Assembly: GCF_002198735.1 (NCBI RefSeq)
Contig: NZ_MWLO01000141.1
Location: forward strand, 62,001-126,000
DNA from: Ideonella sp. A 288
GTDB lineage: Bacteria; Pseudomonadota; Gammaproteobacteria; Burkholderiales; Burkholderiaceae_C
Direction: 5' to 3'
DNA length: 64,000 nucleotides
The translations under genes were made by a program, and so were the position numbers. This document shows, in pieces, positions 1-64,000 of the stretch. Under the pieces are notes generated by a model. The model saw nothing but the letters and a program-made list of their open reading frames with translations, was not told the DNA's origin and searched no databases. How positions within the stretch are numbered: position 1 is the first letter of the stretch; every line of letters begins with the position of its first letter.

Positions 1-262
1 AGGCGTAGGCGGCGCGGAACAGCTCGTGCGCCAGGCCGGCCCGCGCGACGAAGTTGCCCATCAGGATGAACAGCGGCACCACCGACAGCGTGTAGGCGAA
101 GCCGGTGTCGTAGACCACCTGTGCCGCGTTGGCCATGGTGGGTGGCCAGCCGCGCAGCAGGCCCAGGCCGACGAAGCCGACCATGCCCATCGCGAAGGCC
201 AGCGGGATGCGCAGCACCGCCAGCACGAACACCGCGATGAAGCCCAGCAGCGCGTCGGTCAC
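1..262 (-). CDS. TRAP transporter large permease (DctM-like), N-terminal fragment
   Basis: This is the membrane subunit that carries the translocation path of a TRAP secondary importer. Only the first 87 codons are inside the window; the gene runs off the left edge. It starts with GTG at 262, and that GTG shares four bases (GTGA) with the stop of the upstream small-permease gene, which fixes the start. The visible part is hydrophobic and contains PLFILMGNF, a segment typical of DctM proteins near the first re-entrant region; the second DctM in this window (start 50492) has the same words. It is third in a leftward P-Q-M operon. The substrate cannot be read from this fragment. Confidence 0.9.
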   Translation of the reverse strand, partial: MTDALLGFIAVFVLAVLRIPLAFAMGMVGFVGLGLLRGWPPTMANAAQVVYDTGFAYTLSVVPLFILMGNFVARAGLAHELFRAAYA

Positions 263-747
263 GGCGTGGTCTCGTCGACGCCAGCGTGGTGGTGCGCCAC
301 CGGCTGCAGCATCAGCAGGCCGTGCACCAGCGCCGTCACCACGCACAGCACGCTCATCACCCAGACGAAGGGGCCGAGCGGCAACTTCAGCTGCGCGGAG
401 ATGTCGCCGTACTCGATCATCTGGCTGCCCTTGGTCCACATCAGCCACGCGATGCCCAGGAGCGCGAGCATGCTGATGCCGTCGACGATGGCCTGCTGCA
501 CGCGCCGCACGGCGGGCGGGATCCAGCGGTCGAGTGAATCGAACACCACGTGCTCGCCCTGCAGCGACACCAGCGGCAGGCCGGCGAAGATGACGACGAC
601 CATCAGCAACTCGGTCAGCTCGAGCGAGCCCGGCACCGACGTCGACAACAGCTTGCGCCCGCCGACGTCGACGAAGGTCAGCGCCATGATGGCGAACAGC
701 GCAACCGCGGCCAACAGGCCGCAGAGCGTGGCGAGCAGGCGCCTCAA
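259..747 (-). CDS. TRAP transporter small permease (DctQ-like)
   Basis: This 162-residue protein has four predicted hydrophobic segments, the usual size and topology of DctQ, which scaffolds the large permease in the inner membrane. The family-typical region around residues 42-66 (ELTELLMVVVIFAGLP, then a short loop with GEHV) is present. It lies 34 bases downstream of the binding-protein gene and overlaps the large permease by four bases, so the three genes are almost certainly cotranscribed and translationally coupled. Confidence 0.9.
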   Translation of the reverse strand: MRRLLATLCGLLAAVALFAIMALTFVDVGGRKLLSTSVPGSLELTELLMVVVIFAGLPLVSLQGEHVVFDSLDRWIPPAVRRVQQAIVDGISMLALLGIAWLMWTKGSQMIEYGDISAQLKLPLGPFVWVMSVLCVVTALVHGLLMLQPVAHHHAGVDETTP

Positions 748-781
748 GGGACGGGCCGGCGCGGCGGGAACGACGTCGAGA

Positions 782-1810
782 TCACTTCAGCTTGGCGATG
801 TCGGCACGGAAGTCGGCCAGCGCCTTCTTCGGATCCTTCATGCCCTTGGCCTCGGCGGCCTTGGCCCAGGTGTCGACCATCGGCGCGACCTTGTCGCCGA
901 CCGACTTGACGAAGGCCGCGTCGGCCTTGGTGAGGGTGACGCCATTGGCCTGCATGAAGGCCAGGCCGCGGCGGTCGACCTTGTCCCAGGTCTTGCCGAA
1001 CAGGCGCGCCGCGAACTCGCCCGACAGCTCGTCGACGGCCTTCTTCACGTCGGGGGCCAGCGCGTCGTACTTGGCCTGGTTCATCATGAAGACGAAGCTG
1101 GTGTTGTACAGCCCGCCCGGGAACACGGTGGCGTGGCGGATCACCTTGTCGATCTTGAAGCTCTCGACCGACTCGGCCGGGAACAGCGTGCCGTCCATCA
1201 CCCCGGTGGACAGCAGTTCGTAGCTCTCGGTGGCGGGCTTGAGCGTGACGTTCATGCCCAGCGTCTTGCCGAGTTCATTGACCATGCCGCCGCCGACGCG
1301 CCACTTCATGCCCTGGAGGTCTTCGATGCGGGTGACCGGGCGCTTGGTGTTGAAGACGATGCCGGGGCCGTGCGTGAACACGGCCAGCACCTTGACGCCC
1401 TTGTGCTCCTCGGCCATGGCCGGCGTCTTGGCGTACTGGCGCTGGAAGGCCACTGACACCGGCTCGGACGCATCACCCAGGAACGGGAACTCGGCCATCT
1501 GCGTGGTGACGAAGCGGCCCGGCGTGTAGCCGTGCACCGTGAACGACAGGTCGGCCAGGCCATTGCGCACGGCGTCGAAGGTGGCCGGCGGCGCGGCCAC
1601 GGCCCGCGGCAGCAGGTTGCACTTGACCTTGCCGGTGGTCTTCTGCTCGAGCAGGTTGCACCACTCCTTCTGCGACTCGGTGAGCGCGTGCGTGGGCGGC
1701 ACCCAGGACGACGCGGTGAGCACCACCTGGGCGGATGCGGCGGCGCCGGACAGGCACGCAGCGCCAAGGAGGCCCAGCGTGCGGGGCGAAGGTTTGAATT
1801 GAGCGAACAT
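782..1810 (-). CDS. TRAP transporter substrate-binding protein (DctP family)
   Basis: This is the periplasmic solute receptor of the leftward TRAP operon, 342 residues. I chose the ATG at 1810 over an in-frame one at 1873: an AGGAG box sits just upstream of 1810, and the protein then begins with a normal Sec signal peptide ending near ASAQ. DctP hallmarks include the stretch GPGIVFNTKRPV followed by DLQGMKWRV; in this family an Arg in the second stretch binds the ligand carboxylate, so the substrate is probably an organic acid. There is no neighbouring enzyme gene that names the substrate. The 168 bases between this gene and the rightward gene at 1979 should hold both promoters. Confidence 0.9.
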   Translation of the reverse strand: MFAQFKPSPRTLGLLGAACLSGAAASAQVVLTASSWVPPTHALTESQKEWCNLLEQKTTGKVKCNLLPRAVAAPPATFDAVRNGLADLSFTVHGYTPGRFVTTQMAEFPFLGDASEPVSVAFQRQYAKTPAMAEEHKGVKVLAVFTHGPGIVFNTKRPVTRIEDLQGMKWRVGGGMVNELGKTLGMNVTLKPATESYELLSTGVMDGTLFPAESVESFKIDKVIRHATVFPGGLYNTSFVFMMNQAKYDALAPDVKKAVDELSGEFAARLFGKTWDKVDRRGLAFMQANGVTLTKADAAFVKSVGDKVAPMVDTWAKAAEAKGMKDPKKALADFRADIAKLK

Positions 1811-1978
1811 GCCAGGAACTCCTGCAGGGATGCAAACTGAAGGTATTGTGCCGGCCGGGTGCGCCGCACCCATTCAGGAAAACGCGCGTGCAGGGCTGTG
1901 ACGCGGGTCACGGCCCCTCGTTCGCGCCCCCCGGCTCACGGGAGAGCCAAGCGCGGCGCCGACGCCTAGCATGCGGGC

Positions 1979-2584
1979 ATGGACATCACCCAGCCCTCGA
2001 CGCCGCACGCGATGTCGTCCAGCGCGTTGACCCGCCAGGCCTTGCAACTGGCGGTGCGCGTGCTCGAGCTCGCGAAGGTGTATCGCAAACCGCATGACAT
2101 GAGTCAGGCCACGGCCCAGGTGGCGCGCTGCCTGAAGGCGATGCGCGACTTCGGTTCAGCCGAGGCCTACCTCAACGAATCGCTGGCCTGGACGGCGCTG
2201 ATCCATGGCCAGGATGCCCGCGTCGACGTGCTGTGCGAGCTGGCCGAGGTGGCCTGCACGCTGGCCGAGATGCTGGAAGACGACGAGGCCGCCGACGCGC
2301 CGCGCGGCGGCTCCCAGGCCGACATCCGCCGCGGCGCACGAGAGCGCGCGCGCGACCGGGCCTTCGAAGCCGCGCAGCTGGCCTCGCAGACCACCGATGC
2401 CCACTGGGAAGTGAAGGTGCTGCTGCGTGTGAGCGACGTGCTCAACCGCTGCGGCGACCACGACGATGCGGCCACGCTGCAAGACCGCGCGATCACGCTG
2501 CTGGGCCTGCAGCCCGATGCCGACAGCGCCGCCGATGCGCCGGCGGACGCGTTGCGCATGAAGGCGTCTCACCTGCTGATGTGA
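1979..2584 (+). CDS. hypothetical helical (TPR-like) protein
   Basis: This 201-residue soluble protein has no signal peptide or membrane segment. It is rich in Ala, Leu, Glu and Arg and appears to consist of repeated helix pairs, for example around residues 20-75 and 118-165 (DHDDAATLQDRAITLL resembles the second helix of a tetratricopeptide unit). No catalytic motif is visible. Its codon use matches the neighbours, with strong G/C third positions, which supports a real gene. It is monocistronic, divergent from the TRAP operon and convergent with uvrA. I do not recognise a specific family. A protein-interaction role is only an inference from the repeat-like helices. Confidence 0.7.
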   Translation: MDITQPSTPHAMSSSALTRQALQLAVRVLELAKVYRKPHDMSQATAQVARCLKAMRDFGSAEAYLNESLAWTALIHGQDARVDVLCELAEVACTLAEMLEDDEAADAPRGGSQADIRRGARERARDRAFEAAQLASQTTDAHWEVKVLLRVSDVLNRCGDHDDAATLQDRAITLLGLQPDADSAADAPADALRMKASHLLM

Positions 2585-2665
2585 CCCTGGCGCGGCGCGC
2601 CTGCCGAGCCCGCGTCAGCCCCCTCCACCCCTCGCGGTCAACGCGCCACGATCAGCGCGTGGTGC

Positions 2666-8503
<5,838 letters not shown>

Positions 8504-8567
8504 GGCTCGGGCGGGGGCTGGGGCGGCGAAGCGGACCATTCTAGGCAGACGGGCCCACCCGGACGTG

Positions 8568-8605
8568 ACATCGCCCGTTGCCACGACAGCGGCAACGGGC
8601 GATGT
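8568..8605 (-). terminator. perfect 15-bp hairpin downstream of the PEP-CTERM gene
   Basis: The arms 8568-8582 and 8591-8605 are perfect reverse complements (ACATCGCCCGTTGCC on the left), with an eight-base loop. The hairpin begins about 40 bases past the stop of the leftward PEP-CTERM gene and ends before the uvrA start, so it probably ends or stabilises the PEP-CTERM transcript. No clear T-run follows in the leftward direction, so classical Rho-independent termination is uncertain. Confidence 0.6.
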
Positions 8606-8645
8606 TGAACTTCAGGTCAAGCCGGCCCGACGGCCGGCAGTGGCC

Positions 8646-9305
8646 TCAGGCGGCCCGCGTGGCGCGACGCCGTCCGGCCAGGCCGGCGGCGAGGAGACCG
8701 AAGGCCGCCAGGCCCAGCGAGGCGGGCTCGGGCACCACGGCAGCGCGGCTGCCGAGCACGAAATCCCGGGCGCCGTTGAAGTCGATGCCCAACTGCAGGT
8801 TGAACGCGCCGCCCTGCTCCCAGCTGATGGCTTCGTACTCGTACACCCCGGCGGCCAGGTCGAAGAAGGCCGAATCGGTCTGCACGTTGGCCGTGTCGGT
8901 GTTGAAGGTGATCACCTCGTCACCGCCCACGGTGAGCCGCAGGCCGTCGTCGTGGAACGACAGGAAGCTGTAGCGCCCCGCCGCAAGCGTGATGAAGCCC
9001 GACACGCGCACGGCGAAGAGCGGGTCGGCGCCAGCGAACGGCACGTCAGCGTCCTGCAGATCGACGAAATCCATGAACTGCGTGGCGCGGTTCAGCACGT
9101 TGAAACCGCCCGCGCCGTTGAGCGCGTTGACCGCGTCAGCGATCGAGTGCGGCGACGCATCCACCTGCGCCCACTCGACCTTGAAGCCGTCCACCAGCGC
9201 CGGCGGCGGCACGATCGGGGTCGGGGCGGCGTGGGCCGAGACAAGGGCCAACGCGCCCAGCAGAAAGGCCGCGACGGTGCGACGGACAGATGGCACGAGA
9301 TGCAT
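8646..9305 (-). CDS. PEP-CTERM sorting-domain protein with PA14-like fold
   Basis: This 219-residue exported protein starts at 9305 (GGAG six bases upstream) with a signal peptide ending near AHAAPT. The last 30 residues are a textbook PEP-CTERM sorting signal: VPEPASLG, a hydrophobic segment, then GRRRATR. Such proteins are processed by an exosortase and delivered to the cell surface or exopolysaccharide. The middle (about residues 95-170) contains GRYSFLSFHDDGLRLTVGG, which resembles the PA14-type beta-barrel found in carbohydrate-binding and adhesive proteins. The gene is alone on its strand. A sigma-54-type promoter lies about 50 bases upstream. The exact ligand is unknown. Confidence 0.85.
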   Translation of the reverse strand: MHLVPSVRRTVAAFLLGALALVSAHAAPTPIVPPPALVDGFKVEWAQVDASPHSIADAVNALNGAGGFNVLNRATQFMDFVDLQDADVPFAGADPLFAVRVSGFITLAAGRYSFLSFHDDGLRLTVGGDEVITFNTDTANVQTDSAFFDLAAGVYEYEAISWEQGGAFNLQLGIDFNGARDFVLGSRAAVVPEPASLGLAAFGLLAAGLAGRRRATRAA

Positions 9306-9325
9306 GAAGGCTCCGATCGGATCAC

Positions 9326-9342
9326 GCGACCACGTTGGTCGC
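9326..9342. repeat. 7-bp perfect dyad in the PEP-CTERM leader
   Basis: GCGACCA, spacer CGT, TGGTCGC form a perfect inverted repeat. It lies just downstream of the predicted start of transcription of the leftward gene, so it could be an operator or an RNA hairpin in the 5' leader. Nothing in the sequence names the binding protein. Confidence 0.4.
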
Positions 9343-9357
9343 ATTGATTGCAGTGGG

Positions 9358-9373
9358 TGCAATTTCCACGCCA
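9358..9373 (-). promoter_or_regulatory. predicted sigma-54 (RpoN) promoter of the PEP-CTERM gene
   Basis: On the minus strand the sequence reads TGGCGTGGAAATTGCA. It has the invariant GG and GC dinucleotides of the -24/-12 elements with exactly ten bases between them, and the -12 block TTGCA is perfect. Transcription would start near 9347 and give a leader of about 42 bases. PEP-CTERM genes are known to be controlled by the PrsK/PrsR/RpoN system in related bacteria, which supports the call; no PrsR site has been identified here. Confidence 0.6.
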
Positions 9374-9667
9374 CATGCAATGGCCTGACGCCAAGCCGTT
9401 GATTCAAAGGCACTTTCGCACCCATCCCGAAGGATGGGCCAAGGCTGCGCGACCGCAGGATGTAAAGGTCGCCGACAGTCCGCCGGGCGGCGATGCCCGC
9501 CTTGCACAACCCGCTCTCGGCGGCCCGACGGGACGGCGGGCACCGCAGCGTCGGCAAGTCCCTACCCCCGACTGAGGGGTGTCCTCGACGGCATCGACGC
9601 AAAGGGGCGAGGCGACAATTGCCGATCGTTGGGGCAGCGTTCTCCCGAGCGCGCCCGTGGAGACAAG

Positions 9668-10786
9668 ATGAAGAAGAGCCCACTGCGGCCCGCCACCGCG
9701 TTCGCGATGCTGTGCCTGCTGGCCGCGTCGGCCTTTGGCCAGATCAAGATCGGCCAGACCTCCAGCTTCACGGGCCCGGTGGCCTCTGGGGTCAAGGAAG
9801 GCACCGACGGTGCCAAGCTGTACATCGACCAGGTCAATTCCCGCGGCGGCGTGCTGGGGCAGCGCATCGAGCTGGTGTCGCTGGACGACAAGTTCGACGC
9901 CACGCTGGCCGCCCAGAACGCCAAGACGCTGATCGACCAGGGCGTGGTGGCGCTGTTCTTCAACCGCGGCACGCCGCAGACCCAGGCCATCCTGCCGCTG
10001 CTCACCGAGCACCGCATCCCGTTGATCGCGCCGTCCACCGGCGCCATGCTGCTGCACGAGCCGGTGCATCCCTGGGTGTTCAACGTGCGCGCCACCTACC
10101 AGAAGGAGGCCGAGCGCGCGGTGCGCCACCTCAGCCTGATCGGCGTCGAGCGCATCGTCCTGCTGCAGTCCAGCGATGCCTTCGGCGACGATGGTGCCGC
10201 CGGGGCGTTGAAAGGCTTCGCCGCGGTGGGCAAGACGCCGCGCGTGCACATCAAGTACGACCGCAGCAAGCCCGACTTCGCCCCGGTGGTGCCGAAGATC
10301 ATCGAGTCGGATGCCCAGGCCGTGATCTTCATCGGCGCGGGCACGCATGTCTCCGATGGCGTGGCGGCACTGCGCGACGCGGGTTCACGGGCCCAGATCG
10401 TCACGCTGTCGAACAATGCCTCGTCCGGCTTCGTCAAGGCACTGAAGGACAACGCCCGTGGCACGGTGGTCAGCCAGGTGTTCCCCTACGAGCGCTCGAT
10501 GTCCGCCCCCATCGTGAAGGAACTGGCCGACCTGCTGGCGGCCACCAAGGCCAAGGGCGAGGTGACGCCGGCGATGCTGGAAGGCTTCGCCGCGGCGAAG
10601 GTGATGGTCGAGGCACTGCGGCGTGCCGGCAAGGACCCCACGCGCGACCGCATCAGGGCCGCGCTGGAAACCTTCAAGCGCGTCGACATCGGCGGTCTCG
10701 AGGTGTCGTTCAGCCCCACCGACCACACCGGGCTGGACTACTCCGACCTGTCGATCATCGGCCCCAACGGCGCCTTCCGGCGCTGA
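9668..10786 (+). CDS. ABC transporter substrate-binding protein, Leu/Ile/Val (LivK) family, orphan
   Basis: This 372-residue periplasmic binding protein of the type I fold (Peripla_BP_6) starts at ATG 9668, preceded by GGAGA. It has a Sec signal peptide ending near SAFGQ and a mature start KIGQTSSFTGP, typical of LivK proteins. It is not in the same operon as the Liv permeases: it reads toward livF, and the two stops are only 22 bases apart. It could supply an alternative ligand to the same permease or act as an orphan receptor. The ligand is not predictable from sequence. Confidence 0.85.
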   Translation: MKKSPLRPATAFAMLCLLAASAFGQIKIGQTSSFTGPVASGVKEGTDGAKLYIDQVNSRGGVLGQRIELVSLDDKFDATLAAQNAKTLIDQGVVALFFNRGTPQTQAILPLLTEHRIPLIAPSTGAMLLHEPVHPWVFNVRATYQKEAERAVRHLSLIGVERIVLLQSSDAFGDDGAAGALKGFAAVGKTPRVHIKYDRSKPDFAPVVPKIIESDAQAVIFIGAGTHVSDGVAALRDAGSRAQIVTLSNNASSGFVKALKDNARGTVVSQVFPYERSMSAPIVKELADLLAATKAKGEVTPAMLEGFAAAKVMVEALRRAGKDPTRDRIRAALETFKRVDIGGLEVSFSPTDHTGLDYSDLSIIGPNGAFRR

Positions 10787-10808
10787 CGCCGGACCGGCGC
10801 CCGGCCGC

Positions 10809-11522
10809 TCACACGCCCAGGAAGCTGGCCAGCGCCGGGCTGTCGGCCACCTCGTCCGCGGCGCCCTGCAGCACCGCCTGGCCCTTCTGCAGCACGATGG
10901 CGCGGTCGCTGCGGGCCAGCACCTTGCGGTAGTCGCGGTCGACGATCAGCGTGGCGATGCCGCTGGCGCGGATCTCGCCGATGACGCGCCAGATCTCGGC
11001 CACGATCAGCGGCGCCAGGCCTTCGGTGGCCTCGTCCAGGATGATCAGTTCAGGGTGGGTCATCAGCGCGCGGCCGATCGACAGCATCTGCTGCTCGCCA
11101 CCCGACAACTGGCTGCCCAGGTTGCCCAGCCGCTCGGACAGGCGGGGGAAGGTCTGCATCACCTTGTCGAAGGACCAGTCGCCACGGCCGTCACGGCCGA
11201 GGCGCGAGGCCATCACCAGGTTCTCCCGGACGCTCAGATTGGGAAATATGCCGCGGCCTTCGGGCACGTAGGCGACACCCAGCCGGGCCACCTCGTGCGG
11301 CCGGGCGCGCGACGCGTCCTGGCCGAACAGCGTGATGCGGCCGTCGCGCTCGGTGACGTGGCCCAGCAGCGTGCGGATCAGCGTGCTCTTGCCCATGCCG
11401 TTGCGGCCCAGCAGGCCGACGGTCTCGCCACGGGCGATGTCCAGGTCGACGCCGTGCAGCACGTGGCTGCTGCCGTACCAGGCGTGCAGTCCGCGGGCCT
11501 CGACGATGGCTTCGGCGGCCAT
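10809..11522 (-). CDS. livF: branched-chain-type ABC transporter ATPase, LivF subunit
   Basis: This is one of two ATPases that drive the Liv-type importer, 237 residues, the usual length. It has Walker A GRNGMGKST, signature LSGGEQQ, Walker B LIILDEA and a switch His replaced by Asp in the motif TLIVDRD, where most homologues have E/D-H or Q-N. Its ATG overlaps the livG stop by four bases (ATGA). It is the last gene of the leftward benzoate operon that begins at the boxR divergent promoter, so the probable cargo is benzoate or a related aromatic acid. Confidence 0.9.
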   Translation of the reverse strand: MAAEAIVEARGLHAWYGSSHVLHGVDLDIARGETVGLLGRNGMGKSTLIRTLLGHVTERDGRITLFGQDASRARPHEVARLGVAYVPEGRGIFPNLSVRENLVMASRLGRDGRGDWSFDKVMQTFPRLSERLGNLGSQLSGGEQQMLSIGRALMTHPELIILDEATEGLAPLIVAEIWRVIGEIRASGIATLIVDRDYRKVLARSDRAIVLQKGQAVLQGAADEVADSPALASFLGV

Positions 11523-12292
11523 CAGTGGCCTCCGAAGGCGGCGGTGTCGCCGAGGTAGGCCATCTGCACCTCGGCATTGCTGCGCACTTCGGCCGGCGTG
11601 CCCGAGGCGATGACGGCGCCGTTGACCATCACGGTGATGCGGTCGGCGATGCGGAACACGGCGTCCATGTCGTGCTCGACCAGCAGGATGGCGTGCGCGG
11701 CTTTCAGCTCGGCCAGCAGCGCCAGCATGCGCTCGGTCTCCTCGGCGCCCATGCCGGCCAGCGGCTCGTCGAGCAGCAGCACCTGGGGCGCGGTGGCCAG
11801 GCACATCGCGATCTCGAGCTGCCGCTTCTGGCCGTGGCTGAGGAGGCCGGCCGAGCGGTCGAGCAGGTCGGACAGGCCGGCGCGCGCCGCGGCATCGCGC
11901 GCGGCGGCCACCGTCGGCGCGATGCGCGCGGCGTCGCGCCACCAGGCCCAGGCCTGCTGCTGCCGCGCCTGCGCGGCCAGGCGGCAGTTCTCCAGCACGC
12001 TGAAGCTCGGGTAGATGGTGTTGCGCTGGTAGCTGCGGCCCAGGCCGGCGCGCGCGCGGCGCGGTTGCGTCCACCCGGTGACGTCGTGGCCGAGCAGGTC
12101 GACGCTGCCGCTCGACGGCGGGATCTCGCCCGACAGCAGGTTGATCAACGTCGACTTGCCGGCCCCGTTGGTGCCGATGACCGCATGCACGTCGCCGCGG
12201 GCCACTTCGAGCGACACCTGGTTGACGGCCACCAGGCCGCCCCAGCGGCGCGTGAGTTCACGGCCGCGCAGCAATACCTCAGACGGGCCCAT
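11522..12292 (-). CDS. livG: branched-chain-type ABC transporter ATPase, LivG subunit
   Basis: This is the second ATPase of the importer, 256 residues. Walker A is GTNGAGKST, the signature region is LSHGQKRQLEIA rather than LSGGQ (common in LivG), Walker B is LLLDEPLAGM, and the switch region is LVEHD. The start at 12292 overlaps the end of livM by 14 bases. It acts with LivF at the cytoplasmic face of the LivH/LivM permease pair. Confidence 0.9.
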   Translation of the reverse strand: MGPSEVLLRGRELTRRWGGLVAVNQVSLEVARGDVHAVIGTNGAGKSTLINLLSGEIPPSSGSVDLLGHDVTGWTQPRRARAGLGRSYQRNTIYPSFSVLENCRLAAQARQQQAWAWWRDAARIAPTVAAARDAAARAGLSDLLDRSAGLLSHGQKRQLEIAMCLATAPQVLLLDEPLAGMGAEETERMLALLAELKAAHAILLVEHDMDAVFRIADRITVMVNGAVIASGTPAEVRSNAEVQMAYLGDTAAFGGH

Positions 12293-13310
12293 GCGTGGCC
12301 TCCGTGGATTCGGCGCGGCGGTCGCTGCCCGATCGCCCGCTCAATGACCCGGTCAGCCGGTCGCGCCACTGGCCGGGCAGCCCCACCAGGCCGCGCGGCA
12401 GCAGGGCCACGCTGGCGATGATGGTCAGGCCCAGGCCCAGGTGCCAGTGCTTGGCGAAGGCACCGAACACCGCCTCGGACTTGAAGAACTCCTGCAGCAG
12501 CGCGAAGGCGAAGGCACCGATCAGCGCGCCACGCAGGTGCCCCAGGCCGCCCAGGATGATCATGATCAGCACGGCGCCGCTGAGGTGCCAGCTCATCAGT
12601 TCGGGGTTGACGAATCCATCTTTCACGGCAAACAGGAAACCCGCGAGCCCGGCGATGCCGCCCGACACGGTGAAGGCCGCCAGCTTGTACGGGTAGGTGG
12701 AAAAGCCGGTGGCCCGCATGCGCTGCTCGTTGACGCGGATGCCGGCCAGCGCGCGGCCGAAGGGCGAGCGCAGCAGCAGCGCCAGGAAGCCGAACACCGC
12801 CACCAGGCAGGCCAGCGTGAAGCCGTACAGCACCACCGGCTTGTCGAGGTCGACCCAGGTGCCGAGCACCGGCTTGGCCGTCAGGTAGATGCCGTCGGTG
12901 CCGCCGCCCAGTGGCGTGTCGTGCACCACGTAGTAGGCCATCTGCGCAAAGGCCAGCGTCACCATGATGAAGTACACGCCCTTGGTGCGCAGCGACAGCG
13001 CCCCCACCGCCAGCGCATAGGCCGCGGCCGCCAGCACGCAGGCCGGCAGCAGCCAGAGCAGGCCGGGGGCATCCGAGGCCGGCGACAGCAGCACGGTGGC
13101 ATAGGCGCCGATGCCGAAGAAGGCCGCCTGGCCGAAGCACACCAGACCGGTGGTGCCGACCAGCAATTCGAGGCTGAGCGCGAAGATGGCGTAGACCATG
13201 ATCTTGGTGACCAGGTCGACGCCATAGGCGCCGGACACCAGCGGCCACAGCGCCAGCGCGGCGAAGGCGACGATCACGAAGGCGGCCTTGGAACGGTCGA
13301 GCGTCATCAT
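12279..13310 (-). CDS. livM: branched-chain-type ABC transporter permease, LivM subunit
   Basis: This 343-residue inner-membrane permease has about eight to ten hydrophobic helices and the family words GLVCFGQAAFFGIGAY and GGLGHLRGALIGA, the latter being the cytoplasmic loop that contacts the ATPases. I chose ATG 13310 because it overlaps the livH stop (ATGATGA region); a second ATG at 13307 is possible and changes one residue. It carries a C-terminal polar extension of about 30 residues that overlaps the livG start. Confidence 0.9.
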   Translation of the reverse strand: MMTLDRSKAAFVIVAFAALALWPLVSGAYGVDLVTKIMVYAIFALSLELLVGTTGLVCFGQAAFFGIGAYATVLLSPASDAPGLLWLLPACVLAAAAYALAVGALSLRTKGVYFIMVTLAFAQMAYYVVHDTPLGGGTDGIYLTAKPVLGTWVDLDKPVVLYGFTLACLVAVFGFLALLLRSPFGRALAGIRVNEQRMRATGFSTYPYKLAAFTVSGGIAGLAGFLFAVKDGFVNPELMSWHLSGAVLIMIILGGLGHLRGALIGAFAFALLQEFFKSEAVFGAFAKHWHLGLGLTIIASVALLPRGLVGLPGQWRDRLTGSLSGRSGSDRRAESTEATHGPV

Positions 13311-14188
13311 CCCGCCTTGAACAGGCCGTCCGGCTTCCACAGCAGGATCAGCGCCATCAGCACGTACACCAGCACGCCGGCGGCCTGCGGCAGCAGCACC
13401 TTGCCGAAGGTGTCGACCGCGCCGATCAGCAGGGCCGCCAGCAATGCGCCGCGGATCGAGCCGATGCCGCCGATCACCACCACCACGAAGCAGATGATCA
13501 GCACCGAGTTGCCCATGCCCGGGTACACGCTGGACACCGGTGCCGCCACCATGCCGGCCAGCACCGCGATGGCCACGCCGGCCGCGAAGACCACCCGGTA
13601 GAGGAACTTGATGTCGATGCCCAGGCTCTGCACCATCTCGCGGTTGGTGCTGCCGGCGCGGATCATCATGCCCAGCCGCGTGCGCGTGAAGACGAACCAC
13701 ATGCCCGCCGCCAGCGCCAGGCACACGCCGCTGACGAACAGCCGGTACACCGGGTAGGTCATCAACTCGCCCAGCGGCAGCGTGCCGGCCAGCAGCGGCG
13801 GTGGCTGCACCCCGTGCACGTCGTCGCCGACCAGCAGGCTGCGCAGTTCCTCGAACACCAGGATCAGCCCGTAGGTCATCAGCACCTGCTGCAGGTGCTC
13901 GCGCTCGTAGAGGAAGCTGAAGAACACCCACTCCAGCACATAGCCCAGCAGCACGGCCAGCACCACGCCCACCGCCAGCGTCGCGAAGAAGCCGCCGCCG
14001 AACGTGCGCTCCACCACCGGCGCCAGCGCGAACGCCATGTACGCGCCGATCATGTAGAAGCTGCCGTGCGCCAGGTTGATGACGCCCATGATCCCGAAGA
14101 TCAGCGTCAGCCCCGACGCCACCAGGAACAGCAGCAGCCCGTACTGCAGCGAGTTCAGGCACTGGATCAGGAAGGTGGCAAGGTCCAT
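13307..14188 (-). CDS. livH: branched-chain-type ABC transporter permease, LivH subunit
   Basis: This 293-residue inner-membrane permease partners LivM. The start MDLATFLIQCLNSLQYGLLL and the block GVINLAHGSFYMIGAY are typical of LivH, and GGIGSIRGALLAA is the ATPase-contact loop. It is separated from the upstream binding-protein gene by a 167-base gap that holds a large nested palindrome, which may let the binding protein be made in excess over the membrane subunits. Confidence 0.9.
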   Translation of the reverse strand: MDLATFLIQCLNSLQYGLLLFLVASGLTLIFGIMGVINLAHGSFYMIGAYMAFALAPVVERTFGGGFFATLAVGVVLAVLLGYVLEWVFFSFLYEREHLQQVLMTYGLILVFEELRSLLVGDDVHGVQPPPLLAGTLPLGELMTYPVYRLFVSGVCLALAAGMWFVFTRTRLGMMIRAGSTNREMVQSLGIDIKFLYRVVFAAGVAIAVLAGMVAAPVSSVYPGMGNSVLIICFVVVVIGGIGSIRGALLAALLIGAVDTFGKVLLPQAAGVLVYVLMALILLWKPDGLFKAG

Positions 14189-14239
14189 GGGCAGGTCAAC
14201 GCAGCCGTGCAGGTTCGATCACTGAGGTCCAGCTGAAAT

Positions 14240-14364
14240 CGGATGTGGCGCAGGTCCCGTCGCGAGCGCCCCGAGGTCAGGTCGAGGAGCACAGCCGTAC
14301 ACCCGTACGGCGAGCACCGCAGGCCTGAGATCGGGGCGCGCAGCAGGGAGATGCGTCACATCCG
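14240..14364 (-). repeat. large nested inverted repeat at the end of the binding-protein gene
   Basis: Three inverted-repeat pairs nest inside 125 bases: 14240-14252 with 14352-14364 (12 of 13 match), 14266-14281 with 14324-14339 (14 of 16), and 14294-14300 with 14305-14311 (GCCGTAC/GTACGGC, loop ACCC). On the leftward transcript this folds into one long stem that begins at the stop codon of the binding-protein gene (stop at 14356-14358). A likely role is 3'-end protection or partial termination between the receptor and permease cistrons. Confidence 0.65.
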
Positions 14365-15525
14365 GCAGTTGCGGGCCGGGTCGGTCAGGCCCTTGGAGGC
14401 GATGCCCACCACCTTGTTCTCCTTGCCCACCACCTGCCGCAGGTAGATGTCCTGCACCGGGTTGTGCGCCTTCGACAGGGTGAACGGTCCGCGCGGGCTG
14501 TCGATCTTCGCCTTCTGCACCGCGGCGGCGAACTCGGCCTTCTTGCTGACGTCGCCCTTCACCGCAGCCAGGCCCGTGCCCAGGATCTGCGCCGCGTCGT
14601 AGCCCTGCACGGCGTACACGTCGGGCTGCAGCTTGTAGCTCTTGGCATAGGCCAGGCGGAAGCTGCTGTCGCGCGGCGTGCCCAGGCTGTCGCCGTAGTG
14701 CAGCGTGGTGAACAGGCCATCGGCGTCGGCACCCTGGGCCTCCAGCGTGCCGTCGGTCAGGAAGCCGGCGCCGTACAGCGGGATGCTCTTCTTCAGGCCC
14801 GCCGCGGCATAGTCCTTGACGAACTTGACCGCGCCGCCACCGGCAAAGAAGGTGTACACCGCATCGGGCTTGGCCGCGGCGATCTCGGTGAGCAGCGCCT
14901 GGAACTCCACGCCCGGGAACGGCAGGCTCAGCTCCTTGACGACCTGGCCACCGCCCTTCTCGAGCGCTTCCTTGAAGCCCTTCACCGACTCGTCGCCGGC
15001 CGCGTACTTCCAGGTGATGGTGACGACCTTCTTGTGGCCCTTCTTGGCCACCACTTCGCCCATCGCAAAGCCGGGCTGCCAGTTGCTGAAGCTCGAGCGG
15101 AAGATGTTGGGCGCGCACATGGGGCCGGTCACCGCGTCGGCGCCGGCGTTGGGCACGATCAGCAGCGTGCCGGTGTCCTTGGCCACCTTGGCCATCGCCA
15201 TGGCCACGCCGCTGTGCACGGTGCCGACGATCACGTCGACGTTGTCGCGCTTGACCAGCTTGTTGACGTTGTCGGTGGCCTTGCTGGGGTCGCTCTCGTC
15301 GTCGACCTTGACGAACTCGATCTCGCGGCCGCCGAGCTTGCCGCCCTGCTCCTGCACGTACAGCCGGAAGCCGTTCTCGATGGCCACGCCCAGCGCCGCG
15401 AAGGTGCCGGTGTAGGGCAGCATCAGGCCGACCTTGAGCTTGGCGCCCTGGGCCATCGCCATCGGGGTGGCCAGCACCGCGGTGGCGGCAGCAGCGGCGA
15501 GCAGGGTGGTGCGGAAGAGGTTCAT
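14356..15525 (-). CDS. ABC transporter substrate-binding protein of the benzoate operon
   Basis: This 389-residue periplasmic receptor of the LivK type starts at ATG 15525, with GGAG eight bases upstream, and has a signal peptide ending near AMAQGA. The mature start LKVGLMLPYTGTFAALG and the later segment VPNAGADAVTG are typical of the subgroup found next to aromatic acid CoA ligases. It overlaps the hydrolase stop by four bases and precedes livHMGF, so it is the cognate receptor of that importer. Benzoate or a substituted benzoate is the inferred ligand from context only. Confidence 0.88.
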   Translation of the reverse strand: MNLFRTTLLAAAAATAVLATPMAMAQGAKLKVGLMLPYTGTFAALGVAIENGFRLYVQEQGGKLGGREIEFVKVDDESDPSKATDNVNKLVKRDNVDVIVGTVHSGVAMAMAKVAKDTGTLLIVPNAGADAVTGPMCAPNIFRSSFSNWQPGFAMGEVVAKKGHKKVVTITWKYAAGDESVKGFKEALEKGGGQVVKELSLPFPGVEFQALLTEIAAAKPDAVYTFFAGGGAVKFVKDYAAAGLKKSIPLYGAGFLTDGTLEAQGADADGLFTTLHYGDSLGTPRDSSFRLAYAKSYKLQPDVYAVQGYDAAQILGTGLAAVKGDVSKKAEFAAAVQKAKIDSPRGPFTLSKAHNPVQDIYLRQVVGKENKVVGIASKGLTDPARNCRM

Positions 15526-16324
15526 GCGGAGTCTCCGTGTCGTGTCAGGAAGGCCGTGACGGCGGCGATGAGGGCGTCGGGCTGGTCGCGGTGCGGTGAG
15601 TGGCCGCAGGCGGGCAGTTCCAGCAATTGTGTGTGCGGCACCCGGCGCGCGATGCCCCGGATTTGCTCCAGGGTGCCGTACTCGTCGTCCACCCCCTGCA
15701 CGGCCAGCAGCGGGCAGGCGATGGCGGCGATCTCGGCCTCGATCGACCACTGCCGGAACGGTGGGTGCAGCCAGATGCGGTTCCAGCCCCAGAAGGCCGA
15801 ATCCGGGTCGTCGTGGTATCGGGCCAGGCGCTGGCGCAGGTCGGTGTCTTCGTAGGCCCGGCGCGCCTGCTCGATGCTGGCCACCGACAGGTCCTCGACC
15901 ACGATGTGCGGTGCGACGACGATGGCCCCGCGCACGCGGTCGGCGTACCGCGCCGCGTGCAGCAGCGCGATCGAGCCGCCGTCGCTGTGGCCGAACAGCC
16001 AGGGCCGGTCGACCGCCGTGTCCACGCCCAGGGCCGCCAGCAGCGCCGGCAGCACCTCGTGCGCCTGGCGGTGCATGAAGTCCAGGTCCCAGGCCTCCTC
16101 GGCCGCGCGCGGGGTGGACCGTCCGTAGCCGGGCCGCGAGTAGACCAGCCCGCGCGCACCGGCGGCGCGGCACAGTTGCGCGGGGAAGTCGCGCCACATC
16201 GCCAGCGAGCCCAGGCCCTCGTGCAGGAAGATGATCAGCGGCGCGCCGGCGCGGTGCGCGTCGAGCCACTGGTGCTCGAGGCGCACGGGCCGCCCGGCCC
16301 AGTCGATGTCGACGAAGCCAGGGG

Positions 16325-16328
<4 letters not shown>
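15522..16328 (-). CDS. alpha/beta-fold hydrolase of the benzoate operon
   Basis: This 268-residue soluble hydrolase has the nucleophile elbow GHSDGGS (Ser near residue 116), an acidic residue in VQGVDDEYG, and the catalytic His in ACGHSPH, so the triad is complete. HEGLGS near residue 36 supplies the oxyanion turn. The GTG start at 16328 shares GTGA with the ligase stop, and its own stop overlaps the next start, so it is tightly coupled to bclA and the importer. The substrate is unknown. A thioesterase or lactonase role in benzoyl-CoA metabolism is possible but not shown. Confidence 0.8.
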
Positions 16329-17908
<1,580 letters not shown>

Positions 17909-17954
17909 GGGGTGTCTCCTGAAGGCGACGGGCCGAAGGCAGCAGCCGCCGGCC

Positions 17955-18419
17955 TTACTTTGTGAACTCGATCGCGCCCTGCGGCAAGAGGTACAGCACC
18001 AGGGCGCGGCCGCCGGTGACGGTGGGGCGGTGGGCGCTGCCCGGCGGCATCACCACCCAGCCGGCGGGTCGGCCGTCGAAGCGGGCGTCGCCGCCCTGCG
18101 GCATCACCAGGTCGATCTCGCCCTGCGGGTGCACATGGTGCGGCCCCGCGATGTCCTGCATGTCCACCACGTCGACCGAGAAGCCGTGCAGGTCGTCGGC
18201 CGGCTTGAAGATGCGGCCGTAGCGGATGCCGCCACCTTCGCGGTTGCACAGCCAGCCCGCCTGGGTGCCGGCCTCGCAGGCGGCGGTCAGTGCCGCGAAG
18301 GTGGCGCTGCCGGCGCCGTGTTCGTGGTTGAGCCAGGCGTCCAGGTCGGCGTCCAGCGGCCTGCCGGCCAGCGCGGCGGTCAGTTCGGCCAGTTGGGCGC
18401 GAAAGCGTTCGGGGGTCAT
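17955..18419 (-). CDS. DUF4863 family cupin-like protein
   Basis: This 154-residue cytoplasmic protein is the first gene of the leftward benzoate operon. The centre has a cupin-type metal site (HHVHPQGE, then GWVVMPPGSAH), so a metal-binding small-molecule enzyme is likely. I recognise it as the DUF4863 family; some members are annotated as 4-hydroxylaminobenzoate lyase, and it commonly sits in box clusters, but no role in benzoate degradation is established to my knowledge. The start at 18419 is preceded by GGAGA; an upstream in-frame ATG at 18518 lies in the promoter. It is 46 bases ahead of bclA. Confidence 0.8.
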   Translation of the reverse strand: MTPERFRAQLAELTAALAGRPLDADLDAWLNHEHGAGSATFAALTAACEAGTQAGWLCNREGGGIRYGRIFKPADDLHGFSVDVVDMQDIAGPHHVHPQGEIDLVMPQGGDARFDGRPAGWVVMPPGSAHRPTVTGGRALVLYLLPQGAIEFTK

Positions 18420-18450
18420 GGGGGGCGTCTCCGTGCAGCCTGCGGCTCGC

Positions 18451-18479
18451 TTGCCTTGGGCAGGGAGATGCAGTATTGT
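18451..18479 (+). promoter_or_regulatory. predicted sigma-70 promoter of boxR
   Basis: TTGCCT at 18451-18456 and TATTGT at 18474-18479 are separated by 17 bases. Transcription would start near 18486, and an AGGG box at 18495-18498 then precedes the ATG at 18506. A TGCA-type operator (18469-18482) covers the -10 element, consistent with autorepression. Confidence 0.5.
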
Positions 18480-18482
18480 GCG
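18469..18482. promoter_or_regulatory. putative BoxR operator O1
   Basis: TGCA-GTATTG-TGCG matches the pattern TGCA-N6-TGCA with one change. It overlaps the -10 element of the predicted boxR promoter and the start region of the leftward benzoate promoter, so one bound repressor could block both. TGCA half-sites are the known recognition elements of BzdR/BoxR regulators. Confidence 0.55.
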
Positions 18483-18489
18483 TGTCGGC

Positions 18490-18518
18490 ACTTTAGGGCC
18501 GCCCAATGACCATGTCAA
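18490..18518 (-). promoter_or_regulatory. predicted sigma-70 promoter of the leftward benzoate operon
   Basis: Reading leftward, TTGACA (18518 to 18513) is a perfect -35 box and TAAAGT (18495 to 18490) is a fair -10 box, with a 17-base spacer. Transcription would begin near 18483 and give a leader of about 64 bases before the DUF4863 gene. The promoter interlocks with the divergent boxR promoter. Confidence 0.6.
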
Positions 18519-19516
18519 GCACTATAATGCATACCCGAGGGAATCCACTGAGTGCCGAGGCGCTCGACCGCGTCAGCGGCGGCGGCACGGCCACCGAGGC
18601 CGAGTCACCCCAGGCCGGCGACGAGGAGGCCAAGAACCCCTTCCTGGTGGCCCTGGGCGAACGCGCCCGGGCGATGCGGGCCCGCCGCGGCATGACGCGC
18701 AAGGCGCTGGCCGCCGCGGCCGATGTGTCGGAGCGGCACCTGGCGAACCTGGAATACGGCCTCGGCAACGCCTCGATCCTGGTGCTGCTGCAGGTGGCGC
18801 GGGCGCTGCAATGCTCGCTGGCCGAACTCATCGGCGACATCACCACCTCGTCGCCCGAGTGGCTGATGCTGCGCGAGCTGCTGGAGCATTGCGACGAACC
18901 CACGCTGCGCCGCGTGCGCGTCGCGGTGGGCGAGCTGCTGGGCACCGGCGGCGCCAACGCCACGCTGGGCGCGGGCACCCGCAAGCGCAGCGAGCGCGTG
19001 GCGCTGATCGGCCTGCGCGGCGCCGGCAAGAGCACGCTGGGCGCGCTGCTGGCGCAGGACCTGGGCTTCACCTTCGTCGAACTGAGCCGCGAGATCGAGA
19101 AGTTCGCCGGCTGCAGCATCACCGAGATCCAGGCCCTGTATGGCCAGAGCGCCTATCGCCGCTACGAGCGCCGCGCCCTGGAAGAAGCGATCCAGATCTA
19201 CCCCGAGGCGGTGATCGCCACGCCCGGCGGCATCGTCTCGGACCCGGCCAACTTCAACCTGCTGCTGGCCCACTGCACCACGGTGTGGCTGCAGGCCGAC
19301 CCCGAGGACCACATGAAGCGCGTCGTCGCCCAGGGCGACATGCGGCCGATGGCCGCCAGCCGCGAGGCCATGGATGACCTGAAGTCCATCCTGGCCGGCC
19401 GAGCCGCCTTCTATTCGAAGGCCGAGTTCACCCTCGACACCAGCCGCCAGCCGCTGCAACCCACCTTCGACGCCCTGCGCAGCCTGGTGAGGGCGGCGCT
19501 GGAGCTGCCCGCCTGA
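18506..19516 (+). CDS. boxR: BoxR-type regulator (XRE HTH plus shikimate-kinase-like domain)
   Basis: This 336-residue regulator has an N-terminal helix-turn-helix of the XRE type (about residues 50-108, GMTRKALAAAADVSERHLANLE) and a C-terminal domain like shikimate kinase with Walker A GLRGAGKST near residue 169. Family members (BoxR, BzdR) repress benzoate genes until benzoyl-CoA binds the kinase-like domain. Three in-frame ATGs (18506, 18512, 18527) are possible; I chose 18506 because an AGGG box is seven bases upstream and a promoter fits before it. It is divergent from the DUF4863-bclA operon and precedes boxC by a 118-base gap. Confidence 0.9.
   Translation: MTMSSTIMHTRGNPLSAEALDRVSGGGTATEAESPQAGDEEAKNPFLVALGERARAMRARRGMTRKALAAAADVSERHLANLEYGLGNASILVLLQVARALQCSLAELIGDITTSSPEWLMLRELLEHCDEPTLRRVRVAVGELLGTGGANATLGAGTRKRSERVALIGLRGAGKSTLGALLAQDLGFTFVELSREIEKFAGCSITEIQALYGQSAYRRYERRALEEAIQIYPEAVIATPGGIVSDPANFNLLLAHCTTVWLQADPEDHMKRVVAQGDMRPMAASREAMDDLKSILAGRAAFYSKAEFTLDTSRQPLQPTFDALRSLVRAALELPA
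18518..18531. promoter_or_regulatory. putative BoxR operator O2
   Basis: AGCA-CTATAA-TGCA fits TGCA-N6-TGCA with one change. It abuts the -35 box of the leftward promoter and lies inside the first codons of boxR. It contains TATAAT, which by itself would look like a -10 box. Confidence 0.5.
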
Positions 19517-19523
19517 CGGAACA

Positions 19524-19537
19524 TGCATTTAAATGCA
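19524..19537. promoter_or_regulatory. putative BoxR operator O3 (perfect)
   Basis: TGCATTTAAATGCA is a perfect 14-base palindrome and a perfect TGCA-N6-TGCA. It sits eight bases upstream of the boxC -35 box. Confidence 0.65.
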
Positions 19538-19545
19538 GCTTTCAG

Positions 19546-19574
19546 TTGACCATGTCGTTGACATGCACTATGAT
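19546..19574 (+). promoter_or_regulatory. predicted sigma-70 promoter of boxCBA
   Basis: TTGACC (19546-19551) and TATGAT (19569-19574) are separated by exactly 17 bases, five of six matches in each box. Transcription would start near 19581, giving a leader of about 54 bases before the GTG of boxC. Operators flank and overlap the promoter. Confidence 0.7.
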
Positions 19575-19577
19575 GCG
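19564..19577. promoter_or_regulatory. putative BoxR operator O4
   Basis: TGCA-CTATGA-TGCG fits TGCA-N6-TGCA with one change and covers the -10 box of the boxC promoter, where a bound repressor would exclude RNA polymerase. Confidence 0.6.
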
Positions 19578-19634
19578 TCTCATCGATCCCACCAACACCT
19601 GCACCTGACTGCATCGTCTTTCCTGGAGACCACC

Positions 19635-21293
<1,659 letters not shown>

Positions 21294-21314
21294 ACAGAAT
21301 ACGGAGCAGACAAC

Positions 21315-22742
<1,428 letters not shown>

Positions 22743-22768
22743 GGGCCCTGCGCCCCGCTAGAGTGACG

Positions 22769-22790
22769 GGGGGCTGCAAGGCCCCCTTTT
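22769..22790 (+). terminator. intrinsic-terminator-like hairpin between boxB and boxA
   Basis: GGGGGC (22769-22774), loop TGCAAG, GCCCCC (22781-22786) and TTTT form a compact Rho-independent terminator. It is inside the box operon, 16 bases before the boxA start, and just ahead of the GAGGAG ribosome-binding site, so it more likely acts as an attenuator or processing site than as the operon end. Confidence 0.6.
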
Positions 22791-22805
22791 CGCGAGGAGA
22801 CCTCC

Positions 22806-24098
22806 ATGGACACGGCCACCGGCGTCGCTGACAGCGCCGTCATCAAGCAGCACCTGATCGACCCCGAGATCTGCATCCGCTGCAACACCTGCGAGACGAT
22901 GTGCCCGGTGGGCGCGATCACGCACGACGCGCGCAACTACGTGGTCGACGCCACCAAGTGCAACTGGTGCAACGACTGCATCTCGCCCTGCCCCACCGGC
23001 AGCATCGACAACTACCGCAAGGTGCTGCGCCTGAAGGCCTACAGCCTCGACGAGCAGTTCGGCTGGGACGAGCTGCCGGCCGAACTGTCGCCCGACCAAC
23101 TGATCGTCGAAGGCGGCGCGGCCGTCGACGAACCCGCGGCAGTGCCCGCGGAGACCGTGGCAGTGGCCGACCCCACCGGCACCGCGCCGTTCAACGCCGG
23201 CCAGTACGGCGCCACGCTGCCGCCGTGGTCGGCCGCGCACGCCTACACCAACCTCTACGGCCCGAAGGCGGCCGAGAAGCACATCACCGCCACGGTGGTG
23301 GGCAACGTGCGCGTCACCGAGGTGGGCAGGGAGTACGACACCCACCACGTGATGCTGGACTTCGGCACCATGCCCTTCCCGGTGCTCGAGGGCCAGAGCA
23401 TCGGCGTCATCCCGCCGGGCACCGATGCGGCGGGCCGGCCGCACCATGCTCGGCAGTACAGCATCGCCAGCCCGCGCAACGGCGAGCGCCCCGGCTACAA
23501 CAACCTGTCGCTCACCATCAAGCGCGTGCTGGAAGACCACCAGGGCCGGCCGGTGCGCGGCGTGGCCAGCAACTTCATGTGCGACCTGTTGGTGGGCGAC
23601 AAGGTGCAGGTGATCGGCCCCTTCGGCACCAGCTTCCTGATGCCGAACCACCCGCGCTCGTCGATCGTGATGATCTGCACCGGCACCGGCTCGGCGCCGA
23701 TGCGGGCGATGACCGAATGGCGCCGGCGGCTGCGCGCGTCGGGCAAGTTCGAGGGCGGCAAGCTGATGCTGTTCTTCGGCGCCCGCACGAAGGAAGAGCT
23801 GCCCTACTTCGGCCCGCTGCAGAACCTTCCCAAGGACTTCATCGACATCCACTTCGCCTTCAGCCGCACGCCGGGCCAGCCCAGGCGCTACGTGCAGGAC
23901 GCCATCCGCGAGCGCGCCGCCGACCTGGCCGCGCTGCTGGCCGATTCCAACGCGTTCTTCTACGTGTGCGGCCTGAAGGCGATGGAAGAAGGCGTGGTGC
24001 TGGCCCTGCGCGACGTGGCCACCCAGGCCGGGCTCGATTGGGACACGGTCGGCGCCGCGCTGAAGCGCGAGGGTCGCCTGCACCTAGAAACCTACTGA
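22806..24098 (+). CDS. boxA: benzoyl-CoA 2,3-epoxidase, reductase subunit BoxA
   Basis: This 430-residue flavoprotein passes electrons from NADPH to BoxB. The N-terminus is a two-cluster ferredoxin with Cys23, 26, 29, 33 and Cys52, 55, 58, 62 ([12 protein letters not shown] and [12 protein letters not shown]), followed by a linker of about 80 residues and a ferredoxin-NADP reductase domain with [12 protein letters not shown] (FAD) and [13 protein letters not shown] (NADPH). The strong GAGGAG box before ATG 22806 fixes the start. No boxD aldehyde dehydrogenase follows; the next gene is a metallo-hydrolase 138 bases on. Confidence 0.94.
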
Positions 24099-24236
24099 CC
24101 GAGGCCTGCGCGTGGCACGGTCCGTTGCGTCATTGACCCGGCAGCCGGCCCCCCGCAGAATCGGCCGCATGCCCGTGACGGTATGCGATGCGGGCCCACC
24201 CGTGCGCTCGACGAAGCGCCCCCGAGGAGACCCGCG

Positions 24237-25415
24237 ATGCCCACCCTCAACACCCCCGACGACCACCCCACCGAATCCGACTACCTGGGCCAGCCCACGC
24301 GGCGCGCGCTGTTCCGCGCCGGCGCGGGCTCGATCGCCGTGCTGGCCGCCGGCGGCCTGTTCGGCAGCCGTGTCGCGCAGGCCCAGGCGCTGGCCTCGCC
24401 GGCCGCGGTGCCGGTGGTCGACAAGCTGGCGGTGCGCGTGGTCACCGATTCGTACCACCACGCCTTCGAGCCGCCGCGCACGCAGGGCCCGGTGCTGGTG
24501 CAGCGGCTGGGCTTCGCGGTGGCCCCGCGCACGCCGCCCAAGCGCACGCTGCAGAACGAATGGGGCCTGGCGCTGCACCTCGAATCCACCCGCGGCGCCG
24601 AAACGCGCCAGGTGCTGATCGACTTTGCCTACACGTCGGAGACGCTGCTCAACAACCTGCTGCTGGCCGGCATCGACGCCGGCAAGCTGGACGCGATGGC
24701 GCTCAGCCACGGCCACTACGATCACTTCGGCGGCATGGTCGGCCTCCTGCAGGCCAACAAAGGCAAGCTGAAGGCCGGCCTGCCCTTCTACCTGGGCGGC
24801 GAAGAGTGCTTCTGCACGCGCGAGCTCAACGTCACCGGCGACCCCGGCAGCTTCGGCGCCCTCGACCGCCAGTCCATCCAGGACGCCGGCCTCACCGTCA
24901 CCTTCGCCGAGAAGCCGTCGATCCTGGCCGACCACGGCGTGACCACCGGCTGGATCCCGCGCGCGTCGTTCGAGCGCGTGCTGTCGCCCACCCGCATGAG
25001 CGTGGGCCAGTCCGGCGGCGTGGGCTGCGCGCCGGCCGGCCTGCCCGAGGCCAAGCGCAGCATCGCGATAGCGCCCGACGACTTCGAGCACGAGCAGGCC
25101 ACCGTCTACCACGTCAAGGGCCGCGGCCTGGTGGTGATGACCTCCTGCGGCCACCGCGGCATCGTCAACTCGGTGCGCACCGCGATGAAGGTGACCGGCG
25201 TCGACAAGGTGCACGCCATCCTGGGCGGCTTCCACCTGGCGCCGCACCCGGCCGACTACCAGCGGCAGACACTCGCCGAGCTGAAGGCCATCAACCCCGA
25301 CTTCCTGATCCCGATGCACTGCTCGGGCGAAACCTTCATCTCGATGGTGCAGCAGGAGATGCCGGACCGGTTCATCCGCTCGTCGACGGGGACGCGGTTC
25401 ACGTTCGCGGCGTGA
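24237..25415 (+). CDS. Tat-exported metallo-beta-lactamase-fold hydrolase
   Basis: This 392-residue protein carries a twin-arginine-like signal (TRRALFRAG followed by a hydrophobic run and AQAQA). The catalytic metal motif SHGHYDH is intact, with further ligands in SCGHRG and a final PMHCSGE. The layout resembles COG1237 proteins, often labelled 7,8-dihydropterin-6-yl-methyl-4-(beta-D-ribofuranosyl)aminobenzene 5'-phosphate synthase, a label with little biochemical support. The GAGGAG box supports ATG 24237. It follows boxA on the same strand by 138 bases, so cotranscription is possible. The substrate is unknown. Confidence 0.8.
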   Translation: MPTLNTPDDHPTESDYLGQPTRRALFRAGAGSIAVLAAGGLFGSRVAQAQALASPAAVPVVDKLAVRVVTDSYHHAFEPPRTQGPVLVQRLGFAVAPRTPPKRTLQNEWGLALHLESTRGAETRQVLIDFAYTSETLLNNLLLAGIDAGKLDAMALSHGHYDHFGGMVGLLQANKGKLKAGLPFYLGGEECFCTRELNVTGDPGSFGALDRQSIQDAGLTVTFAEKPSILADHGVTTGWIPRASFERVLSPTRMSVGQSGGVGCAPAGLPEAKRSIAIAPDDFEHEQATVYHVKGRGLVVMTSCGHRGIVNSVRTAMKVTGVDKVHAILGGFHLAPHPADYQRQTLAELKAINPDFLIPMHCSGETFISMVQQEMPDRFIRSSTGTRFTFAA

Positions 25416-25460
25416 GCCCGTTGGTGGGTGCGTGGCCCGGGCGCCCGCGCCCGCGGCCCG

Positions 25461-25931
25461 TCACCCCACCGGCAACGCCGTCTCGTACTTCACCTCTCGC
25501 AGCACCACGTTGCTGCGCACGCTGGCCACGCCGGGCAGCTTGAAGAGGTTGGCCTGCATGAACTGGTCGTAGGCCTTCATGTCGGGGGCCACCACCTTGA
25601 TCACGTAGTCGGCCTCGCCGGTGATGGCCTGGCACTCGACGATCTCGGGGCTGGCCGTCACCATGCGCTCGAACTGTTCGACCGCGCCCTCGCTGTGGTG
25701 CACCAGCGAGACATGGGCCAGCACGCAGATCGACAGGCCCAGCTTCTCGCGGTCGGCCAGGGCCACGTGGCGGCGGATCACGCCCGAGGCCTCCAGTTCC
25801 TTCACGCGCCGCCACACCGGCGTGGCCGACAGGCCCACGCGGTCGGCCAGTTGCTGCGTGCTGAGCTGGCCGTCCACCTGCAGGGCCTGCAGGATCAGGC
25901 GCGTGGCGCGATCGAAGCGTTCGTTTTCCAT
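25461..25931 (-). CDS. Lrp/AsnC family transcriptional regulator
   Basis: This 156-residue protein has an N-terminal winged helix-turn-helix (residues about 7-65, STQQLADRVGLSATPVWRRVKELE) and a C-terminal RAM/AsnC ligand-binding domain. It is divergent from the indolepyruvate ferredoxin oxidoreductase gene with a 120-base gap, the classic arrangement of a local Lrp-type regulator and its target. The ligand is probably an amino acid, plausibly an aromatic one given the target, but this is inference. A dyad at 25945-25959 lies just before its start. Confidence 0.9.
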   Translation of the reverse strand: MENERFDRATRLILQALQVDGQLSTQQLADRVGLSATPVWRRVKELEASGVIRRHVALADREKLGLSICVLAHVSLVHHSEGAVEQFERMVTASPEIVECQAITGEADYVIKVVAPDMKAYDQFMQANLFKLPGVASVRSNVVLREVKYETALPVG

Positions 25932-25944
25932 TCCGGCATCTCCT

Positions 25945-25959
25945 GAGAGGGATTCTCTC
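25945..25959. promoter_or_regulatory. dyad in the Lrp/oxidoreductase intergenic region
   Basis: GAGAG-GGATT-CTCTC is a 15-base inverted repeat about 14 bases upstream of the regulator start. Size and position suit an Lrp-family operator, but nothing else supports the assignment. Confidence 0.4.
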
Positions 25960-26051
25960 GCCGGGGCCTTTGTCGGGAGTCATTTCGGGCACAAACTCTC
26001 CGCGGCCACCCCAAGAATCTCGCGCATCCGACGCCCCACCGGGAGATCGAC

Positions 26052-29000
26052 ATGCCATCACTCCAGCCCGCCCCCGCCCTGCGCGACTACCGCCTGGCCG
26101 ACAACCTGTCGGCCACCACCGGCGCGGTGTTCCTCACCGGCACGCAGGCGCTGGTGCGGCTGCTGCTGGCGCAGCGCGCGGTGGACGACCACGCGGGGCT
26201 GAAGACCGCCGGCTTCGTCTCCGGCTACCGCGGCAGCCCGCTGGGCATGGTCGACCAGCAGTTGTGGAAGGCCAAGCCGCTGCTCGATGCCGCCGGCGTG
26301 CAGTTCCTGCCGGCCATCAACGAAGACCTGGCCGCCACCGCCTGCCTGGGCGTGCAGCGCGTGGGGCTGGACCCCAAGCGCACGGTGGATGGCGTGTATG
26401 CGATGTGGTACGGCAAGGGGCCGGGTGTCGACCGCTCGGGCGACGCGCTGAAGCACGGCAACGTCTACGGTTCGTCGCCGCTGGGCGGCGTGCTGGTGGT
26501 GTGCGGCGACGACCACGGCTGCGTCTCGTCGAGCACGCCGCACCAGAGCGACGGCGCGCTGCAGGCCTGGAGCATGCCGCTGGTGCACCCGGCCAACGTG
26601 GCCGAGTACCTGGAGTTCGGCCTGTACGGCTGGGCGCTCAGCCGCTTCTCGGGCGCCTGGGTCGGCTTCAAGGCGATCAGCGAGGTGGTCGAGTCGGGCA
26701 TGACGGTGGACCTGGACACGGTGCCACACCACCTGGAGCTGCCGGTGGACCCCGCGCCGGGCGTGAACCTGCACATCCGCACGGTGGACCTGCCTTCGCT
26801 CGAGTTGGAAGTGCGCCTGGCCCACAAGCTCGACGCGGTGCGGGCCTTCGCGCAGGTGAACGCGATCGACAAGCACATCGTCGCCAGCCCGCGCGCCACG
26901 CTGGGCATCGTCACCGTCGGCAAGGCGCACTACGACTTCATGGAGGTGCTGCGCCGGCTCGACCTCGACCCCAACGCGCTGGCCGCCGCCGGCGTGCGCG
27001 TGTACAAGGTGGGGCTGGTGTTTCCGCTCGAGCCCACGCGCATCGTCGCGTTCGCGCAGGGCCTGACCGACCTGCTGGTGATCGAGGAGAAGGCCCCCGT
27101 CGTCGAGCGCCAGATCAAGGAACTGCTGTACCACCGGCCCGACGCGCAGCGCCCCCGCGTGGTGGGCAAGACCGACGAGCATGGCCGCGCCGTGTTGTCG
27201 TCACTCGGCGAACTGCGGCCCTCGCGCATCATGGCCACGGTGGCCGACTGGCTGGCGCGGCTGAACCCGGCGCTCGACCGCCGCCACCTGGTGGTGGACT
27301 TTCTCGAGCCCGCGCTGCTGCACAACGAGGCCGACGGCGTGCGCCGCCAACCCTACTTCTGCTCGGGCTGCCCCCACAACACCAGCACGCGGCTGCCCGA
27401 GGGCTCGCGCGCGCAGGCCGGCATCGGCTGCCACTTCATGGCCAGCTGGATGGAGCGCGGCACCTCGGGCCTGATCCAGATGGGTGCCGAGGGCGTCGAC
27501 TGGGCGGCGCAGTCGCGCTTTTCCACCGAGCGGCATGTGTTCCAGAACCTGGGCGACGGCACCTACTTCCACTCGGGCCTGCTGGCCATCCGGCAGGCCG
27601 TGGCGGCGAAGGCCACGCTCACCTACAAGATCCTCTACAACGACGCGGTGGCGATGACCGGCGGCCAGCCGGTGGACGGCAGCACCAGCGTGCCGCAGAT
27701 CGCGCGGCAGGTGGAGGCCGAGGGCGTGCGCCAGCTGGCCATCGTCTCCGACGACATCGGCAAGTACCGCGGGCAGCAGGGCCAGTTCCCGCCGGCCACC
27801 ACCTTCCACGACCGCAGCGAACTCGACGCGGTGCAGCGCCGGCTGCGCGAGGTGGACGGCGTCACCGTGCTGATCTACGAGCAAACCTGCGCCGCCGAGA
27901 AGCGCCGCCGCCGCAAGAAGAAGGAGCTGGACGATCCGCCGCGGCGCCTGTTCATCAACCAGGCGGTGTGCGAAGGCTGTGGCGATTGCGGCCAGGCCAG
28001 CAACTGCCTCAGCGTGGTGCCGGTGGAGACCGACTGGGGCCGCAAGCGCCAGATCGAGCAGAGCTCGTGCAACAAGGACTACTCGTGCGTCGACGGCTTC
28101 TGCCCCAGCTTCGTCTCGGTGCACGGCGGGCGGCTGAAGCGCCGCGCGGCCGGCGGCTTCGACGCGGCCGACCTGGCGCGCGAGGCCGATGCGCTGCCGC
28201 CACCGCCGGCCTGGGCCTGGACCGGCCCGTTCGACCTGCTGGTCACCGGCGTCGGCGGCACCGGCGTGGTGACCATCGGCGCGCTGGTGGCAATGGCCGC
28301 TCACCTTGAGGGCAAGCAGGCCTCGGTGCTCGACTTCATGGGCTTTGCGCAGAAGGGCGGCTCGGTGCTCAGCTTCGTGCGGCTGGCGCCGACGGCCGAC
28401 CTGCTGAACCAGGTGCGCATCGACACCCAGCAGGCCGACGTGCTGCTGGCCTGCGACCTGGTGGTGGGCGCCTCGCCCGACGCGCTGGGCACCGTGAAGC
28501 CCGGCCGCACCGTGATCCTGGCCAACACGCACGAGGTGCCCACCGCCACCTTCGTGCGCCAGCCCGACGCCACGCTGCACGCCGCGGCGCTGCTGGCCAA
28601 GATGAGGCACGCGGTGGGCAACGACGCGCTGCTGGCCACGCTCGATGTCCAGGCCATCGCGCAGGCACTGATGGGCGACACGCTGCCGTCGAACATCGTG
28701 ATGCTGGGCGCCTGCTGGCAGCGCGGGCTGGTGCCGCTGAGCCATGCGGCGCTGATGCGCGCGATCGAACTCAACGGCGTGGCGGTGCAGGCCAACCAGA
28801 CCGCCTTCACGCTGGGGCGGCTGGCGATGGCCGCGCCCGACGCGCTGCGCCGCCTGGGCGGCGCCGGCCAGGCCCGGGTGCCTGTGCCTTCGGTCGAGCC
28901 GCTCGATGGGCCCGACGGCCTGCTGGCTCGCCGCGTGGCCTTCCTCACCGCCTACCAGGACGCCGCCTGGGCCGGCCGCTACCGAGACCGCGTCGAGCGC

Positions 29001-29609
29001 GTGCGCGCGGCCGAGCTGTCGCTGGGCGAGGCCGGCCGGCCGCTGCGCCTGACCCGCGCGGTGGCGCAGGGCCTGGCCAAGCTGATGGCGGTGAAGGACG
29101 AGTACGAGGTGGCGCGGCTGTACAGCGACGGCGGCTTCCAGGCGGCACTGGACGCGCAGTTCGAAGGGTATGAGCGCGTGAGCGTGCACCTGGCCCCGCC
29201 GCTGCTGGCTCGCCGCGGCCCCGACGGCCATCCGCGCAAGATCGAGTTCGGCGCCTGGGCGCTGCGCGCGATGGCGTGGCTGGCCCATGGCAAGCGGCTG
29301 CGCGGCGGCGTGCTCGACGTCTTCGGCCACACCGCCGAGCGCAGGATGGAGCGGCAGTTGCTGGCCGACTACGAAGCCCTGCTCGACGAGGTGCTGGCCC
29401 ACCTGCGGCCAGACCGCCTCGAGCCTGCCCTGCGCCTGGCGCGTCTGCCCGAGGGCGTGCGCGGCTACGGCCATGTCAAGCTGGCCAGCGTGGCCACGGT
29501 GCGGGCGCAGTGGACGGGTCTGCTCGACCACTTCCACGGCCGTGCAGTCGAGCCGGTGGCACAGGCGCTGGCGATGCCCCGGCGCGTGAAGGGTGTTGCA
29601 GAGCTGTGA
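26052..29609 (+). CDS. indolepyruvate ferredoxin oxidoreductase, fused single-chain form
   Basis: This 1185-residue enzyme oxidatively decarboxylates aryl pyruvates to aryl-acetyl-CoA with thiamine diphosphate and ferredoxin. In order it has an alpha-type pyrimidine-binding domain (GYRGSPLG near residue 57), a thiamine diphosphate domain (GCPHNTST, then GDGTYFHS and NDAVAMTGGQP), a Cys-rich iron-sulfur insert (CEGCGDCGQASNC with further Cys to CPSF), and a gamma domain (GVGGTGVVTIG and MGFAQKGGSV). This is the long proteobacterial fusion of the archaeal IorA and IorB parts. GGGAG precedes ATG 26052. Divergent Lrp regulation suggests a role in aromatic amino acid breakdown. Confidence 0.92.
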   Translation: MPSLQPAPALRDYRLADNLSATTGAVFLTGTQALVRLLLAQRAVDDHAGLKTAGFVSGYRGSPLGMVDQQLWKAKPLLDAAGVQFLPAINEDLAATACLGVQRVGLDPKRTVDGVYAMWYGKGPGVDRSGDALKHGNVYGSSPLGGVLVVCGDDHGCVSSSTPHQSDGALQAWSMPLVHPANVAEYLEFGLYGWALSRFSGAWVGFKAISEVVESGMTVDLDTVPHHLELPVDPAPGVNLHIRTVDLPSLELEVRLAHKLDAVRAFAQVNAIDKHIVASPRATLGIVTVGKAHYDFMEVLRRLDLDPNALAAAGVRVYKVGLVFPLEPTRIVAFAQGLTDLLVIEEKAPVVERQIKELLYHRPDAQRPRVVGKTDEHGRAVLSSLGELRPSRIMATVADWLARLNPALDRRHLVVDFLEPALLHNEADGVRRQPYFCSGCPHNTSTRLPEGSRAQAGIGCHFMASWMERGTSGLIQMGAEGVDWAAQSRFSTERHVFQNLGDGTYFHSGLLAIRQAVAAKATLTYKILYNDAVAMTGGQPVDGSTSVPQIARQVEAEGVRQLAIVSDDIGKYRGQQGQFPPATTFHDRSELDAVQRRLREVDGVTVLIYEQTCAAEKRRRRKKKELDDPPRRLFINQAVCEGCGDCGQASNCLSVVPVETDWGRKRQIEQSSCNKDYSCVDGFCPSFVSVHGGRLKRRAAGGFDAADLAREADALPPPPAWAWTGPFDLLVTGVGGTGVVTIGALVAMAAHLEGKQASVLDFMGFAQKGGSVLSFVRLAPTADLLNQVRIDTQQADVLLACDLVVGASPDALGTVKPGRTVILANTHEVPTATFVRQPDATLHAAALLAKMRHAVGNDALLATLDVQAIAQALMGDTLPSNIVMLGACWQRGLVPLSHAALMRAIELNGVAVQANQTAFTLGRLAMAAPDALRRLGGAGQARVPVPSVEPLDGPDGLLARRVAFLTAYQDAAWAGRYRDRVERVRAAELSLGEAGRPLRLTRAVAQGLAKLMAVKDEYEVARLYSDGGFQAALDAQFEGYERVSVHLAPPLLARRGPDGHPRKIEFGAWALRAMAWLAHGKRLRGGVLDVFGHTAERRMERQLLADYEALLDEVLAHLRPDRLEPALRLARLPEGVRGYGHVKLASVATVRAQWTGLLDHFHGRAVEPVAQALAMPRRVKGVAEL

Positions 29610-29619
29610 TGATCGACGC

Positions 29620-30117
29620 ATGCGCCTGACCCTGTTCCGCTTCGACACGCCCGCCTCGGTGGCCGACTGGTCGCCGATCGACGACGCCGTGATGGGCGGC
29701 TGCTCAACCAGCCGGTTGCGGGCCGACCCGGCCGGGCACGCGGTGTTCGAGGGCGAGGTGTCGCTGCGCCACGGCGGCGGCTTTGCCTCGGTGCGCACCC
29801 GGCCGCTGCCGCTGGGGCTGGCCGGCGCGCAGGCCTGCGTGATCGAGCTGTGCGGCGACGGGCGCCGCTACAAGCTGAACCTGCGCACCGACGACGGCTT
29901 CGACGGCGTCAACCACCAGGCCCAGTTCGACCCGCCGTTGGGCACCTGGACCACGCTGCGCCTGCCGTTGTCGGCCTTCGCCGCCACCTGGCGCGGCCGG
30001 CCGGTGCCCGGCGCGGCGCCGCTGGACCCGGCGCAACTGCGCCAGATCGGCCTGATGACGGCCGACCGCCAGGCCGGGCCGTTCGCGCTGGCGGTGCGGG
30101 CCATCGGCCTGGTCTGA
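29620..30117 (+). CDS. CIA30 family protein
   Basis: This 165-residue protein resembles the CIA30 domain of complex I intermediate-associated protein 30: WSPIDDAVMGGCSTSRL at the start, then FEGEVSLRHGGGFASVR, and GLMTADRQAGPFALAVRAI at the end. The domain is a galactose-binding-like beta sandwich. It lies ten bases after the oxidoreductase gene and is probably cotranscribed. Bacterial members have no firm function. I chose ATG 29620, since the upstream GTG/ATG options overlap the previous stop and add non-family residues. Confidence 0.8.
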   Translation: MRLTLFRFDTPASVADWSPIDDAVMGGCSTSRLRADPAGHAVFEGEVSLRHGGGFASVRTRPLPLGLAGAQACVIELCGDGRRYKLNLRTDDGFDGVNHQAQFDPPLGTWTTLRLPLSAFAATWRGRPVPGAAPLDPAQLRQIGLMTADRQAGPFALAVRAIGLV

Positions 30118-30149
30118 GCGGGCCCCACGCGGGCCACTTCCGGGCCCGC
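30118..30149 (+). terminator. weak hairpin after the CIA30 gene
   Basis: GCGGGCCC (30118-30125) and GGGCCCGC (30142-30149) are perfect complements with a 16-base loop, immediately after the CIA30 stop. There is no T-run, so termination is uncertain; the next gene starts 13 bases later. Confidence 0.35.
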
Positions 30150-30162
30150 GGACAATGCCGCG

Positions 30163-31083
30163 ATGCCCGCCGCCGACGCCGACGCCCACCCCACCGTGTC
30201 CGCCGCCCAGGTGCGGACGGCCCAGATGCTGATCTTCATCACGCCGGCACTGTGGAGCGTCAACTACCTCGCCGCGCGCTGGGCGCCGGGGGTGATCGCG
30301 CCGCATGCGCTGGCCCTGGGCCGCTGGGCGGTGGCCGCGCTGGTGCTGGCGCTGTTCTGCCGGCACGAACTGGTCGCCAAGCGCCGGCACATCGCCGCCG
30401 AATGGAAGCAGTTGCTGGTGCTCGGCGCGCTGGGCATGTGGGTGTGCGGCGCCTTCGTCTACATCGGCGGGCGCAGCACCACGGCCATCAACATCGGGCT
30501 GCTGTACTCGGTGTCGCCGGTGCTGGTGGCGCTGGCTTCGGCGCTGTGGTTGCACGAGCGGCTGGGGCCGCGGCAACTGGTGGGCGTGGCGCTGGCACTG
30601 GCCGGCGTGGCGCACATCCTGGTGAAGGGCGAATGGGCGGCGCTGGGGCAGCTGCGCATCAACCCCGGCGATGCCTGGATCGCCATCGCGGTGGCCTGCT
30701 GGACGGCCTATTCGCTGCTGCTGCGCGCGTGGCCCTCGGCCTTCGGGCCGCTGGCGCGGCTGACGCTGGTGGCCGCGGCCGGCGTGGTGGTGCTGCTGCC
30801 CTTCACGCTGTGGGAGGCGCTGGCCTGGCTGCCCACCGAGCTGTCGTGGAAGAGCGCCGGCCTGGTGCTGGCCACCGCGCTGCTGCCCGGGGCCGGGGCC
30901 TACGGCGCCTTCTCGATGATGCAGCGCGCACTGGGCGCGGCGCGGGTGTCGATGGTGCTGTACCTGGGGCCGCTGTACAGCGCGCTGATCGGCTGGGCGG
31001 TGCTGGGCGAGCGCATCGAGGCCTTCCACGGCCTGGGCGCGCTGATGATCCTGCCGGGCATCTGGCTGGCCACGCGGCGCTGA
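30163..31083 (+). CDS. DMT superfamily permease (EamA family)
   Basis: This 306-residue inner-membrane protein has ten predicted hydrophobic helices arranged as two EamA repeats, each ending in a small-residue helix pair (for example NIGLLYSVSPVLVALASALWLHERL in the first and SMVLYLGPLYSALIGWAVLGERI in the second). Such proteins usually export amino acids or other metabolites. It is on the same strand as the oxidoreductase and CIA30 genes, 45 bases downstream. The substrate is unknown. Confidence 0.88.
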   Translation: MPAADADAHPTVSAAQVRTAQMLIFITPALWSVNYLAARWAPGVIAPHALALGRWAVAALVLALFCRHELVAKRRHIAAEWKQLLVLGALGMWVCGAFVYIGGRSTTAINIGLLYSVSPVLVALASALWLHERLGPRQLVGVALALAGVAHILVKGEWAALGQLRINPGDAWIAIAVACWTAYSLLLRAWPSAFGPLARLTLVAAAGVVVLLPFTLWEALAWLPTELSWKSAGLVLATALLPGAGAYGAFSMMQRALGAARVSMVLYLGPLYSALIGWAVLGERIEAFHGLGALMILPGIWLATRR

Positions 31084-31211
31084 CCCCGCGCTGCCGGGCC
31101 AAGGCGCCACGTTCGCCAGCGCACCGACGCCACAGCCCCCGGCGCACTACCTTGGAGGCTCGGCGAGTGCCCGCATCGCGCGGTGCACCACCGCCACACA
31201 AGGAGCACCCC

Positions 31212-31799
31212 ATGGCCTTCACACGCACACTGTCCGCCGCCGTCGCACTGACCGTGGCGGCTGCCGGCCTGGCGTTCGCGCAGCCCCAGGGGCGGGACGA
31301 TCGCCCAGGGCGCGACGACCGAGGCCGCGGCGAGCAATCGCGCGGCAACGGCCCTCAGGATCGCCGCAACGACAACGCCAACCGCCCGGACCGCCCCCAG
31401 CCGGGCGACCGCGGCAACGGCTGGCAGCGCCGCGACGACCGCGGCGTGCCACCCGCCTCCGGGGGCCGCTGGGAGGGCCGCTTCGATGGCCAGGGCCGCG
31501 ACGGGCGACGGGCAGACCGCTTCGACGGGCCAGGCCGCGACGGGCGCTGGGCCGACCGCGGCATGGGACCGGGCGCCAACTATCGCTGGGCCGACCCCGG
31601 CCGCGGGCGCGACGGAAGCTACTACCGCGGCGGCCGCCTGCCCCCGCAGTACAACAACCGCTACTACGTGGTCGACGACTGGCGCGGCCACCGCCTGAAT
31701 GCGCCGCCGCGCGGCTACCACTGGGTGCAGGCCGGCGGCGACTACCTGCTGGTGGCCATCACCACCGGCATCATCCTGGAACTGCTGCTGAGCAACTGA
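31212..31799 (+). CDS. RcnB family periplasmic protein with Arg/Asp/Gly-rich region
   Basis: This 195-residue exported protein has a signal peptide ending near AFAQPQG and a perfect AAGGAG box before ATG 31212. The middle (about residues 30-140) is low-complexity, rich in Arg, Asp, Gly and Asn with repeats such as FDGQGRDGRRADRFDGPGRD. The C-terminus holds the RcnB-type domain (LPPQYNNRYYVVDDWRGH, then PPRGYHWVQAGGDYLL). E. coli RcnB affects nickel and cobalt homeostasis, but many homologues occur without metal genes, as here. Confidence 0.82.
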   Translation: MAFTRTLSAAVALTVAAAGLAFAQPQGRDDRPGRDDRGRGEQSRGNGPQDRRNDNANRPDRPQPGDRGNGWQRRDDRGVPPASGGRWEGRFDGQGRDGRRADRFDGPGRDGRWADRGMGPGANYRWADPGRGRDGSYYRGGRLPPQYNNRYYVVDDWRGHRLNAPPRGYHWVQAGGDYLLVAITTGIILELLLSN

Positions 31800-31810
31800 G
31801 CCCGGCAGGG

Positions 31811-31850
31811 GCCGGGCCGGCACGTGGCCGCCGCCACGTCCGCGCCCGGC
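31811..31850. terminator. nested hairpin between convergent genes
   Basis: An outer pair GCCGGGC/GCCCGGC (31811-31817 with 31844-31850) encloses an inner pair ACGTGGC/GCCACGT (31822-31828 with 31833-31839). It fills the 58-base gap between the convergent RcnB-like and GNAT genes and probably ends both transcripts. No T-run is present. Confidence 0.45.
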
Positions 31851-31857
31851 GGCAGGG

Positions 31858-32919
31858 TCAGTCCAGCACCCTGGCCAGCACGCGGTTCTCGTGCGACTCG
31901 TCGCCCAGGCGAAACACCGTGGCGCCGTGGTCGACGTAGCCGCGACGGCGATAGAAGGCCAGCGCACGCGCGTTGTGCACCCAGGGCGTGAGCCACAGCA
32001 CCCGCGCCCCGCGCGCGGCGGCCCGCCGCTCGGCCTCGGCGAGCAGCCGCGTGCCGAGGTGCTGGCCGGTGAACCGCTCCTGCACGTACAGCCGGTCGAG
32101 CTCGGCCTGCGCCGTGGCTGGCAGGCCGCCCGGCACCATGGCCTGCGCCACCCCCAGGCTCACCTGCGCGAAGCCCAGCAGGTGGCCGTCGCGCTCGGCC
32201 ACGATCAGCTCGGTGCCGGTGCGGCCGATCAACGCGGCCAGGGTGTCGGGCGCGAAGGCCGACAGCGCCTCGTCGGCGATCGGCGGGCGGACGCCCTGCG
32301 TGGCATAGGTGTCGAGGAACACCTGCTGCGCCAGCACCGCCAGGCAGCGCGCATCGGCCGACGTGGCGGCGCGCAGGCGCCACGGTGCGGCTTGGTCGCT
32401 GGCCGGCGCGGCGCGGGCCGTGGGATCGGGGGCCAGCCAGACCATGCGCACCGAGTCGTGGTCGACACCGTCGAAGCGCATCGCCCGGTGTTCCACCGAC
32501 ACGCGCACGAAGCCCACGCGCTCGTACAGCCGCAGCGCGCGCGCGTTGTCGGCCCGCGCCTCCAGCACCACGCGTTCGAGGCCGCGCGCCCGCGCCCTGG
32601 CCAGGCAGGCGCGCAGCAGCCGTTCGCCCAGGCCCTGGCCACGGTGGCTGGGCAGCAGGCCCATGCCCAGCGAGCCGGTGTGCGCCAGCGCATGCGCCCA
32701 CGACGGGAAGATGTCGCACCAACCCACCACGCGACCGCCGTCGAGCACGACGAACTGCGCCACGTCGGCCGCCAGGCCATCACGCACGAAGTCGCGCACG
32801 CGCTCCATCGGTGGCGCCTCGATCTGCGCCAGGTAGCGCCGCTCGCGGGCCACCGTGTCGAGGCAGGCGTGGAAGCCTTCGATGTGCGCTTCGGCGATGG
32901 GAACGATGTCGATGGCCAT
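31858..32919 (-). CDS. tandem GNAT acetyltransferase
   Basis: This 353-residue protein has two GCN5-type N-acetyltransferase domains. The N-terminal one (about 1-170) has the acetyl-CoA loop SHRGQGLGERLL and a typical LYERVGF end. The C-terminal one (about 195-353) has FTGQHLGTRLL and FYRRRGY. Both acyl-CoA sites therefore look intact. The ATG at 32919 is used because the upstream in-frame extension runs through a simple GCGTGG repeat and into the next gene. Substrates are unknown. Confidence 0.85.
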   Translation of the reverse strand: MAIDIVPIAEAHIEGFHACLDTVARERRYLAQIEAPPMERVRDFVRDGLAADVAQFVVLDGGRVVGWCDIFPSWAHALAHTGSLGMGLLPSHRGQGLGERLLRACLARARARGLERVVLEARADNARALRLYERVGFVRVSVEHRAMRFDGVDHDSVRMVWLAPDPTARAAPASDQAAPWRLRAATSADARCLAVLAQQVFLDTYATQGVRPPIADEALSAFAPDTLAALIGRTGTELIVAERDGHLLGFAQVSLGVAQAMVPGGLPATAQAELDRLYVQERFTGQHLGTRLLAEAERRAAARGARVLWLTPWVHNARALAFYRRRGYVDHGATVFRLGDESHENRVLARVLD

Positions 32920-32929
32920 GGTGCTCGGG

Positions 32930-32960
<31 letters not shown>

Positions 32961-32980
32961 GATAGCGGCCGCCGGGCCGG

Positions 32981-34195
32981 TCAGCCGTCCACCGTGAAGC
33001 GCAGCCCGGCATGGGCCTCCAGCCGCCGCACCAGCGGCAAGCCCATCGCAGCGCCGGGGGTCCAGACGCCGCCGCCGGTGGCGTGGTGGTCGATGTCGTG
33101 CAGCAGGCACAGCGCGCTCTCGGTGACCATGCGCGAGGTGGCACCGTAGCCCGGGTCGCGGTGGCCGCTCACCGTGGCCTGCAGGCGGCGGCCATCGGCC
33201 GTCTGACCGGTGAAGCGCAGTTCGAAGCCGCCCCGCTCGCGCTGCGCGGCACTGGGCCCGCTGCCGGGCTGCGGCAGGGCCAGGCGGCGCAGCAGCGCAC
33301 GCGTCGGCGCAAAGCCCAGCAGCGCGCCCTGCACCCGCGTCAGACCGGCCAGCGCCAGCGCCCGGCGGTGCCCGGCCGCACCGTCTCCGGTGAGCTGGCG
33401 CTCGTCGTAGACGAAGTCGCGGCCCCAGGGGTGGCCGCGCAGCGCGTTGGTGCGGTGCACGTTCTTGGTGTTGATGGTGGCCATCACGAAGGGGCCGGCC
33501 CAGGCCTGCGCCCAGTCGTCCCACACCGCCCCCTGGCCATCGGGCTGCGGCGGGCCACTGAAGCCGGGCGTCAGCGCGAAGGGGTCGGCCATCGCGCGGG
33601 CCACGCGGGGGCTGCGTGCGGCGGCCTCGAAGGTGGCCAGCGCACTGGCGGCGGTGCCACCCGACAGCCCGCCGCGCAGCATCTGCACCCGCCCGCGCAC
33701 CTGCACCAGCGGCCGGCCGAAGCGGCGACGTGAAGCGTGCTGCAGCACCACCACGCCCAGGTCGAAGGGGATGGAGTCGAACCCGCACGAGAACACGATG
33801 CGGGCACCATTGGCCCGCGCCGGCGCCTGCAGGCGGCCGATCATCTGCGCCATCCACGCCGGTTCGCCGCAGAGGTCGACATAGTCGGTGCCGGCCCGGG
33901 CGCAGGCGGTGACGATGGCCGCGCCATGTTTCTGATAGGGCCCGACGGTGCTGATGACCACCCGGGCCCGGCCCGCGAGTTCGGCCAGCGCGGCCGGGTC
34001 GGTGGCATCGGCGGCGATCAGCGGCAGCCCGGCCGGCGCGCCGATGCGGTCGCGCACCGCCGCCAGGCGCTGCAGGCTGCGGCCGGCCAACGCCCAGGCC
34101 AGGCCCTCGCCGCTGCGGGCCAGCAGCGCTTCGGCCACCAGCTGCCCGGTGAAGCCCGTGGCGCCAAAGAGCACCACGTCAAATGAGCGCCTCAT
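32981..34195 (-). CDS. saccharopine dehydrogenase-like / trans-acting enoyl reductase family protein
   Basis: This 404-residue protein starts with a Rossmann fold (FDVVLFGATGFTGQLVAEAL) and continues with VVISTVGPYQKHGAAIVTAC and GTDYVDLCGE, the hallmarks of the saccharopine dehydrogenase-like family that includes mycobacterial trans-acting enoyl reductases. NAD(P) binding is therefore likely, but lysine metabolism is not implied. No lipid or polyketide genes are nearby. It is 61 bases upstream of the GNAT gene on the same strand and may be cotranscribed. Confidence 0.85.
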   Translation of the reverse strand: MRRSFDVVLFGATGFTGQLVAEALLARSGEGLAWALAGRSLQRLAAVRDRIGAPAGLPLIAADATDPAALAELAGRARVVISTVGPYQKHGAAIVTACARAGTDYVDLCGEPAWMAQMIGRLQAPARANGARIVFSCGFDSIPFDLGVVVLQHASRRRFGRPLVQVRGRVQMLRGGLSGGTAASALATFEAAARSPRVARAMADPFALTPGFSGPPQPDGQGAVWDDWAQAWAGPFVMATINTKNVHRTNALRGHPWGRDFVYDERQLTGDGAAGHRRALALAGLTRVQGALLGFAPTRALLRRLALPQPGSGPSAAQRERGGFELRFTGQTADGRRLQATVSGHRDPGYGATSRMVTESALCLLHDIDHHATGGGVWTPGAAMGLPLVRRLEAHAGLRFTVDG

Positions 34196-34293
34196 GAAGG
34201 CATCGTCGCATGCCGACACCTGAACAGTCTGAACGACACCACTGCCAGCAGTGCGGGCGCGGGCCGGGCGGCGCGGAGCACGCGAGGGGCCGA

Positions 34294-35712
34294 TCAGATC
34301 ACCTCGGGCCACACGGTGTGGAACCACTCGCCCGCGGGCCGGTCGATGCGCTCGTAGGTGTGGGCGCCGAAGAAGTCGCGCTGCGCCTGCAGCAGGTTGG
34401 CCGGCAGGCGCGCGGTGCGCAGGCTGTCGTAGTAGGCCAGCGACGCGCTGAAGGCCGGCACCGGCACGCCCTGCGTCACGGCCAGCGCCACCACCGCACG
34501 CCACGACGCCTGGCTGCGGTTGAGCACCTCGCGGAAGAAGGGCGCGAGCATCAGGTTCTGCAGGCCGGGGTCGGCGCTGCAGGCCTCGGTGATGCGGTTC
34601 AGGAAGCGCGCGCGGATGATGCAGCCGCCGCGCCAGATCGACGCGATGCCGCCGAGGTCGAGCGCCCAGCCCTGGCGATCGCTCATGCTGCGCATCAGCG
34701 TCAAGCCCTGGGCGTAGCTGACGATCTTCGACGCGTACAGCGCGTCGTGCACCTGCGCCACCAGCGCCGCGCGGTCGCCGCCGATCGCCGGCAGCGGGCC
34801 CTGCAGCTGCGTGCTGGCCGCCACGCGCAGCGCCTTCTGCGACGACAGCACGCGCGCCTCCACGGCGGCGTTGATGGTGCTCACCACCACCGCCTGCTCG
34901 GCGGCGTTGACCAGCGTCCACTGGCCAGTGCCCTTCTGCCCGGCCTTGTCGAGGATGAGGTCGACGACGGGCAGGCCGGTCTGCGGGTCCTTCTGCGCCA
35001 GCGCCCGGCCGGTGATCTGGATCAGGTAGCTCTGCAGCTCGCCCTCGTTCCAGCGGTCGAACACCGCGGCCATCTCGTCGGTGGACAGGCCCGCCGCCTT
35101 CAGCAGGCTGTAGGCCTCGCAGATGAGCTGCATGTCACCGTACTCGATGCCGTTGTGGATCATCTTCACGTAGTGGCCGGCGCCGCCCGGGCCGATGTGG
35201 CGCACGCAGGGCGCGCCGTCGACGCGCGCGGCGATGGCCTCGAAGATCGGCCGCAGTTCGTCCCAGGTGCTGTCAGGCCCGCCGGGCATGATGGCCGGGC
35301 CCTTGCGCGCGCCCTCCTCGCCGCCCGAGACGCCAGCGCCGACGAAGCGCAGGCCCAGCGCCGCCAGTTGCGCGTCGCGCCGCTCGGTGTCGGTGTACAG
35401 GCTGTTGCCGCCGTCGATGACGATGTCGCCGGCCTCGAGCAAGGGCACCAGTTGCCCGATCACCGCGTCGACCGCCGCGCCGGCCTTCACCATCAGCATC
35501 ACCTTGCGCGGCCGCGCCAGGCTGCGCACGAAGTCGTCCAGCGCATGGAAGCCGGCCAGGTGCTGGCCGGGGTGCGCGGCGACGAAGGCGTCGGTGACCT
35601 CGGGGGTGCGGTTGAACACGCTCACCTGGAAGCCGCGGCTTGCCATGTTGAGCACCAGGTTCTGGCCCATCACGGCCAGGCCGACGAGACCGATGTCACT
35701 GGGGCGGTTCAT
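34294..35712 (-). CDS. gnd: 6-phosphogluconate dehydrogenase (decarboxylating)
   Basis: This 472-residue enzyme of the oxidative pentose phosphate pathway has the NADP-binding start IGLVGLAVMGQNLVLNMAS, the substrate motif VGAGVSGGEEGARKGPAIMPGG and the catalytic region HYVKMIHNGIEYGDMQ, with the Lys and Glu expected in the active site. Length is that of the long (E. coli-type) homodimeric class. No clear ribosome-binding site precedes ATG 35712, but homologous starts (MNRPSDIGLVG) support it. Confidence 0.95.
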   Translation of the reverse strand: MNRPSDIGLVGLAVMGQNLVLNMASRGFQVSVFNRTPEVTDAFVAAHPGQHLAGFHALDDFVRSLARPRKVMLMVKAGAAVDAVIGQLVPLLEAGDIVIDGGNSLYTDTERRDAQLAALGLRFVGAGVSGGEEGARKGPAIMPGGPDSTWDELRPIFEAIAARVDGAPCVRHIGPGGAGHYVKMIHNGIEYGDMQLICEAYSLLKAAGLSTDEMAAVFDRWNEGELQSYLIQITGRALAQKDPQTGLPVVDLILDKAGQKGTGQWTLVNAAEQAVVVSTINAAVEARVLSSQKALRVAASTQLQGPLPAIGGDRAALVAQVHDALYASKIVSYAQGLTLMRSMSDRQGWALDLGGIASIWRGGCIIRARFLNRITEACSADPGLQNLMLAPFFREVLNRSQASWRAVVALAVTQGVPVPAFSASLAYYDSLRTARLPANLLQAQRDFFGAHTYERIDRPAGEWFHTVWPEVI

Positions 35713-35862
35713 GGCGCGGGCCGGCGCAGGGCGCCGACGAAAAAGGTGGCAGGTCGGGGCATTGTGACCGGCTGCACGCCCCGCGCCAGGGCGCACGGCC
35801 TCAAGCCCTGGTGGCGGCAGGCCGACAACCCGGCGAAGGTGGCCCGTCCAGGGCCATGGCAC

Positions 35863-37035
35863 ATGCTGCACGTCGACGTTCTCAGTGGCTACGTGGTCTG
35901 CGGCGCCGGCTCGCTGGTCGGTGCAGCGATGCTGCGCATGGCCGAAGCCAACGAGCCGCGCACGCAGGCGGCCTTGCAACGGTGCGGCTGGGGCTTCGTC
36001 ACACTGGGCCTGTCGCTGCTCGTGACCCTGCTGGGCGACGGCCTGCGCCACCCCTTGGCGCAGTTCACGCTCACGTTCGGCAGCCTGGCCGGGCTGGTGC
36101 TGATCGCCGGGGGGCTGGGCCAGTTGCAGGGCCGCAGGCTGTCGGCAGTCTGGACGGGCGCGTTGACCGCCGGCTTCGCCGTGGTGACGGCCGCCACGAT
36201 GGCGGCAGATGACCGGCTGTTCGGCCTCGCCTACGCGGCCTCGCTGGCGGCCGCGGGCTCGCTGACGGCCTGGCTCACGCGCGGCTTCATCACCAGCCCG
36301 CGCGACAGCACCGAGCGCGCGCTCGGCGCTGCCCTCGCGGCGATGGCCCTGTCGGGCTGGCTGCGGCTGGGTGTCACGCTGGGCGACACCGGACCCGCGC
36401 GCCTCGACCTGCTCTACGCGCCCGAGCCGATGCGCTCGGCCTTCGGCGTGCTCTATGGCGTGTTGCCGATGATCGTGGCCACGCTGCTGCTCGGCCTGGT
36501 CAACACCCGGCTGCGCCAGCAACTGCGCACGCTGGCCATCACCGACGAACTCACCGGCAGCATGACCCGCCGCGCGCTGCGCGAACTGGCGCCCCCGCTG
36601 ATCGAACAGCACCGGCAGCGCCGCCACGACGTGGCCGTGATGATGCTGGACCTCGACCGCTTCAAGACCATCAACGACACCTACGGCCACGCGCGCGGCG
36701 ACGCGGTGCTGCAGGTGGCCGCGCTGGAGCTGCATTCGCAGCTGCGGCCGGACGCGCTGCTGGCGCGCTATGGCGGCGAGGAGTTCGTCGCCGTGATGCC
36801 CATCGAGGACCTGCCCGCGGCGCGCCGCGTGGCCGAACGGCTGCGGTGCGCGATCGCCGACACGCCCTGGTCGGACGGGCTGGGCATCGCCGAGCCGGTG
36901 ACGGTGAGCATCGGCGTGGCGATGGTCGGCCCCCACGAGACGCTGGACGACACGCTGACCCGCGCCGACCAGGCGCTGTACCGCGCCAAGCGCGAGGGCC
37001 GCGACCAGATCCAGGTGAGCCTGTCGGTGGCGTGA
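35863..37035 (+). CDS. membrane-bound diguanylate cyclase (GGDEF)
   Basis: This 390-residue protein has an N-terminal half of about six to seven hydrophobic helices and a C-terminal GGDEF domain (about residues 220-388) with DLDRFKTINDTYGH and the active-site loop RYGGEEF, so it should make cyclic di-GMP. The inhibitory I-site, normally RxxD five residues before the loop, reads RPDA, so product inhibition may be absent. It is divergent from gnd with a gap of about 150 bases. ATG 35863 is the first start that leaves a sensible membrane N-terminus. Confidence 0.9.
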   Translation: MLHVDVLSGYVVCGAGSLVGAAMLRMAEANEPRTQAALQRCGWGFVTLGLSLLVTLLGDGLRHPLAQFTLTFGSLAGLVLIAGGLGQLQGRRLSAVWTGALTAGFAVVTAATMAADDRLFGLAYAASLAAAGSLTAWLTRGFITSPRDSTERALGAALAAMALSGWLRLGVTLGDTGPARLDLLYAPEPMRSAFGVLYGVLPMIVATLLLGLVNTRLRQQLRTLAITDELTGSMTRRALRELAPPLIEQHRQRRHDVAVMMLDLDRFKTINDTYGHARGDAVLQVAALELHSQLRPDALLARYGGEEFVAVMPIEDLPAARRVAERLRCAIADTPWSDGLGIAEPVTVSIGVAMVGPHETLDDTLTRADQALYRAKREGRDQIQVSLSVA

Positions 37036-37142
37036 CGGCGCCGGCCAACGGACCCGCCGGCCCATTGCATCGTCGACCCCGAAAGGTCCACCCGCACAAT
37101 CGGCAATGGACGCGCGCCGCGCCGCGCTGCATGCTGCGGGGC

Positions 37143-38327
37143 ATGGCTGACACCCCCCTCCCCCCAGGCGCCGCGGGCGCCGGCCCGCTGGCCGGGCTCA
37201 AGGTGATCGAACTCGGGCAGCTCATCGCCGGCCCCTTCGCCGCCAAGACGCTGGCCGACTTCGGCGCCGACGTCATCAAGATCGAATCGCCCGACGGCGG
37301 CGACCCGCTGCGCAAGTGGCGGCTGCTGAAGGACGGCACCTCGGTGTGGTGGCAGGTGCAGTCGCGCAACAAGCGCTCGGTGGCGCTGGACCTGAAAGAC
37401 CCCGAGGCCCAGGCCGTGGTGCGGCAACTGGCCGCCGATGCCGACGTGCTGGTCGAGAACTTCCGCCCCGGCGCGATGGAGGGCTTCGGCCTGGCGCCGG
37501 ACGACCTGCTGGCCGCCAATCCGAGGCTCATCGTGCTGCGCATCAGCGGCTACGGCCAGACCGGGCCCTACCGCGACAAGCCCGGCTTCGGCGTCGTGGC
37601 CGAGGCCATGGGCGGCCTGCGCCACCTCAGCGCCGAACCCGGCCGCACACCCGTGCGCGTGGGCGTGAGCATCGGCGACACGCTGGCCGCGCTGCACGGC
37701 GTGATCGGCATCCTGATGGCGCTGAACGAACGCCACCGGAGCGGCCGCGGCCAGGTGATCGACGTGGCGCTGTACGAGGCCGTCTTCAACTGCATGGAGA
37801 GCCTGCTGCCCGAGTACAGCGCCTTCGGCGCGGTGCGCGGCCCGGCCGGCAGCGCGCTGCCGGGCATCGCGCCCAGCAACGCCTACGCCTGCCGCGACGG
37901 CCACGCGCTGGTGGCCGGCAACGGCGACAGCATCTTCCGCCGGCTGATGGCGGCCATCGGCCGCGACGACCTGGGCCGCGACCCGGCGCTGGCCGACAAC
38001 ACCGGCCGCGTCGCCCGCGTCGACGAGATCGACGCCGCCATCGGCGCCTGGACGGCCACGCGCACGGTCGACGAGGTGCTGGCCGCGCTGGACGCCGCCG
38101 CCGTGCCCGGCGGCCGCATCTACACCGTGGCCGACATCGCCCACGACCCGCACTACCAGGCCCGCGGCATGCTGCAGACGGTGGCGATGGACGACGGCAG
38201 CCTGCTCACCGTGCCCGGCATCGTGCCCAAGCTGTCGCGCACGCCCGGCGGCCACCGCCGCAATGCGCCCGCGCTGGGGCAGGACACCGCCGCGGTGCTG
38301 GACGAACTGAGGGCGCAGCGCCCATGA
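37143..38327 (+). CDS. class III CoA-transferase (CaiB/BaiF family)
   Basis: This 394-residue enzyme moves CoA between carboxylic acids. It has the family start LAGLKVIELGQLIAGPFAAKTLADFGADVIKIE, the RNKRSVALDLK block, SGYGQTGPY, and GVSIGD, whose Asp is the catalytic nucleophile position. The substrate cannot be told from sequence. Two in-frame ATGs (37131 and 37143) are possible; neither has a strong ribosome-binding site. It overlaps the following VOC gene by four bases (ATGA), so the two proteins probably share a pathway. Confidence 0.88.
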   Translation: MADTPLPPGAAGAGPLAGLKVIELGQLIAGPFAAKTLADFGADVIKIESPDGGDPLRKWRLLKDGTSVWWQVQSRNKRSVALDLKDPEAQAVVRQLAADADVLVENFRPGAMEGFGLAPDDLLAANPRLIVLRISGYGQTGPYRDKPGFGVVAEAMGGLRHLSAEPGRTPVRVGVSIGDTLAALHGVIGILMALNERHRSGRGQVIDVALYEAVFNCMESLLPEYSAFGAVRGPAGSALPGIAPSNAYACRDGHALVAGNGDSIFRRLMAAIGRDDLGRDPALADNTGRVARVDEIDAAIGAWTATRTVDEVLAALDAAAVPGGRIYTVADIAHDPHYQARGMLQTVAMDDGSLLTVPGIVPKLSRTPGGHRRNAPALGQDTAAVLDELRAQRP

Positions 38328-38716
38328 TCGACCACCTCGACCACCTGGTGCTCACCACCGCCGATGAGGCTGCGTGCGTCGACTTCTACACCCGCGTCCT
38401 CGGCATGCGGCTCGACGCCTTCGTCGGTGGCACGCCGCCGGTGGAGCGCAAGGCCTTCGCCTTCGGCGCGCAGAAGATCAACCTGCACGTCAAGGGCCGC
38501 GAATTCGAGCCCAAGGCGCACACGCCGGTGCCCGGCGCGCTGGACCTGTGCTTCATCGCCAGCGTGCCACTGGCCGAGGTGATGGCCCGCCTGGCCGCCG
38601 CCGGCTGGCCGATCGTCGAAGGTCCGGTGCTGCGCACCGGCGCCACCGGCCGCATCCGCTCGGTCTACCTGCGCGACCCGGACCTGAACCTGATCGAGGT
38701 GTCCGAGCCGGTGTGA
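38324..38716 (+). CDS. VOC family (glyoxalase-like) protein
   Basis: This 130-residue protein has the start IDHLDHLVLTTADEAACVDFYTRVLGM and the end VYLRDPDLNLIEV, the two halves of a vicinal oxygen chelate fold, with His near the start and Glu near the end as metal-ligand candidates. Members include glyoxalases, dioxygenases and epimerases. It is translationally coupled to the CoA-transferase gene, so a CoA-thioester or its acid is a plausible substrate. Confidence 0.85.
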   Translation: MIDHLDHLVLTTADEAACVDFYTRVLGMRLDAFVGGTPPVERKAFAFGAQKINLHVKGREFEPKAHTPVPGALDLCFIASVPLAEVMARLAAAGWPIVEGPVLRTGATGRIRSVYLRDPDLNLIEVSEPV

Positions 38717-38832
38717 TGCAGCGCCCAGGCCGACGGCATGGGCCGTCCGCCACGGGCCCGGGCTTGTCCGGTCTGGCGCGAGCACCCCGTCTGATGGGTG
38801 CAGCGGGCTTCAACCGCCGGAGTACCACCACC

Positions 38833-39126
38833 ATGCACCAGACAGCCGCCACGGCCGACCGGGCCGAGATCGCCGGTCAGGGCTTCGACGCGGACGAGCT
38901 TGCCGCGCGGGGGCTGTCCATCGTCGTCGAAAACACCAGCGACGAAGTGATGCAGGGTGCCGTCGTCCGCGTGCCGCTGCCGCCCCGCTGCACGCTGTCC
39001 GACCCCGATGGGCTCAATGCGATGCACGGCCTGCGCATGGGCCTCGACCATGCGCTGTGCCTGACCATCGACCGGCTGCAGCCCCACGACAGCCTGGTGA
39101 TCGTCGTGGCGCTGCGCACCCACTGA
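38833..39126 (+). CDS. small hypothetical protein, DUF11-like beta sandwich
   Basis: A 97-residue reading frame starts at ATG 38833 and has normal local codon bias. The stretch LSIVVENTSDEVMQGAVVRVPLPPRC followed by DSLVIVVAL resembles one DUF11-type beta-sandwich repeat, normally found many times in surface proteins. There is no signal peptide, so a lone cytoplasmic copy would be odd. It could be a decayed remnant or a chance frame. No ribosome-binding site is obvious. Confidence 0.45.
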   Translation: MHQTAATADRAEIAGQGFDADELAARGLSIVVENTSDEVMQGAVVRVPLPPRCTLSDPDGLNAMHGLRMGLDHALCLTIDRLQPHDSLVIVVALRTH

Positions 39127-39189
39127 GGCCCTGCTCGCGTTCGGTCGGCCCATGCAACACGCCAGGCACGGGCGCGAATCCGGCCCGGC

Positions 39190-39214
39190 CGCACGGCGCT
39201 GACCAGGCCGTGCG
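39190..39214 (+). terminator. hairpin downstream of the small hypothetical gene
   Basis: CGCACGGC (39190-39197) and GCCGTGCG (39207-39214) are perfect complements with a nine-base loop, between the small gene and the kinase promoter. There is no T-run. Confidence 0.4.
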
Positions 39215-39270
39215 AGGGTCGGTGCGGCCCCGCCACCGGCGCGCCCATCATGAAGTCGAATGACGACGGG

Positions 39271-39299
39271 TGTCCGCTTTGCGGCCAGGATCGCGTCTG
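39271..39299 (+). promoter_or_regulatory. putative ECF-sigma promoter of the Ser/Thr kinase operon
   Basis: TGTCCGCTTT (39271-39280) and GCGTCTG (39293-39299) recur at exactly the same spacing upstream of the small exported-protein gene on the other strand (44216 to 44188). CGTC is a common -10 core of ECF sigma factors, and an ECF gene lies in this locus. Transcription would begin near 39306, giving a leader of about 80 bases before ATG 39387. Confidence 0.55.
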
Positions 39300-39386
39300 T
39301 CATGCCATGGCCGTGCGATCCCGCCGAGGCCGTGCCTGCTGCCGGCCCAGGGCAGTGGCGAGCTCGCCGCACCATTGCCTGCACCC

Positions 39387-42038
39387 ATGCCTTTGACCGC
39401 CGACCAGATCCGCGACCTGAGCCGCCTGCTCGACGAGGCGCTGGCCTTGCCCGTGGACGAACGCGAGGCCTGGCTGGCGGCACTGCCGGCGGCCCGGCAG
39501 GCCCTGGTCGAACCGCTGCGTCGGATGCTGGCGCAGTCGGGCGCCGACACCGAGGGCAGTCTGCTGGCGACGCTGCCCCAATTGGACGGACTGGCCGCCG
39601 ACGCAGGCGACAGCACCCCGGCCGAGGCGGCCGAAGGCGAGCGCGTCGGGCCCTACCGGCTGCGCCAGGTGATCGGCCGCGGCGGCATGGGCGCGGTGTG
39701 GCTGGCCGACCGCGTCGACGGCATCTTCGAACGCGAGGTGGCGGTGAAGATGCCGCGCCTGTCGCGCCACCCCGGGCTGGCCGACCGCATGGCGCGCGAG
39801 CGCCAGATCGGCGCGCTGCTGGAGCATCCGCACATCGCACGGCTCTACGATGCCGGCATCGATGCGCTCGGCCGCCCCTATCTCGTGATGGAGCGCGTGC
39901 AGGGCGTCAACCTGATCGCCCACTGCGATCGCGAGGGGCTCGATCTGCGGCAGCGCCTGGGCCTGATGCTGCAGACCTGCGCCGCCCTGGCCCATGCCCA
40001 CCGCCTGCTGGTGGTGCACCGCGACATCAAGCCGTCCAATCTGCTGGTCGACCACGGGGGGCAGGTCAAGCTGCTGGATTTCGGCATTGCCCGTTTGCTG
40101 GACATCGACGGCCCGATGACCAACAGCCTGAGCGATGGCAGCCAGCGCACGCACACGCCCCGCTACGCCGCGCCCGAACAGCGGCAGGGCGATCCGGTGA
40201 GCACTGCAGCCGACATCTACTCGCTCGGCGTGGTGCTGCACGAGATGCTCACCGGCACCCTGCCCGATGCGCCGGCCGACCAGCTGAAGGCCGGCCGCGC
40301 CGGGCTGGACCGCGACCTGCGGGCCGTGCTGCGCCGGGCCCTGCGCGACAACCCCGACGAGCGCTACAGCTCGGTCGAGCGACTGGGCGACGACCTGCGC
40401 CGGGTGCTGTCGGGGCACCCGGTGACCGCCGAGCCGGCGGCCCCATGGCACCGCGCCGCGCTGTTCGCCCGCCGTCACAGCCTCGCTCTGGGCGCGGCGG
40501 CCGTGGTGCTCGGATTGATGGGCTCCAGTGCTGCGCTGTATGCGAGTCAGCAGACCCGCACCCGGGTGCAGGCCGACCGCGCGGCGCAGGCGCGCGAGTT
40601 CCTGTTCGACCTGTTCGAGGACGCCGAGCCACTGGACGGGCAGACCGGCGCAGAGGTCACCGGTGTCCGCATGGCCCAGGCCGCCCTGGCACGCGCGCGG
40701 CTGGGCTTTGCCAGCCAGCCGGACCTTCGCGCGCAGGTGCTGGTCGAGCTGGGCGTGCTGTTCCGCCGCTTCCAGCAGCCCGCCGAGGCGGAATCCATCC
40801 TGCGCGAAGGCCTGGCGCTGCTCGAACGGCACGCCGAGCGCGACGACCCCGCCTTGCAAATCGCCCGCGCGCAACTGGCCCTGCAACTGCTGGTCAGCCC
40901 GAGTGCCGAGCGGTCGAAGGAGGCCGATGACCTTGCGGGCCAGGCGCTGGCCGGCTGCCCCGCGACCAGCGCCCGCTGCGCCAAGGCGCGGGCCTACGCC
41001 TACAGCGCCTGGATGCTGTCGGCCAACGCCCGCGGCGACACCGACGCGATGGTCGTCAATGGCCGCCATGCGGTGCGCGAGCACGACGCCGCGTTCGGCC
41101 CGCGCCACGCCGAATCGGCGATGGCCCGGCTGCACCTGGCCATCATGCTGCGCAGCACCGGTGCCCTGCGCGAGGCCGCGGAGGCGCTCGATCAGGCCAT
41201 GGCCACGGCCGCGCAGGTGCCGATGCGTGCGGCCGACGCGCAGCACCTGCGCCTGAACCAGGCCCTGAGCCTGGCCGATCTGGGCCGCCACCAGGACGCC
41301 GTGTCGTCGCTGCAGGTGCTGTCGGTCGCCGAGGGTGGTGCCCCCCTCGGCGCGCTGGTGAGGAGGCTGCTCTCGCAGTCGATGTACGCCCTCGGGCGCT
41401 TCGAGCAAGCCCTCATCAACGCCGACGAGGCCTTGGCCACCGCGCGCGACGACGAGCCCGGCAGCGAGCGGCTGTTCGCCCGCCAGGCCCGCGCGCGCGC
41501 CCTGTCGGCGCTGGGCCGCCACACCGAGGCGCTGGCCGACATGGAGGCCGTGCGCACCGGGCTGGTCCGGCTGGGCCTGGCGCCCGGCAGCGTGTCGTTG
41601 CTGCGCGCCCGGCGCATCTCAGGCGAGGTGGCCCTGCGCGCCGGGCGCATCGCTGAGGCACGCGCCCTGCTCGACCCGGTGCCGGCCGCGCACCGGGGCA
41701 GCGATCCGGCGCATCCGGTGGCGCCTGTCGACCTGGCACTGGCGCTGGATCTGCTGGGGGCGCTGGAGCGCCAGGCCGGTGCTGCCGCCACCGCCCGCAC
41801 GCGCCATGCCGAGGCACGGTCGCTGCTCGCCGCCGCGCTGCCCGAACCGCATCCGCTGCGGCGACGCAATGCGCTCGAGGCCGCGCTGGCCGAGGCGCGC
41901 CTGCCGGGTGCAGCGCCGTCCGCCGCCGCCGACGCAGCGCGGAAGTACCTGGAGCTGCTGCCTGCCGATTCGGCATGGCGGCCGATGGTGAACGCCCTGG
42001 CTGCCGACCCGGCCGCCGCGGCCCCTTGGGTACTGTAG
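39387..42038 (+). CDS. membrane Ser/Thr protein kinase with C-terminal TPR-like region
   Basis: This 883-residue protein has a short helical N-terminus, a Hanks-type kinase domain (about residues 88-360) with GRGGMGAVWLAD (ATP loop), VAVKM (Lys), HRDIKPSNLL (catalytic loop), LLDFGIAR (metal site) and YAAPEQ, then one transmembrane helix (about 400-420, SLALGAAAVVLGLMG) and a long extracytoplasmic helical-repeat region. All catalytic residues are present, so it should be active. I chose ATG 39387; an upstream GTG at 39270 lies inside the predicted promoter. It is followed by a lipoprotein gene and faces an ECF sigma gene, a known pairing for this kinase class. Confidence 0.92.
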   Translation: MPLTADQIRDLSRLLDEALALPVDEREAWLAALPAARQALVEPLRRMLAQSGADTEGSLLATLPQLDGLAADAGDSTPAEAAEGERVGPYRLRQVIGRGGMGAVWLADRVDGIFEREVAVKMPRLSRHPGLADRMARERQIGALLEHPHIARLYDAGIDALGRPYLVMERVQGVNLIAHCDREGLDLRQRLGLMLQTCAALAHAHRLLVVHRDIKPSNLLVDHGGQVKLLDFGIARLLDIDGPMTNSLSDGSQRTHTPRYAAPEQRQGDPVSTAADIYSLGVVLHEMLTGTLPDAPADQLKAGRAGLDRDLRAVLRRALRDNPDERYSSVERLGDDLRRVLSGHPVTAEPAAPWHRAALFARRHSLALGAAAVVLGLMGSSAALYASQQTRTRVQADRAAQAREFLFDLFEDAEPLDGQTGAEVTGVRMAQAALARARLGFASQPDLRAQVLVELGVLFRRFQQPAEAESILREGLALLERHAERDDPALQIARAQLALQLLVSPSAERSKEADDLAGQALAGCPATSARCAKARAYAYSAWMLSANARGDTDAMVVNGRHAVREHDAAFGPRHAESAMARLHLAIMLRSTGALREAAEALDQAMATAAQVPMRAADAQHLRLNQALSLADLGRHQDAVSSLQVLSVAEGGAPLGALVRRLLSQSMYALGRFEQALINADEALATARDDEPGSERLFARQARARALSALGRHTEALADMEAVRTGLVRLGLAPGSVSLLRARRISGEVALRAGRIAEARALLDPVPAAHRGSDPAHPVAPVDLALALDLLGALERQAGAAATARTRHAEARSLLAAALPEPHPLRRRNALEAALAEARLPGAAPSAAADAARKYLELLPADSAWRPMVNALAADPAAAAPWVL

Positions 42039-42059
42039 ACAACGCACATCGGAGGAACC

Positions 42060-42467
42060 ATGCATCGATCCATGACACGCCTTGCCCCACCCGGACGCTG
42101 GCTGATGCTCGCCCTGGCGATCGCGGCCAGCGGCTGTGCATTGCCCCTCACCCCCGTGCCCAGCGCCCGGGCCACTACACCGACAAGCCCCGAGGCCATT
42201 GCCATCTGCAAGGCCCTTGATGACGCGCTGAGTGCCTTTGCCACCCTGCCGCGCGACTCGATCGACACGTCGACCCGGGCCATGCGGATCTCCATCATGT
42301 GGAGCAAAGTGCCGACGCCCTACCCCAACAAGATCTGCAACCTGTCCACCCAGGCGCAGCAGGGCCTGCTGCTGCTGTTGGCCGAGAACCCGGATCTGCA
42401 ATGCCAGGCGGCCTGTGGCAGCAGCAAGAGCGACGCCTGCAGCGCCAGCTGCAGCCCGACGCGCTGA
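42060..42467 (+). CDS. small Cys-rich lipoprotein
   Basis: This 135-residue protein starts at ATG 42060 with GGAGGA just upstream, 21 bases after the kinase stop, so it is in the kinase operon. The N-terminus is a lipoprotein signal (LALAIAASGC, lipobox Cys at about residue 26). The last 25 residues carry several Cys (QCQAACG, DACSASC), suggesting disulfides or metal binding in the periplasm. I do not recognise a family. By position it may be a ligand or partner of the kinase's extracytoplasmic region. Confidence 0.8.
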   Translation: MHRSMTRLAPPGRWLMLALAIAASGCALPLTPVPSARATTPTSPEAIAICKALDDALSAFATLPRDSIDTSTRAMRISIMWSKVPTPYPNKICNLSTQAQQGLLLLLAENPDLQCQAACGSSKSDACSASCSPTR

Positions 42468-42473
42468 GCCTGG

Positions 42474-42513
42474 GGCCGTGGCGGCACCGGCCACGCCGGG
42501 CGCCGCCACGGCC
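42474..42513. terminator. 12-bp bidirectional hairpin between convergent operons
   Basis: GGCCGTGGCGGC (42474-42485) and GCCGCCACGGCC (42502-42513) are perfect complements with a 16-base loop. It sits between the lipoprotein stop (42467) and the DUF418 stop (42522), where it can end both transcripts. T-runs are short. Confidence 0.6.
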
Positions 42514-42521
42514 TTGGCCTG

Positions 42522-43802
42522 TCAGCGGATCAAGGCGGCCGGCGCTGCCCTGCCGGATGGCCGGCCATAGGTCCATCCGGCCCACAGGGCCTCCAAGGGG
42601 CCGCGCTCGTGGCGCGCCAACCACCACAGGCTCCATGGCACCTGGACCGCGAAGAAGATGGCCAGCGCGAGCGCCACCCCGGCGGCCGGGCCCACGTGCC
42701 CCCACAGGCCCAGGCCCCAGCCCTGGAAGATCAGCAGGCACAGCACCGTCTGCATCAGGTAGTTGGTGAGCGGCATGCGACCCGCCGCCGCCAGGGGCGC
42801 GAGCAGGCGCGGGCCTCGCGGGCCGTGGGCGATGCGCGTGATCAGCAACACGTAGAAGATCGTCATCGACAGCCGACTGAACCAGTAGCACAGCCCGCCC
42901 AGCACCTTGATCGGCGACGGGCCGGGGGCACGGTTCAACTCGAAGATCAGGGTGAAGCCTGCCCCGCAGGCCAGCCCGATCGCCAGGGCCCACCACATGA
43001 GGCGCCGGATCTGCGGCATGAGCTCCGGGATGCGCGCAGCCCAGTGCCGTCGCCCGGCGAGCACGCCGACGAGCATCGTCAGCAGCATCTGCACGTACCA
43101 GCCGAAGCTGCCCCAAAGCGACCAGCGGTTGCCGTAGGCATACGCCATCACACGGGCGTTCTCGACCACCATGTCGGCCAGGCTGCCGTGACCGTAGGCC
43201 GCGTTGTTGCTGGCCTCGAAAGCCTGTGCCTGGGCCACGCGCATCGCGGTGATCTCGGGCGTGACCAGCTGAAGCCGCAACAGGCCGGCCGCCAGCGGAT
43301 ACAGCAGGCACAGCCCGATCAACACGACGATGCCGCGGTCTCCCATCCGCGCCAGCCCGAACAAGGCCACGATGCCCAGCACGGCATAGACGTGCAGCAC
43401 ATCGCCGGTCCACAACAGCACCGCGTGCAGCGCGCCGAGCAGCGCGAGCAGGACCAGGCGCCGAAGGTACAGGGCAGGGGTGCGCGCCGGGTCGCGCTCG
43501 CGCATGCGGGCGTACTGCAGCGTGAATCCGAGCCCGAACAGCATCGAGAACATGCTGTTGAACTTGCCCGAGAAGAGCATGTCGCGCAGTTGCTCGGCCG
43601 CCTGGTCGATGGCGCCTGGCCACTGGTGCGCGCCATCGGCCTCGGCGAAGCCGGAACTGCTGAACATCGGCATGTTCATGATCAGGATGCCCATCAGGGC
43701 GACGCCGCGCAGCACGTCGAGCGTCCAGATGCGCTCGCGCGCCGGCAGGGCACAGGCCGCTGCAGAGGCCGGACCGGACGCCGCCTGCTGGCGGGCGGTC
43801 AT
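42522..43802 (-). CDS. DUF418 family membrane protein
   Basis: This 426-residue inner-membrane protein has about ten hydrophobic helices. It begins with RIWTLDVLRGVALMGILIMNMPMF and contains FSMLFGLGFTLQYAR, family words of DUF418 (YeiB-like) proteins; the C-terminal part (AGRMPLTNYLMQTVLCLLIF through WTYGRP) is the DUF418 domain proper. The fold is related to acyltransferase 3, so a role in modifying envelope molecules is possible but unproven. It overlaps the small exported-protein gene by four bases (ATGA). Confidence 0.88.
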   Translation of the reverse strand: MTARQQAASGPASAAACALPARERIWTLDVLRGVALMGILIMNMPMFSSSGFAEADGAHQWPGAIDQAAEQLRDMLFSGKFNSMFSMLFGLGFTLQYARMRERDPARTPALYLRRLVLLALLGALHAVLLWTGDVLHVYAVLGIVALFGLARMGDRGIVVLIGLCLLYPLAAGLLRLQLVTPEITAMRVAQAQAFEASNNAAYGHGSLADMVVENARVMAYAYGNRWSLWGSFGWYVQMLLTMLVGVLAGRRHWAARIPELMPQIRRLMWWALAIGLACGAGFTLIFELNRAPGPSPIKVLGGLCYWFSRLSMTIFYVLLITRIAHGPRGPRLLAPLAAAGRMPLTNYLMQTVLCLLIFQGWGLGLWGHVGPAAGVALALAIFFAVQVPWSLWWLARHERGPLEALWAGWTYGRPSGRAAPAALIR

Positions 43803-44137
43803 TGCGCCACCCCCGTGCCGTCGGGCATCGGGCGGGACGCCCATCGATGGGTCGGGCGCGGTTGCGGCCACGGCAGGCTCTGCAGGCAGGCCTGGGTGGC
43901 CTCGTCGACCGACCGAGCCTGGTTCATCCGGAGGCGCACGCAGTGGGCCAGCACCCGCTGGCGGTGGGCCAGCGCCGACGCCTGCAGGGCCCGCGGCACC
44001 GGCGGCCCCCAGGGCAGGGCCCCGGACTGAGCCGCCTCGGCCTGTGCCGGTGTCGGCGCTGCCGCAGCGCCGTGGGCCGAGGTCGATGCGGCCAGGCCGC
44101 AGGCCAGGAGCCAGGTCACCGAGTTCCACATCGTCAT
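43799..44137 (-). CDS. small exported hypothetical protein
   Basis: This 112-residue protein has a signal peptide (MTMWNSVTWLLACGLAAST, then AHGAAAAPTPAQA). The mature part is short and helical, with two Cys in CVRLRMNQARSVDEATQAC that could form a disulfide. GGAGA lies seven bases before ATG 44137, which decides the start over the ATG at 44149. It is first in a two-gene operon with DUF418 and has an upstream promoter matching the kinase promoter. I do not recognise a family. Confidence 0.75.
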   Translation of the reverse strand: MTMWNSVTWLLACGLAASTSAHGAAAAPTPAQAEAAQSGALPWGPPVPRALQASALAHRQRVLAHCVRLRMNQARSVDEATQACLQSLPWPQPRPTHRWASRPMPDGTGVAQ

Positions 44138-44187
44138 GGGCGTCTCCACTGCCAGGCCCGTGCCTCGATGGCGGCCCGACACAAACC

Positions 44188-44216
44188 CAGACGCCGATCG
44201 GGGACGAAAGAGGACA
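44188..44216 (-). promoter_or_regulatory. putative ECF-sigma promoter of the exported-protein/DUF418 operon
   Basis: On the minus strand TGTCCTCTTT (44216 to 44207) and GCGTCTG (44194 to 44188) match the kinase-operon promoter in 9 of 10 and 7 of 7 positions, with the same 23-base distance from TGTCC to CGTCTG. The intervening bases differ, which is what a two-element promoter predicts. The leader would be about 45 bases. Confidence 0.55.
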
Positions 44217-44297
44217 AGCCCCCCCTGAGTCGGCCCTGGCACGGGTGCGGCCGCATCGGCACCCCCACGCCGCCGCCGTGGGGCGCCCGCGCCCCGC

Positions 44298-44852
44298 TCA
44301 GTTCCTGAGGATCGCGTCGAGCAGCAGGCGGGCCCGGTGCCAGTCGCGGCGCACGGTGCGCTCGGTGAGGTCCAGCGCCTCGGCGATCTCGGTTTCGGTG
44401 TAGCCACCGAAGTAGCGCATCTCAACCACCTTGGCCAGGCGCGGCTCGGCCTCGGCTAGGGCGTCGAGGGCTTCATGCACCTGCTGCAACTCCACCTCGG
44501 CGGCGGGAAGCTGGTTCAGCACCTGGGTATCGAGCGTCTGCTGCTCGCAATCGCCGCCACGGCGCTGGGCCTGGCGTTCGCGCACGGCGTCGACGATCAC
44601 CGAGCGCATCACGCTGGAGGCATAGGCGAAGAAGGCCCGGCGGTCTTCGGCGCGGATCGCTCCGCCCTTGAGCACGCGCAGGTAGGACTCGTGCACCAGC
44701 ACCGTGGTGTCGAGGCAGTGGCTGCGGTTGCCGCCGCGCAGGCGCGAGCGCGCGAGCTTGCGCAGCTCGCCGTAGGCGGCGGCGAACAACGCGTCGCGCG
44801 CGCCGGTTTCGCCGGCGCTGGCACGCTGCACCCACTCGCTGATCTCGGTCAC
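44298..44852 (-). CDS. ECF RNA polymerase sigma factor (TIGR02999 / kinase-associated type)
   Basis: This 184-residue sigma factor has region 2 (about residues 20-95) with LDTTVLVHESYLRVL, where the usual acidic core-binding residues are replaced by Thr, and region 4 (about 135-175) with YTETEIAEALDLTERTVRRDW. No anti-sigma gene is adjacent. Groups of this type (TIGR02999, ECF43) associate with Ser/Thr kinases, and in Vibrio the EcfP/PknT pair is activated by threonine phosphorylation. Thr49 and Thr50 are candidate sites. I chose GTG 44852 because GGAGG lies upstream and upstream in-frame starts have no family match. Confidence 0.88.
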   Translation of the reverse strand: MTEISEWVQRASAGETGARDALFAAAYGELRKLARSRLRGGNRSHCLDTTVLVHESYLRVLKGGAIRAEDRRAFFAYASSVMRSVIVDAVRERQAQRRGGDCEQQTLDTQVLNQLPAAEVELQQVHEALDALAEAEPRLAKVVEMRYFGGYTETEIAEALDLTERTVRRDWHRARLLLDAILRN

Positions 44853-44935
44853 CCTGGCCCTCCGATGGCCATGGGATGTTAGGGGGGACGGGCAAGGCCG
44901 GTATCCCCAATCGTAGGGATGAAGCCGCCGGGAGC

Positions 44936-45859
44936 TCAGGCCTTCCGCGACAGCCCGACCAGCCGCGCCTGCAGCGCCGCGGCCGCCTCGAACAGCGCGC
45001 GCTCGAAGGGCTCGGCCAGCGGGCTGGGGGCGCGCAGCTCGGGCCTGACCAGGCCCACGTGGAAGGGGATCGACACCGACAGCGGCCGGATGTGCAGGCC
45101 CGGGCCGGCCAGTTCCAGCGCCGTCAGCGGGTTGACGATGGCCACGCCCAGGCCCTGGCGCACCAGCGCGCACACGGTGACGGCGCTGGCCGCCTCGACC
45201 GCCATCGTGCGCGCCACCGCCTGGCTTTCAAAAAGAGCGTCCACCGCCTGACGGTACGGATCGGCCCGCGCGAGGCTGACGAAGGCCTGCCCGGCGAAAT
45301 CGCGCGGGCGCAGCACGCGCCGGGCCAACAAGGGGTGGCCATCGGGCAGCACGGCCACCTCGTCGGCCTGCAGCAGCGGCTTCAGCGCCGTGGCCGGCGG
45401 CGCCTGCCGCGCCTCGACCAGGCCGAGGTCGAAGCGCTGCTCGGTGAGCTGCTGCTCGAGCAGCGGCGACTCCTGCGAGGTGATCGACAGACCGGCCTGC
45501 GGATGCCCCAGCAGGAAGCGGCGCGCGGCGTCGGGCAGCAGCGCATGGCCCAGCGCCGGCAGGCAGGCCAGCGCCAGCCGGCCTTGAGCGAACTCGCGCA
45601 GGCCCGCGGCCGCGGCGGCGATGCGCTCCAGGCCGATGAACGAGCGCTCCACCTCGTCGAGCAGGGCCATCGCCCGCACCGTGGGCCGCAGCCGGCCGCG
45701 CACGCGGTCGAACAAGGCCATGCCCAGCGTGCGTTCGAGCCGCGCGAGTTCGCGGCTGACGGTGGGTTGCGAGCTGCCCATGGCATCGGCCGCTCGGGTG
45801 ACGTGGCCGGCGGCCATCACGGCGCGGAACACCTCGATCTGGCGGTGGGTGAGCTTCAT
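44936..45859 (-). CDS. lysR: LysR family regulator, probably of lysA
   Basis: This 307-residue regulator has an N-terminal winged helix-turn-helix (residues 1-62, THRQIEVFRAVMAAGHVTRAADAMGSSQ is split across the recognition helices) and a C-terminal LysR effector domain. It is divergent from lysA with a 75-base gap, the classic lysR/lysA arrangement, where LysR with diaminopimelate activates lysA. The start MKLTHRQIEVF is unambiguous. A 23-base dyad covers its own start codon. Confidence 0.88.
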   Translation of the reverse strand: MKLTHRQIEVFRAVMAAGHVTRAADAMGSSQPTVSRELARLERTLGMALFDRVRGRLRPTVRAMALLDEVERSFIGLERIAAAAAGLREFAQGRLALACLPALGHALLPDAARRFLLGHPQAGLSITSQESPLLEQQLTEQRFDLGLVEARQAPPATALKPLLQADEVAVLPDGHPLLARRVLRPRDFAGQAFVSLARADPYRQAVDALFESQAVARTMAVEAASAVTVCALVRQGLGVAIVNPLTALELAGPGLHIRPLSVSIPFHVGLVRPELRAPSPLAEPFERALFEAAAALQARLVGLSRKA

Positions 45860-45878
45860 GCATATCGATTTTGCATGA
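45856..45878. promoter_or_regulatory. dyad, probable LysR-type operator
   Basis: TCATGCA, nine bases, TGCATGA form a perfect 7-bp inverted repeat that overlaps the lysR start codon and points into the lysR/lysA gap. A second palindrome TGCATGCA lies at 45899-45906 on the lysA side. The pair fits a LysR regulatory and activation site. Confidence 0.5.
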
Positions 45879-45934
45879 TCCAGTCGAATTTCTGTCATTG
45901 CATGCATTGCGAGGCCGACGCACCATCGCGTCCC

Positions 45935-47161
45935 ATGAACCCTTTCGCCCCGACCCTCCTGCGCCAGCTGGCGCAACAGCACGGCACGCCGCTGTGGGTG
46001 TACGACGCCGACACCGTGCGCGAGCGCATCGCCGAACTGCGGCCTTTCGACACCATCCGCTTCGCGCAGAAGGCCAACGCCAACATCCACCTGCTGCAGC
46101 TGATGCGCGCCCAGGGCGTGCGCGTCGATGCGGTGTCGCTGGGCGAGATCGAGCGCGCGCTGGCCGCCGGCTACGCGCCGGGCGACGCCGGCGAGATCGT
46201 CTTCACCGCCGACCTGCTGGACGCGGCCACGCTGGACCGCGTGGTGCGCGAGCGCATCCCCGTCAACGCCGGGTCGGTCGACATGCTGCACCAGCTGGGC
46301 CGGCGCTCGCCCGGCCACCGCGTGTGGCTGCGCATCAACCCGGGCTTCGGCCACGGCCACAGCAACAAGACCAACACCGGCGGCGAGCACAGCAAGCACG
46401 GCATCTGGCACGAGGACCTCGCGCAGGCGCTGGCGGCCATCGGCGCGCACGGCCTTCACCTGGTGGGCCTGCACATGCACATCGGCTCGGGCGTCGACTA
46501 CGGCCACTTGCAGCAGGTGTGCCAGGCGATGGTGGACCTGGCCGCGCGGGTGACGGGTCCGATCGAGGCCATCTCGGCCGGCGGCGGCCTGTCGATCCCC
46601 TACCGCGACGGCGAACCGCGCATCGACACGGCGCACTACTTCAGCCTGTGGGACGACGCGCGCCGCCGCATCGCCGCCGCGCGCGGCCACGCCATCCAGC
46701 TGGAGATCGAGCCCGGGCGCTTCCTGGTGGCCGAGTGCGGCGTGCTGGTGGCCGAGGTGCGCGCCACCAAGGCGATGGGCGCCAACCACTTCGTGCTGGT
46801 CGATGCCGGCTTCAACGACCTGATGCGGCCGTCGATGTACGGCAGCCACCATGGCATCGAGCTGCTGCCGGCCGACGAGCGGCCGCGCGCGCTGCGCCCG
46901 TCGGTGGTGGCCGGGCCGCTGTGCGAATCGGGCGACGTGTTCACGCAGGGCGAGGGCGGCGTGGTGCTGTCGCGCGAGCTGCCCGAGGCGCAGGTGGGCG
47001 ACCTGCTGGTGTTCCACGATGCCGGCGCCTATGGGGCCTCGATGTCCTCCAACTACAACAGCCGACCGCTCGCGGCGGAGGTGCTGGTTGACGGCGGTCA
47101 AGCGCGGCTGGTGCGGCGGCGGCAGACCATCCAGGAACTGCTGGCGCTCGAGATGCTTTAG
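45935..47161 (+). CDS. lysA: diaminopimelate decarboxylase
   Basis: This 408-residue pyridoxal-phosphate enzyme makes lysine from meso-diaminopimelate. It has the cofactor Lys in FAQKANANIHLLQL, HMHIGSG, SAGGGLSIPY, EPGRFLVAE and the second-subunit active-site block GPLCESGDVF, all typical of fold III decarboxylases. It is transcribed away from a LysR gene. No ribosome-binding site is obvious before ATG 45935, but the family start supports it. Confidence 0.93.
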   Translation: MNPFAPTLLRQLAQQHGTPLWVYDADTVRERIAELRPFDTIRFAQKANANIHLLQLMRAQGVRVDAVSLGEIERALAAGYAPGDAGEIVFTADLLDAATLDRVVRERIPVNAGSVDMLHQLGRRSPGHRVWLRINPGFGHGHSNKTNTGGEHSKHGIWHEDLAQALAAIGAHGLHLVGLHMHIGSGVDYGHLQQVCQAMVDLAARVTGPIEAISAGGGLSIPYRDGEPRIDTAHYFSLWDDARRRIAAARGHAIQLEIEPGRFLVAECGVLVAEVRATKAMGANHFVLVDAGFNDLMRPSMYGSHHGIELLPADERPRALRPSVVAGPLCESGDVFTQGEGGVVLSRELPEAQVGDLLVFHDAGAYGASMSSNYNSRPLAAEVLVDGGQARLVRRRQTIQELLALEML

Positions 47162-47247
47162 CCAGATCAACGACTTGGCTACAAAAGGTGTCGAGACTTC
47201 ACGCCGCGCGGAGGAGTGCCTAGCATCGGGGCCAGGAGGCGATCCGT

Positions 47248-47979
47248 GTGGATCGGGCACCCATGAGACCGTTCAACGACACCGCCGCGCTCGGCACTTC
47301 ACAGAGGGCCGTGCTGCCGATCCCGCTGGCGGTGCCCCTCTCGGAACCACCGGCCGCACCGCAGTTGGTGGTGCGGGTGGCCCGGCCGCAGGACGCGCCG
47401 GCGATCGATGCCTTGCGTTTCGCCTCTTACGCGGCGGCGCCTTGGTTCCCCGGTCTGGACATGTCGGCATTGAAGCGCGAGCGCGACCACCCCGACACCC
47501 GGGTGCTGCTGATCGAGCGCGACGGCATGCTGCTGTCCACCGTGGCCGTGACGCTGCTGCGCTCGGCACGTGCCGTGGGCGACCTGCTCGAGAACCCAGT
47601 GCCCGACGACCTGGCGGACGAACTGCCGGCGGTGGTGCTGCAGCGCGCGGCCTCGGCGGTGGGGCAGCGCGGCCTCGGGCTGCTGCCGATCATGCGGCAC
47701 CACTACATCAGCGCCGCCCAGCGCTGCGGCGCACGGGTTCTGTTGTCGGCCCATGCGGCGGGCACGCCCAACCTGTCGTGCATGTCCAAGCTGGGCTACC
47801 GGCTCACGCCGGTGGGCCTGCGGCGGCCTGAAAACAGCGTGCTGGCGGCCGATACCCAGGTCATCGTCTCCAGCCTGCCGCGCAGCCAGTTCGCCACCGC
47901 CCTCGACGGGCTCGAATCGAACTATCCCGAGGCCCTGGCCAACTCGCGCTGGCGCGGCGAGCCCCTGCGGCTGGCCTGA
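47248..47979 (+). CDS. GNAT-fold protein resembling N-acyl amino acid synthase (FeeM-like)
   Basis: This 243-residue protein starts at GTG 47248, eight bases after a perfect AGGAGG. The segment VVRVARPQDAPAIDALRFASY followed by TRVLLIERDGMLLSTVAVTLLR looks like the start of a FeeM/autoinducer-synthase-like acyltransferase, and MRHHYISAAQRCGARVLLSAH fits the acceptor-side half. Such enzymes use acyl-ACP to make N-acyl amino acids, but this assignment is by resemblance only. The gene is alone and ends at a strong terminator. Confidence 0.65.
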   Translation: MDRAPMRPFNDTAALGTSQRAVLPIPLAVPLSEPPAAPQLVVRVARPQDAPAIDALRFASYAAAPWFPGLDMSALKRERDHPDTRVLLIERDGMLLSTVAVTLLRSARAVGDLLENPVPDDLADELPAVVLQRAASAVGQRGLGLLPIMRHHYISAAQRCGARVLLSAHAAGTPNLSCMSKLGYRLTPVGLRRPENSVLAADTQVIVSSLPRSQFATALDGLESNYPEALANSRWRGEPLRLA

Positions 47980-48001
47980 ATCCACCCGCAACGGGACGAC
48001 A

Positions 48002-48027
48002 AAAAGGGCCGCCGAAGCGGCCCTTTT
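48002..48027. terminator. strong bidirectional Rho-independent terminator
   Basis: AAAAGGGCCGC, loop CGAA, GCGGCCCTTTT is a perfect 11-bp stem with A/T flanks, so it has a T-run in both directions. It lies 22 bases after the rightward gene ending at 47979 and 25 bases after the leftward TRAP operon ending at 48053. Confidence 0.92.
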
Positions 48028-48052
48028 CAGCGGGCGCCGGGGTATTGGCCCG

Positions 48053-49093
48053 TCAGCCCTTGCCGTGCTTGGCGATCAGCGACTTGGCGGTTTCCAGCAG
48101 CGCGGCACCCTTGAAGCCGCGCTTGTCCATGTCGGCCACCCATTCGTCGTCGACGCGGCTGGACAGCTTGATGAACTCCTGCGCCTCGGCGGCCGTGAAG
48201 GTGTGGATCTGGTTGCCGCGGTCGACCGCCGCCTTGCGGCCGATGGCGTCGTTGCCCTGCTGGGTCTTGCCCAGCCAGGCCGAGGTGGCCAGGCCCGAGT
48301 TGGCGTCGATCACCTTCTTGAGGTCGGGCGCCAGCGAGTCGTACTTCGCCTTGTTCATCGCCATCACGAAGGTGGTGGTGTACAGCGCCGGGCCGCTGGC
48401 CGGGAACTCGCTGTGGAACTTGGTGAGTTCGTGCACCTTGACCGAGGGCACCACCTCCCAGGGGATGGCGCAGGCCTCGACCGTGCCCTTGGACAGCGCG
48501 TCCGGGATCTGCGGCAGCGGCATGCCCACCGGCGTGGCGCCCACCGAACCCAGCATCTTGGTGATCTGCCGGGTCGGGCCGCGCACCTTCATGCCCTTCA
48601 GGTCGGCCGGGCTCTTGATCATCTTGCTGACCGAATGGAACATGCCCGGGCCGTGCACCTGCAGCGCGATGACGTGCGTTTCCTTGAACTCGTCGGGGCA
48701 CTGGGTGCTGAAGTACTCCCAGTAGGCCTTGGAGGTGGCCTCGGCGTTGTTCATCATGAACGGCAGTTCGAAGACCTCGATGCGCGGAAAGCGACCCGCG
48801 GTGTTGCCCGGCAGCGTCCACACCACGTCGACCACGCCGTCGCGCGCCTGGTCGTACAGCTGCACCGGGGTGCCGCCGAGCTGCATGGCCGGGTAGGCCT
48901 CGAACTTGATGCGGCCACCCGACTCCTTCTCGACCTTCTCCATCCACGGCTTGTGCATCGTCAGCCAGACGTTGGACAAGGGCGCCATGAAGGTGTGGAA
49001 CTTCAGCGTGACGGCCTGCTGGGCGAAGCCCATGAGGTGGGGAACTCCGAGGGCCGACGCGGCAGCGCCCTGGATCAGTGAACGGCGTTTCAT
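48053..49093 (-). CDS. TRAP transporter substrate-binding protein (DctP family), catabolic operon
   Basis: This 346-residue periplasmic receptor has a signal peptide with an RR pair (MKRRSLIQGAAASALG), so Tat export is possible. It has DctP hallmarks (LKFHTFMAPLSNVWLT at the mature start, GPGMFHSVSKMIKSPADLKGMKVRGPT around the ligand Arg). AAGGAG precedes ATG 49093. It is the last gene of the leftward Rieske/GS-like/ferredoxin/TRAP operon and presumably imports the substrate of that pathway. Confidence 0.92.
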   Translation of the reverse strand: MKRRSLIQGAAASALGVPHLMGFAQQAVTLKFHTFMAPLSNVWLTMHKPWMEKVEKESGGRIKFEAYPAMQLGGTPVQLYDQARDGVVDVVWTLPGNTAGRFPRIEVFELPFMMNNAEATSKAYWEYFSTQCPDEFKETHVIALQVHGPGMFHSVSKMIKSPADLKGMKVRGPTRQITKMLGSVGATPVGMPLPQIPDALSKGTVEACAIPWEVVPSVKVHELTKFHSEFPASGPALYTTTFVMAMNKAKYDSLAPDLKKVIDANSGLATSAWLGKTQQGNDAIGRKAAVDRGNQIHTFTAAEAQEFIKLSSRVDDEWVADMDKRGFKGAALLETAKSLIAKHGKG

Positions 49094-49175
49094 GGCGGGT
49101 CTCCTTGCGGGAAATTGGGCTGGGCGGGAACTTAACGGCCGGGGCGCGGCGCAGTGCTCGCGGTTTACCCGTAGG

Positions 49176-50492
49176 TCAACCGACGTACTTCACCAGCCAC
49201 AGCGAAATCGGCGGGAACAGTAGCAGCAGCACCGTGCGCAGCGTGTCGCTGATCAGGAAGGGCATCACCCCGCGGTAGCTCTCGCCGATGGGCACGTCGC
49301 GGGCCATCGAATTGACGACGTAGACGTTCAGCCCCACCGGCGGTGCCAGCATGCCGAAGCCCACGGTCATCAGCACCATGATGCCGAACCAGATGGCGGT
49401 GAGCTCCTTGGTCATGCCCAGGTCCAGGCCCATGATCATCGGGAAGAAGATCGGGATGGTGAGCAGGATCATCGACAACTCGTCCATCACCGCCCCCAGC
49501 ACCACGTAGAACAGCAGCATCGCCGAGACCACCATCAGCGGCGGCAGGCCCCAGCCATGCACCACGCTGGCCAGTTGCGTGGGCACCTGCGTCAGCGCCA
49601 GGGCCGAGTTCATCAGGTCGGCGCCGATGAAGATCATGAAGATCATGGCCGACGATTCGGCGGTGGCATAGAAGCACTGCTTGAACTTGCTCCAGTTGAT
49701 CTCGCGCTTCATCAGCGCGGCGATGAAGGTGGCCGCCGAGCCCACCGCGGCGCCCTCGGTAGGCGTGAACTTGCCGCCGTAGATGCCGCCGAAGACGATG
49801 AGGAAGACGATGGCGATCGGCGCGATGCCGGCCAGCGAGCGCAGCGTGATGGCCGGCGCCTCGTCGTGCTCGGGGGCCTGGCCCGGCACCAGCCGCACGT
49901 AGATGGCAATGGCAACCATGTAGCCCAGCATCGCGATGATGCCGGGCACCATCGCGGCGGCGAACAGCTTGGCGATGTTCTGCTCGGTGAGGATGGCGTA
50001 GATGACCAGCGGCACCGACGGCGGGATCAGGATGCCCAGCGTGCCGCCAGCGGCCAGCGTGCCGGTGGACAGGCGCCCGCTGTAGCCGTGGCGCCGCATC
50101 TCGGGCAGGGCCACCGAGGTGATGGTGGCCGCCGTGGCCACCGACGAGCCGCAGATCGAGCCGAAGGCCGCGCTGGCCAGCACCGCGGCCATCGCCAGGC
50201 CACCGCGAAAGCGCCCCATCACCGCCGCGGCAAACTCGAACAGCGCCTTCGAGATGCCGCCCTGCGTGGCGAAGTTGCCCATCAGGATGAACAACGGGAT
50301 CACGCTCAGGTCATAACTGGCAAAGCGAGCGAAGGCCTGGGTGTTCAGGAAGCTGGCCAGCGGCATCCAGCCGGCCTGCAGCACGTAGCCGATGGCGCCG
50401 GCCGCGAACATGGCCACCGAGATCGGCGTGCGCAGGGCCATCAGCCCCAGCATCATCGCGAAGATGAGCACGGTCAGGGTGATCGGCGTCAT
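49176..50492 (-). CDS. TRAP transporter large permease (DctM family)
   Basis: This 438-residue inner-membrane protein has about 12 hydrophobic helices, PLFILMGNFA near residue 65, FGSICGSSVATAATIT, and ILIPPSVPLVIYA and LAPPVGLNVYV, the two symmetry-related DctM segments. The ATG at 50492 overlaps the DctQ stop by four bases. Complete and of normal length. Confidence 0.93.
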   Translation of the reverse strand: MTPITLTVLIFAMMLGLMALRTPISVAMFAAGAIGYVLQAGWMPLASFLNTQAFARFASYDLSVIPLFILMGNFATQGGISKALFEFAAAVMGRFRGGLAMAAVLASAAFGSICGSSVATAATITSVALPEMRRHGYSGRLSTGTLAAGGTLGILIPPSVPLVIYAILTEQNIAKLFAAAMVPGIIAMLGYMVAIAIYVRLVPGQAPEHDEAPAITLRSLAGIAPIAIVFLIVFGGIYGGKFTPTEGAAVGSAATFIAALMKREINWSKFKQCFYATAESSAMIFMIFIGADLMNSALALTQVPTQLASVVHGWGLPPLMVVSAMLLFYVVLGAVMDELSMILLTIPIFFPMIMGLDLGMTKELTAIWFGIMVLMTVGFGMLAPPVGLNVYVVNSMARDVPIGESYRGVMPFLISDTLRTVLLLLFPPISLWLVKYVG

Positions 50493-50968
50493 GCCGCGTC
50501 TCCGGGCAGGTCGAAGCCACGCAGGGCCTGGGCCAGGGCGATGACCACGGTGAGCGCCAGCGGCGGCACCATGCCGGCGTAGACCACCCACTCGGGAAAG
50601 CCCAGCATCATCGAGCCCGACTGGCTGGTCCAGGCGTTGAGCCCGCCGACCACCGTGCGCCAGGTGAGCAGCCCCATGCACACCGCCAGCAGCAGCGCGC
50701 CCAGCCGGTCGAGCGCGGCATTGGTGGCCTCCGACGCCTTGGCGGTGAAGAAGTCGACGATGATGTTGGCGCGCCGGATCTGGCACCAGGGCATGAACAG
50801 CGCCACCGCCGCGCCGGCGGCCGAACCGGAGAGTTCGAAATCGCCGACGATCGTCCAGCCGGTGGTGTTGCGCCCGATCAGGCTGACGCAGGTCATCAGC
50901 GTGATCACGGTGAGCAGCACGCCCGCGGCGATCGCGCACAGCTTGGCCAGGTTCTCCAGGATCTTCAA
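50489..50968 (-). CDS. TRAP transporter small permease (DctQ family), TTG start
   Basis: This 159-residue protein has four predicted hydrophobic segments, typical of DctQ. The start appears to be TTG at 50968, because GAGGAG lies just upstream and no closer ATG or GTG exists in frame; the next in-frame start is far upstream and would add a Cys-rich, non-family leader. It follows the ferredoxin gene by 37 bases and overlaps the large permease gene. Confidence 0.85.
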   Translation of the reverse strand: MKILENLAKLCAIAAGVLLTVITLMTCVSLIGRNTTGWTIVGDFELSGSAAGAAVALFMPWCQIRRANIIVDFFTAKASEATNAALDRLGALLLAVCMGLLTWRTVVGGLNAWTSQSGSMMLGFPEWVVYAGMVPPLALTVVIALAQALRGFDLPGDAA

Positions 50969-51005
50969 GGCGTCTCCTCGTTCCGTTGCGACCCGTTTTG
51001 CGGGT

Positions 51006-51329
51006 TCAGTACTGCCGCGAGGGCAGGCGCACGCGCAGGCCATCGAGCGAGGCGTCGAGCAGGATCTGGCAGCTCAGGCGGCTGGTCGGCTCGCGCAGCA
51101 CTGCGGTCATGTCGAGCATCGCCTGCTCGTCGCTGCCCGGGGCCGGCAGCCGCGCCGCCCAGGCCGGGTCGACGATGACATGGCAGGTGGCGCAGGTGAG
51201 GCAGCCGCCGCAGTCGGCGGCGATCTGCGCGATGCCGGCGCTGGTGGCGGCGCGCATCAGGCTGCGGCCCGGCTTGGCGCGCAAGGTCTGCTCGTGGCCA
51301 TCGTCGTGCTGGAAGTGGAGCGTGATCAT
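51006..51329 (-). CDS. [2Fe-2S] ferredoxin
   Basis: This 107-residue electron carrier has the cluster ligands Cys40, Cys46, Cys49 and Cys87 (spacing C-x5-C-x2-C-x37-C), the putidaredoxin/adrenodoxin-type pattern, plus an extra Cys43 inside the loop. It lies between the GS-like ligase and the TRAP genes in an operon whose first gene is a Rieske oxygenase, so it probably delivers electrons to that oxygenase. No reductase gene is present in the operon. Confidence 0.9.
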   Translation of the reverse strand: MITLHFQHDDGHEQTLRAKPGRSLMRAATSAGIAQIAADCGGCLTCATCHVIVDPAWAARLPAPGSDEQAMLDMTAVLREPTSRLSCQILLDASLDGLRVRLPSRQY

Positions 51330-51455
51330 GGGGGTGGGCGGTTCTCTGCGGCCGGTCGCGGCCGCGATTCTCTGTGCAGCCACGGCGCCGCTGCGTCATG
51401 GTGCCCGGCTAGCTGATATGCCACCTCGGCATGGCAGCCTGCGCGGGCCATGAGT

Positions 51456-52928
51456 TCAGTAGCGACTGAAGTATTCACGGCGCTGCCACTGTGCCTTGTC
51501 TTCGGCGGCGTCGTGCCGGCTCAGTTCGGACCGCTTGACGCGTTGCAGGCAGCGCACGAGCGGGTCACCGAAGGCGGCCACCATCGCCGCGTCGTCGGTC
51601 AAGGCCTGCAGCGCCGCACCCAGGCCGGTGGGCAGCAGGCGGTCGCTGCCGGCGTAGGGCGCCTCGGTGGCCGGCGGTGGGACCAGCCGCCGTCGCAGCC
51701 CGTCGAGCCCCGCATGCACCTGCGCGGCGATGTAGAGGTAGGGGTTGGCCATCGGCTCGCCGATGCGGTTCTCGACGCGGGTGGCGGGGTCACCGGCACC
51801 GCCGATCACGCGCAGCATCGCGCCGCGGTTGTCGCGGCCCCACACCGCGGCCATCGGCGCCAGCGCGTTGGGCCGGAAGCGGCCGAAGCCGTTGACCGTG
51901 GGGGTGCAGAACACGGCCGTGCCGGCGGCATGCTCGATCAGGCCGGCCAGGTAATGCGCGCCGGTGTCGGACAAGGTGTGGCACGCATCGCCGGGGGTGC
52001 TGCCAGGCGCGGGCGCGTCCCGAACCATCGCATTGCGGCCACTGGCCAGGTCGACCAGCGACTGGTGCAGGTGCCAGCCGCTGGCCATCACCTGCGGAAA
52101 GGGCGGCCGGCAGACGAAGCTGGCGTGGTAGCCGGCGCGCCGCAGCGCCTGCCTGACACCATTCCGAAAGCGCACCATGTCGTCGGCGGCGGTGAGCGCG
52201 TCGGTGGCGTCGAACACGGCCTCGACCTGGCTCGGGCCCAGCTCGATCTCGAGCGAGCGCAGCGACAACCCCAGGCCCTGCGCGGTGTGCTGCACGATGC
52301 GCAGCGGCTCGTCGGCCTGGTCGGCCCAGCCCTCGGCCAGCAGGTTGTAGCCGGGGTGGATCATCGACACCGCGGGCGGCTCGCCGGGCCAGTCGGCCTG
52401 GGCCGGGTCGAGCCGGCCGTCGTCGATGCGGTAGATGTGGAACTCGACCTCGAGCCCGCAGCGCAGGCCGTGGCCGGTGGCGGCCAGCGTCGCCAGCGCC
52501 TGCTGCAGCGCACGGCGCGGATCGATGGCCACCGGCGTGCCGTCGACGTGCCAGGGCTGCGCCCGCATCCAGCCGGTGCCGCCGGCCCAGGGCAGCACGC
52601 ACAGGCTGGCCGGGTCGGGCAGCATCATCAGGTTGTTGGCGAAGCCGAAGCCGGGCAACTCTTCCAGCGCACCGGGCTCGAACACCGGGTAGGCGGTGCG
52701 GTCGGAGGTGTCTTTCAGCATCAGCGTGCTGACCATGCCCAGGCCGTCGTGCAGCGCATCGGCCACCGCGTGGGGCATCAGCGTCTTGCCGCGCAGCACG
52801 CCGTGCAGGTCGCACCAGCCGATGCGGACGCGCTCGAGCCTCCACTCGGCGATGTGCTGCAGCGCGCGCTCGCAGGCCACCGCCCGCGGCGCGTCGTGCA
52901 CGCCGCAGCGCTGGGCAAAGCCGCTCAC
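51456..52928 (-). CDS. glutamine-synthetase-like ligase (GlnA3/GlnT-type)
   Basis: This 490-residue enzyme has the glutamine synthetase fold: an N-terminal beta-grasp (IGWCDLHGVLRGKTL), GLEVEFHIY with metal-binding Glu, GWHLHQSL, NGFGRFRPN in place of the usual NSYKRL, and ENRIGEPMANPYLYIAAQVHAGLDGL. The regulatory adenylylation Tyr region is not recognisable. It is therefore probably a gamma-glutamyl ligase for an amine, not the housekeeping enzyme. The GTG start at 52928 overlaps the Rieske oxygenase stop (GTGA), so the two are tightly coupled. Confidence 0.88.
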   Translation of the reverse strand: MSGFAQRCGVHDAPRAVACERALQHIAEWRLERVRIGWCDLHGVLRGKTLMPHAVADALHDGLGMVSTLMLKDTSDRTAYPVFEPGALEELPGFGFANNLMMLPDPASLCVLPWAGGTGWMRAQPWHVDGTPVAIDPRRALQQALATLAATGHGLRCGLEVEFHIYRIDDGRLDPAQADWPGEPPAVSMIHPGYNLLAEGWADQADEPLRIVQHTAQGLGLSLRSLEIELGPSQVEAVFDATDALTAADDMVRFRNGVRQALRRAGYHASFVCRPPFPQVMASGWHLHQSLVDLASGRNAMVRDAPAPGSTPGDACHTLSDTGAHYLAGLIEHAAGTAVFCTPTVNGFGRFRPNALAPMAAVWGRDNRGAMLRVIGGAGDPATRVENRIGEPMANPYLYIAAQVHAGLDGLRRRLVPPPATEAPYAGSDRLLPTGLGAALQALTDDAAMVAAFGDPLVRCLQRVKRSELSRHDAAEDKAQWQRREYFSRY

Positions 52929-54319
52929 TCGGCGGCCTCTGCCGCGGTCGAGGCCGACGGAGCCGCCGACGCCGGCCCCGCGGCCTGCAGCCAGGCCGCG
53001 CCGGCCCGCTTGGCCGCAGCGGCCTCGGCCCAATGGGCCTGCCAGCCCTGCGCCGGGGCGATGCAGTCGATGGTGTCGGGGCCGTGCAGGCGCGCCGCGG
53101 CCTCGGCGTCCAGCACCATCGGCGGCGTGCCGCCGGCACGCACCGTCTCGATGGCCTGCAACAGCAGGCGACGGTTGGCCATGATCACCTTGTCGGAGGT
53201 GCCCAGGTGCTCGCGGGTGCGGTCCTGGATGGCGCCCATGCTCTCAACCGCCCACTGGTCGTGCACGTTGATGTCGTGCTCGCCCATGCCCAGGTAGGTG
53301 CGCGTGCGCTGCTCCTCGGGGTCGAAGCCCCACTGGTTGTCGCGCGACTTGAAGGGCACGTAGTCGGGCAGGCTCACGCCCTGCAGGCGCTGGCTGCGCA
53401 TGGCCTCCTTGTCGAGCGGCGCATCGAAGCTGGTGAAGAACGAGTACCAGTAGGTGTGGGTGTCGTCCACCGGCACGTGCAGCTGCGTGATGGTGATGGT
53501 CTCGGACAGGGGGATCACGAAGGTGTACGGGAACACCGCGTTGGTGATGCGCACATGCGTCAGCGCGTCGTTGATCGCCCGCAGCGTGGTCAGCCGCACC
53601 AGGCCGTCGGCCAGGGCCTCGTGGCGGATCTCGGGCGAGTGGAACTCGCGCAGCACCCGGGTCATCGGCCAGCGCTCGCCGTCGACCGTGCCCGCGCTGG
53701 CGCCGCGGAACTGCCGGCCGTAGGCCGCGTCGAGCGATTCGTCCTGCAGGAAGCGGTGCAGGAACGAGGCATGCGACGGGTCGATGCCCACCTCGAAGGC
53801 CTGCAGCCAGTTGCAGTGCCACAGGCCCTTGAAGGCGAAGCTGTGGCTGGCCGGCGCGGCGAAGCAGTCGAAGTGCGGCAGTTCGCCGGGCGTGCTGCCC
53901 TCGTCGCCGAACCAGCCGAAGAGCACGCCCGACTGCAGCCGCACCGGGTAGCTGCGCTGGCGCACGCGCTGGCACAGCGTGGAGCCCAGGCCCTCGGCCG
54001 GGGTTTCGAGGCAGCGGCCGTCGGTGGCGAATTTCCAGCCGTGGAAGGGGCAGCGCAGGCCTTCGGGCTCGTGGCGGCCGAAGGCCAGGTCGGCGCCGCG
54101 GTGCGGGCAGTCGCGGTCGAGCAGGCCCCAGCGGCCATCGCCGTCGCGGAACAGCACCAGGTCCTGCCCCAGCACCCGCACGGCCTTCACCGGGCGCTGG
54201 GCCAGGCGTGGGTCGAACTCGTCGAGCAGCGCCACCGGGTGCCAGTAGTGCCGCATCAGCTGCCCGCAGGGCGTGCCGGGGCCGATGCGTGTGATGAGGT
54301 CGTTCTGGTCGGCGTTCAT
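52925..54319 (-). CDS. Rieske oxygenase, phthalate-oxygenase-type alpha subunit
   Basis: This 464-residue protein has a Rieske [2Fe-2S] domain with Cys71, His73, Cys90 and His93 (CPHRG and CPFHGW) and a catalytic domain with the mononuclear iron motif VGIDPSHASFLHRF. The start LMRHYWHPVAL is typical of single-subunit ring-hydroxylating or demethylating oxygenases. It opens the leftward operon with the GS-like ligase, ferredoxin and TRAP genes. The last 30 residues are low-complexity Ala-rich. The substrate is unknown. Confidence 0.92.
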   Translation of the reverse strand: MNADQNDLITRIGPGTPCGQLMRHYWHPVALLDEFDPRLAQRPVKAVRVLGQDLVLFRDGDGRWGLLDRDCPHRGADLAFGRHEPEGLRCPFHGWKFATDGRCLETPAEGLGSTLCQRVRQRSYPVRLQSGVLFGWFGDEGSTPGELPHFDCFAAPASHSFAFKGLWHCNWLQAFEVGIDPSHASFLHRFLQDESLDAAYGRQFRGASAGTVDGERWPMTRVLREFHSPEIRHEALADGLVRLTTLRAINDALTHVRITNAVFPYTFVIPLSETITITQLHVPVDDTHTYWYSFFTSFDAPLDKEAMRSQRLQGVSLPDYVPFKSRDNQWGFDPEEQRTRTYLGMGEHDINVHDQWAVESMGAIQDRTREHLGTSDKVIMANRRLLLQAIETVRAGGTPPMVLDAEAAARLHGPDTIDCIAPAQGWQAHWAEAAAAKRAGAAWLQAAGPASAAPSASTAAEAAE

Positions 54320-54431
54320 GGGGCGGCGCCGTGGGACCACGGCAGGCTGGCGACAGCCGCCGAGTCTAGGCACCGCCCCCTGGGCATGCAATGGCGACAA
54401 GCCCTGCCGCCCCCTGGGGCCGGGGGGCCCA

Positions 54432-54462
54432 CCGGCGCCAGCGCAGGGCTGCGCGGCGCCGG
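54432..54462 (-). terminator. long hairpin between the S41 peptidase and Rieske genes
   Basis: CCGGCGCC-A-GCGCAG pairs with CTGCGC-GGCGCCGG around a two-base loop, a 14-bp stem with one bulge. It lies 13 bases after the stop of the leftward peptidase gene and about 110 bases before the Rieske start, so it probably ends the peptidase transcript. No T-run follows. Confidence 0.6.
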
Positions 54463-54474
54463 GCCCTGGCCGGA

Positions 54475-55860
54475 TCAGCGCGGCAGCATCATCGGCCGCT
54501 GCCCCTCGCCGGCCAGCGCACGCCGCAGCGTGGCCGACAGCGCCCGTGACCGCGGCCCTGCCGCGGGGGCCACGCAACCGCCGCCGTCCGCATGGGACAG
54601 GGCCACCGACAGCAGGGGTTCGGCCACGGTGCCCAGCGCCTGGGCAAAGTCTTCGGTGGCCGCGCAGGTGGGCCGCAGGCCATCGAAGTAGCGGCCCTGG
54701 TTGACCGCGTTCACCGATTCGAAGTTCACCACGCTGTAGGTGGCGCCGCAGCCGTCGTCCACCGAATTGAAGCCCACCGGCTTGCCGCAGGTGGTGCCGC
54801 CCACCAGCACCACGTCCACCACGCCGAGCAGCCCGTTGGCCAGCTGTTCGCTGGCCGAGCAGGTGCGCTCGCCCACCAGGATGTAGACGCGCTGCAGGCC
54901 CAGGCCGCCCTGCGGCGGATCGGTGAAACGATAGGTGGTGTTGAACTCCGCCGCCTTGCGGTCGTTGTACAGCAGCGAGGCATAGGTGCGGCCGGCGCCG
55001 CGGCTGCCGGCGATCAGCGAGGCGATGTCTCGCCCCACGCTGACGAGGCCGCCGCCGTTGTAGCGCAGGTCGAGCACCAGTTCGGTCACGCCGGCCGTGC
55101 GGAACTCGGCCATGGCGTCGGTGGCGGGTTGCACCGCCTGGCTGACCATGTCCTTGACCAGCAGGTAGCCCACGCGCCGGCCCTGCGGGCTGGTGACCAC
55201 ACGGGCGAGGGTCACCGGCACGAGGGCGTAGTCGACGGCCGTCAGCGTCACGGTGCGCTGCCCGCCCGCGCCGGCAAGCTGCAGCACCAGCGTCTCGCCC
55301 GCCGCGCCGGGCGACAGCAGGCTGAAATCGCCGGACCGGATGAGGTCGGCGCCGGGCTTGCCGTTGGCCGAGACGATGCGGTCGCCGCGCACCACCCCGG
55401 CCAGGGCCGCCGGCGACAGCGGATCGACATAGCGCACGAGCAGCGGCAGGTCGGGCCGACCGCTCACCTCCAGGCCGTTCACCGACACGCCGTAGCCCAG
55501 GGTCTGGCCTTCGGTGAAGAACTGCTCGAACGCGTCGGTGCTGCTGACGAAGCTCCAGCGGTCGGCCGGGAACGCGGGGTCGGTGCCGGTGTACAGCAGC
55601 GAATCGAAATAGCCCAGCAGCGACGCAGCATTGCCGGGGTCGGGCTTGGGGCTGATGCCGTACCAGAAGTACCAGTCGTCGAAGTACTCGCGCAGCGCCG
55701 CCTTGCGCGAGCCCGTGGCGCATTGGTCCGCGGCCACGGGGGTGGGGTCGTTGAGCATCGGCGTGCCGGCCGGGCCGCCCCCGCCACCGCAGGCGGCCAG
55801 GGCGGCCAGCATCGCTACGCCGGCCAGATGTCGAAACCTTGCCTTCGAAGGCTGTGTCAT
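54475..55860 (-). CDS. S41 family peptidase, lipoprotein
   Basis: This 461-residue protein has a lipoprotein signal (MLAALAACGGGGG), a PDZ-like region (about residues 125-215) and a C-terminal-processing-protease domain. The catalytic Ser is in ERTCSASEQ, and the Lys is plausibly in TTCGKPVG. DLRYNGGG is another family motif. It should act in the periplasm on unknown proteins. It is monocistronic, with a GGAG box before ATG 55860, and is divergent from valS. Confidence 0.9.
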   Translation of the reverse strand: MTQPSKARFRHLAGVAMLAALAACGGGGGPAGTPMLNDPTPVAADQCATGSRKAALREYFDDWYFWYGISPKPDPGNAASLLGYFDSLLYTGTDPAFPADRWSFVSSTDAFEQFFTEGQTLGYGVSVNGLEVSGRPDLPLLVRYVDPLSPAALAGVVRGDRIVSANGKPGADLIRSGDFSLLSPGAAGETLVLQLAGAGGQRTVTLTAVDYALVPVTLARVVTSPQGRRVGYLLVKDMVSQAVQPATDAMAEFRTAGVTELVLDLRYNGGGLVSVGRDIASLIAGSRGAGRTYASLLYNDRKAAEFNTTYRFTDPPQGGLGLQRVYILVGERTCSASEQLANGLLGVVDVVLVGGTTCGKPVGFNSVDDGCGATYSVVNFESVNAVNQGRYFDGLRPTCAATEDFAQALGTVAEPLLSVALSHADGGGCVAPAAGPRSRALSATLRRALAGEGQRPMMLPR

Positions 55861-56018
55861 GTGGAACTCCCTGTTCTCTGTTGACGCCGAGACGAGAACC
55901 TACCACGACCTACAATCTGCCCCGTGCCGCTGCAGGGCGGCACGCCCCCTGAACCCACCCGCCCCGGCGCTCTGTCGACAGGCCAAAAGCCGTTGGCGGG
56001 GTCGTCGCCTGAGCCGCC

Positions 56019-58862
56019 ATGACCGAACTCGCCAAGTCCTTCGAACCCACCGCCATCGAGGCCCACTGGGGGCCGCTGTGGGAGCGCAGCGGCGTCTATG
56101 CGCCCACGCTCGACGGCAGCAAGCCGTCGTTCTCGATCCAGCTGCCGCCGCCCAACGTCACCGGCACGCTGCACATGGGCCACGCGTTCAACCAGACCAT
56201 CATGGACTCGTTGACGCGCTACCACCGCATGCGCGGCTTCAACACGCTGTGGGTGCCGGGCACCGACCACGCCGGCATCGCCACGCAGATCGTCGTCGAG
56301 CGCCAGCTGCAGGAGGCGGGCCTGAACCGCCACGACCTCGGCCGACCCGCCTTCCTGAAGCACGTGTGGGACTGGAAGCAGAGCTCCGGCGCCACCATCA
56401 CCCGGCAGATGCGCCGCATGGGCGCGTCGGTGAGCTGGCAGCACGAGTACTTCACGATGGACGAGAAGCTCTCGACCGTCGTCACCGAGACCTTCGTGCG
56501 CCTGTACGACGAAGGCCTGATCTACCGTGGCAAGCGCCTGGTGAGCTGGGACCCGGTGCTCAAATCCGCGGTGTCCGACCTCGAGGTCGAGAGCGAGGAG
56601 GAAGACGGCTTCCTGTGGACCATCCGCTATCCCCTGGCCGACGGCACGGGCGCGCTCGACGTGGCCACCACCCGCCCCGAGACCATGCTCGGCGACACCG
56701 CGGTGATGGTGCACCCCGAGGATGATCGTTATGCCGCCTTCATCGGCAAGCAGGTGAAGCTGCCGATCACCGGTCGCCTGGTGCCGGTGATCGCCGACGC
56801 CTACGTCGACAAGGCCTTCGGCACCGGCGTGGTCAAGGTGACGCCCGCGCACGACCAGAACGACTACCAGGTCGGCGTGCGCCACGGCCTGCCGATGATC
56901 ACCATCTTCACGCTCGACGCCAAGGTCAACGACGAGGCGCCGGCCGAGTACCGCGGGCTCGACCGCTTCGTCGCCCGCAAGAAGATCGTCGCCCAGCTCG
57001 ACGCCGAGGGCCTGCTGGTCGAGACGAAGAAGCACAAGCTGCAGGTGCCACGCTGCGCGCGCACCGGCCAGGTGATCGAGCCCATGCTGACGGACCAGTG
57101 GTTCGTGGCCATGACCCAGCCCGGCCACAACGGCAAGAGCATCGCGCAGGAGGCCATCGAGGTGGTCGAGTCGGGCGACGTGAAATTCGTACCCGAGCAG
57201 TGGGTCAACACCTACAACCAGTGGATGAAGAACATCCAGGACTGGTGCATCAGCCGCCAGCTCTGGTGGGGCCACCAGATCCCGGCCTGGTACGGCAGCG
57301 GCGGCGAGCTGTTCGTCGCGCGCGACGAGGCCGAGGCTCGCGCCAAGGCCGCCGCGGCCGGCTACACCGGCCCGCTGACGCGCGACGAGGACGTGCTGGA
57401 CACGTGGTATTCCTCGGCACTGGTGCCCTTCTCCACCCTCGGCTGGCCGGCCAAGACCGTGGAGCAGGACCTGTTCCTGCCCAGCAGCGTGCTGGTCACC
57501 GGCTACGACATCATCTTCTTCTGGGTCGCCCGGATGATCATGATGACCAAGCACTTCACCGGCACCGTGCCCTTCAAGCATGTCTACATCCACGGCCTGG
57601 TGCTCGATGCCCAGGGCCACAAGATGAGCAAGAGCGAGGGCAACGTGCTCGACCCGGTCGACCTGATCGACGGCATCGCCCTGGCGCCGCTGCTCGACAA
57701 GCGCACCACCGGCCTGCGCAAGCCCGAGAACGCGCCCAAGGTGCGCAAGGCCACCGAGAAGGAATTCCCGGACGGCATCCCCGGCTACGGCGCCGATGCG
57801 CTGCGCTTCACCTTCGCGGCCATGGCCACGCTGGGCCGCAGCGTCAACTTCGACAGCAAGCGCTGCGAGGGCTACCGCAACTTCTGCAACAAGCTCTGGA
57901 ACGCCACCCGCTTCGTGCTGATGAACTGCGAAGGCCAGGACTGCGGCCTGAAGGAGCACACCAAGGCCGAGTGCGCCCCCGGCGGCCCGGCGCAGGGCTA
58001 CCTTGCCTTCAGCCCGGCCGACAAGTGGATCACCAGCGAGCTGCAGCGGGTGGAGGCCGCCGTGGCGCAGGGCTTCGCCGACTACCGGCTCGACAACGTG
58101 GCCAACGCGATCTACCAGTTCGTCTGGGACGAGTACTGCGACTGGTACCTCGAGATCGCCAAGGTGCAGGTGGCCCAGGGCACCGAGGCCGAGCAGCGCG
58201 CCACGCGCCGCACCCTGATCCGCGTGCTCGAGGCCGTGCTGCGCCTGCTGCACCCGGTGACGCCCTTCATCACCGCCGAGCTGTGGGCCACGGTGGCGCC
58301 GGTGGCCGGCCGCAAGACCGCCGACACCATCGCCAGCGCGGCCTACCCGCAGTCGCAGCCCGAGCGCATCGACGCCGCGTCGGACGCCTGGATGGGCAAG
58401 CTCAAGGCCCTGGTGGCCGCCTGCCGCAGCCTGCGCGGCGAGATGGCCCTGTCGCCAGCCGAGCGCGTGCCGCTGTACACGATGGGCGACGCCGCGTTCG
58501 TCGGCCAGGCCGCGCCGGTGCTGAAGGCGCTGGCCAAGCTGTCCGAGGTGAAGGTGTTCACCGACGAGGCGGCGTTCTCGCAGGCCAGCGCCCAGTCACC
58601 GGTGGCGGTGCAGGGCGAGGTGCGCATGGCGCTGCATGTCGAGATCGACATCGCCGCCGAGCAGGTGCGCATGGCCAAGGAGATCGCCCGGCTCGAAGGC
58701 GAGATCGTCAAGGCCGAGGCCAAGCTGGGCAACGAGAGCTTCGTGGCGCGCGCGCCCGCGGCGGTGGTGGCGCAGGAGCGTCAGCGCCTGGACGACTTCA
58801 TCCAGACGCTTCGCCGCTTGAAGGACCAGCTGGCGCGGCTGGCTGCCCCGACGGCGGGCTGA
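56019..58862 (+). CDS. valS: valyl-tRNA synthetase
   Basis: This 947-residue class I synthetase charges tRNA-Val. It has [15 protein letters not shown] (HIGH motif), the editing domain with [13 protein letters not shown], the KMSKSEGN motif, [10 protein letters not shown], and a C-terminal coiled coil ([21 protein letters not shown]). Length is normal. Its last 65 bases overlap the convergent dehydrogenase gene. Confidence 0.97.
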
Positions 58863-59802
58863 CCAGCGCCAGCGACGCCGACCCGGCAGACGCCGATCCG
58901 GCCTGGCGCGCGAGCAGCTCGTCGATGCGCCGCGCCACCCCCCACGCGCTGCGCACCCGCGATTCGCGCGTGGTGCCGGCCACGCGCGGCGTGACCTGCA
59001 GCGTGTCGATCTCGTGCAACGGCCGGCCGGGCTCGAGCATGCCGGGCTCCATGCTGTCGAACCAGGCCGCCGACATGCGGCCGCTGCCCAGCACCTCGGC
59101 CAGCACCGCCTCGTCGAACAGGCTCGACGGGCTCAGGCTGACCAGCACCTGGCTGGGCCGGCAGTACGGCAGGAAGCGCTCGCCGAGCAGCCCGTGATAG
59201 CGCGTGAAATAGGTGAGCATCACGCACACCGCTTCGGCCTGCTCGAGCAGCTCGCGCAGGCCCGCGGGCTCGACCTTCCAGCGGTTCCACAGCGCGTCGG
59301 ACGCATGCAGCGACGGGTCGTAGCCGATCACCCGCGAGCCGAAGGCACCCAGCAACTGCGCCATCGTGCGGGCCGCCGGCGCCATGCCGATCAGGCCGAC
59401 GGTGCTGCCGCCCAGTTCGCGGCCGACGAGCAGGCCTTCGGCATTGACCACCGGCACCCGGCGCAGCATCTGCAGCAGCGCGCCGATGGCGAACTCGGCC
59501 TCGGCCGCGGCGCTGGCGTTGGCGGGCCGCACCACCTCGACACCGGCGCGGGTGCAGGCATCGAGATCGATGTTCTCGGCGCCCGCACTGAGCCGGCCGA
59601 CCGCGCGCAGCACCGGCGCGTGCTGCAGGATGTCGCCGTCCAGCGCCACCGACGGCGGGATGATCATCGCGCGCACCGGCATCAGCGCGTGGCGCAGCGC
59701 GTGCCGGTCGTGGGCCAGGTCGGGCGCATAGCGCACGGAATGCCGGGCCACCAGCCAGCGCATGACCTCGGGATCGAGGGGTTCGATGATCAGGACATCC
59801 AT
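58798..59802 (-). CDS. degenerate D-2-hydroxyacid dehydrogenase-like protein
   Basis: This 334-residue protein has the two-domain fold of D-isomer-specific 2-hydroxyacid dehydrogenases. The catalytic His position (usually TPHIAG) reads TPRVAG, the catalytic Arg position (usually NxxRG) reads SLSPSS, and the nucleotide loop (usually GxxGxGxxG) reads GLIGMAPAA. It may therefore be a non-catalytic paralogue or use a different chemistry. I start it at ATG 59802; the longer start at 59865 adds a non-family leader. It is divergent from galU and overlaps valS at its end. Confidence 0.8.
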
Positions 59803-59889
59803 CGCGCAGCGCCAGCAAGGCCCCCATTGGCGTACAGACCGGCATGACAGAATCGTCGCCGACACCCTCGGTGCATTCTAGGTAACGAC

Positions 59890-60756
59890 ATGTTGATCAA
59901 AAAAGCGATCTTTCCAGTGGCGGGCCTGGGCACGCGGTTCCTGCCGGCCACCAAGGCACAGCCCAAGGAAATGCTGCCGGTGGTCGACAAGCCGCTGATC
60001 CAGTATGCGGTCGAAGAGGCCTACGCCGCCGGCATCCGCGAGATGATCTTCGTGACCGGACGCCACAAACGACCGATCGAAGACCATTTCGACATGACGG
60101 TCGAGCTCGAACTCGCGCTGGAGCAGTCCGGCAAGCAGGAACTGCTCGACGTGGTCCGCAGCGTCAAGCCCGACGACATGGAGTGCATCTATGTGCGCCA
60201 GGCGCAGGCGCTGGGGCTGGGCCACGCCGTGCTGTGCGGCCAGCGCCTGGTCGGCAACGAGCCCTTCGCGGTGCTGCTGGCCGATGACCTGATGGTCGGC
60301 GAGCCCCCGGTGATGGCGCAGATGGTCGAGCAGTTCCGCCACTGGCGCGCGTCGATCCTGGCCGTGCAGGAGGTGCCGCCGGAACACACCCGACGCTACG
60401 GCATCGTCGCCGGCACCCCGGTGGACGAGCGCCTGATGGACGTCACCCGCATCGTCGAGAAGCCCTCGCCCGAGACAGCGCCGTCGCGCCTGGGCGTGGC
60501 CGGCCGCTACATCCTCACGCCAGGGGTGTTCCACGAGATCGCCAGCCAGCCGCGCGGCGTGGGCGGTGAGATCCAGCTCACCGACGGCATCGCCTCGCTG
60601 CTGCGGCGCGAGAAGGTGTTTGCCTACCGCTACGAGGGCCGCCGCTTCGACTGCGGCAGCAAGGAAGGCTTCCTGCAGGCCAACGTCGAACTGGCACTGG
60701 CCCATCCGCAACTGGGGCCTGAGTTCCGAAGCTGGCTGGGCACGCTGAACCTCTGA
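59890..60756 (+). CDS. galU: UTP-glucose-1-phosphate uridylyltransferase
   Basis: This 288-residue enzyme makes UDP-glucose for polysaccharides. It has [32 protein letters not shown] at the start (nucleotide loop; described by key words only), the [10 protein letters not shown] block with metal-binding Asp, VEKP, and the C-terminal [16 protein letters not shown]. Complete, normal length. No strong ribosome-binding site is visible. Confidence 0.95.
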
Positions 60757-60778
60757 TCGGTCAGCGGCAGTGGGCGGC

Positions 60779-61006
60779 TCAGCGCCGCCGCAGGATGTGC
60801 ATGAACTCGTCGCCGGCGCTCGACTGCTCGACCAGTTCGTGGCCGGTCTGGCGAGAGAAAGCCTGGAAGTCGCGCACCGAGCCGGGGTCGGTGGCCACCA
60901 CCTTCAAGAGCTCGCCGCTGGCCATCTCGGACAAGGCCTTCTTGGCCTTCAGGATGGGCAGGGGGCAGTTCAGCCCGCGGGTGTCGAGTTCCTTCTGGAC
61001 GTCCAT
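60779..61006 (-). CDS. tusA: TusA/SirA family sulfurtransferase
   Basis: This 75-residue protein has the family motif DTRGLNCPLPILKAKKAL with the sulfur-accepting Cys14 (CPxP). TusA relays sulfur to tRNA thiolation or other acceptors. It follows the Nudix gene by 42 bases in a leftward set that begins with cysM, so it may be cotranscribed with cysteine synthesis. It converges with galU, 22 bases between stops. Confidence 0.92.
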   Translation of the reverse strand: MDVQKELDTRGLNCPLPILKAKKALSEMASGELLKVVATDPGSVRDFQAFSRQTGHELVEQSSAGDEFMHILRRR

Positions 61007-61048
61007 GGTGTGTCGCTGGCTGGTGTCGGCGGATTCTAGGGCGCGACG

Positions 61049-61588
61049 TCAGGGACGGCGGGGCCATTCCATGAACTTCGGCTCGTGGCCGCGCGAGCGC
61101 AGCCAGTCGGCCAGCGCGTAGCCGGTGCCGGCCGGCCAGCACATCAGTTCTTCGGGGCGGTAGAGCTTGTACTCGACCAGTTCGGGCGACAGCCGCACCT
61201 CGCCGCGGGCCAGCGCGTGGTAGGCGATGATGATCTGGTTCATGCGCTGGAAGTCGTAGACGCCGATGAGCTTCAGCGACAGCACCTCGAGCGAGGTTTC
61301 CTCGGCCACCTCTCGCGTGAGGCCTTCTTCCGGCGTCTCGCCTGCCTCCATGAAGCCGGTGATCAGCGCGAACATGCGCCCCGACCAGGCCGCATTGCGC
61401 GCCAGCAGCACCTGGCCATCGCGGTCGGCACATTCGATCACCGCGGCCAGCACCGGCGTCGGGTTGTTCCAGTGGGTCCACTGGCAGGCCGGGCAGCGCA
61501 GCCGGGTCTTGGGGCCGCCGTCCTCGAGCAACTCGATCGGCTGCAGTTCGGTGGCACAGCTCGGGCAGTAGCGATAAGGAGTGCTCAT
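61049..61588 (-). CDS. Nudix hydrolase with N-terminal zinc ribbon (NudC-like)
   Basis: This 179-residue protein has a four-Cys zinc ribbon (Cys8, 11, 32, 35) and a complete Nudix box GFMEAGETPEEGLTREVAEET. The layout resembles the C-terminal two-thirds of NADH pyrophosphatase NudC, so a dinucleotide or decapping substrate is likely. The start at 61588 is eight bases after the cysM stop, so it is in the same operon; AAGGAG lies upstream inside that gap. Confidence 0.88.
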   Translation of the reverse strand: MSTPYRYCPSCATELQPIELLEDGGPKTRLRCPACQWTHWNNPTPVLAAVIECADRDGQVLLARNAAWSGRMFALITGFMEAGETPEEGLTREVAEETSLEVLSLKLIGVYDFQRMNQIIIAYHALARGEVRLSPELVEYKLYRPEELMCWPAGTGYALADWLRSRGHEPKFMEWPRRP

Positions 61589-61596
61589 CGCAACGC

Positions 61597-62502
61597 TCAG
61601 GCGGGGAACACGCCGGTGGACAGGTAGCGCTCGCCGCGGTCGCAGACGATGAACACGATGGTGGCGTTCTCGAGCTGGCGGGCCAGCTGCAGTGCCACCC
61701 AGGCCGCGCCCGCCGCCGAGATGCCGGCGAACAGGCCTTCCTCGCGCGCCAGGCGCCGGGCCATGTCTTCGGCGTCGGCTTGGCTGACGAGCACCAGCTC
61801 GTCGACCTGGGCCGGGTCGTAGATCGTCGGCAGGTAAGCCTCGGGCCACTTGCGGATGCCGGGGATGCGCGAGCCCTCGGCAGGCTGCGCGCCGACGATG
61901 CGCACCGCCGGGTTCTGCTGCTTCAGGTAGCGGCCGACGCCGGTGATGGTGCCGGTGGTGCCCATGGCGCTGACGAAGTGCGTGATGCGCCCGGCGGTGT
62001 CCTGCCAGATCTCGGGGCCGGTGGTCTCGAAGTGCACGCGCGGGTTGTCGCCGTTGGCGAACTGATCGAGCACGCGGCCCTTGCCGTCGCGCTGCATCTG
62101 CTCGGCCAGGTCGCGCGCGTATTCCATGCCGCCCGAGCGGGGCGTGAGGATCAGTTCGGCGCCGTAGGCGCGCATGGTTTGCGCGCGCTCGATGGACAGG
62201 TCCTCCGGCATGATCAGCACCATGCGGTAGCCGCGGATCGCGGCCGCCATGGCCAGCGCGATACCGGTATTGCCCGAGGTGGCCTCGATCAGCGTGTCGC
62301 CGGGGCGGATGTCGCCGCGCTCTTCGGCCCGGCGGATCATGCTCATCGCCGGGCGGTCCTTCACCGAGCCAGCAGGGTTGTTGCCCTCGAGCTTGCCGAG
62401 CAGCACGTTGCCCCGCGGGGCCCCGGCGTCTCCCGGCACGCGCTGCAGCCGCACCAGCGGTGTGCGGCCGATCACGTCTTCGATGGTGGGATAGCCGGTC
62501 AT
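61597..62502 (-). CDS. cysM: cysteine synthase B
   Basis: This 301-residue pyridoxal-phosphate enzyme makes cysteine from O-acetylserine and sulfide or thiosulfate. It has the cofactor Lys in NNPAGSVKDRPA, EATSGNTGIALAMAA, the substrate-binding loop MGTTGTITGVGRYL, and the CysM-type end. GGAGGA precedes ATG 62502. It is first in a leftward operon with the Nudix and tusA genes and is divergent from tRNA-Leu. Confidence 0.93.
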   Translation of the reverse strand: MTGYPTIEDVIGRTPLVRLQRVPGDAGAPRGNVLLGKLEGNNPAGSVKDRPAMSMIRRAEERGDIRPGDTLIEATSGNTGIALAMAAAIRGYRMVLIMPEDLSIERAQTMRAYGAELILTPRSGGMEYARDLAEQMQRDGKGRVLDQFANGDNPRVHFETTGPEIWQDTAGRITHFVSAMGTTGTITGVGRYLKQQNPAVRIVGAQPAEGSRIPGIRKWPEAYLPTIYDPAQVDELVLVSQADAEDMARRLAREEGLFAGISAAGAAWVALQLARQLENATIVFIVCDRGERYLSTGVFPA

Positions 62503-62604
62503 GTCATGCGTTCCTCCGCAGAGGATTGTCTCAGCCACCGCGAGGGGCCGCAGGGCGGCGTGCATAATCTCCGATCACGCTGCGCCGCGATGGCGCGTCC
62601 CACA

Positions 62605-62689
62605 GCCCGCGTGACGAAATCGGTAGACGTAGCGGATTCAAAATCCGCCGCCGCAAGGCGTGCCAGTTCGAGTCTGGCCGCGGGCACCA
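62605..62689 (+). tRNA. tRNA-Leu (anticodon CAA)
   Basis: The 85-base gene folds as a leucine tRNA. The acceptor arms are GCCCGCG (62605-62611) and CGCGGGC (62679-62685), followed by the encoded ACCA end. The anticodon stem GCGGA/TCCGC encloses the loop TTCAAAA, giving anticodon CAA, which reads UUG. The D-arm (GACGAAATCGGTAGAC), variable arm and T-loop (GTTCGAGTC) are normal. Confidence 0.95.
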
Positions 62690-62704
62690 CCCTCCTGCAG
62701 ACGC

Positions 62705-63403
62705 ATGCCCCCATTGCCACCGGTCACCAAGGCGCTGATGCTGATCTGCACGGCGATCTTCTGCCTGCAGAGCTTCGTGCCGCTGATCAGCCAGTTCTTT
62801 GGGCTGTGGCCGATCGCGAGCGGCCATTTCCTGCCCTGGCAGGTGATCACCTACGCGTTCCTGCACGGCGGCTTCGACCACCTGCTGTTCAACATGCTTG
62901 GCCTGTGGATGTTCGGCGCCGAGCTCGAGCGCCTGTGGGGCAATCGCCGCTACTACCAGATGCTCGCGGCCAGCGTGCTGACCGCCGCGATGGCCCAGCT
63001 GCTGGTGACCTTCCTCATCGGCTCCAACGCCTACACGGTGGGTGCGTCGGGGGCGCTGTTCGGCCTCTTGCTGGCCTACGCGCTGGCCTTTCCCTCGCGC
63101 CGCTTCGACCTGATCGGCTTCCTGCCGATGCTGCTGATGATGGTGCCCAACCAGATGATCAACCTGCTGGGCATGGGGCTGTTCTTCATGATGATCACGC
63201 GGCGCGACCTGGTGCCGCTGCCGCCGGTGCCGGTGCCGGCCAAGACCATGGTGGCCATCTTCGGCGGCCTTGAACTGCTGCTGGGCGTGTTCTTCGGCGG
63301 ATCGGGCGTGGCCCACTTCGCCCACCTGGGCGGCATGCTCGGGGCCTGGCTGCTGATCCGCCACTGGCGCAGCCAGTCGTCGTTCCGGGGCCGGCGGCGC
63401 TGA
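62705..63403 (+). CDS. rhomboid family intramembrane serine protease
   Basis: This 232-residue inner-membrane protein has six hydrophobic helices and the rhomboid catalytic pair: Ser in GASGALFG and His in VAHFAHLGG. HLLFNM supplies the oxyanion-side His and Asn. It should cleave membrane proteins inside the bilayer. It starts only 15 bases after the tRNA-Leu CCA end, so it may be transcribed from the tRNA promoter. No ribosome-binding site is evident. Confidence 0.9.
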   Translation: MPPLPPVTKALMLICTAIFCLQSFVPLISQFFGLWPIASGHFLPWQVITYAFLHGGFDHLLFNMLGLWMFGAELERLWGNRRYYQMLAASVLTAAMAQLLVTFLIGSNAYTVGASGALFGLLLAYALAFPSRRFDLIGFLPMLLMMVPNQMINLLGMGLFFMMITRRDLVPLPPVPVPAKTMVAIFGGLELLLGVFFGGSGVAHFAHLGGMLGAWLLIRHWRSQSSFRGRRR

Positions 63404-63416
63404 TCGCCGCGGGCGG

Positions 63417-64000
63417 TCAGGGCACCAGCCCGTCGGCCACCGTGGGGTAGCGCAGGCGCAGGCGCAGGTCGGCCTTCAGCCGCCGGTTGTCGAGCCGGCG
63501 CGATTCGCTCATGAAGCTCAGCAGCATCGGCGGCAGCACCTGTCGCGCCTCGTCGCGCGAGATGCGCGGCGGCGGCGGCAGGCCACACAGCCGCGCGGCC
63601 AGGTCGAAGTAGTCTCCCATCGTCAGCTCGGTGTCGTCGCTGGCGTGCACGATGCGCTGCGGCAGGCCATGGTGCAGCGCGGCCACGCAGGCCCGCGCCA
63701 GGTCGTCGGCATGGATGTGGTTGGTGTAGACATCGTCCTCGCGCCGCAGCACCGGCGTGCCGCGGGCCAGCCGCTCGCGCGGGTGGCCGCCCGGCCTGTC
63801 GGGCGCGTAGATGCCGGGGATGCGCAGGATGCTCACCACCACGCCACAGCGGCGGCCGTAGGCGCGCAGGTGGCGCTCGGCATCGACGCGCCGCCGGGCG
63901 CGGTCGCTCGCGGGATTCACCACGCGCGTCTCGTCGAAGCGCTCGCCGCCGGCGTCGCCGTACACGCCGCTGGTGCTGCCGTAGACAAGCCGGCGCACGC
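63417..64000 (-). CDS. SDR-type NAD-dependent epimerase/dehydratase, C-terminal part
   Basis: The gene runs off the right edge; about 194 codons are visible. It has RLVYGSTSGVYGD, the conserved Ser/Thr and glycine region of extended short-chain dehydrogenases, and LRIPGIYAPDR. The usual YxxxK pair is not recognisable after this motif, as in YeeZ-like atypical members. The substrate is unknown. It is convergent with the rhomboid gene, 13 bases between stops. Confidence 0.85.
   Translation of the reverse strand, partial: VRRLVYGSTSGVYGDAGGERFDETRVVNPASDRARRRVDAERHLRAYGRRCGVVVSILRIPGIYAPDRPGGHPRERLARGTPVLRREDDVYTNHIHADDLARACVAALHHGLPQRIVHASDDTELTMGDYFDLAARLCGLPPPPRISRDEARQVLPPMLLSFMSESRRLDNRRLKADLRLRLRYPTVADGLVP

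Follow-up and report, generated by a model that had tools for sequence, protein, structure and literature searches.

A convergent gene pair for an ECF43-type sigma factor and a transmembrane Hanks-type kinase in Ideonella sp. A 288

Genes and signals at the locus

The window, a stretch of 64,000 nucleotides from Ideonella sp. A 288, contains two gene groups that converge: a kinase gene and a putative lipoprotein gene on the plus strand run toward genes for a sigma factor, a small exported protein, and a DUF418 protein on the minus strand. The kinase and sigma factor genes are convergent and 2.26 kb apart. A first-pass annotation had placed five genes here, and their reading frames, family matches, and third-position GC content bear this out. 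Indeed, third-position GC content was 0.85 to 0.92 in all five frames, so all five are probably coding. Scores per codon were 0.21 for the lipoprotein and 0.10 for the small exported protein versus 0.67 to 0.81 for the other three genes; these three high scorers belonged to the training set, yet a neighbor from outside it (38833 to 39126) still scored 0.62.

The kinase gene (39387 to 42038, plus strand) encodes 883 amino acids with a Pkinase match (E = 6.6e-38) and a TPR_12 match in a Pfam scan. A longer GTG frame from 39270 fits the start at 39271 given in the first-pass annotation, but alignment of PknS of Xanthomonas citri from residue 3 favors the ATG at 39387. The protein consists of an N-terminal helical extension (residues 5 to 61), a kinase domain (about 88 to 345), a predicted single membrane helix near 366 to 384, and a TPR-like periplasmic superhelix (about 426 to 882). 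The AlphaFold2 model (mean pLDDT, 86.3; pTM, 0.61) has the N-terminal helices, the kinase domain, and an all-helical ectodomain, with 24 helices spanning residue 426 to the C terminus. The Pkinase match, the one transmembrane helix, and this ectodomain agree with the earlier description of a transmembrane Hanks-type kinase with extracytoplasmic helical repeats. Residues K121, D213, and D231 fall in invariant columns of an alignment of 42 kinases, made up of the window kinase and 41 of 56 listed relatives. The best PDB match by sequence was 9eed_A (residues 3 to 299; E = 3.1e-40), named in the Foldseek output as PknS of X. citri; PknB chains were nearly level (E = 3.4e-40) but cover the kinase domain only (89 to 349). 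By fold, 9eed_A ranked tenth, behind PknB and PknA chains, and only kinase domains, with no match to the ectodomain, appeared among the best 50 Foldseek matches listed for the model. With its N-terminal extension, complete catalytic residues, one transmembrane helix, and TPR ectodomain, the kinase has the build of PknS/PknT-type receptors.

Behind the kinase gene, beginning 21 bases past its stop and carrying a GGAGG site, lies a gene for a Cys-rich putative lipoprotein of 135 amino acids (42060 to 42467, plus strand), with seven cysteines and a lipobox ending in ASG-C, as expected from the earlier claim of a Cys-rich lipoprotein in the kinase operon. A structure model of this protein made from the single sequence had a mean pLDDT of 64 and was set aside. 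Between the convergent groups is a hairpin (42474 to 42513) with 15-nucleotide arms that are 93% complementary; its stability (z = -4.4 and -4.5) was matched by none of 200 shuffles on either strand. The hairpin is a possible shared terminator, though it has no T run, and a terminator scan did not list it.

On the minus strand, the sigma factor gene (44298 to 44852, GTG start) matches TIGR02999 at 174.8 bits (E = 1.6e-51; curated cutoff, 126.15) and PF07638 at 154.8 bits; these scores mark the protein as an ordinary member of the TIGR02999/ECF43 type. Just downstream of the gene, 71 bases (44230 to 44300) fold no more stably than shuffles (z = 0.49), so that the sigma factor, small exported protein, and DUF418 genes perhaps share one transcript. 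The small exported protein has 112 amino acids and an exported N terminus (43799 to 44137, minus strand). Its stop codon (43801 to 43799) overlaps the ATG of the DUF418 membrane protein gene (42522 to 43802, minus strand) at position 43802 in a four-base ATGA, which agrees with the two-gene unit first described. The DUF418 protein matches PF04235 with an E value of 1.5e-39 (136 bits; cutoff, 23.6). The sigma factor had also been described as lacking an anti-sigma gene, and in a Pfam scan of 11 proteins or long frames between 37131 and 47976, no anti-sigma family was matched; four of the 11 match no family (two of the five genes, 38833 to 39126, and 47263 to 47979). A distant anti-sigma gene may lie elsewhere in the genome.

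No sigma-70 consensus promoter was found between 38700 and 45300, where 0.1 was expected by chance. When 6- and 7-mers in the upstream regions of 88 sigma genes, with near-identical stretches removed, were compared with those of 707 other genes, none passed correction for multiple tests; the best p value, 3.7e-5, is insignificant because thousands of words were tested, and the comparison covers sigma genes only and so does not address the supposed targets directly. The word CCGACAT occurred upstream of 7/88 sigma genes and 6/707 others (uncorrected p = 1.6e-4), a lead only; within 38000 to 46000 of the window, every [CG]GACAT lies inside a gene.

Region 2.2 of the sigma factor reads D48-T49-T50-V51. 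The typical ECF motif at this place is DAED, stated to be absent from all members of the ECF43 group (PMC8999054). Relative to DAED, the window protein retains the first Asp and has T49 in place of Ala, T50 in place of Glu, and V51 in place of the second Asp. The suggestion that Thr49 and Thr50 replace acidic residues thus holds for T50; T49 stands for an alanine, and the Thr pair is found family-wide. In a sigma alignment of 103 rows, which includes the window's own sequence and a few contigs twice, position 50 is Thr in 92 rows, position 49 is Thr in 90, and position 48 is Asp in 80; DTTV and DTTA occur in 26 rows each. The Thr pair is therefore a family rule and no peculiarity of the window. 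Position 106, in the linker, is Thr in 74 of the 103 rows, Ser in 7, and Asp in 5. Both candidate acceptor residues, T50 and T106, are present in the window sigma factor.

Pairing of sigma factor and kinase in the genome and in relatives

A search of the strain's genome (6.98 Mb, 164 contigs) with the sigma protein at E ≤ 1 gave seven strong matches, the window's included, and one weak match (E = 0.0096). The window kinase gave 17 kinase-domain matches at E ≤ 1e-10. The six best kinase paralogues (191.7 to 261.2 bits; the next, 115.4) are those encoded beside the six other ECF43-type sigma genes, and in each of these pairs the two genes share a strand, with the sigma gene first. The sigma factor of one of them, C97, is 69% identical to that of the window.

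Beyond this genome, a related kinase domain is encoded in 73 of 80 loci fetched with the sigma factor (from 124 confirmed candidates). Five of the seven loci without one are on contigs shorter than 6.5 kb, and two (L036 and L106) are complete contigs. Across 84 pairs, sigma and kinase identities were correlated (Mantel r = 0.58, versus at most 0.16 in 500 permutations), although this test does not separate the window kinase (0.48) from the C97 kinase (0.49) as partner of the window sigma factor. Layout was compared across 107 stretches, namely, the window, the 80 sigma-fetched loci, 23 stretches from genomes, and three more, a few contigs entering twice. The sigma gene preceded the kinase gene in 74, the kinase gene preceded the sigma gene in 3, and the two were convergent in 5 and divergent in 5; in 14 there was no kinase within six genes and in 6 the sigma gene was uncalled. 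Some kinases escape gene calling; in L035, for instance, one is detected by tblastn.

The pair recurs, but three of the five genes showed no such conservation, an outcome that the first-pass annotation had itself named as counting against its proposal. No neighbor of the window pair fell in any of 60 clusters built from 383 neighbor proteins. In a tblastn search of 204 loci (E ≤ 1e-3), sigma relatives occurred in 163, of which 80 have flanks of 3 kb or more on each side; the lipoprotein, small exported protein, and DUF418 genes had no relative in any of these 80. Among the remaining sigma loci, such relatives appeared only in L001, L112, and L159, which are the window's own DNA. Co-occurrence of all five genes was not found in other genomes, and the proposed five-gene module is not upheld by these counts; on sequence comparison, the three genes between kinase and sigma factor appear to be local extras and are not supported as a module.

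Neighboring genes and recurring convergent loci

The lipoprotein and the small exported protein are both orphans. In a search of 299 family genomes at E ≤ 1e-4, the lipoprotein was matched only in its own genome (up to 14 candidates scored for each genome); the small exported protein was matched in two, its own genome and G063 (up to 15 scored). The G063 match (E = 9.9e-6) has three internal stops and was put down to chance, as were weak matches of the small exported protein in G012 and at a second place of G000 (E = 0.009) and of the lipoprotein in G002, G013, and G006 (E = 0.002 to 0.007) and in L145 (47 residues; E = 0.004). Within the genus (21 genomes), both orphans gave weak matches only (E = 0.002 to 0.01). 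Relatives of the DUF418 protein were found in 11 of 299 family genomes, its own included (E ≤ 1e-60; at most five candidates scored), the best being 66% identical (G310). By tblastn, no sigma or kinase relative lies at the ten other DUF418 loci, over up to 16 kb (L198 to L203) or about 4 kb (L166 to L169). A literature search over titles and abstract openings returned no paper on a locus joining DUF418, a sigma factor, and a kinase.

Relatives of the kinase ectodomain occurred in 8 of 399 family genomes, the window's own included (E ≤ 1e-20; at most three candidates scored). Three of them (G239, G380, and G150) encode a kinase, then a small exported Cys-containing protein, then a convergent sigma gene; this layout spans two genera, G150 and G380 belonging to the same one, and the G150 kinase runs off its contig. 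These loci resemble the window in layout, in the ectodomain (41 to 48% identity, G150 over 164 residues only), and in an ECF43-type sigma factor (61 to 64% identity). They differ from it in having no relative of the DUF418 or small exported protein on the sigma side and in a post-kinase small protein without detectable homology to the window lipoprotein. The order in G162 is sigma gene (37% identical to the window's), kinase, and small exported protein; in G362 it is sigma gene, kinase, and a gene without an obvious signal peptide. G003 and G016, from the window's genus, carry the ectodomain-type kinase with no sigma gene within the 16 kb examined. Counted by locus, a small exported Cys-containing gene follows a kinase of the same ectodomain type in four loci besides the window's (L143, L146, L147, and L195). 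None of these small proteins is similar to the window lipoprotein (p = 0.41 to 0.83), and among them only those of L146 and L147 are clear homologues; L143 versus L146 (p = 0.02) and L143 versus L195 (p = 0.013) are not significant, since 15 comparisons were made.

Two further loci, L077 and L090, are convergent but have no gene between kinase and sigma factor; the L077 kinase sits elsewhere in the kinase tree, and that of L090 runs off its contig. The kinase tree (86 rows, near-copies left out) groups the window with L147, L143, L149, and the long-branched L050 (support, 99/89), and within this group L149 has the usual layout and L050 a divergent one. The sigma tree (64 rows; near-copies and many Acidobacteria, Xanthomonadaceae, Steroidobacteraceae, and Aquabacterium rows left out beforehand) does not place the convergent loci together, leaves the branching around the window unresolved, and requires the convergent label to have changed two or more times. 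With a grouping in the kinase tree that has no counterpart for the convergent loci in the sigma tree, descent from a single convergent module is possible, no more.

Among 83 kinases of more than 500 amino acids with the next gene called, 38 had that gene in the same orientation and no more than 250 bases away. Small exported genes made up 3 of these 38 versus 44 of 575 background genes, and there was no enrichment; the test undercounts, since the L143 and L147 proteins as well as the lipoprotein of the window escaped the crude signal-peptide rule and the start calls. The convergent layout is the less usual feature of the locus and, combined with a small exported gene, offers a modest lead. One could imagine that, in this ECF43 branch, the kinase operon carries a fast-evolving small exported Cys-containing protein acting on the TPR ectodomain as a ligand, an inhibitor, or an accessory sensor, the window's version being the lipoprotein. 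We consider this unlikely; if true, each module of this branch would have a private input.

A probable phosphorylation switch and its known counterparts

We take the locus to be a member of the known ECF43 sigma/Hanks-kinase phosphorylation switch, with a probability of about 0.8 by analogy with studied pairs. A periplasmic cue on the TPR ectodomain would lead to autophosphorylation of the kinase, which would then phosphorylate the sigma factor at T50 and probably also at T106, and the phosphothreonine would supply the negative charge needed for RNA polymerase binding, which is missing from the sigma factor itself. The lipoprotein, the small exported protein, and the DUF418 protein would be lineage-specific neighbors. 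Family membership, architecture, acceptor residues, the ECF43-linked kinases as closest paralogues, and the recurrence of the pair were all observed; phosphorylation, its direction, and its effect we infer from PknS-EcfK and PknT-EcfP. That the kinase phosphorylates the sigma factor is a sound inference, given the PknS-like build and the family Thr sites of the known system, and homology to ECF43 systems likewise favors the paired switch first suggested from the sequence alone. Against the switch reading stand the convergent layout over 2.26 kb, the six other such kinases, and a sigma tree that does not bring the convergent loci together.

The same layout would suit a different partnership, in which the window sigma factor is served by another ECF43-linked kinase, such as that of C97, and the window kinase has another substrate. 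The correlation test, which cannot tell these two kinases apart, and the ectodomain kinases without a sigma gene on 16 kb in G003 and G016 fit this idea, yet kinases of the same ectodomain type adjoin TIGR02999-like sigma genes in G239, G380, G150 (61 to 64%), and G162 (37%), so that local pairing is favored and the exchange of partners is very unlikely. The envelope regulon put forward in the first-pass annotation, with the kinase sensing perhaps through the lipoprotein and the sigma factor driving the small exported protein, DUF418, and kinase-lipoprotein genes, agrees with the gene layout, with the lack of an unusually stable fold after the sigma gene, and with the small exported Cys-containing genes behind the kinases of L143, L146, L147, and L195. 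It is not supported, however, and seems quite improbable: the 80 well-flanked sigma loci contain no relative of any of the three extra genes, two of their products are orphans, the small proteins of the other loci show no similarity to the lipoprotein, and the search for words upstream of sigma genes left none that survives correction. Orphan status, together with the weakest codon scores of the five, might even suggest that the lipoprotein and small exported protein frames are spurious, but their third-position GC (0.85 and 0.90) is the best of six frames, and GGAG-type sites, exported N termini, and the ATGA overlap with DUF418 make this most improbable.

Seven ECF43 sigma-kinase pairs in one genome, one of them with a lipoprotein gene behind the kinase, offer a test bed for input and for the insulation of paralogues; apart from that value, the locus extends a known family, with an unusual face-to-face layout.

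The PknT-EcfP pair of Vibrio parahaemolyticus was reportedly described by Iyer et al. in 2020. In X. citri, PknS directly phosphorylates the ECF43 sigma factor EcfK, for which phosphosites T51, T104, T106, S108, and S110 and an ECF43 consensus of QTTA are given (PMC13147305). EcfK T51A alone is functional and T51A plus T106A is not (PMC13147305), and by this token the main switch in the window protein may be other than T50. PknS is described as an 83-amino-acid extension, a kinase, a transmembrane helix, and three TPRs; its ectodomain apparently restrains autophosphorylation, and its activation through the periplasmic region was left by the authors for future studies (PMC13147305). The window kinase shares an N-terminal extension of more than 80 amino acids, a Hanks domain, one transmembrane helix, and periplasmic TPRs, and the window sigma factor has equivalents of Thr51 and Thr106. 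However, the motif is DTTV in the window and QATE in EcfK, and PknS, as described, is encoded in a T6SS cluster and induces the T6SS with EcfK, whereas the neighbors in the window differ and the layout is convergent. PknT-EcfP is likewise an ECF43 sigma factor with a kinase partner, and in EcfP a phosphothreonine in region 2.2 is reported to supply the missing charge (PMC8999054, PMC13147305). EcfP, as described, has the motif STTA and a polymyxin-linked regulon, whereas the window sigma factor keeps the first Asp.

Paralogous pairs and kinases without an adjoining sigma gene

The genome from which the window comes carries seven pairs of an ECF43-type sigma factor and a kinase, on contigs C48, C97, C52, C70, C37, C136, and C137, and with seven such pairs in a single genome, insulation between them becomes a question. 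Kinases that share the ectodomain type of the window kinase and have no adjoining sigma gene were seen in two genomes of the window's genus (L196:7741-10245 and L197:7777-10260), where they share one gene context.

Small proteins near the kinase and sigma genes

Directly 5' of the window kinase lies a small frame (38833-39126, + strand) with clearly coding codon usage (GC3 of 0.90) and no match in a Pfam search. Small proteins of 62 to 94 amino acids, each with one hydrophobic stretch, are found near ECF43-type sigma or kinase genes. Sequence comparison places them in two loosely related families, the first at L032:2142-2354, L136:7735-7923, and L147:4706-4903, and the second at L037:9571-9855, L139:8695-8979 (L139 and L037 being one contig), and L141:8759-9001. 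No member of either family was found in window positions 30001-55000, the part searched.

A word upstream of the sigma genes

The word CCGACAT occurs upstream of 7 of 88 ECF43-type sigma genes (near-identical stretches removed), versus 6 of 707 other genes (P = 1.6e-4, uncorrected). Six occurrences are in the stretches L042, L043, L047, L051, L055, and L059, and the seventh, in L143, is at the very start of the sigma gene. As a lead from word counts, CCGACAT is a candidate promoter element of ECF43-type sigma genes.
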